A stretch of DNA of 64,000 nucleotides from Brooklawnia propionicigenes (GTDB taxonomy: Bacteria; Actinomycetota; Actinomycetes; Propionibacteriales; Propionibacteriaceae), in NCBI RefSeq assembly GCF_030297015.1, contig NZ_AP028056.1, positions 2,800,939 to 2,864,938 on the forward strand, read 5' to 3'. Both the position numbers and the translations under genes were made by a program. Position 1 is the stretch's first letter. The number at the start of each line of letters is the position of its first letter. Of the stretch, positions 1 to 64,000 are shown piece by piece. Under the pieces are notes generated by a model that was not told the origin of the DNA, made no database searches, and saw nothing but the letters and a program-made list of their open reading frames with translations.

Positions 1-1
1 G

Positions 2-1186
2 GTGGCGGTGCCGTTGGCGGCGCAGTTGGCCACCCAGCCCATTGTGACCGCGCTGTCGGGGCAGGTCAGTGTGGTGGGGCTGGCGGCGAATCTGTTCGCG
101 GGGCCATTCGTGGGGCCGGTGACGATCCTGGGGCTGGCGGCAGGACTGATCTCACTCGTCTCGCCGGGGTTGGCGGGGCCGGTGGGTTGGGCCGCGGGGT
201 GGTGCGTCCAGCCGATCGTGCTGGTGGCGCACCTCGCGGCGTCCGCGCCGGCCGCTGCCTGGAGCTGGCGTAGTACTCCGGCGACGCTGGTGCTGCTCGG
301 CGTGGCCTGCGTGATCTGCGCCGCTTTGGTGATGCCGCGGGTCTTGCCGAGGCGATGGCTGGTGGCAGCATTTGCCGTGCTGCTGGTCATCGGGGCATTT
401 CGTGCGCCGCCCCAGGCTGGTTGGCCGGGGGAGTGGGTGGTGATCGCCTGTGATGTGGGGCAGGGCGGCGCCCAACTCATCCGAGCCGCGCCCGGCCGGG
501 CGATACTCGTGGACACCGGTCCCGATCCGGATGCGTTGCGCGCCTGCCTGGCCTCTGCTGGCGTGAGCCGGATCTCGGTGCTGGTGCTGACGCATTCGCA
601 TGCCGATCATGTAGGTGGGCTGCCGGCGATCGCCGGTGAGATCCCGGTCGAGATGGTGCTCGTCGGATCGGATGCCCCGGCTGCCTCCGATTTGGAGGGG
701 CTGCCCGAGACGACCCGGACGAGTGCCGGCGACACTATTGAGCTGGGCCCACTGAGATGGACGACCATAGCCGCCGGTCCTTCGGCTCGGGCGTCGCCGC
801 TTGCTGACGGGTCGTCGGCCGGTGAAGACGCGGGCCAGAACGACGCTTCGATTGTTGGGCTGATCGAGACCGGTGAGCTGCGGATCTTGGTGACCGGAGA
901 TCTCGAGGTGGCGGGTCAGCAGGCCGTGGTCAGTTCCGGGGCGGACATCCGGGCAGATGTCCTCGTTGTCCCTCACCACGGCTCGCCGCGGCAGGACCCG
1001 GAGTTCATCGACGCCGTGCACGCCCGGATCGCGCTCGTCCAGGTGGGGGAGAACAACGGCTATGGCCACCCCGCGTCGTCGGCACTGACGATGCTGCGCG
1101 GCAGCGGGGCAACCGTCTTCCGCACCGATCAGCAGGGAGCAATCGCCGTATCGGCCGATGGCGGCTCGGCGGTGACCCAGCGCTGA
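2..1186 (+). CDS. comEC: ComEC/Rec2 family DNA-uptake channel, C-terminal part (5' end outside window)
   Basis: Partial gene: the reading frame is open to the left edge, so the first residue in the window is not a start. About 394 residues remain. The first ~150 contain hydrophobic membrane segments typical of the competence domain. From about residue 165 there is a metallo-beta-lactamase-like domain with the metal-binding motif HSHADH near residue 198 and a second conserved VPHHGSPR near 323. In the family, ComEC forms the inner-membrane channel that carries single-stranded transforming DNA, and this C-terminal domain is proposed to be a nuclease. holA downstream is the usual neighbour in actinobacteria, although here an opposite-strand gene lies between them. 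Whether the cell is naturally competent cannot be told from this. Confidence 0.9.
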   Translation: MAVPLAAQLATQPIVTALSGQVSVVGLAANLFAGPFVGPVTILGLAAGLISLVSPGLAGPVGWAAGWCVQPIVLVAHLAASAPAAAWSWRSTPATLVLLGVACVICAALVMPRVLPRRWLVAAFAVLLVIGAFRAPPQAGWPGEWVVIACDVGQGGAQLIRAAPGRAILVDTGPDPDALRACLASAGVSRISVLVLTHSHADHVGGLPAIAGEIPVEMVLVGSDAPAASDLEGLPETTRTSAGDTIELGPLRWTTIAAGPSARASPLADGSSAGEDAGQNDASIVGLIETGELRILVTGDLEVAGQQAVVSSGADIRADVLVVPHHGSPRQDPEFIDAVHARIALVQVGENNGYGHPASSALTMLRGSGATVFRTDQQGAIAVSADGGSAVTQR

Positions 1187-1197
1187 TGAACGGAAAC

Positions 1198-1230
1198 GGG
1201 GGCGCTTCCAGGAGTTCTGGAAGCGTCCCC
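1198..1230. terminator. Bidirectional hairpin between convergent comEC and uxaE-like gene
   Basis: A 14-bp inverted repeat, 1198-1211 with 1217-1230, one G-T wobble, 5-base loop. It sits between two convergent stop codons. There is no strong T run, which is common for actinobacterial terminators. Confidence 0.65.
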
Positions 1231-1253
1231 GCTCAGTAGTCCGACGAAACCGA

Positions 1254-2498
1254 TCAGGCCTCGAACAGCGGCTTCAGATGGCGCTCGTAGAGATTCTCGG
1301 TAACGTTGCGCTCCACGTGCTCACGGTGCTCGTCCAGAGCGTCCAGGTAGCGCTGGCCCATCTTGGCGGCGAGCTTGAACGAGACGTGCAGCAGCTGCCG
1401 CAGGTTCAGGTTGTAGGCCGGATTGGATTGGTCGTGGCGCAGCGCGTCCGCGAACTGCTTGCCGGTCCAGGCGTCCACCTCGTCCGGGCTCGGGAGCGCC
1501 GCGGGGTCGATGTCGATGACGTCGGCGTACGGCGCGGTCAACTCGTCCAGCATGCCGTAGGCGGTGCGATAGATCTCCTTGGCGATCGCCAGGCCCTCGC
1601 CGCCGCCCTCGGCCAGGCCGATGAGCTCTTCCAGCCAGGTGGTGCCGGCGGTCTTCAGGTGCAGGCCGGTGTTCAGCTCGCGGATGATCTGGCCCATGCC
1701 AGGGTAGATGGAGAACTTGTCCGAGCCGGTGTGCACCGACAGCTTGAGGTTCTCGTGCAGCCCGTACTTCTTGATCGCGTACTGAATCACCGCGACATCG
1801 GCGCGGAACTCGGCGAGGAACTCGTCCACATCGCCGACGTAGTCGACGCCCTTGTTGAAACGACCGACGAACTTCACCGCGACCGTGTCGATCGGCAGCT
1901 GCTCGTGGGCGACCTCCGACAAGACGACCAGCAGATCGGCCGGGCCCTGCCGCTCCGGGGATTCGTCCATGGCCAGCTCGACGTGGCGGATGTCGCCACC
2001 CTTCTCGACGATGCGATCGTAGAGCCGCTTCGCATCCTCCAGGCCGAACAGGTAACGCTGGGCGATCTTGTTCAGGACCCCTTCGGTGACGACGACCGGA
2101 GCGTCCAGCCCGGCAATGGTGTGCTCGCCGAGCAGCGGCTTCGCGCGCTCGAGGAAAGCCGCCGCATTCTCCGCAGTGGTCTGCTTGCCGATGAGATCAG
2201 TGATGTCGATGGTGAAGAAATCGCACGAGTCGATGAACCAATCGGCGTTCGTCATGTTGATGTGGTCGGCGTCGACGAAGTACTGGCCCTTCCAGCCGGT
2301 CTTGGCCACAGCAGCATCGGCAGCTTTGCGCTGGTCGACCGGCGAAGTGCCAATAATGGTGTGCTCGCGGTTGGACTTGTTCCAGACGATGTCGACATCG
2401 ACGCCGTCTGCCTTGATCTTTTCGAATGCCGCGACCTGTGCAGCGCCTTCTTTGCCGAAACGGTCGCCAGCGCCGAGGGAATACTTCCCAATCGTCAT
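1254..2498 (-). CDS. Tagaturonate epimerase family protein (UxaE-like)
   Basis: 414 residues. The sequence resembles the UxaE family: GDRFGKEG near the N-terminus, WNKSNREH around residue 39, YFVDADHINMT around residue 73, SVHTGSDKFSIYPGMG in the middle, and HLKTAGTTWLEE. Characterised members interconvert D-tagaturonate and D-fructuronate in hexuronate breakdown, using a divalent metal. The His- and Asp-rich motifs fit a metal-dependent sugar-acid epimerase. The ATG is preceded by GAGGAG at good spacing. No uronate transporter, dehydratase or isomerase gene is next to it; it is a single gene between comEC and holA. Family assignment is from memory of the motifs, so the true substrate may be a different uronate. 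Confidence 0.65.
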   Translation of the reverse strand: MTIGKYSLGAGDRFGKEGAAQVAAFEKIKADGVDVDIVWNKSNREHTIIGTSPVDQRKAADAAVAKTGWKGQYFVDADHINMTNADWFIDSCDFFTIDITDLIGKQTTAENAAAFLERAKPLLGEHTIAGLDAPVVVTEGVLNKIAQRYLFGLEDAKRLYDRIVEKGGDIRHVELAMDESPERQGPADLLVVLSEVAHEQLPIDTVAVKFVGRFNKGVDYVGDVDEFLAEFRADVAVIQYAIKKYGLHENLKLSVHTGSDKFSIYPGMGQIIRELNTGLHLKTAGTTWLEELIGLAEGGGEGLAIAKEIYRTAYGMLDELTAPYADVIDIDPAALPSPDEVDAWTGKQFADALRHDQSNPAYNLNLRQLLHVSFKLAAKMGQRYLDALDEHREHVERNVTENLYERHLKPLFEA

Positions 2499-2689
2499 GC
2501 TGTCTCCTCAGAGGTAATCCTTGCCTCATCGACTCTAGCGGGCACCTCCGACAGCAGCGACCCCGCGGCCGTTCTTGCCACCGGTTGCCGTCAGGGTCGG
2601 GGTTCTGATCGGGCCGCCTTGAGCTGAGTCTCCTGGGTTCGGGTCAGGTGCGGATGGCAGTCGACAGCACCAGATGGCACGATGGAGCG

Positions 2690-3673
2690 GTGGCACAATC
2701 GTCGGTTTTCGGCAGCACCCTGCTCGTCCAGGGCGCTGAGCCCCTGCTCGCGGAACGGGCCGTCGCCGCACGCGTCGCCCAAGCTCGCCGCGAGCATCCC
2801 GATGCCGAACTGACCGAGGTCAACGCTGCCGAACTGGCCGATGGACGTTTCGCCGATCTGATCGGCGGCAGCTTGTTCGCGTCCTGGGTCATCGTGGTGG
2901 TCAACGATCTGGCGAGCTTGCCCGAACAGGCGTTGCCGCTGGTCCGGCAGAGCGCGCTGGAGCCCTATCCCGAGCTCTGCCTGGTGCTCGTCCATGGCGG
3001 TGGCCTCAAGGGCAAAGCCCTGATCGATGCGCTCAAGAAGGCGAAGGTCACCCGGATCGCGGCGGACCCCGTCAAGGCCTGGGAGCTGCCCAAGTTCGTC
3101 GCCGCCGAGGCCAAATCGCTGCGCATGGGCATGGACGTCCAGGCCGCCCAGGACCTCATCGATGCAGTGGGAACCGATCTGCGTTCGCTCGCCGGTGCGC
3201 TGCGCCAGCTGGCGTCCGACTATCAGGGGGAGCAGCTGAGCGCGACGATGGTGCGTCGCTATTTCGATGGACGCGCGGAGGTCACCAGTTTCGCGGTTGC
3301 CGACGATGCCCTGGCCGGGCGTCCGGGGCCGGCACTGGAGAAGCTGCGCTGGGCGTTGTCGACGGGAGTGGCCCCGGTGTTGGTCACCAGCGCGCTCGCC
3401 GGTTCGTTGCGAGGTCTCGGCAAGTATCTCGAACTGCGTTCGGCGCGGATGCCGGACAACGACCTGGCCCGGCAGGTGGGCGTGCCCCCGTGGAAGTTGA
3501 AGGACCTGTCGCGGCTGTCGCGTGACTGGTCGAGCCAGGCGGTCTCGATCGCCATCCGGGCGGTCGCGCGGGCCGACGAGCAGGTGAAGGGTGCAGCTGC
3601 CGATCCCGGATTTGCCCTGGAGCAACTCCTGCGCACCGTCGACCAGGCTCGCCAGGCCGGACGCGCGCGCTGA
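2690..3673 (+). CDS. holA: DNA polymerase III subunit delta
   Basis: 327 residues from the GTG at 2690. The delta subunit is the part of the clamp loader that opens the beta sliding clamp. The protein has the HolA pattern: an N-terminal P-loop-like fold without a working Walker motif (LLVQGAEPLLAERAV), then helical regions ending in LEQLLRTVDQARQAG. In-frame earlier starts exist at 2648 and 2654, but no ribosome-binding site precedes any of them. I chose 2690 because the protein aligns best there and a -10-like CACGAT lies six bases before it, the arrangement seen at many leaderless genes in this window. It converges on rpsT, sharing a terminator hairpin. Confidence 0.88.
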   Translation: MAQSSVFGSTLLVQGAEPLLAERAVAARVAQARREHPDAELTEVNAAELADGRFADLIGGSLFASWVIVVVNDLASLPEQALPLVRQSALEPYPELCLVLVHGGGLKGKALIDALKKAKVTRIAADPVKAWELPKFVAAEAKSLRMGMDVQAAQDLIDAVGTDLRSLAGALRQLASDYQGEQLSATMVRRYFDGRAEVTSFAVADDALAGRPGPALEKLRWALSTGVAPVLVTSALAGSLRGLGKYLELRSARMPDNDLARQVGVPPWKLKDLSRLSRDWSSQAVSIAIRAVARADEQVKGAAADPGFALEQLLRTVDQARQAGRAR

Positions 3674-3697
3674 GCCGGCCCCGTGGGACAACACAAC

Positions 3698-3732
3698 AAG
3701 CGCCCTGACCACCCAGCTGGGTCAGGGCGCTT
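3698..3732. terminator. Terminator shared by holA (+) and rpsT (-)
   Basis: Perfect 13-bp stem, 3698-3710 with 3720-3732, 9-base loop. Read on the minus strand the stem is followed by a T-rich tail (TTGTTGTGTTGT), so it is best suited to end rpsT. It lies between the two convergent stop codons. Confidence 0.8.
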
Positions 3733-3759
3733 GCCGAAAGGTTCTGAAAGTCCGAGAAC

Positions 3760-4020
3760 TCAGAGAGCCGCGGCGCGCGACGAGATCGCGGACTTGCGGT
3801 TCGCAGCCTGGTTCTTGTGGATGACGCCCTTCGAAACAGCCTTGTCGAGGGCGCGATTCGCAACCTTGGCGTACTCCTGCGCCTTCTCTGCGTCGCCGGC
3901 GGCGGCAGCCTCGCGGAACTTGCGGATGTGGGTACGCAGGGCCGACTTGACGGCCTTGTTACGTGCGGTTGCCTTGGCGTTGGTGCCGATGCGCTTCTTC
4001 TGCGACTTGATGTTCGCCAC
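3760..4020 (-). CDS. rpsT: 30S ribosomal protein S20
   Basis: 86 residues, the usual S20 length. It begins [14 protein letters not shown], a signature start, and is rich in Lys, Arg and Ala throughout, as expected for a small protein binding the 5' domain of 16S rRNA. The start is GTG with AGAGG about nine bases upstream. Monocistronic, with its own strong terminator; placement next to holA and lepA is conserved in actinobacteria. Confidence 0.97.
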
Positions 4021-4344
4021 TTGGTGAGCCTCTTTGAGTCGTTGGTCTGGACTGGGTAGCGCACAATCAGGCTGACGTCTGGTTGAACGCGCGACTGATC
4101 ACGCTACCACATGGCCTCCGGGCAGCCCAAACCACTGTCGTCCAGGAATGCGCATCGAGTCGCACGCGTTGAACTGACATCACCCACGTTGCCTGGCAGC
4201 GGATTTGCAAGGTTCAACCATTTACAATAGAACTGTTGATTATTGAATAACTTGTTCCCCTGGAGGTCCGAGCCCGCAGTGGTTGCTCGTTCGAACATCC
4301 GATTCTCGGGAAACGGCGTCGTTAGTTGAGACAAAGGAACATTG
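4021..4344. other. 324-bp divergent intergenic region between rpsT and the first two-helix membrane gene
   Basis: It holds the rpsT promoter/leader on the minus strand and, at 4205-4260, an unusually A+T-rich patch with a possible plus-strand promoter. A 76-codon minus-strand frame at 4104-4334 shows no recognisable protein and is not called. Nothing else seen. Confidence 0.5.
4221..4249 (+). promoter_or_regulatory. Candidate promoter for the membrane-protein pair
   Basis: TTTACA at 4221-4226 and TGAATA at 4244-4249 with a 17-base spacer, in a locally A+T-rich patch about 95 bases before the ATG at 4345. The -10 match is modest. Confidence 0.35.
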
Positions 4345-5052
4345 ATGGCAACTCAGGTTTACAAAACCCTATCGAAGATCGTTGGGGTTGTTCTCCTACT
4401 CGTCGGCGTGGTTGCGCTTATCGGCGGCAACTTCGCGCACGGATATGTCAGCGACCAACTCGCCGATCAGTCGATCACGATGGCGACCAACGAGAGCATC
4501 GACTCCCAGTTGGCTGCGGGCAGGATCAGTGAGGACGACGCCGCAGCCCTTCGCAAGTACGCAGGTCAGGAGATGACCACCGGTCCGCAGGCGGAGGTCT
4601 TCGCCAACCACTACATCCACGCTCACATGGCCGCAGCGGCCAAGGCTGCCGGTGTGCCTGAAGATCAGGCGAACTACAGCGCGATCGGTGGGCTGGTCAC
4701 CAAGTACACGAATGCCTTGAAGGAAGAGCTGAAGGCTCTGCCGGAGAACGCCAATGCGACGGATGCCCAGATCGCAGCGCAGGCCGCCGCCGAGATCGCC
4801 AATCCCGACACCACCTACGAGAACGCGCAGCAGGCCGCCAAGCTGCAGACCCTGCGGATGGACACCTTCCTGGACGGCAACACGCTGCGCGGCATGTTGC
4901 TGAACGCCTACGGCTGGTGGCTGGTCGGCACCATCGCTCAGGCCGCGGGCTGGGCGCTGATCGTCGTCGGTGTCGCGCTGACTGCGTTCGGGTTCATCTT
5001 CAAGGGCAAGAGCACCACTGCCGGCGCCGAGTCGTCCGCTACGGGCGTGTAG
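4345..5052 (+). CDS. Two-helix membrane protein of unknown function (first of a tandem paralogous pair)
   Basis: 235 residues; the ATG at 4345 has AAAGGA upstream, so it is preferred to the TTG one codon earlier. Layout: an N-terminal membrane helix (about residues 10-30), a polar, helix-rich central domain of roughly 150 residues, the motif RGMLLNAYGWWLVG near residue 175, and a second membrane helix near the C-terminus (about 190-220). The central domain probably lies on one side of the membrane. Proteins of this layout are often named 'aromatic ring-opening dioxygenase LigA' in databases; nothing here supports a dioxygenase and I do not use that name. A close paralogue follows at 5175, separated by a hairpin. 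Confidence 0.8.
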   Translation: MATQVYKTLSKIVGVVLLLVGVVALIGGNFAHGYVSDQLADQSITMATNESIDSQLAAGRISEDDAAALRKYAGQEMTTGPQAEVFANHYIHAHMAAAAKAAGVPEDQANYSAIGGLVTKYTNALKEELKALPENANATDAQIAAQAAAEIANPDTTYENAQQAAKLQTLRMDTFLDGNTLRGMLLNAYGWWLVGTIAQAAGWALIVVGVALTAFGFIFKGKSTTAGAESSATGV

Positions 5053-5090
5053 CAGCAACCGGGCAGGTAGCAGCAGTTTCGAGCAATCAC

Positions 5091-5122
5091 GAGGGACGAG
5101 TCAGGCCGCTGGCTCGTCCCTC
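5091..5122 (+). terminator. Hairpin between the two paralogous membrane genes
   Basis: Perfect 10-bp stem, 5091-5100 with 5113-5122, 12-base loop, 38 bases after the first stop codon. No T run. It suggests the two paralogues can be transcribed separately. Confidence 0.5.
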
Positions 5123-5174
5123 TGCTCATGCCCCTAGAATGCGGACAGGTCATCATCGCGGATGTGGAGGAACG

Positions 5175-5840
5175 ATGGCAGATTCGGTCTATCGGGCGCT
5201 CTCTCGAGTCTTCAGCGTTGTGCTGCCCGTGGTTGGTGCCGGCGCGATGATCGGCGGTTCGTTTGCCCATCGTTTCGTCTCCGATCAGCTGGGTTCCGAA
5301 GACATCACCATGCCTGCCCCCGAGCTCATCACCCAAGAACTCAAGACCGGCCTGATCAGCCCCGACGACGCCGAACTGTTGAGTCTGCACGCCGGGGAAA
5401 CCCTCAGCAACGGTCCGCAGGCCCGCATCTACGCCGACAACTATGTGCTCGCGCATATGAAGGTCGCCGCCGAGCGCGCCGGCGTCCCCGAGGACCAGGC
5501 GACCTACGCGGGCGTCGGCGATCTGGCTGCCGAACTCAACAAGCAACTGAAGGCCGAGCTCAAAGAGCAGTATCCGGAGATGGGTCCCGGCGAGATCGCC
5601 GGCCTGGCCCGCATGGAGATCAAGGATCCCGAAACCGAGTACGACCTGGCTCGCAAGATCAACCAGTTCTACGAGCTGCGTTCCGAGAACTTCTTCATGG
5701 GCAACGCGATCCGCGGGATGCTGCTGAACGCCTACGGCTGGTGGCTGGTGGGTCTGGTCGCCCGCATCGCGGGGGCGCTGCTGATCGGTTTCGGCGGCTT
5801 CTTGGGCCTGCTCGGTTTCGGACGCCGCCGCGCGCGCTGA
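5175..5840 (+). CDS. Two-helix membrane protein of unknown function (second paralogue)
   Basis: 221 residues from ATG 5175, preceded by GGAGGA. It aligns along its full length with the protein encoded at 4345: same N-terminal helix, the shared stretches VSDQL, ITM, NGPQA or TGPQA, AGVPEDQA, and an identical RGMLLNAYGWWLVG before the second helix. It ends in a basic tail (RRRAR), which suggests that the C-terminus is cytoplasmic. A longer in-frame reading from 4917 runs inside the first gene and is not a credible start. Function unknown; the pairing suggests a two-subunit assembly or a recent duplication. Confidence 0.8.
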   Translation: MADSVYRALSRVFSVVLPVVGAGAMIGGSFAHRFVSDQLGSEDITMPAPELITQELKTGLISPDDAELLSLHAGETLSNGPQARIYADNYVLAHMKVAAERAGVPEDQATYAGVGDLAAELNKQLKAELKEQYPEMGPGEIAGLARMEIKDPETEYDLARKINQFYELRSENFFMGNAIRGMLLNAYGWWLVGLVARIAGALLIGFGGFLGLLGFGRRRAR

Positions 5841-5946
5841 GCCGCCGGTCGGCTGCCGGGAAGTTGGGGGACCGCCCCGGTCGTGGGAGGATGGGCGGCG
5901 GCGCGGAGTGCGTCCATGACTGCCAACAACCACGACTGGAAAGTGA

Positions 5947-7782
5947 ATGCCTGTTCCTGCACCTGGTCGCACTGACCCGGCCATCATCCGCAACTTCAGC
6001 ATCATCGCCCACATCGACCATGGCAAGTCGACACTGGCCGATCGCATGCTGCAGCTCACCGGCGTGGTGGACGAGCGGGCGATGCGCGCCCAGTATCTCG
6101 ACCGGATGGACATCGAGCGCGAGCGCGGCATCACGATCAAGTCCCAGGCCGTGCGGATGCCGTGGAGCAGCGCTGGCGACGACTATGTGCTGAACATGAT
6201 CGACACGCCCGGGCACGTTGACTTCACCTATGAGGTTTCCCGGTCGCTGGCCGCCTGCGAGGGTGCAGTGCTGCTGGTGGACGCGGCCCAGGGCATCGAG
6301 GCCCAGACACTGGCCAACCTCTACCTGGCGCTGGAAGCCGACCTGGTGATCATTCCGGTGCTCAACAAGATTGATCTGCCCGGCGCGCAGCCCGAGAAGT
6401 TCGCCCGCGAGCTCGCCTCGATCATCGGCTGCGAGCAGGACGAGATCCTCAGGGTCAGCGCCAAGACGGGGGAGGGTGTCGCCGAGCTGCTCGATCAGAT
6501 CGTCGCCCACGTGCCTGCGCCGACCGGGGACCCCGATGCTGCCACCCGCGCACTGATCTTCGATTCGGTTTACGACTCCTATCGCGGTGTGGTCACCTAC
6601 ATCCGGGTCGTCGACGGCGAGATTGCGCATCGCGATCGCATCCTCATGATGTCGACCGGAACGACCCACGAGGTGCTGGAGGTGGGCGTCATCTCGCCCG
6701 AGCCGGTGAAATCGTCCGCTCTGGGCGTCGGAGAGGTCGGATACCTGATAACCGGCGTTAAGGACGTGCGCCAATCGCGGGTCGGCGATACGGTGACCCT
6801 GTCGTCCAGGCCCGCCTCGCAGATGCTCGCGGGCTATCGCAACCCCAATCCGATGGTTTTTGCGGGCATTTATCCGATCGATGGTGACGATTTCCCCGAA
6901 TTGCGCGAGGCGCTGGACAAACTCCAGCTCAACGATGCCGCGCTGACCTATGAGCCGGAGACCTCGGCTGCCCTCGGATTCGGTTTCCGTGTCGGTTTTC
7001 TCGGTCTGCTGCACATGGAGATCGTGCGCGAACGCCTGGAGCGCGAGTTCAACCTCGATCTCATCAGCACGGCGCCGAACGTGAACTATCGCGTGGTGAT
7101 GGAAGACGGCACCAAGCACGAGGTGACCAATCCGTCCGAGTTCCCCGAGGGCAAGATCGCCGAAGTCTACGAGCCGATGATTAAGGCGACGATTCTGAGC
7201 CCGGCCGAGTTCATCGGCACCATCATCGAGCTGTGCCAGGGCCGCCGCGGGGTCCAACTCGGGCTCGACTACCTGTCCGAAGACCGGGTCGAGCTGCGCT
7301 ACGAGTTGCCGCTGGCCGAGATCGTCTTCGACTTCTTCGACTCATTGAAGTCCCGGACGAGGGGATACGCGTCGCTGGACTACGACGAGGCGGGCACCCA
7401 GGTTGCAGACCTGGTGAAGGTCGACATTTTGCTCAACGGCGAACCGGTGGACGCGTTCAGCTCGATCGTCCACAAGGATAAGGCCTACTCCTACGGAGTG
7501 GCGATGGCCGCGAAGCTCAAGGAATTGATCCCGCGCCAGCAGTTCGAGGTGCCGGTGCAGGCCGCGATCGGGGCACGGGTGATCGCCCGTGAGACCATCC
7601 GCGCGATGCGCAAGGACGTGCTGGCCAAGTGTTACGGCGGTGACATCACCCGCAAGCGCAAGCTGCTGGAAAAGCAGAAGGAAGGCAAGAAGCGCATGAA
7701 GGTGGTGGGACGCGTCGAAGTCCCGCAGGAGGCCTTCGTCGCCGCGCTGTCGACCGGCGAAACCAGCAAGGACAAGCGCTAG
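5947..7782 (+). CDS. lepA: Elongation factor 4 (LepA), ribosome back-translocase GTPase
   Basis: 611 residues, full length. The GTPase domain shows P-loop HIDHGKST near residue 23, DTPGH near 85 and NKID near 139. The C-terminus has the LepA-specific domain ([20 protein letters not shown]). In the family it acts on stalled or mistranslocated ribosomes and in 30S assembly. The next gene is convergent: both stop codons come from the same CTAG at 7779-7782, leaving no room for a conventional terminator. Confidence 0.97.
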
Positions 7783-8600
7783 CGCTCAGGCTTGCGGGCG
7801 ATCAGGGCCACCGCCTCCAGGTGATCCTGATTGGCGCGGAAGACCTTGCGCATCGCCATGATGCGCTGCCGGGCCTGCGGGTTGCGCCGCACATTGTTGA
7901 AGAAGCGCAGCGCGCCGCGCAGGCCCTCGTCGGCGATGATCCGGGTCGGGCTGAGCAGCTTCATCGGATGGTGATCGGTCCATTCGATCTCGAAGCCCGC
8001 CTCGGTGACCAGTTCGGTCCAGGCCCTGGTGGTCAGGGGACGGGCACCTACCTTGATGGTGCGCGACAGCGCCTTGGAGATCTGGTCGACCACGGACTGG
8101 TCGACGTCGTCCGGTTTCAGGGAAAGCTCATGCAGCCCCCAGCGTCCACCCGGCGCCAGCGTGCGGAAGACCTCACGGGCGATCGTGGACTTGTCGGCCG
8201 CCGACTGCATGGTGAGCATGGCTTCGGAGATCACCACATCCGCGCTGCCATCGGGTAGGCCGTTGGCGCGGGCATCGCCTTCACGGACTGCCGCATCGTG
8301 GTGCCCGGCGAGCACCGCGGCGATCTGGCGGCGGGCGTCCTCGTTCGGGTCGACTCCGGTATAGGTGGCGTAGCCACCGTCCAGGACGAGCTGGGCGGTC
8401 CGGCCGATGCCCGGGCCGAGCTCGACGACCCGGTCGGCGGAGGAGATCTGCAGGCTGCCGAGCAGCCGGCGGGTCAGGTCGATGCCGCCGGGACGCAGCA
8501 CCCGCTTGCCCATCTTGGCCAGCAACCAGTGGCCGGCCGCGCGGTGTTCTTCGGAGGTCGTGGGGCCGCCGGTCTTTTCCGAGTACGTGGTTTCGGTCAT
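7779..8600 (-). CDS. SAM-dependent methyltransferase, class I
   Basis: 273 residues from ATG 8600 (a GTG three codons upstream is possible). The SAM-binding motif ELGPGIGRT lies near residue 57, followed by the usual acidic residue of strand 2 ([12 protein letters not shown]) and a conserved post-motif ISEAMLTMQ. The substrate cannot be read from the sequence; small-molecule methyltransferases of the UbiE/COQ5 type look similar. It is the second gene of a pair with a cupin gene 47 bases upstream, and its stop overlaps that of lepA. Confidence 0.8.
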
Positions 8601-8647
8601 GGGATCCACTCTTTTCTGGGAGGTTGTCTTCTGCGCGGGTGCCCGGA

Positions 8648-9007
8648 TCAGTGCTGTGCGGAGGAGTCGTGTGCGGTGGTGTCCACCATCACCAACTGCA
8701 TCCGGCAGTCGGTGAGCGCGGTCAGCGCATGACGGGCATCGGGCGCCAGATAGATGACGTCACCGGCGTGCAGGATGTTCGACCGGCCTTCGACTTCGAA
8801 GTCCATTTCGCCGTCCAGCAGGGTGACCACGACCGCTCGCGGGGAGGAGTGCTCGGTGAGCAGTTGGCCGGCGGCGAAGGTGAAATCGACCACCCGCAGC
8901 AGGGGATTGTTGACGATGACCCGCGATGTGGTCGATTCGGTGACGACGGGAAGCTGCTCGTTGATATCGAGAACGACGGTGGATTCGCTGACTGCGGTTG
9001 TGCTCAT
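8648..9007 (-). CDS. Cupin-fold protein
   Basis: 119 residues. A single small cupin barrel: motif 1 around FAAGQLLTEHSSPRAV, then LLDGEMDFEVEG, and motif 2 around LHAGDVIYLAPDARHAL. Such proteins bind a metal and small ligands, or act as sensors or isomerases; this one has no attached DNA-binding domain. Start ATG 9007 with no ribosome-binding site, but a TAGCCT -10-like hexamer seven bases before it, inside a palindrome. It probably forms a two-gene transcript with the methyltransferase. Confidence 0.8.
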   Translation of the reverse strand: MSTTAVSESTVVLDINEQLPVVTESTTSRVIVNNPLLRVVDFTFAAGQLLTEHSSPRAVVVTLLDGEMDFEVEGRSNILHAGDVIYLAPDARHALTALTDCRMQLVMVDTTAHDSSAQH

Positions 9008-9014
9008 AAGAAGA

Positions 9015-9026
9015 AGGCTAGCCTAA
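9015..9026 (-). promoter_or_regulatory. Palindrome over the cupin-gene -10 region; partial match to a DtxR/IdeR iron box
   Basis: Perfect 10-bp palindrome AGGCTAGCCT at 9015-9024. Read on the minus strand it gives TTAGGCTAGCCT, the left part of the 19-bp iron-box consensus (TTAGGTTAGSCTAACCTAA); the right half does not match. It overlaps the TAGCCT hexamer seven bases before the cupin ATG, a position suited to repression. Confidence 0.35.
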
Positions 9027-9091
9027 GCAGTATTTATTGTGAAGTGTCGTTCAGCTGGAACCGCTCGTCGCGGTGACATAACTTCGGTGGT

Positions 9092-10303
9092 ATGCCTTCC
9101 GCTCCGCCACCTGGTGATCCGGCTCCCGCCGACGGCGCGCTGCCCGCCTCGGCATTGCGCGAGGTGACCGGGCGCCCGCTGAGTTTCTATGTGCACGTGC
9201 CGTTCTGCCGGGTGCGGTGCGGCTACTGCGATTTCAACACCTACACGGCCGATCAGCTGGGCCCCGGCGGCGGGCCGGACGCGTGGCTTGCCGCGGTGCA
9301 TTCCGAGATCGATCTGGCCGCCCGGGTGCTGGGCGAGCAGGCACCCGAGGTCAGCACGGTCTTCTTCGGTGGTGGCACCCCGACGCTATTGAGGCCATCT
9401 CAGTTGACCGAGGTGCTTGCACATATCGCCGGGCGCTTCGGGCTTCGTCCCGGCGCGGAGGTCACCACCGAGGCCAACCCGGAGACTATCGGCCCGGCCG
9501 AGTTGGACGCACTGCTGGTCGGGGGCATCAACCGGCTGAGTCTCGGTATGCAGTCCGCTGTCCCGCATGTGCTGGCCACCCTCGACCGGGTACACACCCC
9601 CGGGCGCGCGCTCGAGCTGGTCGGCCTGGCCCGGCAGGCCGGGTTCGGCCAGATCAGCCTGGATCTGATCTATGGCACGCCCGGCGAGCGGCCGCAGGAT
9701 TGGCAGGCCAGTCTGGACGCGGTCATTGCCGCAGATCCCGATCATGTCTCTGCCTACGCTCTGGTCATCGAGCCCGGCACCGCGATGGCGCGCCGGGTGG
9801 CCCACGGCGAGATCCCACCGACCGACGACGATCGGCAGGCCGACTACTATCTGATGGCCGAGAACCGGCTGAAAGCGGCCGGCTACGAGAACTACGAAGT
9901 GAGTAACTGGGCGCGTGATCGCTCCCACCGGGCGCGTCACAATCTTGCCTACTGGCGGGGCGACAACTGGTGGGGGGTGGGCCCGGGCGCGCACTCCCAT
10001 GTCGGCGGGGTGCGCTGGTGGAATCTGCGGCATCCGGCGCGTTATGCAGCTGCGCTGGAGGCTGGCCACAGCCCCGCCCAGGCCCGTGAGGTGTTGGACG
10101 CGGACACCCGCCGGATCGAGCGGGTGCTGCTCGAACTGCGGATCTCCGACGGGTTGTCAGTCGAGGTCCTGACGGCCAGCGAACGTGGTCGGTTGCCCGC
10201 GCTTGCCGCTCGTGGCCTGATCGAGCGGGAGGACGAGCGCATCAGGCTGACGCTGGATGGCCGGCTGCTGGCCGATGCGGTCATCAGAGACCTGCTGGAT
10301 TGA
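9092..10303 (+). CDS. hemW: HemW, radical SAM heme chaperone (HemN-like)
   Basis: 403 residues. Radical SAM cysteines C39, C43 and C46 (CRVRCGYC) bind the 4Fe-4S cluster; the next positions are D47-F48, so the fourth Cys of true HemN is missing. This is the HemW pattern. HemW-type proteins bind and deliver heme and are not coproporphyrinogen dehydrogenases. The C-terminal HemN-type domain includes RHNLAYWRGDNWWGVGPGAH. Start ATG 9092 has no ribosome-binding site but TAACTT seven bases upstream, so it is probably leaderless. Divergent from the cupin gene. Confidence 0.92.
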   Translation: MPSAPPPGDPAPADGALPASALREVTGRPLSFYVHVPFCRVRCGYCDFNTYTADQLGPGGGPDAWLAAVHSEIDLAARVLGEQAPEVSTVFFGGGTPTLLRPSQLTEVLAHIAGRFGLRPGAEVTTEANPETIGPAELDALLVGGINRLSLGMQSAVPHVLATLDRVHTPGRALELVGLARQAGFGQISLDLIYGTPGERPQDWQASLDAVIAADPDHVSAYALVIEPGTAMARRVAHGEIPPTDDDRQADYYLMAENRLKAAGYENYEVSNWARDRSHRARHNLAYWRGDNWWGVGPGAHSHVGGVRWWNLRHPARYAAALEAGHSPAQAREVLDADTRRIERVLLELRISDGLSVEVLTASERGRLPALAARGLIEREDERIRLTLDGRLLADAVIRDLLD

Positions 10304-10364
10304 GACCGCGTTTGTTCGCGCGTCCTGTCCGGATCCGGGCGCCCGGGCTACTAGCCTTCCGCAG

Positions 10365-11225
10365 GTGGGACTCTCCAATGATCGCTATGGCCGTGACGTG
10401 CTCGACCCGAGGGCAGCGCGCAACCGGCGTCCGCAAACCAAGGACATCCCGATGCGACTCGGGATGGTGGTCGAGGACCCGGGGTCCGGATTCGTCGGGG
10501 AGATCATGGGCTGGGAGAACGGCCTGGTGATCCTGGAGGATCGCCGGGGAAAACGACGCAGCTTCCCGGTCGGCCCCGGGTTCTGGCTCGACGGCAAGCC
10601 GGTTGCGCTGCGGATTCCGCCCCGTACCGGGTCCACCAGGCGCTACACCGCCTCGGGCGCCCGGGCTGTGCCGGAGGGCAAGGCCAAGGTGGCGCTGCCC
10701 AGCCGCATCTACGTCGAGGGTCGCCACGACGCCGAACTCGTCGAGAAGATCTGGGGCGGCGATCTGCGCCACGTCGGGGTGGTCGTCGAATACCTGGGCG
10801 GCATCGACGATCTGGTCGCGATCGTGGCCGAGTTTCAGCCCGAGCCCGGACGCCGGCTAGGCGTGCTGGTCGACCATCTGGTCAGCGGCAGCAAGGAGAC
10901 CCGGATCGCCCAGCAGGTCGCCCACGGTGGCTACGGCGACGTCGTCCAGATCACCGGGCACCGGTTCATCGACATCTGGCAGGCGATCAAACCTGAGGTC
11001 ATCGGCATCAAGGCTTGGCCGCAGGTGCCCCGCGATGTCGATTTCAAGAAGGGCACGCTGGCCGCGCTCGGCCTGCCGCACTCCGATCAGACCGACATCG
11101 CGCATGCCTGGCAGTCGATGCTCGGGCGGGTGCACACCTTCCGCGATCTGGATCCGGACTTCAATCGCGAGGTCGAAAAGCTCATTGACTTCGTCACTCA
11201 GGACCATCTGGATGAGATCGGCTGA
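10365..11225 (+). CDS. DUF3097 family protein
   Basis: 286 residues from GTG 10365. The start is set by family resemblance (NDRYGRDVLDPR at the N-terminus) and by TAGCCT seven bases before the GTG; an upstream in-frame ATG at 10257 would overlap hemW and adds unrelated residues. DUF3097 is an actinobacterial family of unknown function. The part RIYVEGRHDAE (Glu118, Asp122) followed by GVLVDHLVSGSKE (Asp170) looks like a TOPRIM-type fold, though the usual second Asp of the DxD pair is not obvious. It follows hemW by 61 bases on the same strand. Confidence 0.85.
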   Translation: MGLSNDRYGRDVLDPRAARNRRPQTKDIPMRLGMVVEDPGSGFVGEIMGWENGLVILEDRRGKRRSFPVGPGFWLDGKPVALRIPPRTGSTRRYTASGARAVPEGKAKVALPSRIYVEGRHDAELVEKIWGGDLRHVGVVVEYLGGIDDLVAIVAEFQPEPGRRLGVLVDHLVSGSKETRIAQQVAHGGYGDVVQITGHRFIDIWQAIKPEVIGIKAWPQVPRDVDFKKGTLAALGLPHSDQTDIAHAWQSMLGRVHTFRDLDPDFNREVEKLIDFVTQDHLDEIG

Positions 11226-11239
11226 CCATGTCGCATTGC

Positions 11240-11266
11240 GGTCGGCTGGATCAAGCCGAGCCGACC
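11240..11266 (+). terminator. Weak hairpin after the DUF3097 gene
   Basis: 8-bp stem, 11240-11247 with 11259-11266, inner GG/CC pairs, no T run; 14 bases after the stop codon. Confidence 0.4.
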
Positions 11267-11294
11267 AGCCGCGAGTTACGTTATCGTCGACCTT

Positions 11295-14417
<3,123 letters not shown>

Positions 14418-14427
14418 GCGGTGAGGA

Positions 14428-15219
14428 ATGGTAGACACGCACGACGACATACTCGAACTGATGGTCGAGGTCGCCGATCGGGTGATCCGGCCCGGGTTCC
14501 GGGCGCTGAGTGGCAACGACATCGACGAGAAATCGCCGGGTGACTACGTCACCGTGGCCGATCGGGAATCCGAGAAGTTGCTGACCGCCGCGCTGCTGGC
14601 GCGCAATCCTGGCTGCCTGGTGGTGGGGGAGGAAGCCAGCTACGCCGATCCCTCGATTCGCGAGGGCCTGGGCGTGGCCGACCTCGCGTACACCGTCGAC
14701 CCGGTCGATGGCACCGGCAACTTCGTCAAGGGATCGCCCGACTATGCCGTGATGATCGCCGAGATCCGTCGCAGCGAGGTGACGCGCTCGTGGATCTGGC
14801 AGCCCGAGGCGGGACGCGCCTATGTGGCCGAGCGCGGTGCGGGGGTGACCTGTAACGGTGAGCCGATGACCAGGGTCGAGGCACACCGCCCGGCGCGCGC
14901 CGGCGGAGCCAGCAGGGTCTGGCAGTGCTTCGATTCGGCGGACGGCTTCGCCGAGCCCGTCGGGTCGAATTTCTGCGCCGGGTTCGACTATCCGCAGCTG
15001 CTTCGCGGGGAGGCCGATTTCTTCGTCTACCGCAGGCCGATGCCGTGGGACCATCTGCCCGGCCTATTGATGGTGCGCGAGTTGGGCGGCGCGACCGTCC
15101 AGGTCGACGGCCGGGGCTACGGCCCGGGCAGCCAACGTGTTCAGGCGATCTGTGCGTCGACCGATGCCGGGCTGGCCGACGACGTGGCCGGACGCTGGGA
15201 TCCGCCTGAGGCCCATTGA
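14428..15219 (+). CDS. Inositol-monophosphatase family phosphatase (possibly HisN)
   Basis: 263 residues. IMPase signatures: GEE around residue 72 (metal-binding Glu), DPVDGTGNF near residue 91 and PWDHLPG near 206. Members dephosphorylate inositol-1-phosphate, histidinol phosphate, fructose-1,6-bisphosphate or PAP, using Mg2+. In actinobacteria, histidinol-phosphatase HisN belongs to this family; hisF lies 8 kb away but there is no his operon here, so the substrate stays open. It starts 10 bases after the glgX stop and has GGTGAGG as ribosome-binding site, so it is probably co-transcribed with glgX. Confidence 0.82.
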   Translation: MVDTHDDILELMVEVADRVIRPGFRALSGNDIDEKSPGDYVTVADRESEKLLTAALLARNPGCLVVGEEASYADPSIREGLGVADLAYTVDPVDGTGNFVKGSPDYAVMIAEIRRSEVTRSWIWQPEAGRAYVAERGAGVTCNGEPMTRVEAHRPARAGGASRVWQCFDSADGFAEPVGSNFCAGFDYPQLLRGEADFFVYRRPMPWDHLPGLLMVRELGGATVQVDGRGYGPGSQRVQAICASTDAGLADDVAGRWDPPEAH

Positions 15220-15247
15220 CTGGCGTCCGCCGGCACGCGGGGTAAGC

Positions 15248-15274
15248 TTGGCACTCGGAATTGTGGAGTGCCAG
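15248..15274 (+). promoter_or_regulatory. CIRCE operator (HrcA binding site)
   Basis: Inverted repeat TTGGCACTC at 15248-15256, nine-base spacer, GAGTGCCAG at 15266-15274. Spacing and half-sites fit CIRCE (TTAGCACTC-N9-GAGTGCTAA) with one and two differences; the arms match each other at 8 of 9 positions. It ends 20 bases before hrcA, so HrcA most likely represses its own operon. Confidence 0.9.
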
Positions 15275-15294
15275 CGACCAAGGAGGGGAGAACG

Positions 15295-16308
15295 ATGGAC
15301 GACCGGAAGCTGAGAGTGCTCGGCGCCATCGTCACCGATTACGTGGCCACCCGCGAGCCGGTCGGCTCGAAGGCCTTGGTAGAGCGTCACAGCCTGGATG
15401 TCTCCCCGGCGACCATCCGTAACGACATGGCGGTCCTGGAGGAGGAGGGCTATCTCGCCCAGCCACACACCAGCGCCGGGCGCGTCCCCACGGACAAGGG
15501 CTACCGGCTGTTCGTGGACCGGCTGGCGACCGTCAAGCCACTGTCGAGCGCCGAACGACGGGCGATCTCGAGTTTCCTGGCCGGGGCAGTCGATGTCGAC
15601 GACATCGTCCATCGCACCGTCCGGCTGCTCGCCCAGCTCACCCGTCAGGTCGCGATCGTGCAGTACCCGGCATCCAGTTCTGCGACCGTGCGGCATGTCG
15701 AGGTGATCAGCCTGAGCAGCGATCGGGTGCTGGTGATTCTCATCGATTCCACCGCCCGCATCGACCAGCATCCGGTGACGCTGAGCGAGTACACCGAGGA
15801 CGAACTCGAGACCTGGCGCGGCCGGCTCAATGCCGCCGTTGCGGGCCGTAAGCCCCAGCAAGCCGACGCCGCGCTCGCCGAGCTGGCCGCCGAACCGGAG
15901 TTCGATGAGGCCGGGCTCGGCCTGATCGTGGCAGCGCTGCGCACCATGTTGGCCTACGACCCGTCCAATGAGGTCGTGGTGGCGGGCATGCCCAATCTGA
16001 TGCGCTACGGCGCGTCCTACCAGCAGGCGATCGGCCCGGTGGTGGATGCGCTCGAAGAGCAGGTGGTGCTGCTGCGTCTGTTGGGCGATGCGGTCGCCGA
16101 GCATCCTGGTGAGGTGACGGTGCGTATCGGCCAGGAGAATCCGTACGTCCCGTTGCACAGCACCTCGCTGGTGGCAAGCGAGTACGGTTCCGACGAGGTC
16201 TGGGCTTCGCTGGGCGTGGTCGGGCCGACGTCGATGGACTATTCCTCAACGATCTCCGCCGTGCGGGCCGTCGCCCGTTATGTCGGCAGATTCCTGGCAG
16301 AAGGATGA
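15295..16308 (+). CDS. hrcA: Heat-inducible transcription repressor HrcA
   Basis: 337 residues. N-terminal winged helix ([20 protein letters not shown], then [20 protein letters not shown]), followed by the HrcA-specific [19 protein letters not shown] and a GAF-like C-terminal domain. It binds CIRCE and represses chaperone genes until heat or protein misfolding releases it, with GroEL helping its folding. The ATG at 15295 follows a strong AGGAGGGG; the in-frame GTG at 15268 lies within the CIRCE site. First gene of hrcA-dnaJ-rsmE. Confidence 0.96.
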
Positions 16309-16321
16309 ACGAGAACAACTG

Positions 16322-17536
16322 ATGAGCAACCCTGATTACTACCAGGTACTGGGCGTGCCCCGGGATGCCAGTGCGGAGCAGATCAAGAAGGCTTACCGCA
16401 AGATGGCCATGAAGGTGCATCCCGATGTGGCCACCGATGCGGACGCCGAAGAGAAGTTCAAGCAGGTCAACGAGGCCTACGAGGTCTTGAGCGACCCCAA
16501 CAAGCGGGCCGTCTTCGACCGGGGCGGTGACCCGATGGGTCACGGCGCCGCCGGTGGTGATCCGTTCTCGAGGATGGGTGGCTTCTCCGGCTTCAACGCC
16601 TACGCCGGCGGGCAGGGCTTCGACATCGGCGATCTGTTCGGCGCGATGTTCGGCCAGACCACCGCCAGCCGCGGGCCGAAGTCCCGCGTCCGGCGCGGCC
16701 AGGATCAACTCATTCGCACCAAGCTGACGCTGCCGGAGGCTGTCTTCGGGGTGACCAAGCCGGTCACCTTCGACACCTACGTGCTGTGTGATGCCTGCAA
16801 CGGCTCCGGCTCGAAGGACAATCGCGAGCCCGTTACCTGCACCCGGTGCCAGGGACGCGGCGAGATCATCGTCTCGCAGCGCTCGATCCTCGGCGAGATC
16901 CGCACCTCGCAGCCCTGCCCGTCGTGCCAGGGCTTCGGGAACATCATTCCCGAACCCTGCCCCGAATGCTCCGGCCACGGCCGCATCTCCCAGCAGCGCA
17001 CCATCAATGTCAAGATTCCCGGTGGTGTCGACACCGGCAACCGGGTTCACCTGTCCGGTCAGGGCGAGATCGGACCCGGTGCCGGGCCCGCCGGCGACCT
17101 CTACGTCGAGATCCAGGTGCTGCCGCACGATGTCTTCCGGCGTGACCACGACAATCTCGAAATGGTCGTCAGGTTGCCGATGGCGCTGGCCGCGCTGGGC
17201 ACCCACATCGACATCGACACCCTGGAATCCGAGCTGCCCGACTGCCCCGAGGATCGCCGCAAGGTACACGTCGAGGTGCCGGCCGGAACCCAGTCGGGCA
17301 CCCGCCTGGTCATGGCGGGCCACGGCGTGCCGAGCCTGCGGACCAACCGTCGCGGTGAGACCCCGCGCGGCGACCTGGGTGTCACCATGCTCGTCCAGAC
17401 CCCGACGAAGCTGGACGCCGAGCAGCGCGAGCTGCTGGCCCAGCTGGCTCGGTTGCGCGGCGAGGCCGGTCCGGAGGTGCTGACCAAGCCGGAGGAGAAG
17501 GGCTTCTTCAACCGCCTCAAGGACGTCTTCAGCTGA
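16322..17536 (+). CDS. dnaJ: Chaperone protein DnaJ
   Basis: 404 residues. J domain with HPD at residues 33-35, a Gly/Phe-rich linker, four zinc-finger repeats ([32 protein letters not shown]) and the two C-terminal substrate-binding domains. It stimulates DnaK ATPase and presents unfolded proteins. Actinobacteria usually carry two copies: one with dnaK-grpE-hspR and one linked to hrcA; this is the hrcA-linked form. Starts 14 bases after hrcA and overlaps rsmE by one base. Confidence 0.96.
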
Positions 17537-18291
17537 TGACCGACGCGCTCTACCTGGCCGATCTGGGTGCTGATCCGCGTCCCGGTGGCCTGGTGGAGCT
17601 TGGCGGCGATGAGGGACGCCACGCGGCGGTGGTCAAGCGCACCCGCGTCGGTGAGCAGCTGCTGGTGGCCGACGGAGCCGGACGGGCGATCCGCGGGCCG
17701 GTGATCGAGACCAGCAAGCAGGGGCTTGTGGTGCGCATCGACGAGGTGCTGATCGCCGCGCCGGGCAGGCACCGCTGGACGATCGTCCAAGCGCTGGCCA
17801 AGGGCGAACGCTCCGAGATAGCCGTTGAATCCCTGACCGAGCTCGGCGCCGACCGCATCATCGCCTGGCAGGCCTCGCGCAGCGTGGTCCGCTGGGACGC
17901 CCGGGCAGGTATCCCCGACAAGTCCGCGAAAGGCCTCGCCAAGTGGCAGGCGGTTGCCCGTGCTTCCACCAAGCAGTCTCGTCGATTCCGGGTGCCCGAC
18001 GTCGAGTATGCGTCCACCGCCGACATCGTGGACGTCATTGCGGGCGCCGATCTGGCGCTGGTCGCCCACGAGGAAGCGACGATTCGGCTGGCGAGCGTCG
18101 ACGTTCCGGCCACCGGTGAGGTGGTCGTCATCATCGGCCCCGAAGGCGGCATCAGCCCCGATGAACTCCGGTGCTTCGAGCAGGCCGGTGCCACGGCGGT
18201 GAGCCTGGGCGACGGGGTGCTGCGCACCTCCAGCGCGGGCGTGGTGAGTCTGGCTCAGTTGCAGGTGCTGGCCGCCCGGCAGGCAGGCTAG
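17536..18291 (+). CDS. rsmE: 16S rRNA (uracil-1498-N3)-methyltransferase RsmE
   Basis: 251 residues, SPOUT-class fold. N-terminal PUA-like region (HAAVVKRTRVGEQLLVADG), then a knotted SAM-binding C-terminus with IIGPEGGISPDEL and LGDGVLRTSSAGV. It methylates U1498 of 16S rRNA. Its ATG overlaps the dnaJ stop (TGATG), indicating translational coupling, as is usual in actinobacteria. Its stop is 4 bases from that of the convergent metallophosphoesterase. Confidence 0.95.
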   Translation: MTDALYLADLGADPRPGGLVELGGDEGRHAAVVKRTRVGEQLLVADGAGRAIRGPVIETSKQGLVVRIDEVLIAAPGRHRWTIVQALAKGERSEIAVESLTELGADRIIAWQASRSVVRWDARAGIPDKSAKGLAKWQAVARASTKQSRRFRVPDVEYASTADIVDVIAGADLALVAHEEATIRLASVDVPATGEVVVIIGPEGGISPDELRCFEQAGATAVSLGDGVLRTSSAGVVSLAQLQVLAARQAG

Positions 18292-18294
18292 CTC

Positions 18295-19656
18295 TCAGAT
18301 CCCGAGTTCGGCCGGTACCGTACGCCCGCTCGGCCGCAGTCCTGACAGATCGATATCGACCCGGTGGTTGCGGTCCGCGGTGGAGCCGAGCATGAGGTGG
18401 GCGCCGATGCCCAGCGACTGCCAGCGACTGCGGTAGATCCACTGCAGCGCAGTCGGATCGCTCACCCGCCAGAAATTCACCAGGTAGCCGCCCTCGAACA
18501 GATGGATCAAGCTGTAGCCGCCGGGATAGGCGGCGCAGGCTGCGTTCTCCAGATAGCGCGCGTTGGTGTCGGCCAGATCGGCGCGGTCGCGGCGCATCCG
18601 GTGGGTGTGCCCGGCCAGGTGCAGAAACACCCCGGGCGCCTGGCGTTCGATCAGCTGCAGCCGTAGCCGGTCACGCCCGCGCAGCATGAACTGCGGTCCT
18701 GATGCCGACGACCATGCCGCATCGGTGGTGACCGGGTGATGCGTGGTCGCCAGGGTCGGACGCTGCGGGTCGGTCTCCAGCTCGGCCATGATCTGGGCGT
18801 ACTGGCCGGGAAGGATCCAGCCGCCCCCGGACCCGCGGGTGGAATCCATCGCGAGCACCCGCAGCCCGCTGGGCTCCGATACGGCCTGGGCCTGCTGGTA
18901 GCCGACGAAGTAATCACCAAAAGGGTCGTCATCACGCCTGGGATGATCGTGGTTTCCCCGGGTGGCGACCCAGTCGACCAGTTCGGTGCCGTAGCCGTCC
19001 AGCAGCTTGCGGGCGATCCGGTTCTGTTCGGGGGTGTTGTCGTAGGTGATGTCTCCGTTGGCGATCAGCAGCGGCCGGCCATGGCGGCCGGTCAGTTCGT
19101 CCAGCGCAGCGGCGCACATCATCCGGGGGTAATCCGCCTGATCCGGCCGGGGACAGACCGAGGTCGGCAATGCCCCGAGCACGATGCCCTGCCGGCGTTC
19201 GCCGATGTGGATGTCGTTGACCACCGCAACCGTGGTCAGATAGCGGCCCTTCGGCACGGTCAGCGTCGTGAACTGGCGGGTGCGCTCGCAGCACCCGACG
19301 ACCCGGGTGGGACGCAGCGCGGCCGCGGCCAGCTTTCCCTCCGACGATGCCTGGAACTGGTAGGTTCGGCCCGGCTCGAGACCGGTGATCTCCACGACGT
19401 GGTAGACCCGTGGGGTCGGATCCTCGTGTACCAACTGCATCGGGCCGCCCACCGGGCCGATGGCGACCTCGGTTCCGACGGCGACCGGTTTGGGGATGGC
19501 GATGCCCAGCCTGGCTGCATGGGTGACCCAGCTGATCACGACGCTGGTGGGGGTGACGGTCAACACTTCGAGATCGGTGGCCAGCACCCTGCCCCGGGTA
19601 AACGAGTCGGCTGCTGCTGGTGCATCGATGGTGGCAGTGCTCAACTGGTAATCCAC
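18295..19656 (-). CDS. Metallophosphoesterase with N-terminal fibronectin-III-like domain
   Basis: 453 residues from GTG 19656. Residues ~25-150 resemble the fibronectin-like domain of purple acid phosphatases (TPTSVVISWVTHAARLG, ITGLEPGRTYQFQASS). The calcineurin-like domain follows with all five motif blocks: NDIHIGE, NGDITYDN, RGNHDHPR, TTHHPV and AGHTHRMR. No signal peptide, so apparently cytoplasmic, unlike secreted purple acid phosphatases; the substrate may be a phosphodiester such as a lipid or cyclic nucleotide. TAGGTT ends eight bases before the GTG, suggesting a leaderless message. Divergent from the lipid kinase at 19774. Confidence 0.85.
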   Translation of the reverse strand: MDYQLSTATIDAPAAADSFTRGRVLATDLEVLTVTPTSVVISWVTHAARLGIAIPKPVAVGTEVAIGPVGGPMQLVHEDPTPRVYHVVEITGLEPGRTYQFQASSEGKLAAAALRPTRVVGCCERTRQFTTLTVPKGRYLTTVAVVNDIHIGERRQGIVLGALPTSVCPRPDQADYPRMMCAAALDELTGRHGRPLLIANGDITYDNTPEQNRIARKLLDGYGTELVDWVATRGNHDHPRRDDDPFGDYFVGYQQAQAVSEPSGLRVLAMDSTRGSGGGWILPGQYAQIMAELETDPQRPTLATTHHPVTTDAAWSSASGPQFMLRGRDRLRLQLIERQAPGVFLHLAGHTHRMRRDRADLADTNARYLENAACAAYPGGYSLIHLFEGGYLVNFWRVSDPTALQWIYRSRWQSLGIGAHLMLGSTADRNHRVDIDLSGLRPSGRTVPAELGI

Positions 19657-19773
19657 AGACCCTTAACCTACCCCCTGGGCGTTCGAAATACCGATTTGGT
19701 TCCGCAGATTGCCGCTCACGCCCCGAGCAGAATCGTGCCGCCCACCAGCCCATTCACGGTAGATTCCCCACCT

Positions 19774-20712
19774 ATGGCAGGTGTTCAGCGTCGACGGCAT
19801 GTCGTGACCGTTGTCGTCAATCCTCGATCGGGACGAGGGCGCGCGACCCGCCTGCTGCCCAGGGTACAGGCGGCCCTCCAGGAAGGCCTGCCCGACTCCG
19901 AGCTGCGGATCATGCGCACGCGTTCGTTCGACGACGCCCGGCAGCTGGCGCTCGCTGCGGTGGCCCAAGCCGCACCGGCCGAAGCAGGCCGCCGTCCGGA
20001 TGTGCTGGTGATGATGGGCGGCGACGGGATGGCGAGCCTGGGACTGAATGCCTGCGCAGGCAGCCACATCCCATTGGCGATCATTCCCACCGGCACCGGT
20101 GACGATTTCGCGCGCGGTGTGGGCATCCCGCGCAAACCCGCCGAGGCGGTTCAGGCGATCATCGCCGGGCACACCAAGATGATCGACCTGGCGCTGGTCA
20201 CCGGCGACCTCACCGACGGCCACAAGCAACGATATGTGGGCTCGGTCGTCTCCACGGGCTATGACGCGAAGGTCAACTATCGGGTCAATCACGCGAAGGT
20301 GAGATCGTATGCGTGGTCGCTGCTCGCCGAGATGGCGCAGCTGCGGCCGCTGAACTACCGGTTGACGATCGACGGCCGGCCGTTGCATACCCGCGCCGTG
20401 ATCGCCGCGGTCGGCAACGCCGGCTACGTCGGCGGCGGCATCCATCTGTGCCCGGCCGCCGATGTGACCGACGGTCTGCTCGACATCATGATGATCGGGC
20501 CGGTCAGCCGATGGACGCTGATCAGACTCTTCCCCCTGTTGTTCCGCCCCGGTTTCGTCAAGCATCCGGCGATCACCCAGCTGCAGGCGCACGAGGTGAT
20601 CGTCGACGGGGACGGGCTGGTGCCGATGGCCGACGGCGAAGAACTCGGGGCCACCCCGTTGCGCATCAGCTGCGTGCCGTCGGCACTGACTATCGTGGTG
20701 GGTAATGACTGA
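19774..20712 (+). CDS. Diacylglycerol kinase family lipid kinase
   Basis: 312 residues. DAGK catalytic domain with VVNPRSGRGRATR near residue 14, GGDGMASLGLNA near 84 and PTGTGDDFARG near 103, then the C-terminal beta-sandwich (VGNAGYVGGGIHLCPAADVTDGLLD split by the usual loop). It phosphorylates diacylglycerol or a related lipid at the inner membrane face. Longer in-frame readings back to 18736 run antisense through the metallophosphoesterase and are not real. TAGATT sits eight bases before the ATG. The stop overlaps the start of helY by eight bases. Confidence 0.9.
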   Translation: MAGVQRRRHVVTVVVNPRSGRGRATRLLPRVQAALQEGLPDSELRIMRTRSFDDARQLALAAVAQAAPAEAGRRPDVLVMMGGDGMASLGLNACAGSHIPLAIIPTGTGDDFARGVGIPRKPAEAVQAIIAGHTKMIDLALVTGDLTDGHKQRYVGSVVSTGYDAKVNYRVNHAKVRSYAWSLLAEMAQLRPLNYRLTIDGRPLHTRAVIAAVGNAGYVGGGIHLCPAADVTDGLLDIMMIGPVSRWTLIRLFPLLFRPGFVKHPAITQLQAHEVIVDGDGLVPMADGEELGATPLRISCVPSALTIVVGND

Positions 20713-23449
20713 ACCGGAGGCAGGGCTGGCCCACGTGGTCGCGCAGTTCGCTGCGGGCTACTCATTTTCGTTTGACGACTTCCAAACCGACGCCTGCCTG
20801 AAGCTCGCCTCGGGACATGGCGTGCTGGTGGCCGCCCCGACCGGGTCGGGCAAGACCGTGGTGGGGGAGTTCGCCTGCTGGCTGGCGTTGCGGCAGGGCA
20901 CGAAGTGCTTCTACACCACCCCGATCAAGGCCCTGAGCAACCAGAAGTTCCATGATCTGGTGGCCCGGCACGGTGCAGACAATGTTGGCCTGCTGACCGG
21001 TGACACCTCGATCAACTCCGAGGCGCCGATCGTGGTGATGACCACCGAGGTGCTCCGCAACATGATCTATGCCCGCTCGCGGACCCTGTCGGGGCTTTCC
21101 TCGGTAGTGATGGACGAGGTGCACTATCTGGCCGACCGGTTCCGCGGCGCCGTCTGGGAGGAAGTGATCCTCGGGCTGGCCGATTCGGTTCAGCTGGTCG
21201 CGCTGTCCGCGACGGTCTCCAATGCCGAGGAATTCGGCGAGTGGCTCGATGAAGTGCGCGGCGAGGTCGATGTGGTGGTCAGCGAACGCCGCGTCGTCCC
21301 GCTCTATCAGCATGTGCTGGTGGGCCGCAGACTGTACGACCTGTTCGCGGGGCAAGCACCCACCGAAGTACCGCTGCCGCAGTCCCGGGCCGATGTCAAT
21401 CCGGAGCTGCTGCGGCTGGCGAAGGCCGACGCGCGGGTCACCCGCGATGACTCCCGGCGGATGCGTGGCCGCCGGGTGCGCGGCAAGATCGAAGCGCGGC
21501 AACGCGCCAGTGGGGAGGGCGTCATCCGGGCACCCCGGCGCGACGGCGCGGTCGAGGTGCTGCAGCAGCAGAATCTGCTGCCCGCGATCTTCTTCATCTT
21601 CAGCAGACAGGGCTGCGACCAGGCAGTTCGCCAGATGCTGGGATCCGACATCCGGCTCACCGACCGTGCCGAACGCGAGCAATTGCTGCAGATCGCCGCG
21701 AAACATGTGGGCATGCTGACCGCGGCCGACAAACGCGCGCTCGACTGGGACACCTTCATCGAAGCCCTCGGACGCGGCATCGCCGCCCATCACGCCGGAC
21801 TGCTGCCGGTCTTCAAGGCGATCGTGGAGGAAGGTTTCGTCAAAGGTCTGGTGAAGGTTGTCTTCGCCACCGAGACACTGGCGTTGGGCATCAACATGCC
21901 GGCCCGCACAGTGGTGGTCGAGAAGCTCGTGAAGTACAACGGCGAGACCCACGCCGAGCTGAGCCCCGGCGAGTACACCCAGCTGACCGGCCGGGCCGGA
22001 CGACGCGGTATCGACGTCGAAGGTCATGCCGTGGTGTTCTGGCAACCGGGAATGGACCCGCGGGCACTGGCCGGGCTGGCATCGCGGCGAACCTATCCGC
22101 TGAAGTCGAGTTTCGCGCCGACCTACAACATGGCGGTCAATCTGGTGGGGTCGATCGGACGGGTGCGCGCCCGCGCGCTGCTGGAGCAGAGCTTCGCGCA
22201 GTTCCAGACCGACCGGCGGGTGGTTGCGATGGCCCGGCAGGCCAGCCGCGATGACGAGCAGGCCGAGATCTTGTGGGCGCAGGCGGAGTGCGACCGCGGC
22301 GATTTCCGGCAGTACGCCGAACTGCGCGACCGCATCGGGGCGCTGGAGGCCGAGGCGGCCAAGGAACGCAAACGCGATCATCGCGCCGAGATCGCCGGAT
22401 CGCTGACAGACCTGGAGGCCGGCGACGTCTTCTGGATCCCGGCCGGCAAGCATCAGGGCTGGGCCGCGGTCATCACCCCCGCGGTGGCGCATCAGCCCTG
22501 GCCGACGGTGATGACGGCGGGACGCCAGATCGTCCAGCTGGCCGACCGCGACGTCACCCAGCCGGTCACGGCGATCTCGCGGGTGCGGGTGCCCAAGAGA
22601 TTCGATGTTCGCTCGGCCGCCGACCGCAGGCAGCTGGCGAATTCGCTGGCCGCGCGGGCCGAGTCGCTGGGTGAGCGCCCGGTGCGGACCGGCCGGCCGC
22701 GAGCCGACGCCGAACTGGCCGATGAGATCGCCGAGCTGCGGGCTCAGTTGCGCGTCCACCCGTGCCATGACTGCCCCGATCGGGAGGAGCACGCGCGGGC
22801 CGCCGAGCAGGCGTTGCGGTTGACTCGCGGTCACGAACGCACCCGGGCCAAGGCCAAGGCGCGCGCGCAGTCGATCGCGAATCGCTTCGACCGGATCTGC
22901 GGGGTCCTCGATTCCCTCGGTTACCTCGACGGGGACCGGCTCACCGAGCGCGGCGCCATGCTGACGCGCATCTACAACGAGCTTGATCTGCTGGTGGCCG
23001 AGAGCATCCGGGACGGCGTATTCGACGACCTCGAGGTGCCCGCACTGGCGGCGGTGCTGTCGAGCCTGGTCTACGAGTCGCGCGGCGATCAGCAGGGCCA
23101 GATGCGCACGATGCCGGACTCGCCCAGCGAACAGGCGCAGAGCCGGGTGCGCCGGATCTGGCGCGATCTGGGGATTGTCGAGCGCGACAACCGTGTGGAG
23201 CGCACCCCGGCACCCGATATCGGTTTCGCGGACGCCGCCTACCAGTGGGCATCGGGAGTGGGCCTGGCCGCGGTGCTCGACTCGAGCGGGCTGCCCGCCG
23301 GCGATTTCGTCCGCTGGGTGCGCCAGGTGATCGACCTGGCCGGACAGATCGCCCAAGCTCCCGGCACCGAGGCGCTGGCCCCGAAATGCCGCCAGCTGGT
23401 CACGGTGATGCGCCGTGACATCGCCGACTTCGCGGTCGACGAGGACTGA
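20705..23449 (+). CDS. helY: Ski2/HelY-like DExH-box RNA helicase
   Basis: 914 residues. Motif I APTGSGKT (residues 44-51), motif II DEVH near 137, SAT near 169, TETLALGINMPARTV and QLTGRAGRRGID of motifs V-VI, then an arch-like insertion and a helical DSHCT-type C-terminus. HelY is the actinobacterial relative of Ski2/Mtr4 and is expected to unwind RNA during decay or processing. In mycobacteria it sits with tatAC and pafA-linked genes; here it follows a lipid kinase and precedes hisF, so this context gives no functional clue. Confidence 0.92.
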   Translation: MTEPEAGLAHVVAQFAAGYSFSFDDFQTDACLKLASGHGVLVAAPTGSGKTVVGEFACWLALRQGTKCFYTTPIKALSNQKFHDLVARHGADNVGLLTGDTSINSEAPIVVMTTEVLRNMIYARSRTLSGLSSVVMDEVHYLADRFRGAVWEEVILGLADSVQLVALSATVSNAEEFGEWLDEVRGEVDVVVSERRVVPLYQHVLVGRRLYDLFAGQAPTEVPLPQSRADVNPELLRLAKADARVTRDDSRRMRGRRVRGKIEARQRASGEGVIRAPRRDGAVEVLQQQNLLPAIFFIFSRQGCDQAVRQMLGSDIRLTDRAEREQLLQIAAKHVGMLTAADKRALDWDTFIEALGRGIAAHHAGLLPVFKAIVEEGFVKGLVKVVFATETLALGINMPARTVVVEKLVKYNGETHAELSPGEYTQLTGRAGRRGIDVEGHAVVFWQPGMDPRALAGLASRRTYPLKSSFAPTYNMAVNLVGSIGRVRARALLEQSFAQFQTDRRVVAMARQASRDDEQAEILWAQAECDRGDFRQYAELRDRIGALEAEAAKERKRDHRAEIAGSLTDLEAGDVFWIPAGKHQGWAAVITPAVAHQPWPTVMTAGRQIVQLADRDVTQPVTAISRVRVPKRFDVRSAADRRQLANSLAARAESLGERPVRTGRPRADAELADEIAELRAQLRVHPCHDCPDREEHARAAEQALRLTRGHERTRAKAKARAQSIANRFDRICGVLDSLGYLDGDRLTERGAMLTRIYNELDLLVAESIRDGVFDDLEVPALAAVLSSLVYESRGDQQGQMRTMPDSPSEQAQSRVRRIWRDLGIVERDNRVERTPAPDIGFADAAYQWASGVGLAAVLDSSGLPAGDFVRWVRQVIDLAGQIAQAPGTEALAPKCRQLVTVMRRDIADFAVDED

Positions 23450-23491
23450 CCGGACGCCGCCGGCTGGCGTCGGACCGATAACCTGTGCGGT

Positions 23492-24259
23492 ATGGCTGTG
23501 GCTATTCGCGTGATTCCGTGCCTCGACGTCACCGACGGTCGGGTGGTCAAGGGCGTCAACTTCCAGCACCTGCGCGACGCGGGCGATCCCGTCGAACTCG
23601 CCGCCCGCTACAACGAGCAGGGCGCCGACGAGATCACCTTCCTCGACATCTCCGCTTCATCCAGGGGACGCGAAACCACCCGTGAGGTCGTCACGCGCTG
23701 CGCCGAGACGGTGTTCATCCCGCTCACGGTCGGCGGCGGCATCCGCAGCGTCGACGATGTGGACGCGCTGCTGCGCTGCGGGGCGGACAAGGTCGGCATC
23801 AACACCGGCGCGATCGCGCAGCCCTCGGTCATCGACGAGATCACCGGACGCTTCGGCAATCAGGTGCTGGTGCTCAGCCTGGACGCCCGGCGCGAGGCCG
23901 GCATGCCGTCCGGCTACGGCGTCACCACCCACGGCGGCAGCAGGCCGGCCGGCCTGGACGCACTGGAATGGGTTCGTGAGGCCTGCGCTCGCGGTGTCGG
24001 CGAGGTGCTACTGAACTCGATGGACGCCGACGGCACCACCGACGGCTTCGACCTGGAGATGATCGAAGCAGTCCGGCAGGTCGTCGACGTCCCGCTGATT
24101 GCGTCGGGAGGAGCCGGGCAGATCAGCCACTTCGTCGACGCAGCACGAGCCGGCGCGGACGCCGTGCTGGCGGCGAGCGTCTTCCACTTCGGGGTGCTCA
24201 CGGTCGCACAGGTCAAACAGGCGCTGGACGCCGCGGGCTTCCCGGTGCGGCTCGCCTGA
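23492..24259 (+). CDS. hisF: Imidazole glycerol phosphate synthase cyclase subunit HisF
   Basis: 255 residues, TIM barrel. Starts [21 protein letters not shown], with the catalytic Asp in CLDV and the second in [16 protein letters not shown] and ASGGAG bind the phosphates. With HisH it makes IGP and AICAR in histidine synthesis. It is separate from any other his gene. Start ATG 23492, TAACCT seven bases before it, no ribosome-binding site. Confidence 0.97.
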
Positions 24260-24418
24260 GCGACCGCACACCACCTCGGCCCTGCCTGCGGTTGGCGACA
24301 TCCGGGCGTGTCAGGAGGCTGTTCGAAGCGTTGACGAGGACGCATTGCCAGGCGCCCGGCTGTTCGCGATGCGAGACAGGTTTTGGTCGCGGTTGGTGCC
24401 CCGTGCAATCATGGCTAC

Positions 24419-24451
24419 GTGCACAACCGACAGGGTCTCGTACTTCATTAG
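24419..24451 (+). CDS. Candidate ilvB leader peptide MHNRQGLVLH
   Basis: Ten codons from GTG 24419 to TAG 24449-24451. Codons 7-9 are CTC GTA CTT (Leu-Val-Leu), products of the pathway that the downstream operon serves. The stop codon runs straight into a 12-bp hairpin and then an intrinsic terminator. AATCAT lies six bases before the GTG, so the RNA may begin at the leader start codon. I see nothing recognisable in the 24260-24405 stretch before it. Confidence 0.7.
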   Translation: MHNRQGLVLH

Positions 24452-24475
24452 CGCTTCGTCAACTGACGGAGCGCT
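24450..24475 (+). promoter_or_regulatory. ilvB leader hairpin (pause/antiterminator region)
   Basis: AGCGCTTCGTCA at 24450-24461 pairs with TGACGGAGCGCT at 24464-24475: 12 pairs with one G-U. It begins on the last two bases of the leader stop codon, the right place to sense ribosome position. Confidence 0.65.
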
Positions 24476-24511
24476 CCCTCGCCTGCCATCACGGCAGCGG
24501 GGGTTTTTTTT
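24476..24511 (+). terminator. Intrinsic terminator (attenuator) before ilvB
   Basis: GC-rich arms 24476-24487 and 24493-24503 around a five-base loop (CTGCC/GGCAG core plus an outer C/G run), followed by eight consecutive T at 24504-24511. The only long T run after a hairpin in the window, placed 37 bases before the ilvB ATG instead of after a gene. Confidence 0.85.
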
Positions 24512-24548
24512 GCACTGATCCTGCCATCACACAGAGAGGAAATCGCCG

Positions 24549-26297
24549 ATGGCCAAGCAGCCAGCCGATCTGCCGATCATGACCGGAGCACAGGCGCTCG
24601 TCACGTCATTGGAGCGTTGCGGCGTGGAAGTAGCCTTCGGCATTCCGGGCGGGGCAATCCTGCCGGCATACGATCCGCTTTTCGATTCGTCCATTCGCCA
24701 CATCCTGGTCCGCCACGAACAGGGCGCCGGGCACGCCGCCGAGGGCTACGCCGTCGCCACCGGACGGGTCGGGGTCTGTATCGCGACCTCCGGCCCGGGT
24801 GCGACCAACCTGGTCACCCCATTGGCCGATGCCAACCTGGACTCGGTGCCGATGGTCGCGATCACCGGACAGATCAATTCCGCGCTCATCGGAACCGACG
24901 GCTTCCAGGAAGCCGATATCCGCGGCATCACGATGCCGGTCACCAAGCACAACTTCCTCGTCAAGCGCACCGAGGACATTCCCGAAGCCATCAAGGCGGC
25001 CTTCCACATCGCCTCGACCGGGCGTCCGGGACCGGTGCTGGTCGACATCGCCAAGGATGCGTTGTCCGGCAGCGCACCGTTCGACTACGACGATGAGCTC
25101 CTGCTACCCGGCTACAAGCCCAACACCCAGCCGCATATCCGGCAGGTGAAGGAAGCCGCGAAGCTGATCTGCGAGTCCAAGCGTCCGGTGCTGTACATCG
25201 GCGGCGGCGTGCTCAAGGCCCGCGCCTGGCAGGAGTTGGCCGATCTGGTCGACCTGGCCGACATTCCGGTGGTCACCACCCTGATGGCCCGCGGTGCCTT
25301 TCCCGACGATCATCCGCTGCACATGGGGATGCCGGGCATGCACGGCTCGGTCTCCGCGGTCGGCGCGCTGCAGAAATCCGATCTGCTCATCGCCGTCGGA
25401 ACCCGATTCGACGATCGGGTCACCGGGCGTCTCGACTCCTTCGCACCCGACGCCAAGGTGATTCACGCCGACATCGACCCCGCAGAGATCGGTAAGAACC
25501 GCGCGGTGGACGTGCCGGTGGTCGGCGACGCCAAGGTCTTCTTGAACGGACTGATCGAGGCGTTGCGCAACGAGAAGATCCCGGACTTCCAGACCTGGTC
25601 GGGCTACCTGAAGGGGCTCAAGGAGCGGTATCCGGTGGGCTGGACCGAAAGCTCCGACGGACGCCTGACGCCGCAGCAGGTGATCAAGCGGATCGGGGAG
25701 ATCGCCGGACCCGACGCCATCTTCGCCACCGGTGTCGGCCAGCATCAGATGTGGTCGGCGCACTTCCTGCCGTTCGCCAAGCCGGGCAAGTGGCTCACCT
25801 CGGGTGGGGCGGGCACCATGGGCTACTGCGTCCCGGCCGCCATGGGCGCCAAGGTCGGAGCGCCCGACAAGGTGGTCTGGGGCATTGACGGGGACGGCTG
25901 TTTCCAGATGACCAACCAGGAACTGGTCACCTGCGCGCTGAACAACATCCCGATCAAGATCGCCATCATCAACAACAACGCGCTGGGCATGGTCCGGCAG
26001 TGGCAGACCCTGTTCTACAGCGGCCGCTACTCCAACACCGACCTGGAGACCGACACGGTGCCGAACTTCCCGTTGCTGGCCGAGGCAATGGGCTGCGTGG
26101 GCCTGCGGGCGACCAGCCCGGATGAGGTCGACGACGTGATCAACCAGGCGATGGCTATCAACGATCGTCCGGTCGTGGTCGAGTTCGTGTGCAGCAAGGA
26201 CGCGATGGTCTGGCCGATGGTTGCGGCCGGCACCAGCAATGACGACATCAAGATCGCCCGCGACATGGCGCCGGCGTGGGAGGAGGAAGTGCTGTGA
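24549..26297 (+). CDS. ilvB: Acetolactate synthase large (catalytic) subunit
   Basis: 582 residues. Thiamine-diphosphate enzyme: N-terminal Pyr domain with the catalytic Glu in [14 protein letters not shown], a central FAD-type domain ([13 protein letters not shown]) and a C-terminal PP domain with [12 protein letters not shown] near residue 447 and NN at the end of the TPP motif. It makes acetolactate or acetohydroxybutyrate, the first common step to valine, leucine and isoleucine. ATG 24549 has AGAGAGGAAA upstream. The regulatory subunit IlvN overlaps its stop. Controlled by the attenuator just upstream. Confidence 0.97.
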
Positions 26298-26818
26298 GCA
26301 ACCACACTCTGAGCGTGCTGGTCAGCGATCAGCCGGGCGTGCTGGCCCGGGTCGCGAGCCTGTTCAGCCGCCGCGGATTCAACATCGAGTCGCTGGCAGT
26401 CGGCCCGACCGAACGCGACGATCTCTCCAGGATCACGCTGGTCACCGAGGTGGACGATGTCACGATCCTCGAGCAACTGGTCAAGCAGCTCAACAAGCTG
26501 ATCGAGGTCTACAAGGTCATCGAATTGGAACCGAATTCGGTGCAGCGCCAGCTGATCCTGGTAAAGGTGCGGTGCAACGAACGCAACCGCAGTGCCGTGC
26601 TCGATGTGGTCGGGTTGTTCCGCGGCAAGGCCGTGGACGTCAGCTTCGAATCGATCACCGTCGAGGCGACCGGCAGCGACGACAAATTGGATGCGCTCAT
26701 CACGATGCTCGAACCCTATGGGATCATCGAATTGGTGAAGTCGGGTGAGGTCGCGTTGAGCCGCGGCAACAAGTCCATCAACGAAAAGAGCCGTGGTGTC
26801 CTGCGGACAGCACGCTGA
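26294..26818 (+). CDS. ilvN: Acetolactate synthase small (regulatory) subunit
   Basis: 174 residues from GTG 26294, which overlaps the ilvB stop (GTGA), so the subunits are translationally coupled. N-terminal ACT domain ([21 protein letters not shown] split here) binds valine for feedback control; the C-terminal domain activates IlvB. Length and start SNHTLSVLV fit the family. The in-frame ATG at 26276 would only add six residues inside ilvB. Confidence 0.96.
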
Positions 26819-26838
26819 AGCCAAGAAGAAGAATCTAA

Positions 26839-27882
<1,044 letters not shown>

Positions 27883-27911
27883 TCGGCGCAATGCCCTGAT
27901 TGATCCGACCA

Positions 27912-27947
27912 CGAAGGTGGCCCTTCCCCTCGGGAGGGCCACCTTCG
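27912..27947 (+). terminator. Terminator of ilvBNC
   Basis: 16 base pairs with one bulged T, 27912-27928 with 27932-27947, three-base loop; 30 bases after the ilvC stop. Very stable but with no T run. Confidence 0.8.
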
Positions 27948-28014
27948 CCGTCCCCGGGGGGCATGCGGCGCCGGGCAATAGGATGGGTTCAACAGCGCAC
28001 ACAGGAGGTGAACG

Positions 28015-28569
28015 ATGACTGTTTTCTTCGTGATCGGCGGAGTCGGCATCGCGTTGCTCCTGCTGGCGCTACTGATCGGCGACGTCTTGGACGGCGCGCT
28101 CGGTCTGGACGGCCTGGAAGGTTTCAATGCCCTCGATGCTGACGTCTTCTCGACAGCAGGCATCGCCGGGTTGCTCGGCGGTTTCGGATTCGCCGGGGCG
28201 ATCGGACTGGAACTGACCGGCCTGATGCCGGTGGCGATCGTCCTCGGACTGGTCGTCGGTGCCCTGCTCGGCTGGGGAGCCGGCAAGCTGACCGCGCTGC
28301 TGCGTCGCCAGGGAAGCGACGTCGCACCGAGCACCGCCTCGCTGATCGGGGCCGAGGCGCTGGTCATCACCGCGATCCCCGAGAACGGCTATGGCCAGAT
28401 CAGGCTGCGCTACGGCGGTCACACCCACACGCTCAATGCCAAAGGCCCCGTCGAGCTGGATGCCGGCACCCGAGTGTGGATTTCGGGAGTGCTGTCGGCC
28501 ACGTCGGTGGAGGTGCGGCCGGTGGACGCGCTGGGTTCGGCCGGGCAACCCGGCGTCTTGGATATGTGA
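28015..28569 (+). CDS. NfeD-like membrane protein with OB-fold domain
   Basis: 184 residues. Three hydrophobic segments (about residues 3-22, 45-65 and 70-90, the middle and last rich in Gly) followed by a soluble C-terminal beta domain (GAEALVITAIPENGYGQIRL, LDAGTRVWISGVL, SVEVRPV) of the NfeD/YuaF OB-fold kind. Members without a protease domain are paired with flotillins and help organise them. Good AGGAGGT ribosome-binding site; TAGGAT about 30 bases upstream may be the -10. The flotillin gene starts 96 bases downstream, giving the classic nfeD-flotillin pair. Confidence 0.8.
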   Translation: MTVFFVIGGVGIALLLLALLIGDVLDGALGLDGLEGFNALDADVFSTAGIAGLLGGFGFAGAIGLELTGLMPVAIVLGLVVGALLGWGAGKLTALLRRQGSDVAPSTASLIGAEALVITAIPENGYGQIRLRYGGHTHTLNAKGPVELDAGTRVWISGVLSATSVEVRPVDALGSAGQPGVLDM

Positions 28570-28665
28570 GGCGACCGAACGGTCCCGGGGCCCTGCGCTG
28601 TTAACGCCGGCCGGTAGGGTTGATGTCAGACGAGCATTGACGATCACGACGCGAAGGAGCCCGCC

Positions 28666-30195
28666 TTGCCAATCTCACCTCTTGTCATAGCAATCATCGG
28701 ATTAGTCGTCCTGGTGGTGCTGATCGGCCTGTTGGTCGCCAGCAGGTACAAAGTGGCGGGGCCTAACGAAGCGTTCATCGTCACCGGCCGTAAAGGCAAA
28801 GAAGTCCGCAATCCGGAGACCGGCCAGATCTCCGCCGATCTGTCGGGTCAGAAGGTCGTCATGGGTGGCGGCGTGTTCGTCGTCCCGTTCATTCAGCGAT
28901 TGTTCATCCTGGATCTGTCGAGCCGGCGCATCATGGTGCAGATCCGTGGCGCCGTCTCCGGGCAGGGCATCAAGCTGAACCTCGACGGCGTCGCACTGGT
29001 CAAGGTCGGCGGCAACGAGGACTCCATCCGGGCAGCAGCACAGCGCTTCCTCACCCAGCAGGACGAGATCGAGGGCTTCACCCAGGAAACGCTGGCAGGC
29101 TCGCTGCGTTCGATCGTCGGCTCGCTGAGCGTCGAGCAGATCATTCGTGACCGCGCCGCCTTCGCCCAGCGGGTGGCCGACGAGTCGGAGTCATCGCTTA
29201 CCGGTCAGGGGCTGGTACTCGACACCTTCCAGATTCAGGACATCACCGATGCCGGCACCTACCTGACCGACCTGGGACGCCCGGAAGCCGCCAAGGTGCA
29301 GCAGCACGCGGCGGTCGCCGAGGCCGAGTCGCGGCAGGAAGCCGAACAGGCCCGCATCAACGCCCAGCAGTTGATCGCCATCCGTGAGCGTGAGCTGCTG
29401 CTGAAGCAGGCCGAGATCAAGGCCGAGACCGACGCTGCGAATGCTCAGGCCGCGGCCGCCGGTCCGCTCGCTCAAGCCGACCGCGATCAGGCGATTCTGA
29501 CCGAGCAGGAGAAGGTCGCCGTGCGGCAGGCCGCGCTGAAGGACCGCCAGCTCGACACCGAGGTCCGCAAGCCGGCGGACGCCGAACGGTACCGGGTCGA
29601 GGCCGACGCCGAGGGTCGCCGCAATGCCGCGATCTTCCAGGCCGAGGCCGACAAGGCAGCAGCCATCGCCCGCGCAGAGGCCGAGGCCGAGAAGGCACGA
29701 CTGAGCGGTGTCGGTGAGAAATCCCGCCGCACCGCGCTGGCCGAGGCGGAAGCCATCGAGGGCGCCAGGCGAGGCGAGGCCGAGAAGGCTCGCCGTGTCG
29801 CCGAGTCGGAGGCCCTGCGGGCCGAAGGTGACGCGCAGGCCGCCGCCATCCTGGCCACCGGTCAGGCCGAGGCCGAAGCCATGAACAAGAAGGCCGACGC
29901 CTACGGACGCTACAACGAGGCCGCAGTCATCGAGATGCTGGTCTCGGTGCTGCCCAGCCTGGCCGAGAAGATCGCCGCCCCGATGGGCGACATCGACACG
30001 CTGACCGTCATCTCCACCGACGGCGCGGGCGAGATGCCCAAGCAGGTCACCAACGGTGTGGTGCAGACCTTCCAGCTGCTGAAGGACTCCACCGGCATCG
30101 ATCTGGCCAAGATCAGCAACAAGTACCTCGGCGATGACGCTGCCGTGCCGGGCAGCACCAGCACCGCGGGTGCGGCAAGCCGCGGCGAGATCTGA
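28666..30195 (+). CDS. Flotillin family SPFH protein (FloA/YuaG type)
   Basis: 509 residues from TTG 28666, which has GAAGGAG upstream. N-terminal membrane helix (residues 3-24), SPFH/PHB domain to about residue 190, then a long Ala/Glu-rich coiled coil (about 200-420) with the repeated AEAEK and EAE patterns of flotillins, and a C-terminal oligomerisation region (AAVIEMLVSVLPSLAEKIA). Flotillins form scaffolds that cluster membrane proteins and affect fluidity. With the NfeD gene this is the YuaF-YuaG arrangement. Ends at a strong hairpin facing another SPFH operon. Confidence 0.92.
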   Translation: MPISPLVIAIIGLVVLVVLIGLLVASRYKVAGPNEAFIVTGRKGKEVRNPETGQISADLSGQKVVMGGGVFVVPFIQRLFILDLSSRRIMVQIRGAVSGQGIKLNLDGVALVKVGGNEDSIRAAAQRFLTQQDEIEGFTQETLAGSLRSIVGSLSVEQIIRDRAAFAQRVADESESSLTGQGLVLDTFQIQDITDAGTYLTDLGRPEAAKVQQHAAVAEAESRQEAEQARINAQQLIAIRERELLLKQAEIKAETDAANAQAAAAGPLAQADRDQAILTEQEKVAVRQAALKDRQLDTEVRKPADAERYRVEADAEGRRNAAIFQAEADKAAAIARAEAEAEKARLSGVGEKSRRTALAEAEAIEGARRGEAEKARRVAESEALRAEGDAQAAAILATGQAEAEAMNKKADAYGRYNEAAVIEMLVSVLPSLAEKIAAPMGDIDTLTVISTDGAGEMPKQVTNGVVQTFQLLKDSTGIDLAKISNKYLGDDAAVPGSTSTAGAASRGEI

Positions 30196-30223
30196 GCGCC
30201 CCGGCCCCGATCGATCAACAAGG

Positions 30224-30256
30224 CAGCCGGCGATCTGTTCTCCAGATCGCCGGCTG
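30224..30256. terminator. Hairpin between convergent flotillin and zinc-ribbon genes
   Basis: Perfect 14-bp stem, 30224-30237 with 30243-30256, five-base loop. Lies between the two convergent stop codons and could serve both. Confidence 0.75.
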
Positions 30257-30287
30257 TTGCCGTCTGTGATGCGGTGGCCGACCAGCC

Positions 30288-31529
30288 TCAGGAGCCGCCG
30301 GAGCTTCCGTAGAGCCAGTAGATCACGCAGATCACGATCAGCACCGCGATGACGGCCAGCGTGATCTTCACCCAGCTCCACGGCCGGCGTCCTTGCACCT
30401 CGCCGGTGACACCGTTGATGGCCACCTGGAAGGGCTTCTGTTGGAAGGTCACCGTCAGCATCCACACCGGTAGCAGCAGCTGGCTGAACTGGACGCCCCG
30501 CCAACGGATGTCGCGCGAGGTGATGCGCTGCTCGTTGCCGCCGATGTCGGCGCGGATGGTGGAATCGATCACCGATTCCATCCGCGGCTCGGTGCGTTCC
30601 CGGAAGACCTGTTCGGCGTCCCAGTCGTAGGTGCGGCTGAGATGGCCCGCAACGAACTCGGGCGAATACGGGTGGGTGTACTGCATCGGCCAGGGCTCGA
30701 GTTCGGTGACCTTCTGATCGTCCAGCCCGTAGGTCGCGTGCCCGGTGACATCCTCGAACACGTTGTCCACCACCCCGCTGGCCGGATACCAGTCGGTGAC
30801 AATGCGGGTCTGGGTCCGGCCCTCGGAATCCCGGAAGGTCTCGGTGCGGTGGATGCCGCGCATGCCGGTGTAGCGCGTGGTGGCCGCTGCGTCATAGCTG
30901 AAGTAGGGCAGGTAGATGCTGCTGAAAGTGCCGAGCTCGCGGTACTTCTTGAAGGCATTCGGGGCGAAGCGGCGAGAGTTGATCCACTGTTCGATGCGTG
31001 CCTGAGCGTCCCGGGTATCGATACGCAACGGCAGGATGCCGTCGACGCGCAGCCGGGTCGGCGCCTCCTGCACGTCGTCGCGTTGAATCGCGGTGTTGCA
31101 GTAGGGGCAGCGCACCGCGGTCAGCGTCCCGGTGAAAACGGTGCGCCCACCGCAGCTTTGACAGACGATCTCCTTGTCCCCGGAGAACCTGGTCTTGGCG
31201 TTCGCCTGCTGCGCCGCCAGCTGGGCCATCGCCGGCGCCAACTCCCGCTTGGCGATCCGGGCAGGTTTGGCCACAGCGGGATCGATCGCGACGATGCTGC
31301 CGCAGTGCGGGCATTTCAGCGCCTGGGCCGAGGCATCGAAGGCCAGCACGCCGCCACAGTTCGGGCATGGATAGGTGCGGGTCTGCTCGGTGACCTGGAA
31401 GATCGCCGGATCAGCGGAGCGCTGATCGTCCGACGGTGGCTTCCCGGACGGATCGGGTCCCGAGGACCGCGGGCCCCCACCGCCGTTGCCCGGAGATGGT
31501 GGCCCGCTCGGGAATGAAGGAGACGACAT
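30288..31529 (-). CDS. Zinc-ribbon, C-terminally anchored membrane protein (YdjG-like)
   Basis: 413 residues. After a Pro/Gly-rich start there are four CxxC pairs forming two zinc ribbons: CPNCGG and CPHCGS (around residues 54-80), CQSCGG and CPYCNT (around 122-150). A large middle domain follows (RLRVDGILPLRID, IYLPYFSYDA, DWYPASGVVDNV) and one C-terminal membrane helix (about 385-407). Such proteins are often mislabelled as PriA helicase or TFIIB-like because of the ribbons. It starts six bases after the SPFH gene stop, so they form one operon; the pair recalls ydjG-ydjI of the Bacillus ydjFGHI membrane-stress operon. Confidence 0.75.
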   Translation of the reverse strand: MSSPSFPSGPPSPGNGGGGPRSSGPDPSGKPPSDDQRSADPAIFQVTEQTRTYPCPNCGGVLAFDASAQALKCPHCGSIVAIDPAVAKPARIAKRELAPAMAQLAAQQANAKTRFSGDKEIVCQSCGGRTVFTGTLTAVRCPYCNTAIQRDDVQEAPTRLRVDGILPLRIDTRDAQARIEQWINSRRFAPNAFKKYRELGTFSSIYLPYFSYDAAATTRYTGMRGIHRTETFRDSEGRTQTRIVTDWYPASGVVDNVFEDVTGHATYGLDDQKVTELEPWPMQYTHPYSPEFVAGHLSRTYDWDAEQVFRERTEPRMESVIDSTIRADIGGNEQRITSRDIRWRGVQFSQLLLPVWMLTVTFQQKPFQVAINGVTGEVQGRRPWSWVKITLAVIAVLIVICVIYWLYGSSGGS

Positions 31530-31535
31530 GGAGAC

Positions 31536-32702
31536 TCAGGCGTCCTGCGGGTTCGACGGCGGTGCCGGCGGAGTCGCAGCGGGCTGGCTGGGCAGTGGCG
31601 GCGGGGAGACGAAGAAGGCCAGCAGAGCAGGCACCTGACCGGCCGGCATCCAGCCTGCCAGTCCGGCGCTCCAGACCAGGGTGTGAGTGGTCAGCTGCCC
31701 ATTGGCGACCATTTCGCGAACCTGACCGATGTTGTACGGCCCGGCCGAGGCGCCATTGATCTCGATGTGGAAGGTCTGGCTGTCTTGCACCAGCGGGGGA
31801 GGGGTCTGCTGCTGGGCGGGCTGGTTCATCTGGTTGGCCATCTGCTGGCCCAGCACCACGCCCATGCCGGCACCCATCATGTCGCCCATCGCGCCCCCGC
31901 CGGGGTTGCCGGCGGCCGCGTTCATGGCGTCGATCTGGCGCACCCGCTGGTACTTGTCGAGATCATCGAGCTGGCGCATGCGTCCGGACTCCTCGACACC
32001 TTGGGCCACGCCGCGGGTCATCGCCTGGGTGATCTCATCGGGCAGCGAGACATTCATCGTGATCGAGTCGATGGCCAGCCCGAACTCGTCGTCCACCCGC
32101 GAGGCCACGACATCGCGTAGCTTGCCCGACAGCTCGGTCTGGCGGGACTGCAGATCGATCGCGCCGACGCCGGTGCCGAGCACCAGCTCGGACAGCGCCT
32201 GGCTGATCTCGCGACGGATCAGTTCGGTGACCTCGTCGATGTCGACCGCGGAATCGGTGCCGATGACGGTGCGCAGGAACAGCGGCGGATTCTGCACGCG
32301 CACGATGCACAGGCCGTTGGCGCGCACCTGGACCATGCCGAAGTCGGGATCGCGCAGCGTGATCGGTGTCGGGGTGCCCCAGCGCAGATCGGTGACCGGG
32401 CGGGTGTTGACGAAGTAGACCTCGGAACGGAACGGGCTGTTGAAGCCGTAGCGCCAGCCCTGCAGGGTCGACATCAGTGGCAGGTTCTGGGTGTTCAGGG
32501 TGTAGGTGCCCGGGCCGAAGGTGTCGGCCAGCTGACCCTGATAGACGAAGATCGCGATCTGTCCCTCACGGACGATGAGCTGGGCGCCCTGTTTGATCTC
32601 GTTCTGATAGCGGGGGAAGCGCCAGGCCAGTAGCGTGCGCGAATCCTCGAGCCACTCGATGATATCGACGAATTCGCCACGGAGTTTATCCATCAGGCCC
32701 AT
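31536..32702 (-). CDS. SPFH protein of the YdjI (virion-core-like) type with C-terminal GYF_2 domain
   Basis: 388 residues. Starts MGLMDKLRGEFVDIIEWLED, typical of this SPFH subgroup. An SPFH core runs to about residue 245, a Met/Gln/Gly-rich linker to about 300, then a GYF_2 (DUF4339) domain (GPYNIGQVREMVANGQL, VWSAGLAGWMPAGQVP) and a Pro/Ala tail. Many relatives end in a zinc ribbon; here the ribbons are on the next gene product, so the pair may split those roles. No membrane helix: it probably attaches to the membrane surface. ATG 32702 has AAAGGTG upstream. First gene of the operon. Confidence 0.8.
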   Translation of the reverse strand: MGLMDKLRGEFVDIIEWLEDSRTLLAWRFPRYQNEIKQGAQLIVREGQIAIFVYQGQLADTFGPGTYTLNTQNLPLMSTLQGWRYGFNSPFRSEVYFVNTRPVTDLRWGTPTPITLRDPDFGMVQVRANGLCIVRVQNPPLFLRTVIGTDSAVDIDEVTELIRREISQALSELVLGTGVGAIDLQSRQTELSGKLRDVVASRVDDEFGLAIDSITMNVSLPDEITQAMTRGVAQGVEESGRMRQLDDLDKYQRVRQIDAMNAAAGNPGGGAMGDMMGAGMGVVLGQQMANQMNQPAQQQTPPPLVQDSQTFHIEINGASAGPYNIGQVREMVANGQLTTHTLVWSAGLAGWMPAGQVPALLAFFVSPPPLPSQPAATPPAPPSNPQDA

Positions 32703-32841
32703 GGTGAGGCACCTTTCTGATTATTGATAGCAGGTCCCACGAGCGCGGCCGCGGTGGCTTTCGCTCAGTATTGAGCATAGAGGACCCCAGTGGCACTCGG
32801 GGCGTTCGAGCGCAGCAGGCCGGCCGCGATAGCGTGGTGGC

Positions 32842-33627
32842 ATGGCGTTGCGCAGATGGTCGGGGCTGGTGGTGGCGGCAGTGGTGTTGCTGGGCGCCTG
32901 CGGATCGGGAGGCGACGGCGCGGCGACGGACACGGCAGAGCCGTCATCGGCCGATACGTCCGCCGTGGTGGAGACCACCCCGGCCGGCAGTGAGCCGACC
33001 GCCGAGCAGGCGCCGGGCTCCCTCAATGCGATCGGGCCCACCCCGGCCGAGATCGATCCGGACGGGATGAAGCACTCCGGCATCGCGGCGAGCGGCGAGT
33101 TCACCACCAACACCGTGGACATTGCACCGGCCACTCAGCAGCCAGATGTTCGCAACTATGTGGTGCACGTCGAGACGAGCACCGGTCTGGACGCGAACGA
33201 GGTGGCCGGGTACGTTCAGCAGGTCCTGGATTCACCGCGCGGCTGGGTCGGCTATCGCGGCGTCGCCTTCCATCTGGTTGCCGACGCCTCGGCGGCCGAC
33301 TTCGCCCTCAACCTGGGTTCGCCGCCCACCGTCGACATCGGCTGTGGCGCGCTGGACACGGGGGGCACCTGGAGCTGCCGGGTGGGCAATCAGGTCTTCC
33401 TCAATGTCGACCGTTGGTGGTTCGCCACGCCCACCTGGAACGGCTATCTGCTGGACGACTACCGCGCCTACATGATCAACCACGAGGTCGGTCACTATCT
33501 CGGCTTCGGACATGTGACCTGCCCTGCGGCCGGTTCTGCGTCCCCGGTCATGCAGCAGCAGAGCATCACCTTGAATGGCTGCGAGCCGAACCCCTGGCCC
33601 GATGTCACCGGAGAAAAGAACGGCTGA
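32842..33627 (+). CDS. DUF3152 lipoprotein with metzincin-like zinc motif
   Basis: 261 residues. Signal peptide with lipobox LGAC, Cys20 being the lipidated residue, so exported and anchored outside. A Ser/Thr/Pro/Glu-rich linker (about 21-70) leads to the DUF3152 domain. Its motif HEVGHYLGFGH (His214, His218, His224) matches the HExxHxxGxxH zinc-binding signature of metzincins, and four Cys in the domain could form disulphides. A peptidase role is plausible but not shown for the family, as far as I know. TAGCGT six bases before the ATG, no ribosome-binding site. Confidence 0.85.
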   Translation: MALRRWSGLVVAAVVLLGACGSGGDGAATDTAEPSSADTSAVVETTPAGSEPTAEQAPGSLNAIGPTPAEIDPDGMKHSGIAASGEFTTNTVDIAPATQQPDVRNYVVHVETSTGLDANEVAGYVQQVLDSPRGWVGYRGVAFHLVADASAADFALNLGSPPTVDIGCGALDTGGTWSCRVGNQVFLNVDRWWFATPTWNGYLLDDYRAYMINHEVGHYLGFGHVTCPAAGSASPVMQQQSITLNGCEPNPWPDVTGEKNG

Positions 33628-33639
33628 CGGCTGCCGTCC

Positions 33640-34701
33640 TCACACGAGCGCGGCGATCGCATCCCCGATCTGGGTGGTGGAGCGCTTCGTGGTGCCCCGA
33701 TCGATGATGTCCGCGGTCACCGCGGCCTCGATCCGGGAAGCCGCTTCGTGGGCGCCCAGGTGATCCAGCAGCAGCGCCATCGACGAGATGGCGGCGGTCG
33801 GGTCGGCGATGCCCAGGCCGGCGATGTCAGGGGCAGATCCGTGCACCGGCTCGAACATCGAGGGGAAGGTGCGCGAGGTATTGATGTTGGCGCTCGGCGC
33901 CAGGCCGATACCGCCGGTGATCGCGGCGGCCTCATCGGTCAGGATGTCGCCGAACAGATTGTCGGTCACCACGACGTCGAATCGGGTCGGGTTGGTGACC
34001 AGGTGAATCGTCGCGGCATCCACATGCAGATAGTCGGTGGTCACGCTCGGGTACTCGGCGGCGACCTCGGCGAAGATCCGCTTCCACAGGCCCCCGGCGT
34101 TGACCAGCACGTTGTGCTTGTGAACCATCGTCAGATGACCCCGGCGACGCGTCGCCAGGTCGAAGGCGTAACGCACCACGCGCTCGACCCCCATGGCCGT
34201 GTTGACGCTCACCTCGGTGGCCACCTCATTGGCGGTGCCGTGGCGCAGCGTGCCGCCATTGCCCGCATACAGTCCCTCGGTGCCTTCGCGCACCACGACG
34301 AAATCGGCCAGGCCCTGGTCGAGGACTGCGTCCGACAGGGGGCTGGCCACGCCCGGATACATCTTCGACGGGCGCAGGTTGACGTCTTGGTCGAAGGCGA
34401 ACCGCAGCCGCAGCAGCAGCCCGCGCTCCAGCAGACCGCTGGGGATCGTGGTGCTGCCCGGCGCCGCGCCCACCGCGCCGAGAATGATCGCCTGCGCCTC
34501 GGCGAGCTCGGCGAGGGTCTCGTCATTGAGGACCTCACCGGTCGCCAGCCAGTGGTCGGCGCCCAGATCGTAGTGGCGGAACTCGAAGGTGTGCTCACCC
34601 ACCGCGGTCTTCAGCACCTTGAGGGCCTCGGCGACGACTTCGGGACCGATACCGTCCCCGGGAATCACGGCAATGGTCGGACGCAGAGTCTCAGCAGTCA
34701 T
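33640..34701 (-). CDS. leuB: 3-isopropylmalate dehydrogenase
   Basis: 353 residues. Decarboxylating dehydrogenase fold: [11 protein letters not shown] at the start, substrate-binding Arg in [27 protein letters not shown], and the metal-binding Asp in [18 protein letters not shown]. It oxidises 3-isopropylmalate to the leucine ketoacid precursor using NAD+. Start ATG 34701; TAGAGT seven bases before it, no ribosome-binding site. Divergent from ilvE; an inverted repeat lies over its probable -35 region. Confidence 0.96.
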
Positions 34702-34725
34702 GTCTCGAACTCTAACGGCCGGTCC

Positions 34726-34746
34726 GAGATCCGGCCCGGTGATCTC
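34726..34746. promoter_or_regulatory. Inverted repeat between leuB and ilvE
   Basis: GAGATC at 34726-34731 and GATCTC at 34741-34746 with a nine-base spacer. It falls where the leuB -35 element should be (its -10 is at 34709-34714). The GAGA/TCTC core is also seen at the ltbR/leuC operator candidate. Confidence 0.4.
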
Positions 34747-34803
34747 AGACCACGATGTGCCCCTGTGGGCAGATTCCGCGGAGTCGCTACTAAGGTTGAC
34801 CGC

Positions 34804-35886
34804 ATGGCGCTGTCATTCGATTTTCCTGATAATCCGAGCTTCCTGGGCGATGACGTGATCGAGGGAGTCTGGGACGATCCGGGATTCGGCCAGTACTTCA
34901 CCGATCACATGAGCGTGGCCAGCTGGACCGTGGAGGAGGGCTGGCACAATGACCGCCTGACCGACTACGCCCAGATCTCCATGGAGCCGGCCAGCGCTGT
35001 CTATCACTATGCGCAGGAGATCTTCGAGGGCCTCAAGGCCTACCGGCACGCGGACGGGTCGGTGTGGCTGTTCCGGCCCGAGGCCAACGCCAAGCGTTTC
35101 GAGAATTCGGCACATCGGCTCGCGCTGCCGGCGCTGCCCGCCGAGGACTTCATCACCAGCGTCCGGCAGCTGACGGCTCTGGATGCCCGCTGGGTTCCCG
35201 GAGGAGCCGAGCAGAGCCTGTATCTGCGTCCGTTCATGATGGCCAGCGAGAACTTCCTCGGGGTGCGTCCGGCGCATTCGGTGCTCTACGTGGTCATCGC
35301 GAGCCCGGTCGGCTCCTACTTCGCCGGTGGCGTCGCGCCGGTCGACATCTGGATCTCCACCGAGTACAGCCGGGTTGCCACCGGCGGCACCGGTTCGGCC
35401 AAGTGCGGCGGCAACTACGCCGCGTCCCTGCTGCCCCAGGAGCTGGCCTACGCGCAGGGTTGCAGCCAGGTGCTGTTCGTGGACGCTGCGTCCAAGCGCT
35501 GGATCGAAGAACTCGGTGGCATGAACTTCTTCATGATCACCGCCGACGACGAACTGGTCACCCCGGAGCTCAACGGCAACATCCTGCCCGGCGTGACCCG
35601 CGACTCGCTGCTGACTGTGGCCCCCGACCTTGGTCTGAAGCCGATCGAGCGGCCCATCAGCCTCGAAGAAGTCACCACCGGTATCACGACCGGCGCGATC
35701 CGCGAGCTGTTTGCCTGCGGCACCGCCGCGGTCATCACCCCGATCCGTTCGCTCAAGAACGAGTCCGGCGAGTACATCATCGACGTCGACAAGGCGACCC
35801 ACACGATCCCGCTGCGCAATCATCTGCTCGACATCCAGTACGGGCGGATCGCCGACAGCCACGGCTGGATGCAGCAGGTCTGCTGA
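34804..35886 (+). CDS. ilvE: Branched-chain amino acid aminotransferase
   Basis: 360 residues, the longer type found in actinobacteria and eukaryotes. Fold-type IV PLP enzyme: [24 protein letters not shown] and [16 protein letters not shown] carrying the catalytic Lys. It catalyses the last step to leucine, isoleucine and valine. The in-frame reading back to 33748 is antisense to leuB; the true start is ATG 34804, with TAAGGT seven bases before it and no ribosome-binding site. Confidence 0.96.
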
Positions 35887-35952
35887 CCCGGTGCGGGCTG
35901 AGCCGGGCGTCCCAACCGGCGAGACCAGTTTGGAATGAGCCCTCTGGATAGG

Positions 35953-35998
35953 GACGATTGAAGATGGCACGCCGCCGATGGCGCGCCATCTGATCGTC
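35953..35998 (+). promoter_or_regulatory. Long interrupted hairpin between ilvE and cimA
   Basis: GACGAT pairs with ATCGTC, AGATGGC with GCCATCT and CGCC with GGCG, with small internal interruptions and a six-base loop; 17 pairs in all. It ends seven bases before the cimA ribosome-binding site GGGAGG. It may be the ilvE terminator or a leader structure of cimA. Confidence 0.5.
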
Positions 35999-36012
35999 TT
36001 ACGGGAGGCCCG

Positions 36013-37626
36013 ATGCCAACGATGCCGGTGATGCCGGAGCGTTTCCACCTCTATGACACCACGCTGCGCGATGGTGCCCAGCAAGAGGGGATTCAACTGT
36101 CCGTCGAAGACAAGCTCCGAATTGCCCGCATTCTCGATGCGCTCGGCGTCACCTTCATCGAGGGCGGCTGGCCGGGCGCGAATCCGGCGGACACCGAGTT
36201 CTTCGCGCGTGCGCAAACCGAGCTGCGGCTGACGAATGCGAGACTGGTCGCCTTCGGTGCCACCCGCAAGGCGGGCGGCACCGCGGCCACCGATCCGCAG
36301 GTGGCAGGCCTGGTCGCTGCCGGCACCGAGTACATCTGCCTGGTCGCCAAGTCGCACGACAAACACGTCACCGACGCATTGCGCAGCACGCTGGACGAGA
36401 ACCTGGCGATGGTCAACGACACCGTGACCTACCTCACCCGGCTGGGCAAGAAGGTGCTCGTCGACTGCGAGCATTTCTTCGACGGGTTCCGAGCCAACCG
36501 CAGCTACGCCCTGGATGTGGTCCGCACCGCGGCCGAGGCGGGCGCCGAGGTGGTGGTGCTGTGCGACACCAATGGCGGCATGCTGCCCAACTGGATGGGC
36601 GATGTCGTCTCGGCGGCCGCGGGCATCGGAGTCGATCTGGGGGTGCACTGCCACAACGATTCCGGTTGCGCGGTCGCCAACTCACTGGCCGCCGTGGACG
36701 CGGGCGTGATGCACGTCCAGGGAACCGTCAACGGCTACGGGGAACGCACCGGGAACATGGATCTGACGACGCTGATCGCCGATCTTCAGCTGAAGTACGG
36801 CTGGCCGCTGCTGGCCGATCGCCAGCTCGCCGAACTCACCCACACCAGTCACGCGATCGCCGACATCGCCAACCAGCCGCACCTCACCAGGCAGCCCTAT
36901 GTCGGGCATTCCGCGTTCGCCCACAAGGCCGGTCTGCACGCCAGCGCCATCAAGGTGAACGAGGATCTCTATCAGCACACCCAGCCGGAGCTGGTCGGCA
37001 ACGACATGCGGATGCTGATCAGCAACATGTCCGGACGTGCCAGCGTGCAGATCAAGGCGGCCCAGCTCGGTCTGGAGATCACCGATCGCGAACTCGCCGG
37101 GCAGGTCACCGACATGATCAAGCAGCGGGAGGCGGACGGCTACTCCTACGAGGCGGCGGATGCGTCCTTCGAACTGCTGGTGCGGTCGATGACCAGCCAG
37201 CTGACCGAGCCCTTCGAACTCATCAGCTGGCGGGTGCTGACCGAGGAGAACACCGACGAGGGTGTTCCGCGCGACAGCTCCGAGGCGACCGTGAAGCTGG
37301 TGGCCAAGGGTGAGCGGCAGCTGGTGATCGGCGAAGGTAACGGCCCGGTCAATGCGCTGGGCCAAGGCATCGTCAAGGCGCTCACCCCGGCCTACCCGCA
37401 GGTGGCCGGATACGAGCTGGTGGATTATCGCGTGCGCATTCTCGACGAGGTGCGCGGCACCGACGCCACCGTGCGGGTGCTCATCGACACCAGCGACGGC
37501 GTGCACGGCTGGACGACAGTAGGGGTGGGCACCAACGTCATCGAAGCCTCCTGGGAGGCGCTGGCAGATGCTTACACCTATGGCCTGGTCAAGGGCTACG
37601 GGCTTGTCGAGGCCGAATCCCGCTAG
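36013..37626 (+). CDS. cimA: (R)-citramalate synthase
   Basis: 537 residues. DRE-TIM barrel aldolase: YDTTLRDGAQQEGIQLS at the start, GGWPGANPADTEFF as in CimA (not the IPMS pattern), metal-binding HCHNDSGCA as GVHCHNDSGC, and HKAGLHASA. The C-terminal LeuA dimer domain (about residue 400 onward) is the allosteric site, in this family for isoleucine. It joins pyruvate and acetyl-CoA, opening a threonine-independent route to isoleucine; LeuCD and LeuB here would then act on citramalate. Good ribosome-binding site. Its stop shares CTAG with the convergent deoA-like gene. Confidence 0.93.
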   Translation: MPTMPVMPERFHLYDTTLRDGAQQEGIQLSVEDKLRIARILDALGVTFIEGGWPGANPADTEFFARAQTELRLTNARLVAFGATRKAGGTAATDPQVAGLVAAGTEYICLVAKSHDKHVTDALRSTLDENLAMVNDTVTYLTRLGKKVLVDCEHFFDGFRANRSYALDVVRTAAEAGAEVVVLCDTNGGMLPNWMGDVVSAAAGIGVDLGVHCHNDSGCAVANSLAAVDAGVMHVQGTVNGYGERTGNMDLTTLIADLQLKYGWPLLADRQLAELTHTSHAIADIANQPHLTRQPYVGHSAFAHKAGLHASAIKVNEDLYQHTQPELVGNDMRMLISNMSGRASVQIKAAQLGLEITDRELAGQVTDMIKQREADGYSYEAADASFELLVRSMTSQLTEPFELISWRVLTEENTDEGVPRDSSEATVKLVAKGERQLVIGEGNGPVNALGQGIVKALTPAYPQVAGYELVDYRVRILDEVRGTDATVRVLIDTSDGVHGWTTVGVGTNVIEASWEALADAYTYGLVKGYGLVEAESR

Positions 37627-38900
37627 CGGATACGGTCGATGATCAGGGGCCGCGTGGCGGGCGGGTCGGATCCGATCACGATGGCATCGGTCAGGGCCTC
37701 GCGGGCCGCGGCGAAGGTTCCCGGGGTGTCGGTGTGCAGCCTGAGCAACGGGGTGCCGGCGTCGACCCGATCGCCGGGGCGCACCAGTAACTCGATCCCG
37801 GCGGTCGCCTGCACGCTGTCCCCCTGACGGGCGCGCCCGGCGCCCAACCGCCACGACGCCACCCCGATCGCCATGGCGTCCATCGCGGTGACCACCCCGG
37901 CGGTCGAGGCGCGGACATCGTCGGTGAATCTGGCGGTGGGCAACGCCGCGTCACAGTCGCCGCCCTGCGCCCGGATCATCCGCCGCCAGACATCCATGGC
38001 TTTGCCGGAGGACAGGATCTGGGCCGGATCGGTGTCCAGGCCTGCCAGTGAGACCATCTCCGTGGCCAGGGCAAGCGTGAGTTGGACGACATCGTCGGGG
38101 CCGCCGCCGGCCAGCACCTCGACGGCCTCGCGAACCTCCAGAGCGTTGCCGACCGTGCGCCCCAGAGGAGTGCTCATGTCGGTCAGCACGGCGACGGTCT
38201 GCACCCCGGCCGCCTTGCCCAACTCGACCATCCGGCCGGCGAGCTCGCGTGCGGCGTCCACCTCTTTCATGAATGCGCCACTGCCGGCTTTCACATCCAG
38301 CACCAGGGACGCGGCACCTTCGGCGATCTTCTTGCTCATGATCGAGCTGGCGATCAGCGGAATCGACTCCACCGTGGCTGTGACATCGCGCAGCGCGTAG
38401 AGCTTCTGGTCGGCCGGGGCCAACCCACTGCCCGCAGCGCAGATCACCGCGCCCAGATCGCTCAGCTGAGCCAGCATCTCGGCGTTGCTCAGGTGCGCGC
38501 GCCAGCCGGGTATCGACTCGAGCTTGTCGAGGGTCCCGCCGGTATGGCCGAGCCCACGCCCCGACAGCTGCGGAACTGCGGCGCCGCAGGCCGCCACCAG
38601 CGGAACCAGCGGCAGCGTGATCTTGTCGCCGACGCCTCCCGTGGAGTGCTTGTCGACCGTGGGCCGGTTCAATGTGGCGAAGTCCATCCGCGAACCGGTG
38701 GCGATCATCGCCCTCGTCCAGGTGGCGAGCTCGCGGTCGTCCATGCCGCGGAAATAGATCGCCATGGCCATCGCGGCCATCTGCTCGTCCGCGATCTGCC
38801 CATCGGTGTAGGCAGCGATCAGCCATCCGATCGCGGCGTCGGTGAGGCGATGCCCATCCCGCTTGGCTCGGATGAGTTCGACTGCGGTGTACGGGGACAT
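37623..38900 (-). CDS. deoA: Thymidine (pyrimidine-nucleoside) phosphorylase
   Basis: 425 residues. Family signature SGRGLGHTGGTLDKLESIPG near residue 117, phosphate-binding KHSTGGVGDK near 84, and the C-terminal PYNP domain. It splits thymidine or other pyrimidine nucleosides with phosphate in nucleoside salvage. Some family members also accept uridine, and the sequence does not settle specificity. Start ATG 38900 has TAGTGT six bases before it and no ribosome-binding site. No other nucleoside-catabolism gene adjoins. Confidence 0.92.
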   Translation of the reverse strand: MSPYTAVELIRAKRDGHRLTDAAIGWLIAAYTDGQIADEQMAAMAMAIYFRGMDDRELATWTRAMIATGSRMDFATLNRPTVDKHSTGGVGDKITLPLVPLVAACGAAVPQLSGRGLGHTGGTLDKLESIPGWRAHLSNAEMLAQLSDLGAVICAAGSGLAPADQKLYALRDVTATVESIPLIASSIMSKKIAEGAASLVLDVKAGSGAFMKEVDAARELAGRMVELGKAAGVQTVAVLTDMSTPLGRTVGNALEVREAVEVLAGGGPDDVVQLTLALATEMVSLAGLDTDPAQILSSGKAMDVWRRMIRAQGGDCDAALPTARFTDDVRASTAGVVTAMDAMAIGVASWRLGAGRARQGDSVQATAGIELLVRPGDRVDAGTPLLRLHTDTPGTFAAAREALTDAIVIGSDPPATRPLIIDRIR

Positions 38901-39088
38901 ACCGTCACACTAGGGGCCCGCGAGGCTTACGGTCCTGCGCCGAGGGTAAGCAGACCGCGGACTGTTCTGGCGTTGGACGTGAACGTCCTCTTCCAGCACA
39001 CCTGGTACGAAGTACGGCGGGCGGGCGCTACGTCCTCACGTCCGCGGGCTCAATCGCTGCCAATTCCATTGACCAGTAGGCTGCCGTC

Positions 39089-39928
39089 ATGCGTATTGCT
39101 CGTTTTGCCGTTGCCGGTGGAGACCCTCGTTTCGGAATCGTCGAGTTGGAGGCCGATGAAGGCCAGTTCCCCGACACCATCGCGGTGATCGACGGTGATC
39201 CGCTCGCGGGTCCGGTCAACTACACCGGTGAACGAATCGCCCTGGACGACGCCCGGCTGCTCGCCCCGGTCATCCCGCGCAGCAAGATTCTTGCGGTCGG
39301 CAAGAACTATGCGGCCCATGCCGCCGAGTTCGATGGCGAAGTGCCGCCCGAGCCGCTGATTTTCATGAAACCGAACACCTCGGTGATCGGCCCCGACGAC
39401 GTGATCGTGCGTCCGCAGCTCAGCCACAACGTGCACTTCGAAGGTGAACTGGCCGTGGTGATCGGCCGCTTCTGCCGCAAGGTGCCCGTCGAGCGTGCCG
39501 CCGAGGTGATCTTCGGATACACCGTCGCCAACGATGTCACCGCCAGGGACCTGCAGCGCAGCGACGGGCAGTGGACCCGCGCCAAGGGCTTCGACACGTT
39601 CTGCCCGCTCGGGCCGTGGATCGTGACCCATCTCGGAATCGACGAGGCCGCCGACCTCTCACTGGTCACCAGCGTCGACGGCGAGGTCAAGCAGGACGCC
39701 AACACCAACCAGATGGTCTACTCGATCGCCGAACTGATCGCCTACGTCTCCGCATTCGCCACCTTGCTGCCCGGCGACGTGCTGCTCACCGGTACACCGG
39801 CGGGGGTCGGCCCCCTGCTGGCGGGCCAGCGGGTGAGTGTGGAAATCGATGGCATCGGCACGCTGACCAATCCGGTCGTCGACGATACCGACGACCTCGA
39901 GGACGCTGACAGCGTGGCGGCCAAGTGA
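39089..39928 (+). CDS. Fumarylacetoacetate hydrolase family protein
   Basis: 279 residues. FAH fold: short N-terminal domain, then GKNYAAHAAEF, the metal-binding glutamates around HFEGELAVVIGR, YTVANDVTARDLQ, and LLTGTPAGVGPL. Members are Mg2+-dependent hydrolases or decarboxylases acting on 2-oxo or acylpyruvate compounds, such as oxaloacetate decarboxylase/acylpyruvase; substrate unknown. In many actinobacteria this gene lies just before gltX; here it overlaps a CPBP protease gene by four bases. TAGGCT six bases before ATG. Confidence 0.9.
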   Translation: MRIARFAVAGGDPRFGIVELEADEGQFPDTIAVIDGDPLAGPVNYTGERIALDDARLLAPVIPRSKILAVGKNYAAHAAEFDGEVPPEPLIFMKPNTSVIGPDDVIVRPQLSHNVHFEGELAVVIGRFCRKVPVERAAEVIFGYTVANDVTARDLQRSDGQWTRAKGFDTFCPLGPWIVTHLGIDEAADLSLVTSVDGEVKQDANTNQMVYSIAELIAYVSAFATLLPGDVLLTGTPAGVGPLLAGQRVSVEIDGIGTLTNPVVDDTDDLEDADSVAAK

Positions 39929-40872
39929 AGGCGGCGCTGTGGGGTGGCGACACCTCCAGACTGACCGATCCGAAGCCGGGGACCAACTATGCGGCGGTGC
40001 TGCGTATCGACCCCATTTCGGACGGGATGGTCAAGGGCCTGGGTGGTCTGCTGGTCGCGCTCGCCGGATACTCGCTGCTGCTGCCGGGAGTGGCCTGGGC
40101 GCTGCTGGGAGTTTTCTGGTTGCTGCGCGGGATGCCCGGCAGCTTCGCCGACTACCGCACCGCGGCGCTCCAGTTCGAACTGATCGACGGCATGGTGGCC
40201 ACTCATCTGGCCATCGGCTCGCTGGTCGTGCTCTGCATGTACATCATGCGCTACGTGCATCAGCGGCACCCCCGGTGGCTCTGCTCGGTGCAGCCCGGCT
40301 TCCGCTGGCGCTACGCGGTCGCCTGCGCCCTGGTATCCGTGGCGGTGCTCAACGGCGTCTACTGGGTCTCCCGGGCCAACGACATGCCCACCTGGCAGGC
40401 CAGCGATCACCTGGGATGGTGGCTGCTCGCGATCGTCCTCACCGCTCCATTGCAGGCCGCGGGGGAGGAGTTCTTGTTCCGGGGCTATCTGCTGCAGATC
40501 TCGGGCATGATCAGCCGTAGTCCATGGCTCGCCGTAGCGATCTCGGCCACGATTTTCGCAGCCATGCACGGCACTCAGAACATTCCGCTGTTCGTCGACC
40601 GGATGGGCTTCGGTCTGATCGCGGGTGCCTTGGTGGTGACCACCGGCGGTCTGGAGGCCGCGGTCGCCGCGCACGTGATCAACAATGTCTTTGCCTTCGG
40701 CTATGCGGCGGCCGCCGGCGGGGTGGCGCAGGCACGAGCGCTACAGGTGTCGACCTGGCAGACGACCGGATGGAATCTGCTCGCCTACGCGCTGACGGCC
40801 GTTGTCTGCTGGTGGATCGGTCGTCGGATGCGGGTGTCGGTAGCCGCCCCGCAACCGCCAAAAGCGAAATGA
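39925..40872 (+). CDS. CPBP-family intramembrane metalloprotease
   Basis: 315 residues, seven to eight membrane helices. Glutamate motif EEFLFRG (Glu181, Glu182, Arg186), HGTQN in the next helix and HVINN near residue 251 are the ABI/CPBP zinc and catalytic motifs. Bacterial members process membrane proteins, protect against bacteriocins or act in maturation; the target is unknown. GTG start overlaps the FAH stop (GTGA), so the two are coupled. Confidence 0.88.
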   Translation: MKAALWGGDTSRLTDPKPGTNYAAVLRIDPISDGMVKGLGGLLVALAGYSLLLPGVAWALLGVFWLLRGMPGSFADYRTAALQFELIDGMVATHLAIGSLVVLCMYIMRYVHQRHPRWLCSVQPGFRWRYAVACALVSVAVLNGVYWVSRANDMPTWQASDHLGWWLLAIVLTAPLQAAGEEFLFRGYLLQISGMISRSPWLAVAISATIFAAMHGTQNIPLFVDRMGFGLIAGALVVTTGGLEAAVAAHVINNVFAFGYAAAAGGVAQARALQVSTWQTTGWNLLAYALTAVVCWWIGRRMRVSVAAPQPPKAK

Positions 40873-40881
40873 CAACGAAAT

Positions 40882-40911
40882 TTGCGTAGCGGAATGACCG
40901 TCGTGTAAGTT
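40882..40911 (+). promoter_or_regulatory. Candidate promoter for the tRNA pair
   Basis: TTGCGT at 40882-40887 and TAAGTT at 40906-40911 with an 18-base spacer, 30 bases before tRNA-Gln. Confidence 0.4.
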
Positions 40912-40941
40912 TAGCTGTCGTTGCGCCGCAGGGCACAACAC

Positions 40942-41016
40942 TGGGGTATGGGGTAATTGGCAGCCCGCCGGATTCTGGTTCCGTCAGTCCAGGTTCGAGT
41001 CCTGGTACCCCAACCA
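40942..41016 (+). tRNA. tRNA-Gln (CTG anticodon), CCA encoded
   Basis: Seven-bp acceptor stem TGGGGTA/TACCCCA, anticodon loop TTCTGGT giving CTG, T arm with GGTTCGAGTCC, discriminator A and genomic CCA at 41014-41016. Reads CAG. Confidence 0.95.
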
Positions 41017-41085
41017 GTAGCTGGTTCGCCAGGCTGCTGGACGCTGGGCCGACGCCAACGGCTCGGTAATAATTGAAGATGACCT

Positions 41086-41161
41086 GGCCCCGTAGTGTAG
41101 TGGCCTAGCACGCGGCCCTCTCAAGGCTGTAACGGCGGTTCGAATCCGCTCGGGGCTACCA
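41086..41161 (+). tRNA. tRNA-Glu (CTC anticodon), CCA encoded
   Basis: Acceptor stem GGCCCCG/CGGGGCT with a terminal G-U, anticodon loop CTCTCAA giving CTC, T arm with GGTTCGAATCC, discriminator A 41158 and CCA at 41159-41161. Reads GAG. Followed by a terminator. Confidence 0.95.
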
Positions 41162-41169
41162 GGTTAATA

Positions 41170-41197
41170 CCCCTAGTCAGAGTAATACTGGCTGGGG
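41170..41197 (+). terminator. Terminator of the tRNA-Gln/tRNA-Glu unit
   Basis: CCCC plus AGTCAG pairs with CTGGCT plus GGGG (one bulged T, one G-U), loop of seven, then a T-rich tail ATTCTTCTTT. It also lies at the end of the convergent serine hydrolase gene. Confidence 0.75.
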
Positions 41198-41217
41198 GAT
41201 TCTTCTTTCCTCGAAGG

Positions 41218-42747
41218 TTATCCGGCGGGGGTCCGGGGGATCAGGGTGCCCACGTAGACGGCGAAACCGACCATCAGGCAGAACCAGGCCACACCGAGCA
41301 CGAACGCGATGATGGCCGGCGCGCGCCGCCGAGGTGGCAGCCATGGCAGCCGGTGCCAACGCATCGCGGCGATGACACCGCCTGCGACACCGACACCGAG
41401 CGCCACACCGAACGTCCACGGCGGTGCCCAATCCCACGGCTGGGCGATGCCCCAGAGCAAGACCGCGCCGGCAGCTCCCAGCCCTTGGCCGAGGACGCGC
41501 GACCGGCTCCTGCCCCGTACCGCTCCGAACGCGAACAGCAGCACCAGCGGTATGCCGACGGCCACCCAGGCCACGGTGTCACCGTCGACGGGGGGAGGCG
41601 CGGGAATGCCCGGATCGTCGGTCCCGGCGAGCAGGATGAGCCCGGCCCCCGTGAGGTCCCGCGCCCGGTTACCCAGGACGATGACGCCTGCCTGCGCCTG
41701 CCGATCGACGACCAGCATGCTCGTCATGCCGCCGGTCATGCCGTTGTGCCAGGTCACGTCATGACCGTCGGCATCGGAGACCACCCAGGCGAGGCCCATC
41801 TGCTGCCCGGCCAGCGCGCCACTGTCGATCCGGATGCGTGGCCCGAGCGCCGCCATGCCGGGTGCCGTCCCGGAGAGCAGCGCCTGCGCGTACTTCGTGA
41901 GATCGGTGCTGGTGCTGGTGACGCCTATTCCGGCCGGCGCGTAGCCGGTACCCGTCTGGGGCGCCATCGGGTTGCCGTTGGGATTGTGTGGCTGCAGCAG
42001 GTCGCCGGCCGGAGCTCCGGTCGCTGCGACGAGGGTCTCGGTCATGTCCAGAGGAGTGAAGAGTCGCTGGGTCACGTAGGTCGTCCAGTCCGGAGCACCG
42101 GCAGCCCGAGCGAGTGCGAACCCGAGCAGCGCGGCGCCGAGGTTGGAGTAGGACCAGCTGCCTCGGCTCGTCAATGGGATGGTCTTCGACGCCTCGATGA
42201 TTCCCTGCGGGGTGGCGTCGCCGAAGGCGCTGTAGGAGGCTCCCGCAAGATCTTCGGCGATGATCCGAAGGGTGCTCATCGGCGCCATGTTGGGCAGTCC
42301 CGAGGTGTGCTGGGCCAACTCCTCCAGGGTCACCGAACCGGCTGCTGTGCCGGCAAGTTCTGCGAGATGGGTCTCCAACCGGTCGTCGAGGCGCACCTCA
42401 CCGCGCTCGGCAGCGTCCGCGAGCAGCAGCCCGTTGAAGGTCTTGGTGAGTGAGCCGATCTCGAAGCGGCTGTCGGCTCCCACGTCACCGAATCCGGCCC
42501 ACGCCGGCTGCCCGTCGCGGATCCGCACGACGCTGATGGCGCTGAAGTCGGTGCCGGGGGCGAGGGCGGCGGTGGCGTCCCGGGCGAGGACCGCATCGCC
42601 TGTCGGGGTGCCCAGTGCTGCCGGACGGGGGCCGAGCACCAGCAGCATCAAAGCGCCGACCAGCGCACCGATCAGCAGCAGCAACCATGGACCGATTCGT
42701 TGGTCGATGACCTGCTCGATGGGACTGGGACTGTGATCTGCGGTCAC
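41218..42747 (-). CDS. Beta-lactamase-family serine hydrolase with membrane anchors
   Basis: 509 residues from GTG 42747. One N-terminal membrane helix (about 20-38), an exported class C/AmpC-like domain with Ser99-x-x-Lys102 (SLTK), YSN (in WSYSNLG) and the third motif in WHNGMTGG, then about four C-terminal membrane helices. This layout is shared with penicillin-binding-protein-like hydrolases and esterases; no specific substrate can be read. The start is uncertain: a longer reading to 42867 exists, and neither has a clear ribosome-binding site. It is the first gene after tRNA-Glu and seems accessory to the conserved order. Confidence 0.8.
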   Translation of the reverse strand: MTADHSPSPIEQVIDQRIGPWLLLLIGALVGALMLLVLGPRPAALGTPTGDAVLARDATAALAPGTDFSAISVVRIRDGQPAWAGFGDVGADSRFEIGSLTKTFNGLLLADAAERGEVRLDDRLETHLAELAGTAAGSVTLEELAQHTSGLPNMAPMSTLRIIAEDLAGASYSAFGDATPQGIIEASKTIPLTSRGSWSYSNLGAALLGFALARAAGAPDWTTYVTQRLFTPLDMTETLVAATGAPAGDLLQPHNPNGNPMAPQTGTGYAPAGIGVTSTSTDLTKYAQALLSGTAPGMAALGPRIRIDSGALAGQQMGLAWVVSDADGHDVTWHNGMTGGMTSMLVVDRQAQAGVIVLGNRARDLTGAGLILLAGTDDPGIPAPPPVDGDTVAWVAVGIPLVLLFAFGAVRGRSRSRVLGQGLGAAGAVLLWGIAQPWDWAPPWTFGVALGVGVAGGVIAAMRWHRLPWLPPRRRAPAIIAFVLGVAWFCLMVGFAVYVGTLIPRTPAG

Positions 42748-42914
42748 GGGGCAAGCCTGCCTGCGTTGTGAACGGTGCGCAATCCGGAATGCCGGTTGAG
42801 ATCGACGTCCCGAGGGCGATCGCTGCGCCAGGACATACCACCACGTCACGATCGCTGGTCGCAGCACATGGGCGTGCTTGAATGGGTGGATCAGACCGAG
42901 CTGAGAGACAGCCG

Positions 42915-43415
42915 ATGGCTACTCCATTGGACACTCGTATCAAGCCCCCCATCTGGACGGCTGCCTTGGGCCTGACCCAGTGGCTGCTGGCAGGTCGACC
43001 CAGCCTCCGGAAGCGCCCCGGCCGGGTTCGCTTCCTGGCCGCGGGTATCGCAGGAACCGTGACCGCGGCGGTGGGGATTACGGCACTCGCCCAGTTCAAC
43101 AGGCACGAGACAACCTTTGACCCCGAGACACCTGAGCTGGCCAGTGCTCTGGTCACCGACGGCATCTACGGCTACACCCGCAACCCGATGTACTTGGCCT
43201 TGACCGGCGCGTTGGTCACCCATGCTGTCTGGCTGGGCTCGTTGCGGGCCATCCCTCCGGTTGCGGCGCTCGCCGTGGTTCTCACGGCATTCCAGATCCG
43301 TCCCGAGGAGCGCGCGCTCGAGCAGATCTTCGGGGACGAGTACCGGGACTACATGAACCAGGTGCCCCGCTGGCTCGGATGGCCGTCGGAGGGGAAGACG
43401 TCACCCGGTGTCTAG
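42915..43415 (+). CDS. Small integral-membrane methyltransferase (isoprenylcysteine/PEMT family)
   Basis: 166 residues from ATG 42915; an in-frame ATG at 42882 is also possible and neither has a strong ribosome-binding site. Several hydrophobic segments, then the family signature GIYGYTRNPMYLALTG and the C-terminal EERALEQIFGDEYRDYMNQV split by its typical ExxxxFGxxYxxY pattern. Members methylate lipids or prenylated substrates with SAM; the substrate here is unknown. Divergent from the serine hydrolase. Confidence 0.8.
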   Translation: MATPLDTRIKPPIWTAALGLTQWLLAGRPSLRKRPGRVRFLAAGIAGTVTAAVGITALAQFNRHETTFDPETPELASALVTDGIYGYTRNPMYLALTGALVTHAVWLGSLRAIPPVAALAVVLTAFQIRPEERALEQIFGDEYRDYMNQVPRWLGWPSEGKTSPGV

Positions 43416-43557
43416 CGGCGCCCAAACGCGCTGTGCCCGGGCATGGAGTGGGTCATCATTGGCCCGTGGCGCGTCTACCGTGTGAGGAGATCACGGACTT
43501 GTCGAAGGACGATCTGCCTCGCACGTTGATAGACACCTAATAGAGAGGAGTGCACCG

Positions 43558-44115
43558 ATGTCTGACGCCGATCTTCTGGGATCGCCGGCCGGCACCGACG
43601 GCGCCCCCGATGTCGTCTACCGGATCATTGACAGCCCGGTGGGACCATTGCTGCTCGCCGCGACCGACAGCGGACTGGTGCGGGTTGTGTTCGAGCGCGA
43701 GGGTTTTCAAACCAAGCTCGACCGGCTGGCCGCAACGATCGGACCACGGGTGGTGGAAATGCCGACCCGGCTGGAGACGGCCGCGTCTCAGCTGGGGGAG
43801 TACTTCGCCGGCAGTCGGCAGGAGTTCGACCTGGACCTCGACCAGAGTCTGTCGGCCGGCTTCCGGCTTGCCGTGCACCGCTATCTGCCGCGGATCGGCT
43901 ACGGACAGACCCGGTCGTACAAGCAGGTCGCCGAGATGGTCGGCAACTCGCGTCTCGTCCGCGCAGTCGGGGCGGCCTGTGCAGCGAACCCGCTGCCCAT
44001 CGTGGTGCCCTGCCACCGGGTGGTGCGCAGTGACGGCCATCTGGGCGGCTACCTCGGCGGGCTGGAGGCCAAGCGCACGTTGCTGGAGCTGGAGCGGCAG
44101 TTCCGCGCGGCCTGA
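43558..44115 (+). CDS. ogt: Methylated-DNA-protein-cysteine S-methyltransferase
   Basis: 185 residues. Active-site motif PCHRV with Cys152, preceded by the helix-turn-helix region (GYGQTRSYKQVAEMVGN) and the Arg finger (SRLVRAVGAA). It removes O6-alkylguanine lesions by a suicidal transfer to Cys. No Ada regulatory domain, so constitutive Ogt type. ATG 43558 with AGAGGAG ribosome-binding site. Confidence 0.95.
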   Translation: MSDADLLGSPAGTDGAPDVVYRIIDSPVGPLLLAATDSGLVRVVFEREGFQTKLDRLAATIGPRVVEMPTRLETAASQLGEYFAGSRQEFDLDLDQSLSAGFRLAVHRYLPRIGYGQTRSYKQVAEMVGNSRLVRAVGAACAANPLPIVVPCHRVVRSDGHLGGYLGGLEAKRTLLELERQFRAA

Positions 44116-44185
44116 CCTCTGCCACGGTGACGGGCAATGCCCTACCATTGGCCAGGTATCGCACGCCCTTTTCAAGGAGGAACTG

Positions 44186-45079
44186 ATGGCGACTGTCGGA
44201 TTCATCGGGCTGGGGACCATGGGTCATCCCATCGCCCGCCATATGTTGGAGAACCTGCCCGCCGGCGACACTCTCGTACTGAACGACATCAGCTCCGACC
44301 GCATCAAGGACCTGCTCGACGGCGGCGCCGTCTGGGCCGGATCCGCGAAGGAACTGGCCAGCAAATCCGACATCGTCTTCTTCATGGTTCCTGACATCCC
44401 CCAGGTCAGGGCCGTCTTGGCAGGGGAGAATGGTCTGCTTGCCGGTGTCGACAAGGAGATCCTGCTGGTCGTCTGCTCGACCGTCTCGCCCGATGCGGTG
44501 CGCCAGCTGGACGTCGATGTCAGCGAGATCACCAACGGCCTGGCGCGCGTCATCGATGCTCCGGTCTCGGGTGGCCAGGTGGGCGCTGAGGCGGGCACGC
44601 TGTCGATCATGGTCGGCGGTCCGGACGATCTTGTTGCCAAGGCTTTGCCATACCTGAAGCTCGCCGGAAACCCGGCCCACCTCGGCCCGACCGGCGCCGG
44701 TGAAGTGGCCAAGGCCTGCAATCAGCTGATCGGAGCGGCGAACATCATCGCCAACGCCGAGGCCGCCGTGGTGGCCGAGCGGGCAGGACTCGATGTCGCG
44801 AAGCTGTTCGAGCTGATGCTCGGCGGTTACTCCAGCAGCACGATCATGGCGGACAAGGCGCCTCGCTATATCAACAAGGACTACACCGTCTCGGGCGCCG
44901 CGTCCTTCTGGATCAAGGACCTCAAGGCCTACCTCGACGAGGCCGGCCGCACCGGTACCCCGACTGTTCAGGGTGACCGGCTGCTCGAGGCGTTCCAGGG
45001 CGTGGTGGACGCCGGCTGGGGTGCCGAGGACACCGCCATCGTCCAGAAGTACATCGAGGAGCGGGACGCGCAGGCGTAG
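44186..45079 (+). CDS. NAD(P)-dependent beta-hydroxyacid dehydrogenase (GarR/MmsB family)
   Basis: 297 residues. Rossmann motif GLGTMG at residues 8-13, substrate-binding APVSGGQVGAEAGTLSIMVGG split by the family GG, catalytic Lys in GAGEVAKACNQ near residue 176. Candidates are 2-hydroxy-3-oxopropionate reductase or 3-hydroxyisobutyrate dehydrogenase; the latter would fit valine breakdown, but no partner genes are present. Strong AAGGAGG. A longer in-frame reading from 43550 overlaps ogt and is not real. Confidence 0.88.
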   Translation: MATVGFIGLGTMGHPIARHMLENLPAGDTLVLNDISSDRIKDLLDGGAVWAGSAKELASKSDIVFFMVPDIPQVRAVLAGENGLLAGVDKEILLVVCSTVSPDAVRQLDVDVSEITNGLARVIDAPVSGGQVGAEAGTLSIMVGGPDDLVAKALPYLKLAGNPAHLGPTGAGEVAKACNQLIGAANIIANAEAAVVAERAGLDVAKLFELMLGGYSSSTIMADKAPRYINKDYTVSGAASFWIKDLKAYLDEAGRTGTPTVQGDRLLEAFQGVVDAGWGAEDTAIVQKYIEERDAQA

Positions 45080-45086
45080 GAAGTCC

Positions 45087-45110
45087 GGCCGGGCGCGGCT
45101 CAGCCCGGCC
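45087..45110. terminator. Hairpin between convergent reductase and IclR regulator genes
   Basis: Perfect 8-bp GC stem, 45087-45094 with 45103-45110, eight-base loop, starting eight bases after the reductase stop. Confidence 0.55.
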
Positions 45111-45131
45111 GCCGGTGGTGGCGAGAGTTGT

Positions 45132-45857
45132 CTACTCGCCGCCGCCGGAACGCCGCAGCACTTCGCTCAACCGATCCGCGGCAGCCGTCACCGCCGGCGC
45201 GTGCAGGCGTCCGGGCTGGCGGCTCAGCCGTTCGATCGGGCCGGAAACCGACACCGCGGCGATCACCTTGCCGCCGGGCGAGCGCACCGGAGCGCTCACC
45301 GAAGCAACACCCGATTCGCGCTCGGCGACCGACTGAGCCCAGCCGCGCCGGCGCACGCCGGTCAGCCCGACGGCAGAGAAGGTCGCATTCACCAGGCCGC
45401 GCTGCAGCCGGTCCGGCTCTTCCCAGGCCAGCAGCACCTGCGCTGCCGAGCCGGCGCTCATCGACAGCTGGCTGCCGACCGGAATCGAGTCGCGTAGGCC
45501 GGAGGGCCGATCGGCGGCAGCCACGCAGACTCGGACATCGCCCTGCCGGCGATACAACTGTGCGGATTCGCCGGTGATATCGCGCAGGCGAGCCAGGATC
45601 GGCCCTGCCGTCGACAAGAGACGGTCTTCGCCGGCCGAGGCGGCCAGTTCGGCCAGCCGCGGGCCGAGTACGAAGCGCCCTTGCAGGTCGCGGCCAACCA
45701 GTCGATGATGTTCGAGGGCGACCGCAAGACGGTGGGCGGTTGGCCGGGCCAGGCCGGTCGATTGAACCAGACCGGCCAGTGTCATCGGTCCGGATTCGAG
45801 TGCCGCCAAGACCATGGCTGCTTTGTCGAGTACCCCGACTCCAGAGGATTCGTCCAT
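45132..45857 (-). CDS. ltbR: IclR-family transcriptional regulator (LtbR/NdgR type)
   Basis: 241 residues. N-terminal winged helix-turn-helix (LDKAAMVLAALESGPMTLAG, STGLARPTAHRLAVALEHH) and a C-terminal IclR effector domain (about residues 75-240). Divergence from leuCD is the signature of LtbR/NdgR, known in corynebacteria and streptomycetes to control leucine and other amino acid genes. Start ATG 45857; TAGTCT six bases before it, lying inside a TGAGA-N6-TCTCA inverted repeat, which suggests autoregulation. Confidence 0.88.
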   Translation of the reverse strand: MDESSGVGVLDKAAMVLAALESGPMTLAGLVQSTGLARPTAHRLAVALEHHRLVGRDLQGRFVLGPRLAELAASAGEDRLLSTAGPILARLRDITGESAQLYRRQGDVRVCVAAADRPSGLRDSIPVGSQLSMSAGSAAQVLLAWEEPDRLQRGLVNATFSAVGLTGVRRRGWAQSVAERESGVASVSAPVRSPGGKVIAAVSVSGPIERLSRQPGRLHAPAVTAAADRLSEVLRRSGGGE

Positions 45858-45861
45858 ACTC

Positions 45862-45877
45862 TGAGACTAACATCTCA
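45862..45877. promoter_or_regulatory. Candidate LtbR operator between ltbR and leuC
   Basis: TGAGA at 45862-45866, six-base spacer, TCTCA at 45873-45877. It covers the ltbR -10 hexamer (45864-45869) and lies 30-46 bases before leuC, so one bound dimer could control both genes. Confidence 0.6.
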
Positions 45878-45907
45878 TTATTTGAACAGCAATGTCATCA
45901 TTGACCC

Positions 45908-47305
45908 ATGGGAAGAACTCTGAGCGAGAAGGTCTGGGATGACCACGTCGTGCGCGCTGCTGCGGGCGAGCCGGACCTGCTCTACATCGATCTGCAGCTG
46001 TGCCATGAAGTAACCAGTCCGCAGGCATTCGAGGGTCTGCGGATGGCAGGACGCCAAGTGCGCCGCCCCGATCTCACGATCGCCACCGAGGATCACAACA
46101 CTCCCACGATTGACATCAAGAAGCCGATCGCGGACATCGTGAGCCGCACCCAGGTCGACACGCTGCGCCGCAATGCCAAGGAATTCGGCCTGCGCATTCA
46201 CTCGCTGGGTGACCGCGATCAGGGCGTCGTGCACATCATCGGCCCGCAGCTGGGCATCACTCAGCCGGGCATGACGATCGTCTGCGGCGACTCCCATACC
46301 TCGACTCACGGCGCTTTCGGCGCGCTGGCGTTCGGCATCGGCACCTCCGAGGTCGAGCACGTGCTGGCGACCCAGACGCTGATGCAGGCCAAGCCGAAGA
46401 CCATGGCCGTGACGGTCGAAGGTGAGTTGCCGCCGGACGTCACCGCCAAGGACATCGTGCTGGCGCTGATCTCCAAGGTCGGCACCGGCGGCGGCCAGGG
46501 TTACATCGCCGAATACCGTGGCTCGGCCATCCGCGATCTGTCGATGGAAGGCCGCATGACGATCTGCAATATGTCGATCGAGTGGGGCGCGAAGGCCGGC
46601 ATGATCGCCCCCGACGAGACGACCTTCGCATACCTCAAGGGTCGTCCGCACGCCCCCGAGGGCGCCGACTGGGACGCCGCGATGGAGTACTGGCAGACGC
46701 TGCATACCGACGACGACGCGGTATTCGATACCGAGGTCTACATCGACGCGACGAAGCTGACCCCGTTCGTCACCTGGGGGACCAACCCCGGTCAGGGTGT
46801 CGGCCTGGATGCCAGCGTTCCCGACCCCGAGGAGTTCGAGGACGAGGTGGCCAAGGCCTCCGCGCGGCGCGCACTGGAATACATGGGCCTGACCGCCGGG
46901 ACCCCGATGCGGGGTATCTCGGTCGACACGGTCTTCCTGGGCAGCTGCACCAACGGTCGCATCGAGGATCTGCGGCTGGCCGCGGGCATCATCAAGGGAC
47001 ACAAGGTCGCCGACGGCGTCCGGATGCTGGTCGTGCCGGGATCGGCGCGGGTACGCGAGCAGGCCATGGCCGAGGGCTTGGACGAGATCTTTCTGCAGGC
47101 CGGAGCCGAATGGCGTGAGGCCGGGTGCTCGATGTGCCTGGGCATGAACCCCGATCAACTGGCCCCGGGCGAGCGTTCGGCGTCCACCAGCAACCGCAAC
47201 TTCGAAGGACGCCAGGGCAAGGGCGGACGCACCCATCTGGTGAGTCCGGCCGTTGCCGCCGCCACTGCGGTGACCGGTCACCTGGCCGCCCCGTCGGATC
47301 TGTGA
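45908..47305 (+). CDS. leuC: 3-isopropylmalate dehydratase large subunit
   Basis: 465 residues. Aconitase-type 4Fe-4S ligands: Cys in [11 protein letters not shown] and the pair in [14 protein letters not shown]; substrate region [12 protein letters not shown]. With LeuD it isomerises 2- to 3-isopropylmalate and, with CimA present, probably also citramalate. ATG 45908 lacks a clear ribosome-binding site. First gene of leuCD. Confidence 0.97.
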
Positions 47306-47318
47306 GAAGGACGAAGCA

Positions 47319-47924
47319 ATGGACAAGTTCACCAATCACACCGGGATCGTGGCTCCGCTGCGACGCAGCAATGTCGACACCGATCAGATCATTCCGGCTG
47401 TCTACCTGAAGCGCATCACCCGCACCGGCTTCGAAGACGGGCTGTTCGCAGCCTGGCGCAAGGACCCCGAGTTCCTGCTCAACCAACCGGCTTACGAGAA
47501 GGCGTCCGTGTTGGTGGCCGGCCCCGATTTCGGCACCGGCTCCTCGCGCGAGCACGCCGTCTGGGCCTTGCAGAACTACGGCTTCAAGGTGGTCATCGGC
47601 TCGCGCTTCGGTGACATCTTCCGCGGCAACTCCGGCAAGTCGGGGCTGCTGCTGGCCACCGTCGATCAGACCATCGTGGAGAAGCTGTGGGCTTACGCGG
47701 ATGCGAACCCGGGCGCGGAGGTGACCGTCGATCTGCCGAGCCGCACCATCACGGCCGGCGACGATGTCTACACCTTCGCGATCGACGACTACACCGCGAA
47801 CCGGCTGCTCGAGGGGCTGGACGACATCGCCGCCACCTTGCTTCATGCGGATGAGATCGCGGCCTACGAGGCCGCGCGGCCGAGCTTCAAGCCGAAGACA
47901 CTGCCCGCCAAGGTCGCAGGCTGA
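47319..47924 (+). CDS. leuD: 3-isopropylmalate dehydratase small subunit
   Basis: 201 residues. Swivel domain with [14 protein letters not shown] near residue 17 and [17 protein letters not shown] near 69, forming the substrate-carboxylate site. Thirteen bases after leuC with an AGAAGGA ribosome-binding site. Ends at a strong hairpin. Confidence 0.97.
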
Positions 47925-47946
47925 CGCCGTCGGCATCGTGACCACG

Positions 47947-47980
47947 CATCGCCGTCCCGTCGCCACGCGGGGCGGCGATG
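47947..47980 (+). terminator. Terminator of leuCD
   Basis: 13-bp stem with one G-T, 47947-47959 with 47968-47980, eight-base loop, 22 bases after the leuD stop. Confidence 0.65.
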
Positions 47981-48015
47981 TGCTTGTCCGGGGACAGACG
48001 GGGCATGATGAAACG

Positions 48016-48804
48016 GTGAGTGCAGGAGTCCCGGTCAAGCGGATCTATCGAGGCGAACTCGGGCAGGTGAACTTCGAGCCCACCAACCGCGTCTTCCGCA
48101 CGCTGGTTCCGGTCGTGCACCGGCTCGCTCGACTGCTCACCAAGACCCCCACCTGGCATGGCGGCGAGAATCTGCCCGCGACCGGCCCGGTGATCATCGT
48201 CCCGAATCACATCAGCTCACTCGACCCGGTGATGGTCGGCGAGTTCCTGGCCTACAACGGACGCTGGCCGCACTTCTTGGCCCGGGCCAATCTGTTCTAT
48301 CTGCCGGTGCTCGGGAGGCTGCTGCGCAGTGCCGAGCAGATCCCGGTTCACCGCGGCGGCCGCCACGCCCGGGACGCTCTGTTCGAGGCCGAGAGGGCCC
48401 TGTACGCGGGCGAGGTGATCGTCATCTATCCCGAAGGCACCATCACCTTCGATCCCGACGAATGGCCGATGGCCGCCCACACCGGCGCGGCCAGGCTCGC
48501 GTTGGCCACCGGTGCACCCGTGATCCCGATCGGGCAGTGGGGCGCCAGCATCGCCGTCCCCCCTCGGGGGATCAGGCCCTTCAAGCTGCAGCGCGGACCG
48601 ATCACCATCGAGTGCGGCAGCCCTATCGATCTGAGCGATTTCCTGGGCCAGCCCGATACTCCGCAGGTGGTGCGCGCAGCCTCGGTGCGCATCATGGACG
48701 CCATCACCGCTCAGGTAGAGCTGGCCCGCGGGGCGAAGGCGCCCGAGGGCCGCTGGCAGCCACGGCTGAAACGCCGGGTGGCTAGGGTCGAGGCGCTGAG
48801 CTGA
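48016..48804 (+). CDS. plsC: 1-acyl-sn-glycerol-3-phosphate acyltransferase
   Basis: 262 residues from GTG 48016. Acyltransferase motif NHISSLD (His65-x4-Asp70), then VHRGGRHARDALFEAE and YPEGTIT. It adds the second acyl chain in phosphatidic acid synthesis at the membrane. The frame is open back to 47764, but that part overlaps leuD and its terminator. In many actinobacteria gpsA and hupB lie around here; neither is present. Confidence 0.9.
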   Translation: MSAGVPVKRIYRGELGQVNFEPTNRVFRTLVPVVHRLARLLTKTPTWHGGENLPATGPVIIVPNHISSLDPVMVGEFLAYNGRWPHFLARANLFYLPVLGRLLRSAEQIPVHRGGRHARDALFEAERALYAGEVIVIYPEGTITFDPDEWPMAAHTGAARLALATGAPVIPIGQWGASIAVPPRGIRPFKLQRGPITIECGSPIDLSDFLGQPDTPQVVRAASVRIMDAITAQVELARGAKAPEGRWQPRLKRRVARVEALS

Positions 48805-48866
48805 TCCCGCGCCGGTGCGCGGGCGGTCACCGATGTAGTGTGAACCCAGCTTGGGGAAGGAAAACG

Positions 48867-49985
48867 ATGCCAGCAGACCGCACCCGTGTAGCCCTCATCT
48901 TCGGTGGCCAGAGCACGGAACACCAGATCTCCTGCCTGACCGCAGCGGGGGTGGCCAAGGCCATCGACACCGACCGCTTCGAGGTCTTCGGCATCGGCAT
49001 CTCCCCGTCGGGGATCTGGCATCGGATGAGCGTCGAGCAGATCACGGCGCTGCGCACCGAGGGTCGCAAGCTGCCCGAGTTGGACGATCGGCTGCCCTCG
49101 GCCAGCCTGGTCCGTGAGCCCGACGGCGTCTACCTGATCAGCTGTGACGGTTCGGCCGAGCCCGTCGGAATCGATGTGGCGTTGGTGGTGCTGCACGGCG
49201 CCTACGGTGAGGACGGCACCATCCAGGGCGAGTTCGAGATGCTGGGCCTGCCCTATGTCGGCTCGGGGATCGCGGCCAGCGCCATCGGCATGGACAAGCA
49301 CCTCATGAAGATCTCCCTGGTCAGCGCCGGACTGCCGGTCGGGCCCTATGAGTTGGTGACCGGCCGCCAGTGGGACGCCGATGCGCAGGCCTGCTGCTCA
49401 CGAATCGTCGACTCCCTGACATTCCCGGTCTACGTGAAGCCGGCCCGCGGTGGCTCGTCGGTGGGGATCTCGCGGGTCGCCGACCCCGCCGAGCTGCCGG
49501 AGGCCATTGAGAAGGCCCGCTCCTTCGACCCGAAGGTGCTCGTCGAGGAGGGTTTCGTCAATGCCCGTGAGGTCGAATGCGCGGTGCTGGGACCCCGGCC
49601 CGAGGGCGGCGAGGTTCGCACCTCGCGTCCCGGCGAAATCGTCGTCCACACCGAATCGGCCTTCTACGATTTCGACGCCAAGTACCTGCCCGAAGGCCAG
49701 GTCGATCTGAAGATCCCCGCAGACCTACCGGCCACCACCGAACAGCAGGTGCGCACGCTGGCAGCCGAGTGCTTCGACGCACTGGAAGTCGAGGGACTCG
49801 CCCGCGTCGACACGTTCGTCACCGCCGACGGCCGGGTCGTCATCAATGAGATCAACACGATGCCCGGATTCACGGAACTGTCGATGTTCCCCAGCCTGTG
49901 GCAGGTCAGCGGCATCGAGTACCCCGACCTCATCAGCGACCTCATCGACCAGGCGCTGGCGCGCCCGAATTCGGTCATTCGGTAG
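48867..49985 (+). CDS. ddl: D-alanine-D-alanine ligase
   Basis: 372 residues. ATP-grasp enzyme: IFGGQSTEHQISC at the start, GSGIAASAIGMDKHLMK, KPARGGSSVGISRV, and NEINTMPGFTELSMFP with the metal-binding residues. It makes the D-Ala-D-Ala dipeptide of peptidoglycan. ATG 48867 has AAGGAAA upstream; TAGTGT about 25 bases upstream could be the -10. Confidence 0.97.
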   Translation: MPADRTRVALIFGGQSTEHQISCLTAAGVAKAIDTDRFEVFGIGISPSGIWHRMSVEQITALRTEGRKLPELDDRLPSASLVREPDGVYLISCDGSAEPVGIDVALVVLHGAYGEDGTIQGEFEMLGLPYVGSGIAASAIGMDKHLMKISLVSAGLPVGPYELVTGRQWDADAQACCSRIVDSLTFPVYVKPARGGSSVGISRVADPAELPEAIEKARSFDPKVLVEEGFVNAREVECAVLGPRPEGGEVRTSRPGEIVVHTESAFYDFDAKYLPEGQVDLKIPADLPATTEQQVRTLAAECFDALEVEGLARVDTFVTADGRVVINEINTMPGFTELSMFPSLWQVSGIEYPDLISDLIDQALARPNSVIR

Positions 49986-49994
49986 TTTGGCCTC

Positions 49995-50969
49995 ATGACT
50001 TCGCGCAGTACGCAAGCCGAGACCATCGGTGATCTCGGCGAGTTCCCTCTCATCAGTCTGATCACCCGCAATCTGACTCTGCCGCCTGCGGTCTCGGTGG
50101 GGCCGGGCGATGACTGCGCGGCCTACCTGATCAATGGATCCGCGTTGACGACCACCGACATGCTGATCGAGGGCGTGCATTTCCGCCGCAGCTGGTCGAG
50201 CCCCGCCGACATCGGCCACAAATCGGTCGCGGTCAATCTCGCCGACGTGGAGGCCATGGGCGGCACCCCGGTCGCGATGGTGATCAGCCTCGGGCTGCCG
50301 GCGGATCTGCCGGTGACCTGGGTCAAGGAATTCATGACCGGCGTTCGCGAAGAAGCCGAACTGGGCGGCGTGGCTCTGGTCGGCGGTGACATGACCGGAG
50401 CCCGCGACATCTCCATCTCGGTCACCGTGATCGGCGAGACCGCCGGGCGCGGACCGATCTTGCGTTCGGGTGCTCGTCCCGGAGACATCGTCGCCGTCTG
50501 CGGGCGGCTGGGCTGGGCCGCCGCGGGCCTGGCCGCGCTGCTGCGTGGCTTCCGCTCTCCGCGGGCCGCCGTCGACTCGCAGCGAGCGCCGAAGGTGCCC
50601 TACGGCGCCGGACGCCAGGCTGCCGACGCCGGTGCGACCGCGATGATCGATGTCTCGGACGGGCTGCTGGCCGACCTCGGTCACATCGCCGAGGCCAGCG
50701 GAGTTGCCATCGACCTGGATTCGGCGCGTTTCACCATCGCCGAGCCGGTGCAGGCAGTCGCCGCCGCGCTCAACGCCGATCCGCTCGGCTTCGTGCTGGG
50801 TGGGGGCGAGGATCACGCGATGGCCGCCACCTTCGAGCCCGGCAAGGTGCCCGAAGGCTGGGACGTCATCGGCCAGGTGCGCCAGATCAACGACGAGGTG
50901 GGCCCGATCGTGCTGGTCGACGGCCAGGAATGGGAAGGCGAGAAGGGCTGGACGCACTTCCATCCGTGA
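49995..50969 (+). CDS. thiL: Thiamine-monophosphate kinase
   Basis: 324 residues. PurM-like fold: GPGDDCAAYL near residue 36, TDMLIEGVHF, GGDMTGARDI and DVSDGLLADLGHIAE. It phosphorylates thiamine monophosphate to the diphosphate, the cofactor used by IlvB. TAGTTT six bases before the ATG and no ribosome-binding site, so it may have its own leaderless message although it starts nine bases after ddl. Ddl-thiL proximity is common in actinobacteria. Confidence 0.95.
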   Translation: MTSRSTQAETIGDLGEFPLISLITRNLTLPPAVSVGPGDDCAAYLINGSALTTTDMLIEGVHFRRSWSSPADIGHKSVAVNLADVEAMGGTPVAMVISLGLPADLPVTWVKEFMTGVREEAELGGVALVGGDMTGARDISISVTVIGETAGRGPILRSGARPGDIVAVCGRLGWAAAGLAALLRGFRSPRAAVDSQRAPKVPYGAGRQAADAGATAMIDVSDGLLADLGHIAEASGVAIDLDSARFTIAEPVQAVAAALNADPLGFVLGGGEDHAMAATFEPGKVPEGWDVIGQVRQINDEVGPIVLVDGQEWEGEKGWTHFHP

Positions 50970-51060
50970 CCGGGCGTGATCGATGCGTGATCGATCTTGC
51001 CTGAGGGGTGACCGGCGTGGAATCCCCGGCCGCCTCCACTGCCTGCGGTAATCTGCCCAC

Positions 51061-53604
51061 ATGGCGACCAGCGCGTCTTCCCCGGCGCGGTCTCGCAGTT
51101 CGGCGTCCCGCTCCAGCAGCGGAACGACGAAGTCGAGTTCGCGCGCGTCCGGAAGCTCAAAGAAACCCACGTCCAAGCAACCAAGCCGGACGAAGAACTC
51201 GGCGACCCCTCCCAATCCGGTGGGGCGGCTGCTGTCGGGCATCTGGAACGGCACTGCACGCGGCCTCGGCAGGCTTGCCCGCAGTATCGGAGATACCCAC
51301 GAGGCCGATTCCGCGCTGCGTCGCGACGGTGTCGGATTGGGGCTGTTCTGCCTCGCGGTGATCGTCGCCGCATCTTTCTGGGCGTCCATCCCCGGGCTGC
51401 TGGGCGAGTGGATCCGGATCGGCACCTCGACCGTGATCGGGCTGAGCGGCTACCTGCTGCCGGTACTGCTGGTCGTGATGAGCTGGCGCACGCTGCGCAA
51501 TCCGGCGGCGAACGGCCCGGCCGGTCGCCAGTTCGTCGGTTGGACGATCCTCGGATTCGGTGTGCAGGGCGTCATCAACCTGGCTCATTCGCCGCTGCCT
51601 GCCCCCTCCGACATGGAACTGCTGCGCCAATACGGCGGCATCGTCGGTTACATCGCCTCATCGATGATGACCCAGTTGATGCCGCTGTGGCTCGCCGCCT
51701 TCGTCTTGTCGCTGATCGGCTTGTTCGGGCTGGTCATCATCGTCGGACGGCCGCTGTACGAATGGGTGGCGCTGGGCCAGCGGGTGGTCGGCTGGTGTGC
51801 CGACCAGGTCGCAGCCGGCCGTGAGGCCGCCGCCGAGAGACTGCATTACGGGGTCGACGAGGCCTATGACACACCGCTGGTGGGGGAGCGGGAGATCGAG
51901 ACGAAGACCGACGAGCCGGCGGCGGTCGAGCCGGGAAGCGCCGAAGAGGTGCTGGCCAGTCAGGAGACCGGGGAGTTCCTCGCACCCGCGGAGCCACCCA
52001 CGGCGCCCGCCAAGGGCAAGGGCAAGGGCAAGCTGACCGCCGGGCTGGCGCAGCCCGAGCCGGCGCCGGCCGAACTGCAGCCTCCGCCGCACACCGCGGT
52101 TCCGCAGCGCTCGGAGCAGCTCGCGTTGTCGGGTGACATCGTCTACACGCTTCCCGACCCCGGCATGCTGAAGGCCGGCACGATCCCGAAGGCTCGCACC
52201 GAGGCGTCCGATGCCATCGTCGGACGGCTGAGCGATGTCTTCACCGAGTTCGACATCGACGCGCGGGTGACCGGCTACACCCGTGGCCCGACGGTGACCC
52301 GCTACCAGGTCGAGGTCGGCAACGGCGTCAAGGTGGAGAAGGTCACCGGCCTGTCCAAGAACATCGCCTACGCGGTCGGTTCCGCCGATGTGCGCATCCT
52401 CAGCCCGATCCCGGGACGCTCGGCCATCGGCGTCGAGATCCCCAACCGGGACAAGGAGGTCGTCTCGCTGGGCGACGTCCTGCGCAGCCAGAAGGCACGC
52501 AACGATCATCACCCGCTGACCGTGGGTCTGGGCAAGGACGTCGAGGGCGGCTACGTCATCGCTAACGTCGCGAAGATGCCGCATCTGCTGGTCGCCGGCG
52601 CGACCGGCTCCGGCAAGTCGAGTTTCGTGAACTCGCTGATCACCTCGATCATGATCCGTGCCACGCCCGACGAGGTCCGGATGATGCTGGTCGACCCCAA
52701 GCGTGTCGAGCTCAACCAGTACGAGGGCATCCCGCATCTGGTCACCCCGATCATCACCAATCCGAAGAAGGCTGCGGACGCCCTGCAGTGGGTGGTGCGC
52801 GAGATGGACCAGCGCTACGACGATCTGGCCGCATTCGGTTTCCGGCATATCGACGACTTCAACAAGGCGATCCGCGCCGGCCAGGTGCAACTGCCTCCCG
52901 GCAGCGAACGCGTGCTGGCGCCGTATCCCTACCTGCTGGTGGTCGTCGACGAGCTCGCCGACCTGATGATGGTGGCCCCCCGTGATGTCGAGGACTCGAT
53001 CGTCCGCATCACCCAGCTGGCCCGCGCCGCAGGCATCCACCTGGTGCTCGCGACGCAGCGTCCGTCGATCGACGTGGTGACCGGTCTGATCAAGGCGAAT
53101 GTGCCCAGTCGGCTGGCGTTCGCGACGAGCTCGATGACCGACTCGCGAGTCATCCTCGACCAGCCCGGCGCCGAGAAGCTGGTCGGCCAAGGCGACGGCC
53201 TGTTCCTGCCGATGGGTGCGTCCAAGCCGATGCGTGTGCAGGGCTCCTGGGTCACCGAGGCCGAGGTCCGCGGTGTCGCCGACTACATCAAGGGCCAGCT
53301 GACCCCGCAGTACCGCGAGGATGTGTCGGCGGCCGCCGAGTCGGCGGTCAAGGTCGCCGAGGACATCGGCGACGATCTGGAGCTGGTGCTGGATGCCGCG
53401 CGGCACATCATCGAGCTGCAACTGGGATCCACCTCGATGCTGCAGCGCAAGCTGCGGGTGGGCTTCGCCAAGGCCGGACGTATCATGGACATCTTGGAGA
53501 ACCGTGGCGTGGTCGGCCCCTCAGAAGGAAGCAAGCCACGTGAGGTTCTCGTCAAACCCGACGACCTGGATGAGGTGCTCGCCAACCTGGCGAACGGATC
53601 ATGA
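51061..53604 (+). CDS. ftsK: FtsK/SpoIIIE family DNA translocase
   Basis: 847 residues. A Ser/Lys-rich cytoplasmic start, about four membrane helices (residues ~95-240), an acidic/Pro-Ala linker (about 285-365), then the motor: GATGSGKSS near residue 514 (Walker A), VVVDELADL near 627 (Walker B), QRPSIDVVTG, and a C-terminal winged-helix gamma domain (VGFAKAGRIMDILENRGVVG split by its usual turn) that reads KOPS-type sequences. It pumps the chromosome termini through the division septum. TAATCT six bases before ATG. Overlaps rimO by four bases. Confidence 0.96.
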   Translation: MATSASSPARSRSSASRSSSGTTKSSSRASGSSKKPTSKQPSRTKNSATPPNPVGRLLSGIWNGTARGLGRLARSIGDTHEADSALRRDGVGLGLFCLAVIVAASFWASIPGLLGEWIRIGTSTVIGLSGYLLPVLLVVMSWRTLRNPAANGPAGRQFVGWTILGFGVQGVINLAHSPLPAPSDMELLRQYGGIVGYIASSMMTQLMPLWLAAFVLSLIGLFGLVIIVGRPLYEWVALGQRVVGWCADQVAAGREAAAERLHYGVDEAYDTPLVGEREIETKTDEPAAVEPGSAEEVLASQETGEFLAPAEPPTAPAKGKGKGKLTAGLAQPEPAPAELQPPPHTAVPQRSEQLALSGDIVYTLPDPGMLKAGTIPKARTEASDAIVGRLSDVFTEFDIDARVTGYTRGPTVTRYQVEVGNGVKVEKVTGLSKNIAYAVGSADVRILSPIPGRSAIGVEIPNRDKEVVSLGDVLRSQKARNDHHPLTVGLGKDVEGGYVIANVAKMPHLLVAGATGSGKSSFVNSLITSIMIRATPDEVRMMLVDPKRVELNQYEGIPHLVTPIITNPKKAADALQWVVREMDQRYDDLAAFGFRHIDDFNKAIRAGQVQLPPGSERVLAPYPYLLVVVDELADLMMVAPRDVEDSIVRITQLARAAGIHLVLATQRPSIDVVTGLIKANVPSRLAFATSSMTDSRVILDQPGAEKLVGQGDGLFLPMGASKPMRVQGSWVTEAEVRGVADYIKGQLTPQYREDVSAAAESAVKVAEDIGDDLELVLDAARHIIELQLGSTSMLQRKLRVGFAKAGRIMDILENRGVVGPSEGSKPREVLVKPDDLDEVLANLANGS

Positions 53605-55034
53605 CGACTGCTGTCCACCTGGTGAGCCTCGGCTGCTCGCGAAACGACGTTGACTCCGAGGAACTCGCTGCCCGGTTGGACGCCGAGGGCTTCCGCCTGG
53701 TCGACGATCCCGACCAGGCCGACGTCATCATGGTCAACACCTGTGGGTTCATCGAGCAGGCCAAGAAGGACTCCATCGACACGATCTTGGAGGCCGCCGA
53801 TCACAAGGAATCCGGGCGCACCCGAGCCGTGGTCGCGGTCGGCTGCATGGCCGAGCGCTACGGCACGGAATTGGCTCAAGCCCTGCCGGAGGCGGATGCG
53901 GTTCTCGGCTTCGATTCGTATCCCCAGATCGCAGGCAAGTTGCGGACGATCCTGGCCGGTGGGCGGATCGCCTCGCATGAACCCCAGGACCGGCGGACGC
54001 TGCTGCCGCTGACGCCGGTAGCCCGGCAGGCCGCAGCCCGCGACCTGCGTGCCCCGCTGGCGGTGCCGGGCCACTCCGATTATCGTCCGCTGTCCGGGCC
54101 GCCGGTGCTGCGGCGCCGGCTGCATGGTGGGCCGTTCGCCCCGCTGAAGATCGCCTCCGGTTGCGACCGTCGCTGCGCTTTCTGCGCGATCCCGTCGTTT
54201 CGGGGGGCATATCTGTCGCGCCCGGCGGACGAGATCGTCACCGAAGCCCAGTGGCTGGTCGGTGAAGGCGTCAAAGAGATCATGCTGGTCAGCGAGAACT
54301 CGTCGTCCTACGGCAAAGATCTGGGGGCACCGCGGGCGCTGTCCGGATTGCTCGAGCGGCTGGCACAGGTCGACGGTCTGGAGTGGATCCGGGTCAGCTA
54401 TCTGCAGCCTGCCGAAATCACCCCGGACATGCTGGAGGCCATCGCCTCGGTGCCGAAGGTGGCGCCCTACTTCGATCTGTCCTTCCAGCACGCCTCGGCG
54501 CCGGTGCTGCGCCGGATGCGGCGCTTCGGTGACCCCGAACAGTTCGTGGAGCTGATCTCTCGGGTGCGCGCGCTTGCTCCTGCGGCCGGGATCCGCAGCA
54601 ACTTCATCGTCGGCTTCCCCGGCGAGACGCCCGAGGACGTGCAGATACTCGCGGACTTCATCAGCGAGGCCCGGCTGGATGTGGCCGGTGTCTTCTCGTA
54701 CTCACCCGAAGAGGGCACCGAAGGCGCCTCGCTTGCGGGTCAGATCGATCCCGACGAGATCGACGATCGCCACGAGATGATCAGCTCCCTGATCGACGAG
54801 GTCTGCAATCAGCGGGCCGCCGAGCGCATCGGTGAGCGCGTAGAGGTGCTGATCGAAGACCTCGACGGCGACCGGGCCATGGCCGGGCAAGCGGCCGGAC
54901 GGGCAGCCCACCAGGGACCCGAAGTCGACGGTACGACGTCGGTGACCGGGCTTGATCATCCGGTGGTCGGCGACCTGGTGGACGCGGTCGTCGTCGACAG
55001 CGAGGGCGTCGACCTGATCGCCGCAGTGGTGTGA
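53601..55034 (+). CDS. rimO: Ribosomal protein S12 (Asp89) methylthiotransferase
   Basis: 477 residues. UPF0004 domain with Cys in SLGCSRN, NTCGFI and VGCMAER (auxiliary cluster), radical SAM Cys188, Cys192, Cys195 (CDRRCAFC), then a TRAM domain near the C-terminus. NTCGFI and CDRRCAFC are typical of RimO, not MiaB, which is also in this window. ATG overlaps the ftsK stop (ATGA). Confidence 0.94.
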   Translation: MTTAVHLVSLGCSRNDVDSEELAARLDAEGFRLVDDPDQADVIMVNTCGFIEQAKKDSIDTILEAADHKESGRTRAVVAVGCMAERYGTELAQALPEADAVLGFDSYPQIAGKLRTILAGGRIASHEPQDRRTLLPLTPVARQAAARDLRAPLAVPGHSDYRPLSGPPVLRRRLHGGPFAPLKIASGCDRRCAFCAIPSFRGAYLSRPADEIVTEAQWLVGEGVKEIMLVSENSSSYGKDLGAPRALSGLLERLAQVDGLEWIRVSYLQPAEITPDMLEAIASVPKVAPYFDLSFQHASAPVLRRMRRFGDPEQFVELISRVRALAPAAGIRSNFIVGFPGETPEDVQILADFISEARLDVAGVFSYSPEEGTEGASLAGQIDPDEIDDRHEMISSLIDEVCNQRAAERIGERVEVLIEDLDGDRAMAGQAAGRAAHQGPEVDGTTSVTGLDHPVVGDLVDAVVVDSEGVDLIAAVV

Positions 55035-55101
55035 AGGACGCGCCGGTGATGCAAGTAGAGTGGGACGACGGCTCCGGTGGTGGGCCAGGCGAGGAGCAGG
55101 C

Positions 55102-55791
55102 ATGAACCAAGTCAACGGTGACAAGCCGGAGAAGCTGCTGGGATTCACCTGGAACGTACCCAATGCGCTGACCCTCCTGCGGATGGTGCTGGTACCGGTT
55201 TTCGTGGTCATCTTCCTCATGCACCCGCACGATCAGATCTGGCGTTTGTGGGCGACCGCGGTCTTCGTCATCGCGATCCTGACCGACAGCCTGGACGGTC
55301 ACATCGCCCGCAAGTACAACCTGGTCACCAATTTCGGCAAGATCTGGGATTCAATCGCCGACAAGGCGCTGACCGGCATGGCATTCATCGTCTTGTCGAT
55401 CGTCGGAGAGCTGCCGTGGTGGATGACGATCATCATCTTGGTGCGCGAGTGGGGGATCACCGCGCTCCGCTTCGCGATCCTCAAGTACGGCGTGATGGCG
55501 GCCAACCGGGGCGGCAAACTCAAGACCCTGGTGCAGTCGTTCGCGCTGATCGCTTTCCTGCTCTGGCTGCCCGGCCTGGGGGTGGCGTTCGAGGTCGTGA
55601 AGTGGGCGCTGATGTGGATCGCGTTCATTCTGACCGTGGTGACCGGCATCGACTACCTCTTCGAGGCGCGCAAGCTGCGCAAGGCATCGCTCGAGGCCGG
55701 CGGGCCCGTCGATATCAGCGCTGGTGTGGCAGCAGAGGTCGAGTTGCCCAAGACACCCGAGATCCCCGATGACGACGAGCATCTGCCGTGA
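55102..55791 (+). CDS. pgsA: CDP-diacylglycerol-glycerol-3-phosphate phosphatidyltransferase
   Basis: 229 residues. CDP-alcohol phosphatidyltransferase signature from Asp in DSLDGHIAR through GKIWDSIADK, with four Asp in the D-x2-DG-x2-AR-x8-G-x3-D-x3-D spacing; five to six membrane helices. It makes phosphatidylglycerol phosphate. ATG 55102 follows GAGGAG. Overlaps cinA by four bases; the rimO-pgsA-cinA order is conserved in actinobacteria. Confidence 0.94.
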   Translation: MNQVNGDKPEKLLGFTWNVPNALTLLRMVLVPVFVVIFLMHPHDQIWRLWATAVFVIAILTDSLDGHIARKYNLVTNFGKIWDSIADKALTGMAFIVLSIVGELPWWMTIIILVREWGITALRFAILKYGVMAANRGGKLKTLVQSFALIAFLLWLPGLGVAFEVVKWALMWIAFILTVVTGIDYLFEARKLRKASLEAGGPVDISAGVAAEVELPKTPEIPDDDEHLP

Positions 55792-56351
55792 TCCGAGGCG
55801 GCGCGGAGGGCACTGCGGAGTCGGCGGGACTCGATGAGGTGCCTTCACCGGCAGCCGCGCGGCTGATCGGTCTGCTGCGTGCCGGCGGTTGGACGCTGGC
55901 GACCTGCGAGTCCCTGACGGGCGGCGGCATCGGCGCCACGCTGACCTCGGTTCCCGGCGCGTCGACGGTCTTCCGCGGCGGACTGATCACCTATGCGTCC
56001 GACCTGAAAGCAAGTCTGGCGGGAGTGGACGCCGATTTCATTGCCGAGCACGGCGTGATCAATGGGCGCACCGCCCAGGAGATGGCGATCGGTGCGGCGA
56101 ACAGTTGCCGCGCCGACATCGGTCTGTCCTGCACCGGGGTGGCAGGGCCGGACGGTGAGGACGGCGAAGCGCCGGGCACCGTCTGGCTGGGACTGGCGTT
56201 GCCCACCGGCTGGGACGACAGGATCCGAGGCCGGCTGTTGCGGCTGCACGGTGAACGCGGGCAGATCCGGGCGCAGACCATCTCGTCCGCGCTGGCCTGG
56301 CTGAGCGAGTGCCTGGGGGAGGCGCCGCGCGCAACCGACAAAACCAGTTGA
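55788..56351 (+). CDS. CinA-type nicotinamide-nucleotide amidohydrolase
   Basis: 187 residues, C-terminal CinA domain only (no MoCF-like N-terminal domain). Motifs TCESLTGGGIGATLT near residue 38 with the catalytic Ser, GGLITYASDLKASLAGVD and CTGVAGPDGEDGEAPGTVW split by its Gly-Pro turn. PncC-type enzymes deamidate NMN in NAD recycling. GTG start overlaps the pgsA stop (GTGA). Confidence 0.92.
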   Translation: MIRGGAEGTAESAGLDEVPSPAAARLIGLLRAGGWTLATCESLTGGGIGATLTSVPGASTVFRGGLITYASDLKASLAGVDADFIAEHGVINGRTAQEMAIGAANSCRADIGLSCTGVAGPDGEDGEAPGTVWLGLALPTGWDDRIRGRLLRLHGERGQIRAQTISSALAWLSECLGEAPRATDKTS

Positions 56352-56433
56352 ATCCTGCACGGAATAACGGATGGGCCCGCCGCGTTGAATGTTCGTCTGC
56401 GCCCATTCGGGCGCCTGTCTGGGAGGCTATGCA

Positions 56434-56697
56434 ATGGCTGTGCTGGCTCGTGAACTGCTTGGTGAGGTGCTGCGCTCGGAGCGGATCCGTCAGGGACGCA
56501 CGCTGCGCGAGGTCTCCCTGGCCGCCCGGGTAAGCCTGGGATATCTGTCCGAGGTCGAACGTGGCCAGAAGGATGCCTCCAGCGAACTGCTTCAGTCGAT
56601 CAGCCGAGCCTTGGGAGTACCGCTCTCCCAGGTGTACGGCTCGGTGGCTGAACGCTTCAGCGAGGTCGATTCGCGTCAGGCCGCTTTGGCTGCCTGA
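56434..56697 (+). CDS. clgR: ClgR-type helix-turn-helix regulator
   Basis: 87 residues from ATG 56434, preceded by GGGAGG. XRE-type [23 protein letters not shown], then [20 protein letters not shown]. The recognition helix and position between cinA and recA match ClgR, which in actinobacteria activates clp protease and, in some species, recX and other DNA-repair genes. The short C-terminus (about 20 residues after the HTH) ends in Ala-Ala, recalling the Ala-Ala tail by which ClgR is degraded by Clp. Confidence 0.88.
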
Positions 56698-56718
56698 GCG
56701 CTCGCCCCACACCTGTAT

Positions 56719-56754
56719 CGACGGTGTCGTGTTCTGCGGAACGCGGCACCGTCG
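56719..56754. terminator. Long perfect hairpin between convergent clgR and lhr
   Basis: 16 consecutive pairs (three G-U) between 56719-56734 and 56739-56754 with a four-base loop TGCG. No T run on either strand. It lies between the two convergent stop codons. Confidence 0.65.
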
Positions 56755-56793
56755 TCACGTCTGGAGGTATTCGGCGTCCGCGGGCCGGCAGGA

Positions 56794-59700
56794 TCAGGCG
56801 CGGCGTCTCTTCCGGAAACCCTGCGGGACCATCGCGAAGCCGGCTTGCACCAGATCGTCGCGATAGAGGCGGGCCTCCAGTGCCGGACCCCCATTGATCC
56901 GCTCGATGGTGATCTCGTCGACACGGCCCGCATCGATGGTGTCCGCGAGCTGCGCGAAGGCCTCGCTGAGCGCCGGATCACCCGGCTGCCGGGCCACCAG
57001 CAGGCTGTGCGCGCCGCGTTCGAGATAGGCGATCAGCTCGCCGCCCGCGAGCAGGACCATCGAGCCGGCGGCACGATTCGGACGGTGACCCTCGAGTTCG
57101 GGCCAGGCCAGCGCCGCCCCGTAGGGGTTTCCGGGATCGCACGACGCCAACAAGATGACCGGCGACGGGCCGGTTCGGCCGGGCGCATCATGGGCTGCCT
57201 GCAGTTCTCGCAACCGTTCGACCGCGCCCGGTAGCGCGAACTGCGCCCCGCCCAGCCCCTCGACGAAGTAGCCACGCCGGATCGTGCCGCGCTCCTCCAG
57301 CGCGGTCAGCACCTGGTAGGCCTGCGCGAAGCTGGCCACCAGCGACTCGTTGACCACGGCTGGCTTGGTCAGCACACCGTGGCGTCCGAGCAGCAGGCCA
57401 ACGTCTTGCACGCGCTGATCGGCCGGGCCGAGCTCACCGCGCGGTAGCACGGCCCAGCGGACCCCGCCACCGGCATGGGCAGCGGCGACGATGGTGCGGG
57501 GCAGCATGCGGCGTCGCGGACTGGGCGCACGCACCCGCCGTTGCACCTTCTGGCCGCACCATTGGCGGACGGCGGCGAACGAATCCGTGCTGACCCGGCC
57601 GGCCCAGGCCAACTCCCAGATCAGGCGCTGAGCCTCGGCCTCGGTGAGCGCAGTGTCGGCGAGATCGGCCGCGCGCCAGGCCCCGCCGCTGCGCAGCCGA
57701 TCCAACAGCGCAGCCGCGGCAGGGCTGGGTGGATCGTCAACGGAGGGCAATCCGACGTCTCCGGGCCATAACTGCACCCAACCGTCGCGGTCCGAGATCT
57801 GGCCGGCCCCGCTCCACCGCGCGGTGCCGTCGGCCAGCAGTTCATCGAGCATCTCGGGGCGGTAGTCGGCCACCCGGGCGGGCAGCACCAGGCTCTCCAG
57901 CATGGACGCCGGAATCGGCACTCCGGCGAGCTGATCGATCGCCGCGCTGAGGGCTCCGATGCCGAGCCCGGGCGCGTCCAGTTCTTGCCAGGCGGGCAGG
58001 AAGCCGGCGAAGACCTGCTGGCTGACCGGCTGGACACTGCGCCGCAGCCGCGCCAGCGTCCGGCGTTTCAGCGTTGTCAGCACCTGCTGATGGATGTATC
58101 GCGTGCTGGCGTCGAGGTCGCTGTCGCCGAAACGGGTCAGCTCGCCGCTGCGGCAGAGCAAGTCAAAACTCGCCCGCACGGCCCGCTCATCGATCCCGAA
58201 TCGCTCGCTGAGCTGGGCCGGCCGGACCAGCACGTGATGCCTCGCCCAGCGTTCGCACAGTCGCTCGACTGCGCTGGCGGTCAGTTCAGCCTGGGGTCGT
58301 GGATCGTCCAGCTGCGCCGGCGCGAGCCAATGCAGGTCGTCCGAGACGACCCACATCGCCCGGCCGCCGACGTCCAGTCGCCGGACGCGGCCCTGAGCGG
58401 CAAGCTCGGCCAGCCACGGGTCGGCGTTCGAATCGGGAACACACCGCTCGGCCAGCTCACTGCCGGTCAGCGGGCCGATCCTGCGCAGCAGGTCCCACAG
58501 CTGCTCCGCGTCGGAGGCCTGCCAGCCCGGCGCCAGTCGTTGCAACTCGGCGGCGAGTTCGTCGGCGACGCCTGCGTCGAAGACCTCGGTGTCGCCACGG
58601 CCGAGCAACTCGTCCAGCATCGCCGGATCCAGGCTCAACGCCGCCAGCCGCCGCTCAGCCACCGGCTGGTCGCCGTCGTAGATGAAGGCCCCCACCAAGC
58701 CGAACAGCAGTTGCTGCGCGAACGGGGACGCCTGCTCGGTCTCCACCCCCAGCACGCGAATCCGGCGCGCCGCGACCTGCTCGAGCAGATCGCCCAGGCC
58801 GGCCATATCGAAGACGTCGTCGAGGCACTCGCGCATCGCTTCCAAGGTGATCGGGAAGTCGGAATATTCGCGTGCCACCTCAAGCAGCTGGGAGGCCCGC
58901 TGGCGTTGCTGCCACAGGGGAGAACGCCTGCCAGGATTGCGTCTGGGCAGCAGCAGCGCGCGCGCCGCGCATTCGCGAAATCTTGCCGAGAACAGGGCCG
59001 AAGCACCGACTTCGCGCTCCACGGTCTCGTGCACGGTAGCCAGATCGATGCCGGTGACGATCTCGGGGCCCGGCGGTTGCGCGTCGGTGTCGGGGATGCG
59101 CAGCACGATGCCGTCGTTGGTGCACATCACCTGCGGTTCGGCGCCGTAGCGCAGACGCAGGTCATGGCGCAACAGCAACGACAGCGGCGTGAGCACCGCG
59201 CTGCCCAGCGTGCTCAGCACGCAAACCCGCCAGTCACCCAACTCGTCGCGGAATCGCTCGACCACGATCGTGCGATCATCGGGCACCACGCCGGTAGCCG
59301 CCAGCTCATCGCGCACATACTGCACGAGATTGGTCACGGCGGAGGCATCGAGCCCGGCACGGCCCGGCAGCTCCGCCGCGCAACGATCGGCCTCGGTGGC
59401 CAGCCGGCCGGTCAACTCGCCCATGGCCTCGCCGAGCTGGATCGGCCGGGACGGTGAATCGCCGTGCCAGAACGGCAGTCGTCCGGGCGCACCGGGCGCC
59501 GGACTGACCACCACCTGGTTGACGGTGATCTCCTCGATGCGCCAGCTGGTCGTCCCGAGGGTGAAGACATCGCCGACCCGCGACTCGTAGACCATCTCCT
59601 CGTCGAGTTCGCCCACTCGGCGTCCGGCGTTCGCGCGGGCGCCGACCTGTTCGGTGCTGCCCGCGAGGTAGATCGGATAGTTGCCGCGATCAGGGATCGT

Positions 59701-61299
59701 CCCGCCGCTGGTGGTGACCAGCTGCCGGGCGCCGGGCCTTGCCGACAGCACCCCGGTGGAGGCATCGCGGGCCAGCCTGGGCCGCAACTCGGCGAACTGC
59801 TCGCTGGGATATCGCCCGCACAGCATGTCGACCACCGCATCGAATCCTGCCCGCGGCAGTTCCCGATACGGATCGGCCCGCCGGACCAGATCGAACAGCT
59901 CATCGGGTCGCCGCGGCGAACTCAGACAGATCGATACCAGCTGCTGCGCCAAGACATCCAGCGGATTGCGCAACCGCGCGAGAGGCTCGATGAGTGCCTG
60001 CTTCATGCGCTCCACGACGGTGGCGCATTCCAGCAGATCGCCGCGCGAGGTCGGAAAGAAGACCCCGCGGCTGGCCGCTCCGACGCCGTGGCCCGCCCGG
60101 CCGATGCGCTGCAGGGCGCTTGCCACCGACCCGGGAGCCTGCGCCTGGATCACCAGGTCGACCGCCCCCATGTCGATGCCCAGTTCCAGCGAGGAGGTCG
60201 CCACCACGCAGGGCAGCCGTCCGGCCTTCAGCTCGGACTCGATCTCCAGGCGCCGTTGCTTGCTGACCGACCCGTGGTGCGCGCGAGCGATGATCGCCAC
60301 CTCGGACGATTCGTCGTATCCCGGACTTGCGCTGGAACGGGCGGTGCCCCCGGCCGGCATATCGAACTGCGCATAGGGTTCGCCCTGGCGCATCGCATGC
60401 AACTCGTTGAGTTGGGCGGTCAGTCGCTCAGCCAGCCGTCGCGAATTGACGAAGCAGATCGTCGAGTGGTGAGCCTCGATAAGATCCAGAATCCTCGGGA
60501 CGACCCACGTCCAGATCGAATTGGTGACGGCTTCACCCTCGGCGCCGACATTCGCGTGCAGTTCGGTCATGTCGTCGAGCGGAACCTCGACGCTGAGTTG
60601 CCAGGTCTTCTCCGACGGTGGTTCGATGACGCTGACCGGGCGATCTCCGGCGAGGAACTCGGCTACCTGCCGCACCGGATTGACCGTGGCCGACAGGCCG
60701 ATACGCTGTGGATCCCGGCCGGATGCGGCCAGGCGCTCGAGGCTGACGGCCAGATGCGCGCCACGCTTGGTGGCGGCAAGGGCATGCACCTCGTCGATGA
60801 TGACGGTCTCCACCTCGCTCAGCGTCTCGGCGGCCGCGCTGGACAGCATCAGGAACAGCGATTCGGGTGTGGTGATCAAGATGTCGGGCGGGTGGCGCAG
60901 CAGCCCACGGCGTTCACTGGCCGGCGTGTCGCCGGAACGCACAGCGACCCGCACTTCGGGCTCGGGCAGGCCGAGCCTACGAGCGGCGGCCTGCATACCG
61001 CGCAGCGGGACGCGCAGGTTGCGTTCCACGTCGACCGCCAGGGCCTTCAGCGGCGAGATGTAGAGCACCCGCACCTTGCCGGTCGACGGGGTGTTCGCCA
61101 GCTTGTCCAGACTGTGCAGGAAGGCGGCCAGCGTCTTTCCGGATCCGGTGGGCGCAACCACCAGGGCGTGTTCACCGGCGCTGATGGCCCGCCAGGCCGC
61201 GCACTGCGCCGGTGTCGGGCCATCGAAGGCGCCGGCGAACCAGGCGCGGGTGGGCTCACTGAATCCAGCCAGCGCGTCGAGTGGCACCTTGTCGTCCAT
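56794..61299 (-). CDS. lhr: Large helicase-related protein Lhr
   Basis: 1501 residues from ATG 61299, the usual Lhr length. Motif I APTGSGKT (residues 49-56), DEVH in IIDEVHALAATKRG, SATVNPV, QRIGRAGH of motif VI, then the Lhr-specific winged helix and large C-terminal region. Lhr is a 3'-5' ATP-dependent translocase that unwinds RNA-DNA hybrids and is linked to DNA-damage responses. The frame is open a further 135 codons upstream, but that part runs antisense over the DUF3046 gene. A PafBC-type promoter ends six bases before this ATG and fixes the start. Confidence 0.95.
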   Translation of the reverse strand: MDDKVPLDALAGFSEPTRAWFAGAFDGPTPAQCAAWRAISAGEHALVVAPTGSGKTLAAFLHSLDKLANTPSTGKVRVLYISPLKALAVDVERNLRVPLRGMQAAARRLGLPEPEVRVAVRSGDTPASERRGLLRHPPDILITTPESLFLMLSSAAAETLSEVETVIIDEVHALAATKRGAHLAVSLERLAASGRDPQRIGLSATVNPVRQVAEFLAGDRPVSVIEPPSEKTWQLSVEVPLDDMTELHANVGAEGEAVTNSIWTWVVPRILDLIEAHHSTICFVNSRRLAERLTAQLNELHAMRQGEPYAQFDMPAGGTARSSASPGYDESSEVAIIARAHHGSVSKQRRLEIESELKAGRLPCVVATSSLELGIDMGAVDLVIQAQAPGSVASALQRIGRAGHGVGAASRGVFFPTSRGDLLECATVVERMKQALIEPLARLRNPLDVLAQQLVSICLSSPRRPDELFDLVRRADPYRELPRAGFDAVVDMLCGRYPSEQFAELRPRLARDASTGVLSARPGARQLVTTSGGTIPDRGNYPIYLAGSTEQVGARANAGRRVGELDEEMVYESRVGDVFTLGTTSWRIEEITVNQVVVSPAPGAPGRLPFWHGDSPSRPIQLGEAMGELTGRLATEADRCAAELPGRAGLDASAVTNLVQYVRDELAATGVVPDDRTIVVERFRDELGDWRVCVLSTLGSAVLTPLSLLLRHDLRLRYGAEPQVMCTNDGIVLRIPDTDAQPPGPEIVTGIDLATVHETVEREVGASALFSARFRECAARALLLPRRNPGRRSPLWQQRQRASQLLEVAREYSDFPITLEAMRECLDDVFDMAGLGDLLEQVAARRIRVLGVETEQASPFAQQLLFGLVGAFIYDGDQPVAERRLAALSLDPAMLDELLGRGDTEVFDAGVADELAAELQRLAPGWQASDAEQLWDLLRRIGPLTGSELAERCVPDSNADPWLAELAAQGRVRRLDVGGRAMWVVSDDLHWLAPAQLDDPRPQAELTASAVERLCERWARHHVLVRPAQLSERFGIDERAVRASFDLLCRSGELTRFGDSDLDASTRYIHQQVLTTLKRRTLARLRRSVQPVSQQVFAGFLPAWQELDAPGLGIGALSAAIDQLAGVPIPASMLESLVLPARVADYRPEMLDELLADGTARWSGAGQISDRDGWVQLWPGDVGLPSVDDPPSPAAAALLDRLRSGGAWRAADLADTALTEAEAQRLIWELAWAGRVSTDSFAAVRQWCGQKVQRRVRAPSPRRRMLPRTIVAAAHAGGGVRWAVLPRGELGPADQRVQDVGLLLGRHGVLTKPAVVNESLVASFAQAYQVLTALEERGTIRRGYFVEGLGGAQFALPGAVERLRELQAAHDAPGRTGPSPVILLASCDPGNPYGAALAWPELEGHRPNRAAGSMVLLAGGELIAYLERGAHSLLVARQPGDPALSEAFAQLADTIDAGRVDEITIERINGGPALEARLYRDDLVQAGFAMVPQGFRKRRRA

Positions 61300-61305
61300 G
61301 TAGCC

Positions 61306-61328
61306 ATTGTGGACGCAGCCACTGACAA
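61306..61328 (-). promoter_or_regulatory. PafBC-dependent (RecA-NDp-type) promoter of lhr
   Basis: On the minus strand TTGTCAGTG (61328-61320), eight bases, CACAAT (61311-61306), then six bases to the ATG. The first element is a perfect match to the RecA-NDp consensus TTGTCRGTG-N8-TANNNT; the -10 has C for the first T. Confidence 0.75.
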
Positions 61329-61407
61329 GAACTCGACCTCCATCCGCCGGCAACGATTCACGCGCGGTCTTGCGGAACACTTGCCCACTGCCCGTAGCGT
61401 GGGGGCC

Positions 61408-61602
61408 ATGCGTGAGGCCGAACTGTGGCAGCGACTCGTTGCCCAACTGGGATCGGGTTATGCCCGGGTGTGGGCAGAGCAGGTGGTGCTGGCCGACCTC
61501 GGAGGGCGCACGGTCAGCGAGGCGCTCGCCGCGGGTGTTCCGTGCAAGACCATCTGGCGGGCGGCATGGGCCCACCTCGAGCTGCCGGCGCACGACCGCT
61601 GA
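61408..61602 (+). CDS. DUF3046 family protein
   Basis: 64 residues: MREAELWQRLVAQLGSGYAR, DLGGRTVSEALAAGVPCKTIWRA split by the usual turn, ending LPAHDR. Small actinobacterial family almost always placed just before recA; function unknown. TAGCGT seven bases before ATG, no ribosome-binding site. Its promoter region overlaps that of divergent lhr. Confidence 0.9.
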   Translation: MREAELWQRLVAQLGSGYARVWAEQVVLADLGGRTVSEALAAGVPCKTIWRAAWAHLELPAHDR

Positions 61603-61648
61603 CCGGTGCGGGAAATGTCGGTGCGACACGCCGAACAGAGATTCATGT

Positions 61649-61662
61649 CGAACACGTGTTCG
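61649..61662 (+). promoter_or_regulatory. LexA SOS box of recA
   Basis: CGAACACGTGTTCG, a perfect CGAAC-N4-GTTCG palindrome, 147 bases before the recA ATG and 47 bases after the DUF3046 gene stop. Confidence 0.88.
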
Positions 61663-61726
61663 GTTACGCTGGGTGCAGGTCACGAGCGTGACGGAGTTAT
61701 CCACAGCCCGAGGCGACCACGAAAAA

Positions 61727-61749
61727 CTGTCGGTGGGCCGGTCTAGATT
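61727..61749 (+). promoter_or_regulatory. PafBC-dependent (RecA-NDp-type) promoter of recA
   Basis: CTGTCGGTG at 61727-61735, eight-base spacer, TAGATT at 61744-61749. Matches TTGTCRGTG-N8-TANNNT except for the first base. 60 bases before ATG, leaving a leader with an AGAGAGGACAA ribosome-binding region. Confidence 0.85.
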
Positions 61750-61809
61750 GCTCTACACGTCAACCACCCAGGCTTCCAGGGCACACCTGGCATAGAGAGG
61801 ACAAGGCAG

Positions 61810-62853
61810 ATGGCTGTTGCAGATCGCGAGAAAGCCCTCGAGGCAGCACTCGCCCAGATTGAGAAGCAGCACGGTAAGGGCTCGATCATGCGGCTGGGAG
61901 ACCAGAGCCATGCCCAGATCGAAGTGATCCCCACCGGCTCGATCGCGCTCGATGTGGCACTCGGCATCGGGGGTCTTCCCCGAGGCCGGATCGTTGAGGT
62001 CTACGGTCCTGAATCGAGCGGTAAGACGACCGTTGCGTTGCATGCGATCGCCAATGCGCAGGCCGAGGGCGGCATCTGTGCCTTCATCGATGCCGAGCAT
62101 GCGCTCGACCCGACCTACGCCGCGGCGCTCGGCGTCGACACCGATGCGCTGCTGGTCAGCCAGCCCGACAACGGTGAACAGGCTCTGGAGATCGCTGACA
62201 CCCTGATCCGTTCGGGGGCGCTGGCGCTCATCGTGATCGACTCGGTCGCCGCGCTCACCCCGAAGGCCGAGATCGAAGGCGAGATGGGCGACTCCCATGT
62301 CGGACTGCAGGCCCGGCTGATGAGCCAGGCGCTGCGCAAGATCACCGGCGCCCTCAAGTCCGCGAACACCACAGCGATCTTCATCAACCAGTTGCGCGAG
62401 AAGATCGGAGTGATGTTCGGTAGCCCCGAGACCACCACCGGCGGGCGGGCGCTCAAGTTCTACTCCTCGGTACGCCTCGACGTGCGGCGTATCGAGTCGC
62501 TCAAGGATGGCGCCGAGATCGTGGGCAACCGGACCCGCGTGAAGGTCGTCAAGAACAAGGTCGCGCCGCCGTTCAAGCAGGCGGAGTTCGACATCATGTA
62601 CGGGCGGGGCATCTCCCGTGAGGGCAGCCTGATCGACATGGGTGTGGATACTGGGCTGGTCCGCAAGGCCGGTTCATGGTTCACCTACGGCGATGACCAG
62701 TTGGGGCAGGGCAAGGAGAACGCCCGCAACTACCTGCTGGCGAATCCCGATGTGGCCAAGGAGCTGGATACCAAGATTCGCGAGGCGATGGGCATGGGTG
62801 AGGCGGAGGTGCCCGAGGGCGTCGATCCGGTTACCGGTGAGGTCGACTTCTGA
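61810..62853 (+). CDS. recA: Recombinase RecA
   Basis: 347 residues. Walker A GPESSGKT (residues 66-73), loop 2 and [20 protein letters not shown] split by the usual turn, no intein. It forms filaments on single-stranded DNA for strand exchange and triggers LexA cleavage. Two damage promoters lie upstream (LexA box and PafBC type). recX follows after five bases. Confidence 0.98.
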
Positions 62854-62858
62854 TAGCG

Positions 62859-63380
62859 GTGGAACCTCCCGTCGGCAGCGAGCCCGAACCGGCGGCGGAC
62901 GCCTATGCGGTGACTCGGGAGATCGCTTTGCGGGCCTTGGACCGGCGCGCGTACGGCCGCGCCGAGCTGGCCCAGTATCTGGCCCGCAAGGGCGCCGAGC
63001 ACGGCGTCATCGAGCAGGTCCTGCGCCGGTTCGAGGAGGTCGGCCTGATCAACGATGCGGCTTTCGCTGACCAGTGGGTCGAAACCCGACAGCGCGGGCG
63101 GCTGCTGCCGCGCCGCACCCTGATCGCCGAACTTCGCCGAAAAGGCCTGGACGACGATGTCATCGCCCGGGCGGTGGAGCCGGTGGATCAGGCGGTCGAG
63201 GCCGCCTCGGCCTTGGAACTGGCTCGTCGCAAGGCGCGCAGCGTAGCCGGGCTCGAACGTGAGGTCGCGCTGCGCCGGATCGCCGGCACGCTGGGACGCC
63301 GCGGCTACAGCGGGGAGCTGGCCTGGTCGGCCTCCCGGCAGGCCCTCGACGAGGTCACGAATCCCGATCTCGGTTCCTGA
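62859..63380 (+). CDS. recX: RecX, RecA regulatory protein
   Basis: 173 residues from GTG 62859. Three tandem helical RecX units: [40 protein letters not shown], and [20 protein letters not shown]. It limits RecA filament growth. Only five bases after recA, so co-transcribed and translated at lower efficiency, as is usual. Confidence 0.95.
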
Positions 63381-63400
63381 GCCATTACAGTGGATGGGCC

Positions 63401-64000
63401 ATGACCACGCAGATCACATCGTCCTCGCCGCGCACCTATCAGGTCATCACCTACGGGTGCCAGATGAACGTGCACGATTCCGAACGCATCGCCGGACTAC
63501 TCGAACAGGCCGGTCTGGTTGCCGCACCCGAGCCCTCGGGCGAACTCGCCGACGCCGATGTGGTCGTCTTCAACACCTGCGCCGTGCGAGAGAACGCCGA
63601 CAACCGTCTCTACGGAAACCTCGGGCACATGGCGCGCATCAAGCGTGAACGCCCGGGCATGCAGATCGCCGTCGGTGGCTGCATGGCTCAGAAGGACCGC
63701 GATCTCGTCACCACGAAGGCGCCCTGGGTGGACGTGGTCTTTGGCACCAACAACGTCGGTTCGCTGCCGGTGCTGCTGGAACGCGCCAGAATCACCGAGC
63801 AGGCGCAGGTCGAGATCAAGGAAGCCCTGCAGACCTTCCCGTCCAACCTGCCGACCCGCCGCGACTCGGCCTATGCCGCCTGGGTGTCGATCAGCGTCGG
63901 CTGCAACAACACCTGCACCTTCTGTATCGTCCCCAGCCTGCGCGGCAAGGAGACCGACCGCAGGCCGGGCGAGATCCTGCGCGAGATCTCGATGCTGGTC
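63401..64000 (+). CDS. miaB: tRNA-2-methylthio-N6-dimethylallyladenosine synthase MiaB (3' end outside window)
   Basis: First 200 codons. Auxiliary-cluster Cys in YGCQMN (Cys20), NTCAVREN and GGCMAQKD, then radical SAM Cys168, Cys172, Cys175 (CNNTCTFC). NTCAVREN is characteristic of MiaB. It thiomethylates A37 of tRNAs reading U-starting codons. TACAGT lies nine bases before the ATG. Cut by the window edge. Confidence 0.95.

Follow-up and report, generated by a model that had tools for sequence, protein, structure and literature searches.

A predicted leader-peptide attenuator upstream of ilvBNC in Brooklawnia propionicigenes and its conservation among actinobacteria

We consider it highly likely that the ilvBNC operon of Brooklawnia propionicigenes is controlled by a leaderless leader-peptide attenuator. 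Through it, the ribosome very probably senses leucine and valine. It is an ordinary member of the actinobacterial ilvB attenuators, and the same switch is known from related bacteria. The result places the ilvBNC operon of the Propionibacteriaceae under a known type of control, which is widespread in actinobacteria. For B. propionicigenes itself, we infer the sign of the response and the leaderless start. The DNA analysed here, called the window, is a stretch of 64,000 bp (bases 2800939-2864938 of the 3.21 Mb genome). The features are listed in Table 1, and all positions refer to the window.

Table 1. Features of the putative attenuator and of the ilvBNC operon in the window
Feature	Position	Strand	Basis or details
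-35-like hexamer TTGGTC	24383..24388	+	Sequence; register (-36) as for TTGA in many relatives
-10-like hexamer AATCAT	24407..24412	+	18-nt spacer to TTGGTC, 6 nt before GTG
Leader ORF MHNRQGLVLH, GTG start, TAG stop	24419..24451	+	Sequence, relatives
Control codons CTC GTA CTT (Leu Val Leu)	24437..24445	+	LVL, LVI or LVV-type runs at the same place in relatives
Hairpin P1, antiterminator-like (inferred role)	24450..24475	+	11 bp, -18.6 kcal/mol
Intrinsic terminator hairpin P2 (predicted)	24476..24503	+	11 bp, bulged C24483, -18.9 kcal/mol
U-tract, eight T	24504..24511	+	Sequence
Shine-Dalgarno-like GAGAGGAAA ahead of ilvB	24534..24542	+	Sequence
ilvB, acetolactate synthase large subunit	24549..26297	+	NCBIfam NF005860 above cut-off
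ilvN, acetolactate synthase small subunit	26294..26818	+	NCBIfam NF008864 and TIGR00119 above cut-off
ilvC, ketol-acid reductoisomerase	26854..27882	+	NCBIfam NF004017 and TIGR00465 above cut-off

The attenuator lies directly upstream of ilvB, and 37 bp separate the end of the terminator from this gene. The first-pass annotation of this DNA had placed the feature before ilvBNC, and the NCBIfam profiles confirmed the three downstream genes as ilvB, ilvN and ilvC. The gene hisF is found directly upstream of the attenuator region on the same strand. The probable GTG start of ilvN overlaps the TGA stop of ilvB (26294-26297), which suggests translational coupling.

The ten-codon leader frame named in the first-pass annotation is present and reads GTG CAC AAC CGA CAG GGT CTC GTA CTT CAT TAG. 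This short ORF with consecutive codons for branched-chain amino acids (BCAA) ends at the first hairpin, P1, with its stop codon starting 1 nt ahead of it. In P1, positions 24450-24460 pair with 24465-24475, including one G-U pair, around a 4-nt loop. A hairpin of 12 bp had been claimed at the stop codon; the hairpin stands, but it has 11 pairs, because the twelfth (24461/24464) would leave a 2-nt loop. Zero nucleotides separate P1 from P2, and P2 is followed by the U-tract, as the same annotation had said of an intrinsic terminator with eight T directly after the hairpin. The fold and its conservation predict an intrinsic terminator with a U-tract between the leader and ilvB. A simple terminator scan missed P2, probably because of the bulge. 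The fold of 24419-24515 reached -45.4 kcal/mol, whereas shuffles averaged -26.6 (z = -6.16); it also paired its first five bases with 24511-24515. The fold of P1 and P2 gave z = -6.87. None of 200 shuffles was equal in either case.

Conservation was followed in ilvB upstream regions of the Propionibacteriaceae and other actinobacteria. Of 57 related genomes, 56 gave an IlvB match; one of these was weak (E 1.2e-4), and the upstream stretches of the other 55 were taken. A leader with BCAA codons and a terminator is present in every one of them: a strict pattern recognised 49, and a general detector the remaining 6. Among 80 named loci, 39 pass the strict pattern and 30 more pass the general detector. 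A class search gave an IlvB match in 139 of 148 genomes, and 118 of 125 further loci from this search pass the general detector. Together, the strict pattern (a leader with a run of Leu, Val or Ile codons and a terminator before ilvB) holds in 88 of 135 loci. The general detector found a leader and a terminator in 154 of 172 other loci, which form the second set; 17 of the 172 had no candidate and one, at a contig end, had a weak one. The order noted in the window, which the first-pass annotation had proposed to look for in related genomes, was thus found in 242 of 260 loci.

Several choices define these counts. The strict pattern gave 89 matches, from which L099 was removed as a false match; 86 of the remaining 88 are distinct, as a few records occur twice. 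L099 is counted in the second set with another leader. Six class-search loci from genomes already used and L137 (contig end) were omitted before counting. The class search also listed partial IlvB matches in G064, G104, G135 and G140 and an additional copy in G186, all of which were left out. For four loci of family f39 with a good IlvB (L261, L265, L266, L267), the general detector found no leader candidate within 450 nt.

To examine base pairing, we aligned 26 of the 39 family leaders, hand-picked for ease of alignment. In this alignment, 97.2% of the cells pair, compared with 39-48% in slid versions. P1 and P2 covary: cells with both sides changed numbered 41 against 13.4 in shuffles, and in P1, 6 of the 10 pairs counted have changed on both sides. 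Further pair types in the same 26 sequences were not above chance (19 vs 17.2; 80 of 500 shuffles had at least as many). In a separate comparison, the bottom 7 pairs of P1 were 96% paired, compared with 21-67% when slid. From the family alignment we derived a covariance model, which recovered the leader in 55 of 57 relatives; in all 55, a match lies immediately ahead of ilvB. In the whole genome, where 150 of 2736 first-look candidates were scored, the window site was matched with E 5e-20. Among 198 genomes of the phylum, at least 16 have a match, including 4 from outside the class; the true number may be higher, since the model is family-specific and the filters are strict.

The window leader is homologous to the leaders of its relatives, and judged from these sequences the attenuator is conserved. 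This bears on the reading of the region as a plain terminator after hisF with a short ORF that arose by chance, for which the position of hisF just upstream on the same strand speaks. We regard that reading as extremely improbable, given that codons, P1, P2 and promoter register are all conserved in relatives.

The peptides within the genus include MQNRQGLVLN, MHNGQGLVLN, MFSRQELVIR and MIDRQDLVIS, and more distant leaders are of the ILVL, LVVI or VVVI type. A lack of conserved leader codons, named in the first-pass annotation as grounds against its reading, was not observed: the BCAA codon runs are kept in relatives. In L031, L032 and L035, GTT replaces GTA, for example in CTC GTT GTT CTT ATT GTT, and the amino acids are kept. 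Of the 276 Val codons in seven genes of the window, 6 are GTA, and of the 265 Leu codons, 5 are CTT. In the 154 second-set leaders, the BCAA runs use GTA for 171 of 298 Val codons and CTT for 75 of 210 Leu codons; these are raw counts, and GTA had helped to choose the candidates. GTA occurs in the run of 141 of these 154 leaders, having earned a point in candidate choice. The strict pattern demanded CTN-GT[A/T], so its GTA count of 84/88 is biased. As described in PMC1183508, theory links the choice of synonymous control codons to sensitivity through selective tRNA charging.

The promoter of the window would have the layout TTGGTC-18-AATCAT-6-GTG, and AATCAT is located six bases before the leader GTG, as had been noted before. 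In 84 of the 88 strict-pattern leaders, a NANNNT motif ends 5-8 nt ahead of the start codon, which had been selected from the in-frame candidates according to how far it lies from the control codons. At 80 shifted positions, the count of this motif averaged 13.2 and peaked at 48. TTGA was counted 68 times at -35 to -37 over the 88 leaders, and the window itself has TTGG. In the second set, the corresponding count of 154/154 is circular, since the promoter earned points in candidate choice, and it was not used. The -10 hexamer of the window does not begin with the T of TANNNT, and TTGGTC makes a weak -35. A simple promoter scan of the region found no promoter, probably because these hexamers are weak. 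In S. lividans, the -10 motif TAnnnT is on average 6.3 nt from the transcription start, and ilvL is described as leaderless (PMC8079986). Because of the conserved promoter register and the leaderless ilvL of S. lividans, a leaderless leader transcript with a predicted start at 24419 is likely. The earlier suggestion that the transcript may start on the leader codon itself is thereby supported.

The spacing of the elements follows a pattern. A ribosome reaches about 12 nt ahead of the first base of its A-site codon, and in 63 of 88 leaders the distance from the first control codon to P1 is 13-14 nt. A ribosome stalled on this codon therefore just clears P1. In the 88 leaders, the position of the stop codon relative to the start of P1 ranges from 6 nt upstream to 21 nt downstream. 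A ribosome on a stop codon at or near the start of P1 covers the foot of its 5′ arm. The placement of control codons and stop codon therefore means that stalling permits P1 and that fast translation forbids it.

The gap between P1 and P2 is 0, 1 and 2 nt in 69, 11 and 8 of the 88 leaders, and at most 2 nt in 143 of 154 second-set leaders (231/242 overall). The other 11 of the 154 have gaps of 3-13 nt, and five gaps of 4 nt belong to relatives with the leader MRSILLVLVRRAD, in which the base of P2 was drawn differently than in the first set. A flush arrangement is in itself not rare. Among shuffled leaders, 49% had a hairpin at most 2 nt from P2, compared with 88/88 real leaders; when P1 also had to reach -10 kcal/mol or better, the figures were 23.5% and 87/88. 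When the window and 110 loci were scanned blind, a flush hairpin was found at 85 of 123 attenuator-like sites and at 102 of 460 other terminator-like sites.

The switch may work as follows. Transcription would start on the GTG, and the ribosome would load at the 5′-end. When Leu and Val are plentiful, the ribosome would run to the TAG at the foot of P1, cover the 5′ arm and keep P1 open. P2 would then form in the exit channel of the RNA polymerase, and transcription would end at the U-tract. When Leu or Val is scarce, the ribosome would stall at CTC-GTA-CTT, whose first codon is 13 nt before P1, and P1 would fold directly ahead of it. P1 abutting the base of P2 would hinder the completion of P2, and RNA polymerase would read into ilvB. 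P1 should antiterminate because starvation must raise expression, as reported for M. tuberculosis (PMC13236596). We tentatively propose that P1 blocks P2 sterically. Such a route would need no overlap, since the terminator hairpin must invade the RNA exit channel and a flush duplex would compete for room. Blocking the RNA exit channel prevents termination in the case of the phage protein P7, as described in PMC6624301.

The effect of stalling on folding was simulated by masking the RNA upstream of the ribosome front, with stalls at CTC, GTA and the stop codon. In the window, the mean pair probability of P2 was about 0.94 at every ribosome position tested, and in the 88 homologues the means ranged from 0.946 to 0.961 across ribosome positions. 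These values do not support the earlier claim that stalling changes folding. The attenuator had also been called complete, and this description is not supported for the window, where no helix of at least 5 pairs (3 or more G-C) was found to join the leader or P1 to the 5′ arm of P2.

These results argue against a classical 1-2-3-4 attenuator, the usual textbook design, in which stalling forms an antiterminator that shares sequence with the terminator; we consider it unlikely here. No such shared helix was found, and P2 keeps its normal register at the probability given above. The first 10 nt of the P2 5′ arm are not captured upstream in 70 of 88 homologues. Apart from a shifted register, two weak 6-pair helices touch the 3′ arm of P2. 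In favour of the classical design, antiterminator and terminator are reported to overlap at a GCC trinucleotide in C. glutamicum (PMC11857589), and some homologues lean towards it: 1-5 nt are captured in 18 of 88, and with the ribosome stalled at CTC, the probability of the bottom P2 pairs drops below 0.5 in L033, L038 and L039. In the window, a shifted P2 register pairs GCTCCC (24473-24478) with GGGGGT (24499-24504) and takes three bases of the P1 3′ arm, so a small competition at the boundary is possible, of the kind described for C. glutamicum (PMC11857589). The textbook overlapping antiterminator is absent from our search of the window, and a small boundary overlap may exist.

In the stop state, one of the 88 homologues loses P2, and at least one P2 base is caught in 64 of 88. 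With the 5′ arm of P1 masked in this state, the 3′ arm can pair weakly with the 5′ arm of P2 (-5.0 kcal/mol). This pairing was rejected as an antiterminator because it forms in the wrong state and is too weak.

The two 6-pair helices just mentioned join TCTCGT (24436-24441) and CTTCGT (24454-24459) each with GCGGGG (24497-24502). They could serve a design in which P1 is a pause hairpin that allows the ribosome to catch up, and the real antiterminator is a weak structure between the leader and the P2 3′ arm. A pause role of the first hairpin is proposed for C. glutamicum in PMC11857589. We find this design quite improbable for the window: the helices hold 3 G-C pairs against a P2 of -18.9 kcal/mol, and 24436-24441 would sit under the stalled ribosome. 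Many ilvB attenuators seem to be without an overlapping textbook antiterminator, yet they keep the order of ribosome, P1, P2 and polymerase and the spacing. The flush design without clear overlap is a point that specialists might test, and steric antitermination is directly testable.

That several actinobacteria control ilvBNC by attenuation was stated in the first-pass annotation and agrees with the literature, in which leader-peptide attenuation of ilvB genes is described for Streptomyces (PMC8079986), Corynebacterium (PMC11857589) and Mycobacterium (PMC13236596). Its assignment of leader-peptide attenuation to ilvBNC is likewise upheld by codons, P1 and P2 that are conserved in relatives. 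The matches listed in our literature search held no description of an ilvB attenuator in the Propionibacteriaceae.

The ilvL of the S. lividans ilvBHC operon resembles the window in its short leaderless peptide (MRTRILVLGKRVG and stop), hairpins and a U-rich stretch before the operon (PMC8079986). Homologues with exactly this peptide are present in the locus sets (L115, L213 and others). Unlike the window, the Streptomyces homologues L106, L115 and L130 have a stop codon inside P1, and their P1 is longer. The M. tuberculosis ilvB1 attenuator is similar in having a uORF (LVVI there), a GUA control codon and an intrinsic terminator (PMC13236596). According to the same source, its terminator and antiterminator are mutually exclusive, whereas no clear overlap was found in the window. 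Induction upon IlvB1 inhibition depends on the codons in M. tuberculosis, and changing LVVI to AAAA removes it (PMC13236596). In S. coelicolor ilvB, replacing the candidate control codons was without effect, as retold in PMC1262725. In our analysis, this result conflicts with that from M. tuberculosis and would count against codon sensing.

The ilvB-II motif and the ilvBNC attenuator of Corynebacterium share P1, P2, the U-tract, a short uORF, CUU and GUA control codons and adjacent hairpin bases with the window (PMC10272879, PMC11857589). In C. glutamicum, transcription is reported to start one nucleotide from the leader start codon (PMC10272879, PMC11857589), and terminator mutants alter expression (PMC11857589). 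As these sources describe it, the Corynebacterium uORF extends over most of P1, and terminator and antiterminator overlap there, whereas the window ORF stops at the P1 foot and no clear overlap was found. Set by eye against the ilvB-II description in PMC10272879, the window, with its 4-nt P1 loop, has neither a uORF across P1 nor a terminator arm that pairs with the P1 loop.

The covariance model, built from ilvB leaders only, also matched six places before other genes, one in this genome and one in each of five relatives. Four are located before leuS and two before citramalate synthase. Their peptides are MHPAQLLPMPRRD, MHSASLLLP, MNRALLA, MHAAGLLRR, MTRRTVIIPERV and MLHHVIIIR (GTG read as M), and the gap between P1 and P2 is 0 or 1 nt in all six. 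In this genome, the site before leuS is the one other match up to E 10, and it is weak (E 0.001). This second attenuator is outside the window (G000:C1:2796137-2796229; L269, L271). Its leader MHPAQLLPMPRRD has two CTT Leu codons, TAAACT six bases before the GTG, and flush hairpins. Leu codons before leuS are as expected of amino acid sensing. Streptomyces leuS attenuators also combine a leader with Leu codons and a terminator (PMC1262725, PMC8079986); they differ from the window in gene and codons and in an antiterminator hairpin described in PMC1262725.

The same layout with other codons before leuS and citramalate synthase speaks against control of ilvB by a ligand-binding riboswitch or a T-box, which we judge very improbable. 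ppGpp riboswitches precede some ilvB genes elsewhere (PMC10272879). In the window, the Rfam scan found two tRNAs located elsewhere; for the attenuator, no family reached the gathering score, and matches up to E 10 were far below it. The length of P1, which varies from 19 to 68 nt across the 88 leaders, also argues against an aptamer.

Tentatively, and with more doubt than confidence, we propose a single actinobacterial attenuator chassis. It would consist of a leaderless leader, control codons about 13-14 nt before P1, and a P1 flush with P2 without clear sequence overlap. P1 would antiterminate by leaving no room for P2 to close in the exit channel, not by base theft, and the same chassis, with different codons, may also serve leuS, citramalate synthase and leuA. 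A literature search reaching few subscription papers found no paper on a leader-peptide attenuator of citramalate synthase. In two relatives (L272, L276), the layout with VII or VIII codons is found before this gene.

The four matches outside the class have gaps of 0-2 nt. Three precede acetolactate synthase, two of these gene calls being made by reading the translation only, and one precedes leuA. At the leuA site (L280), the leader has three Leu codons and the hairpins are 2 nt apart.
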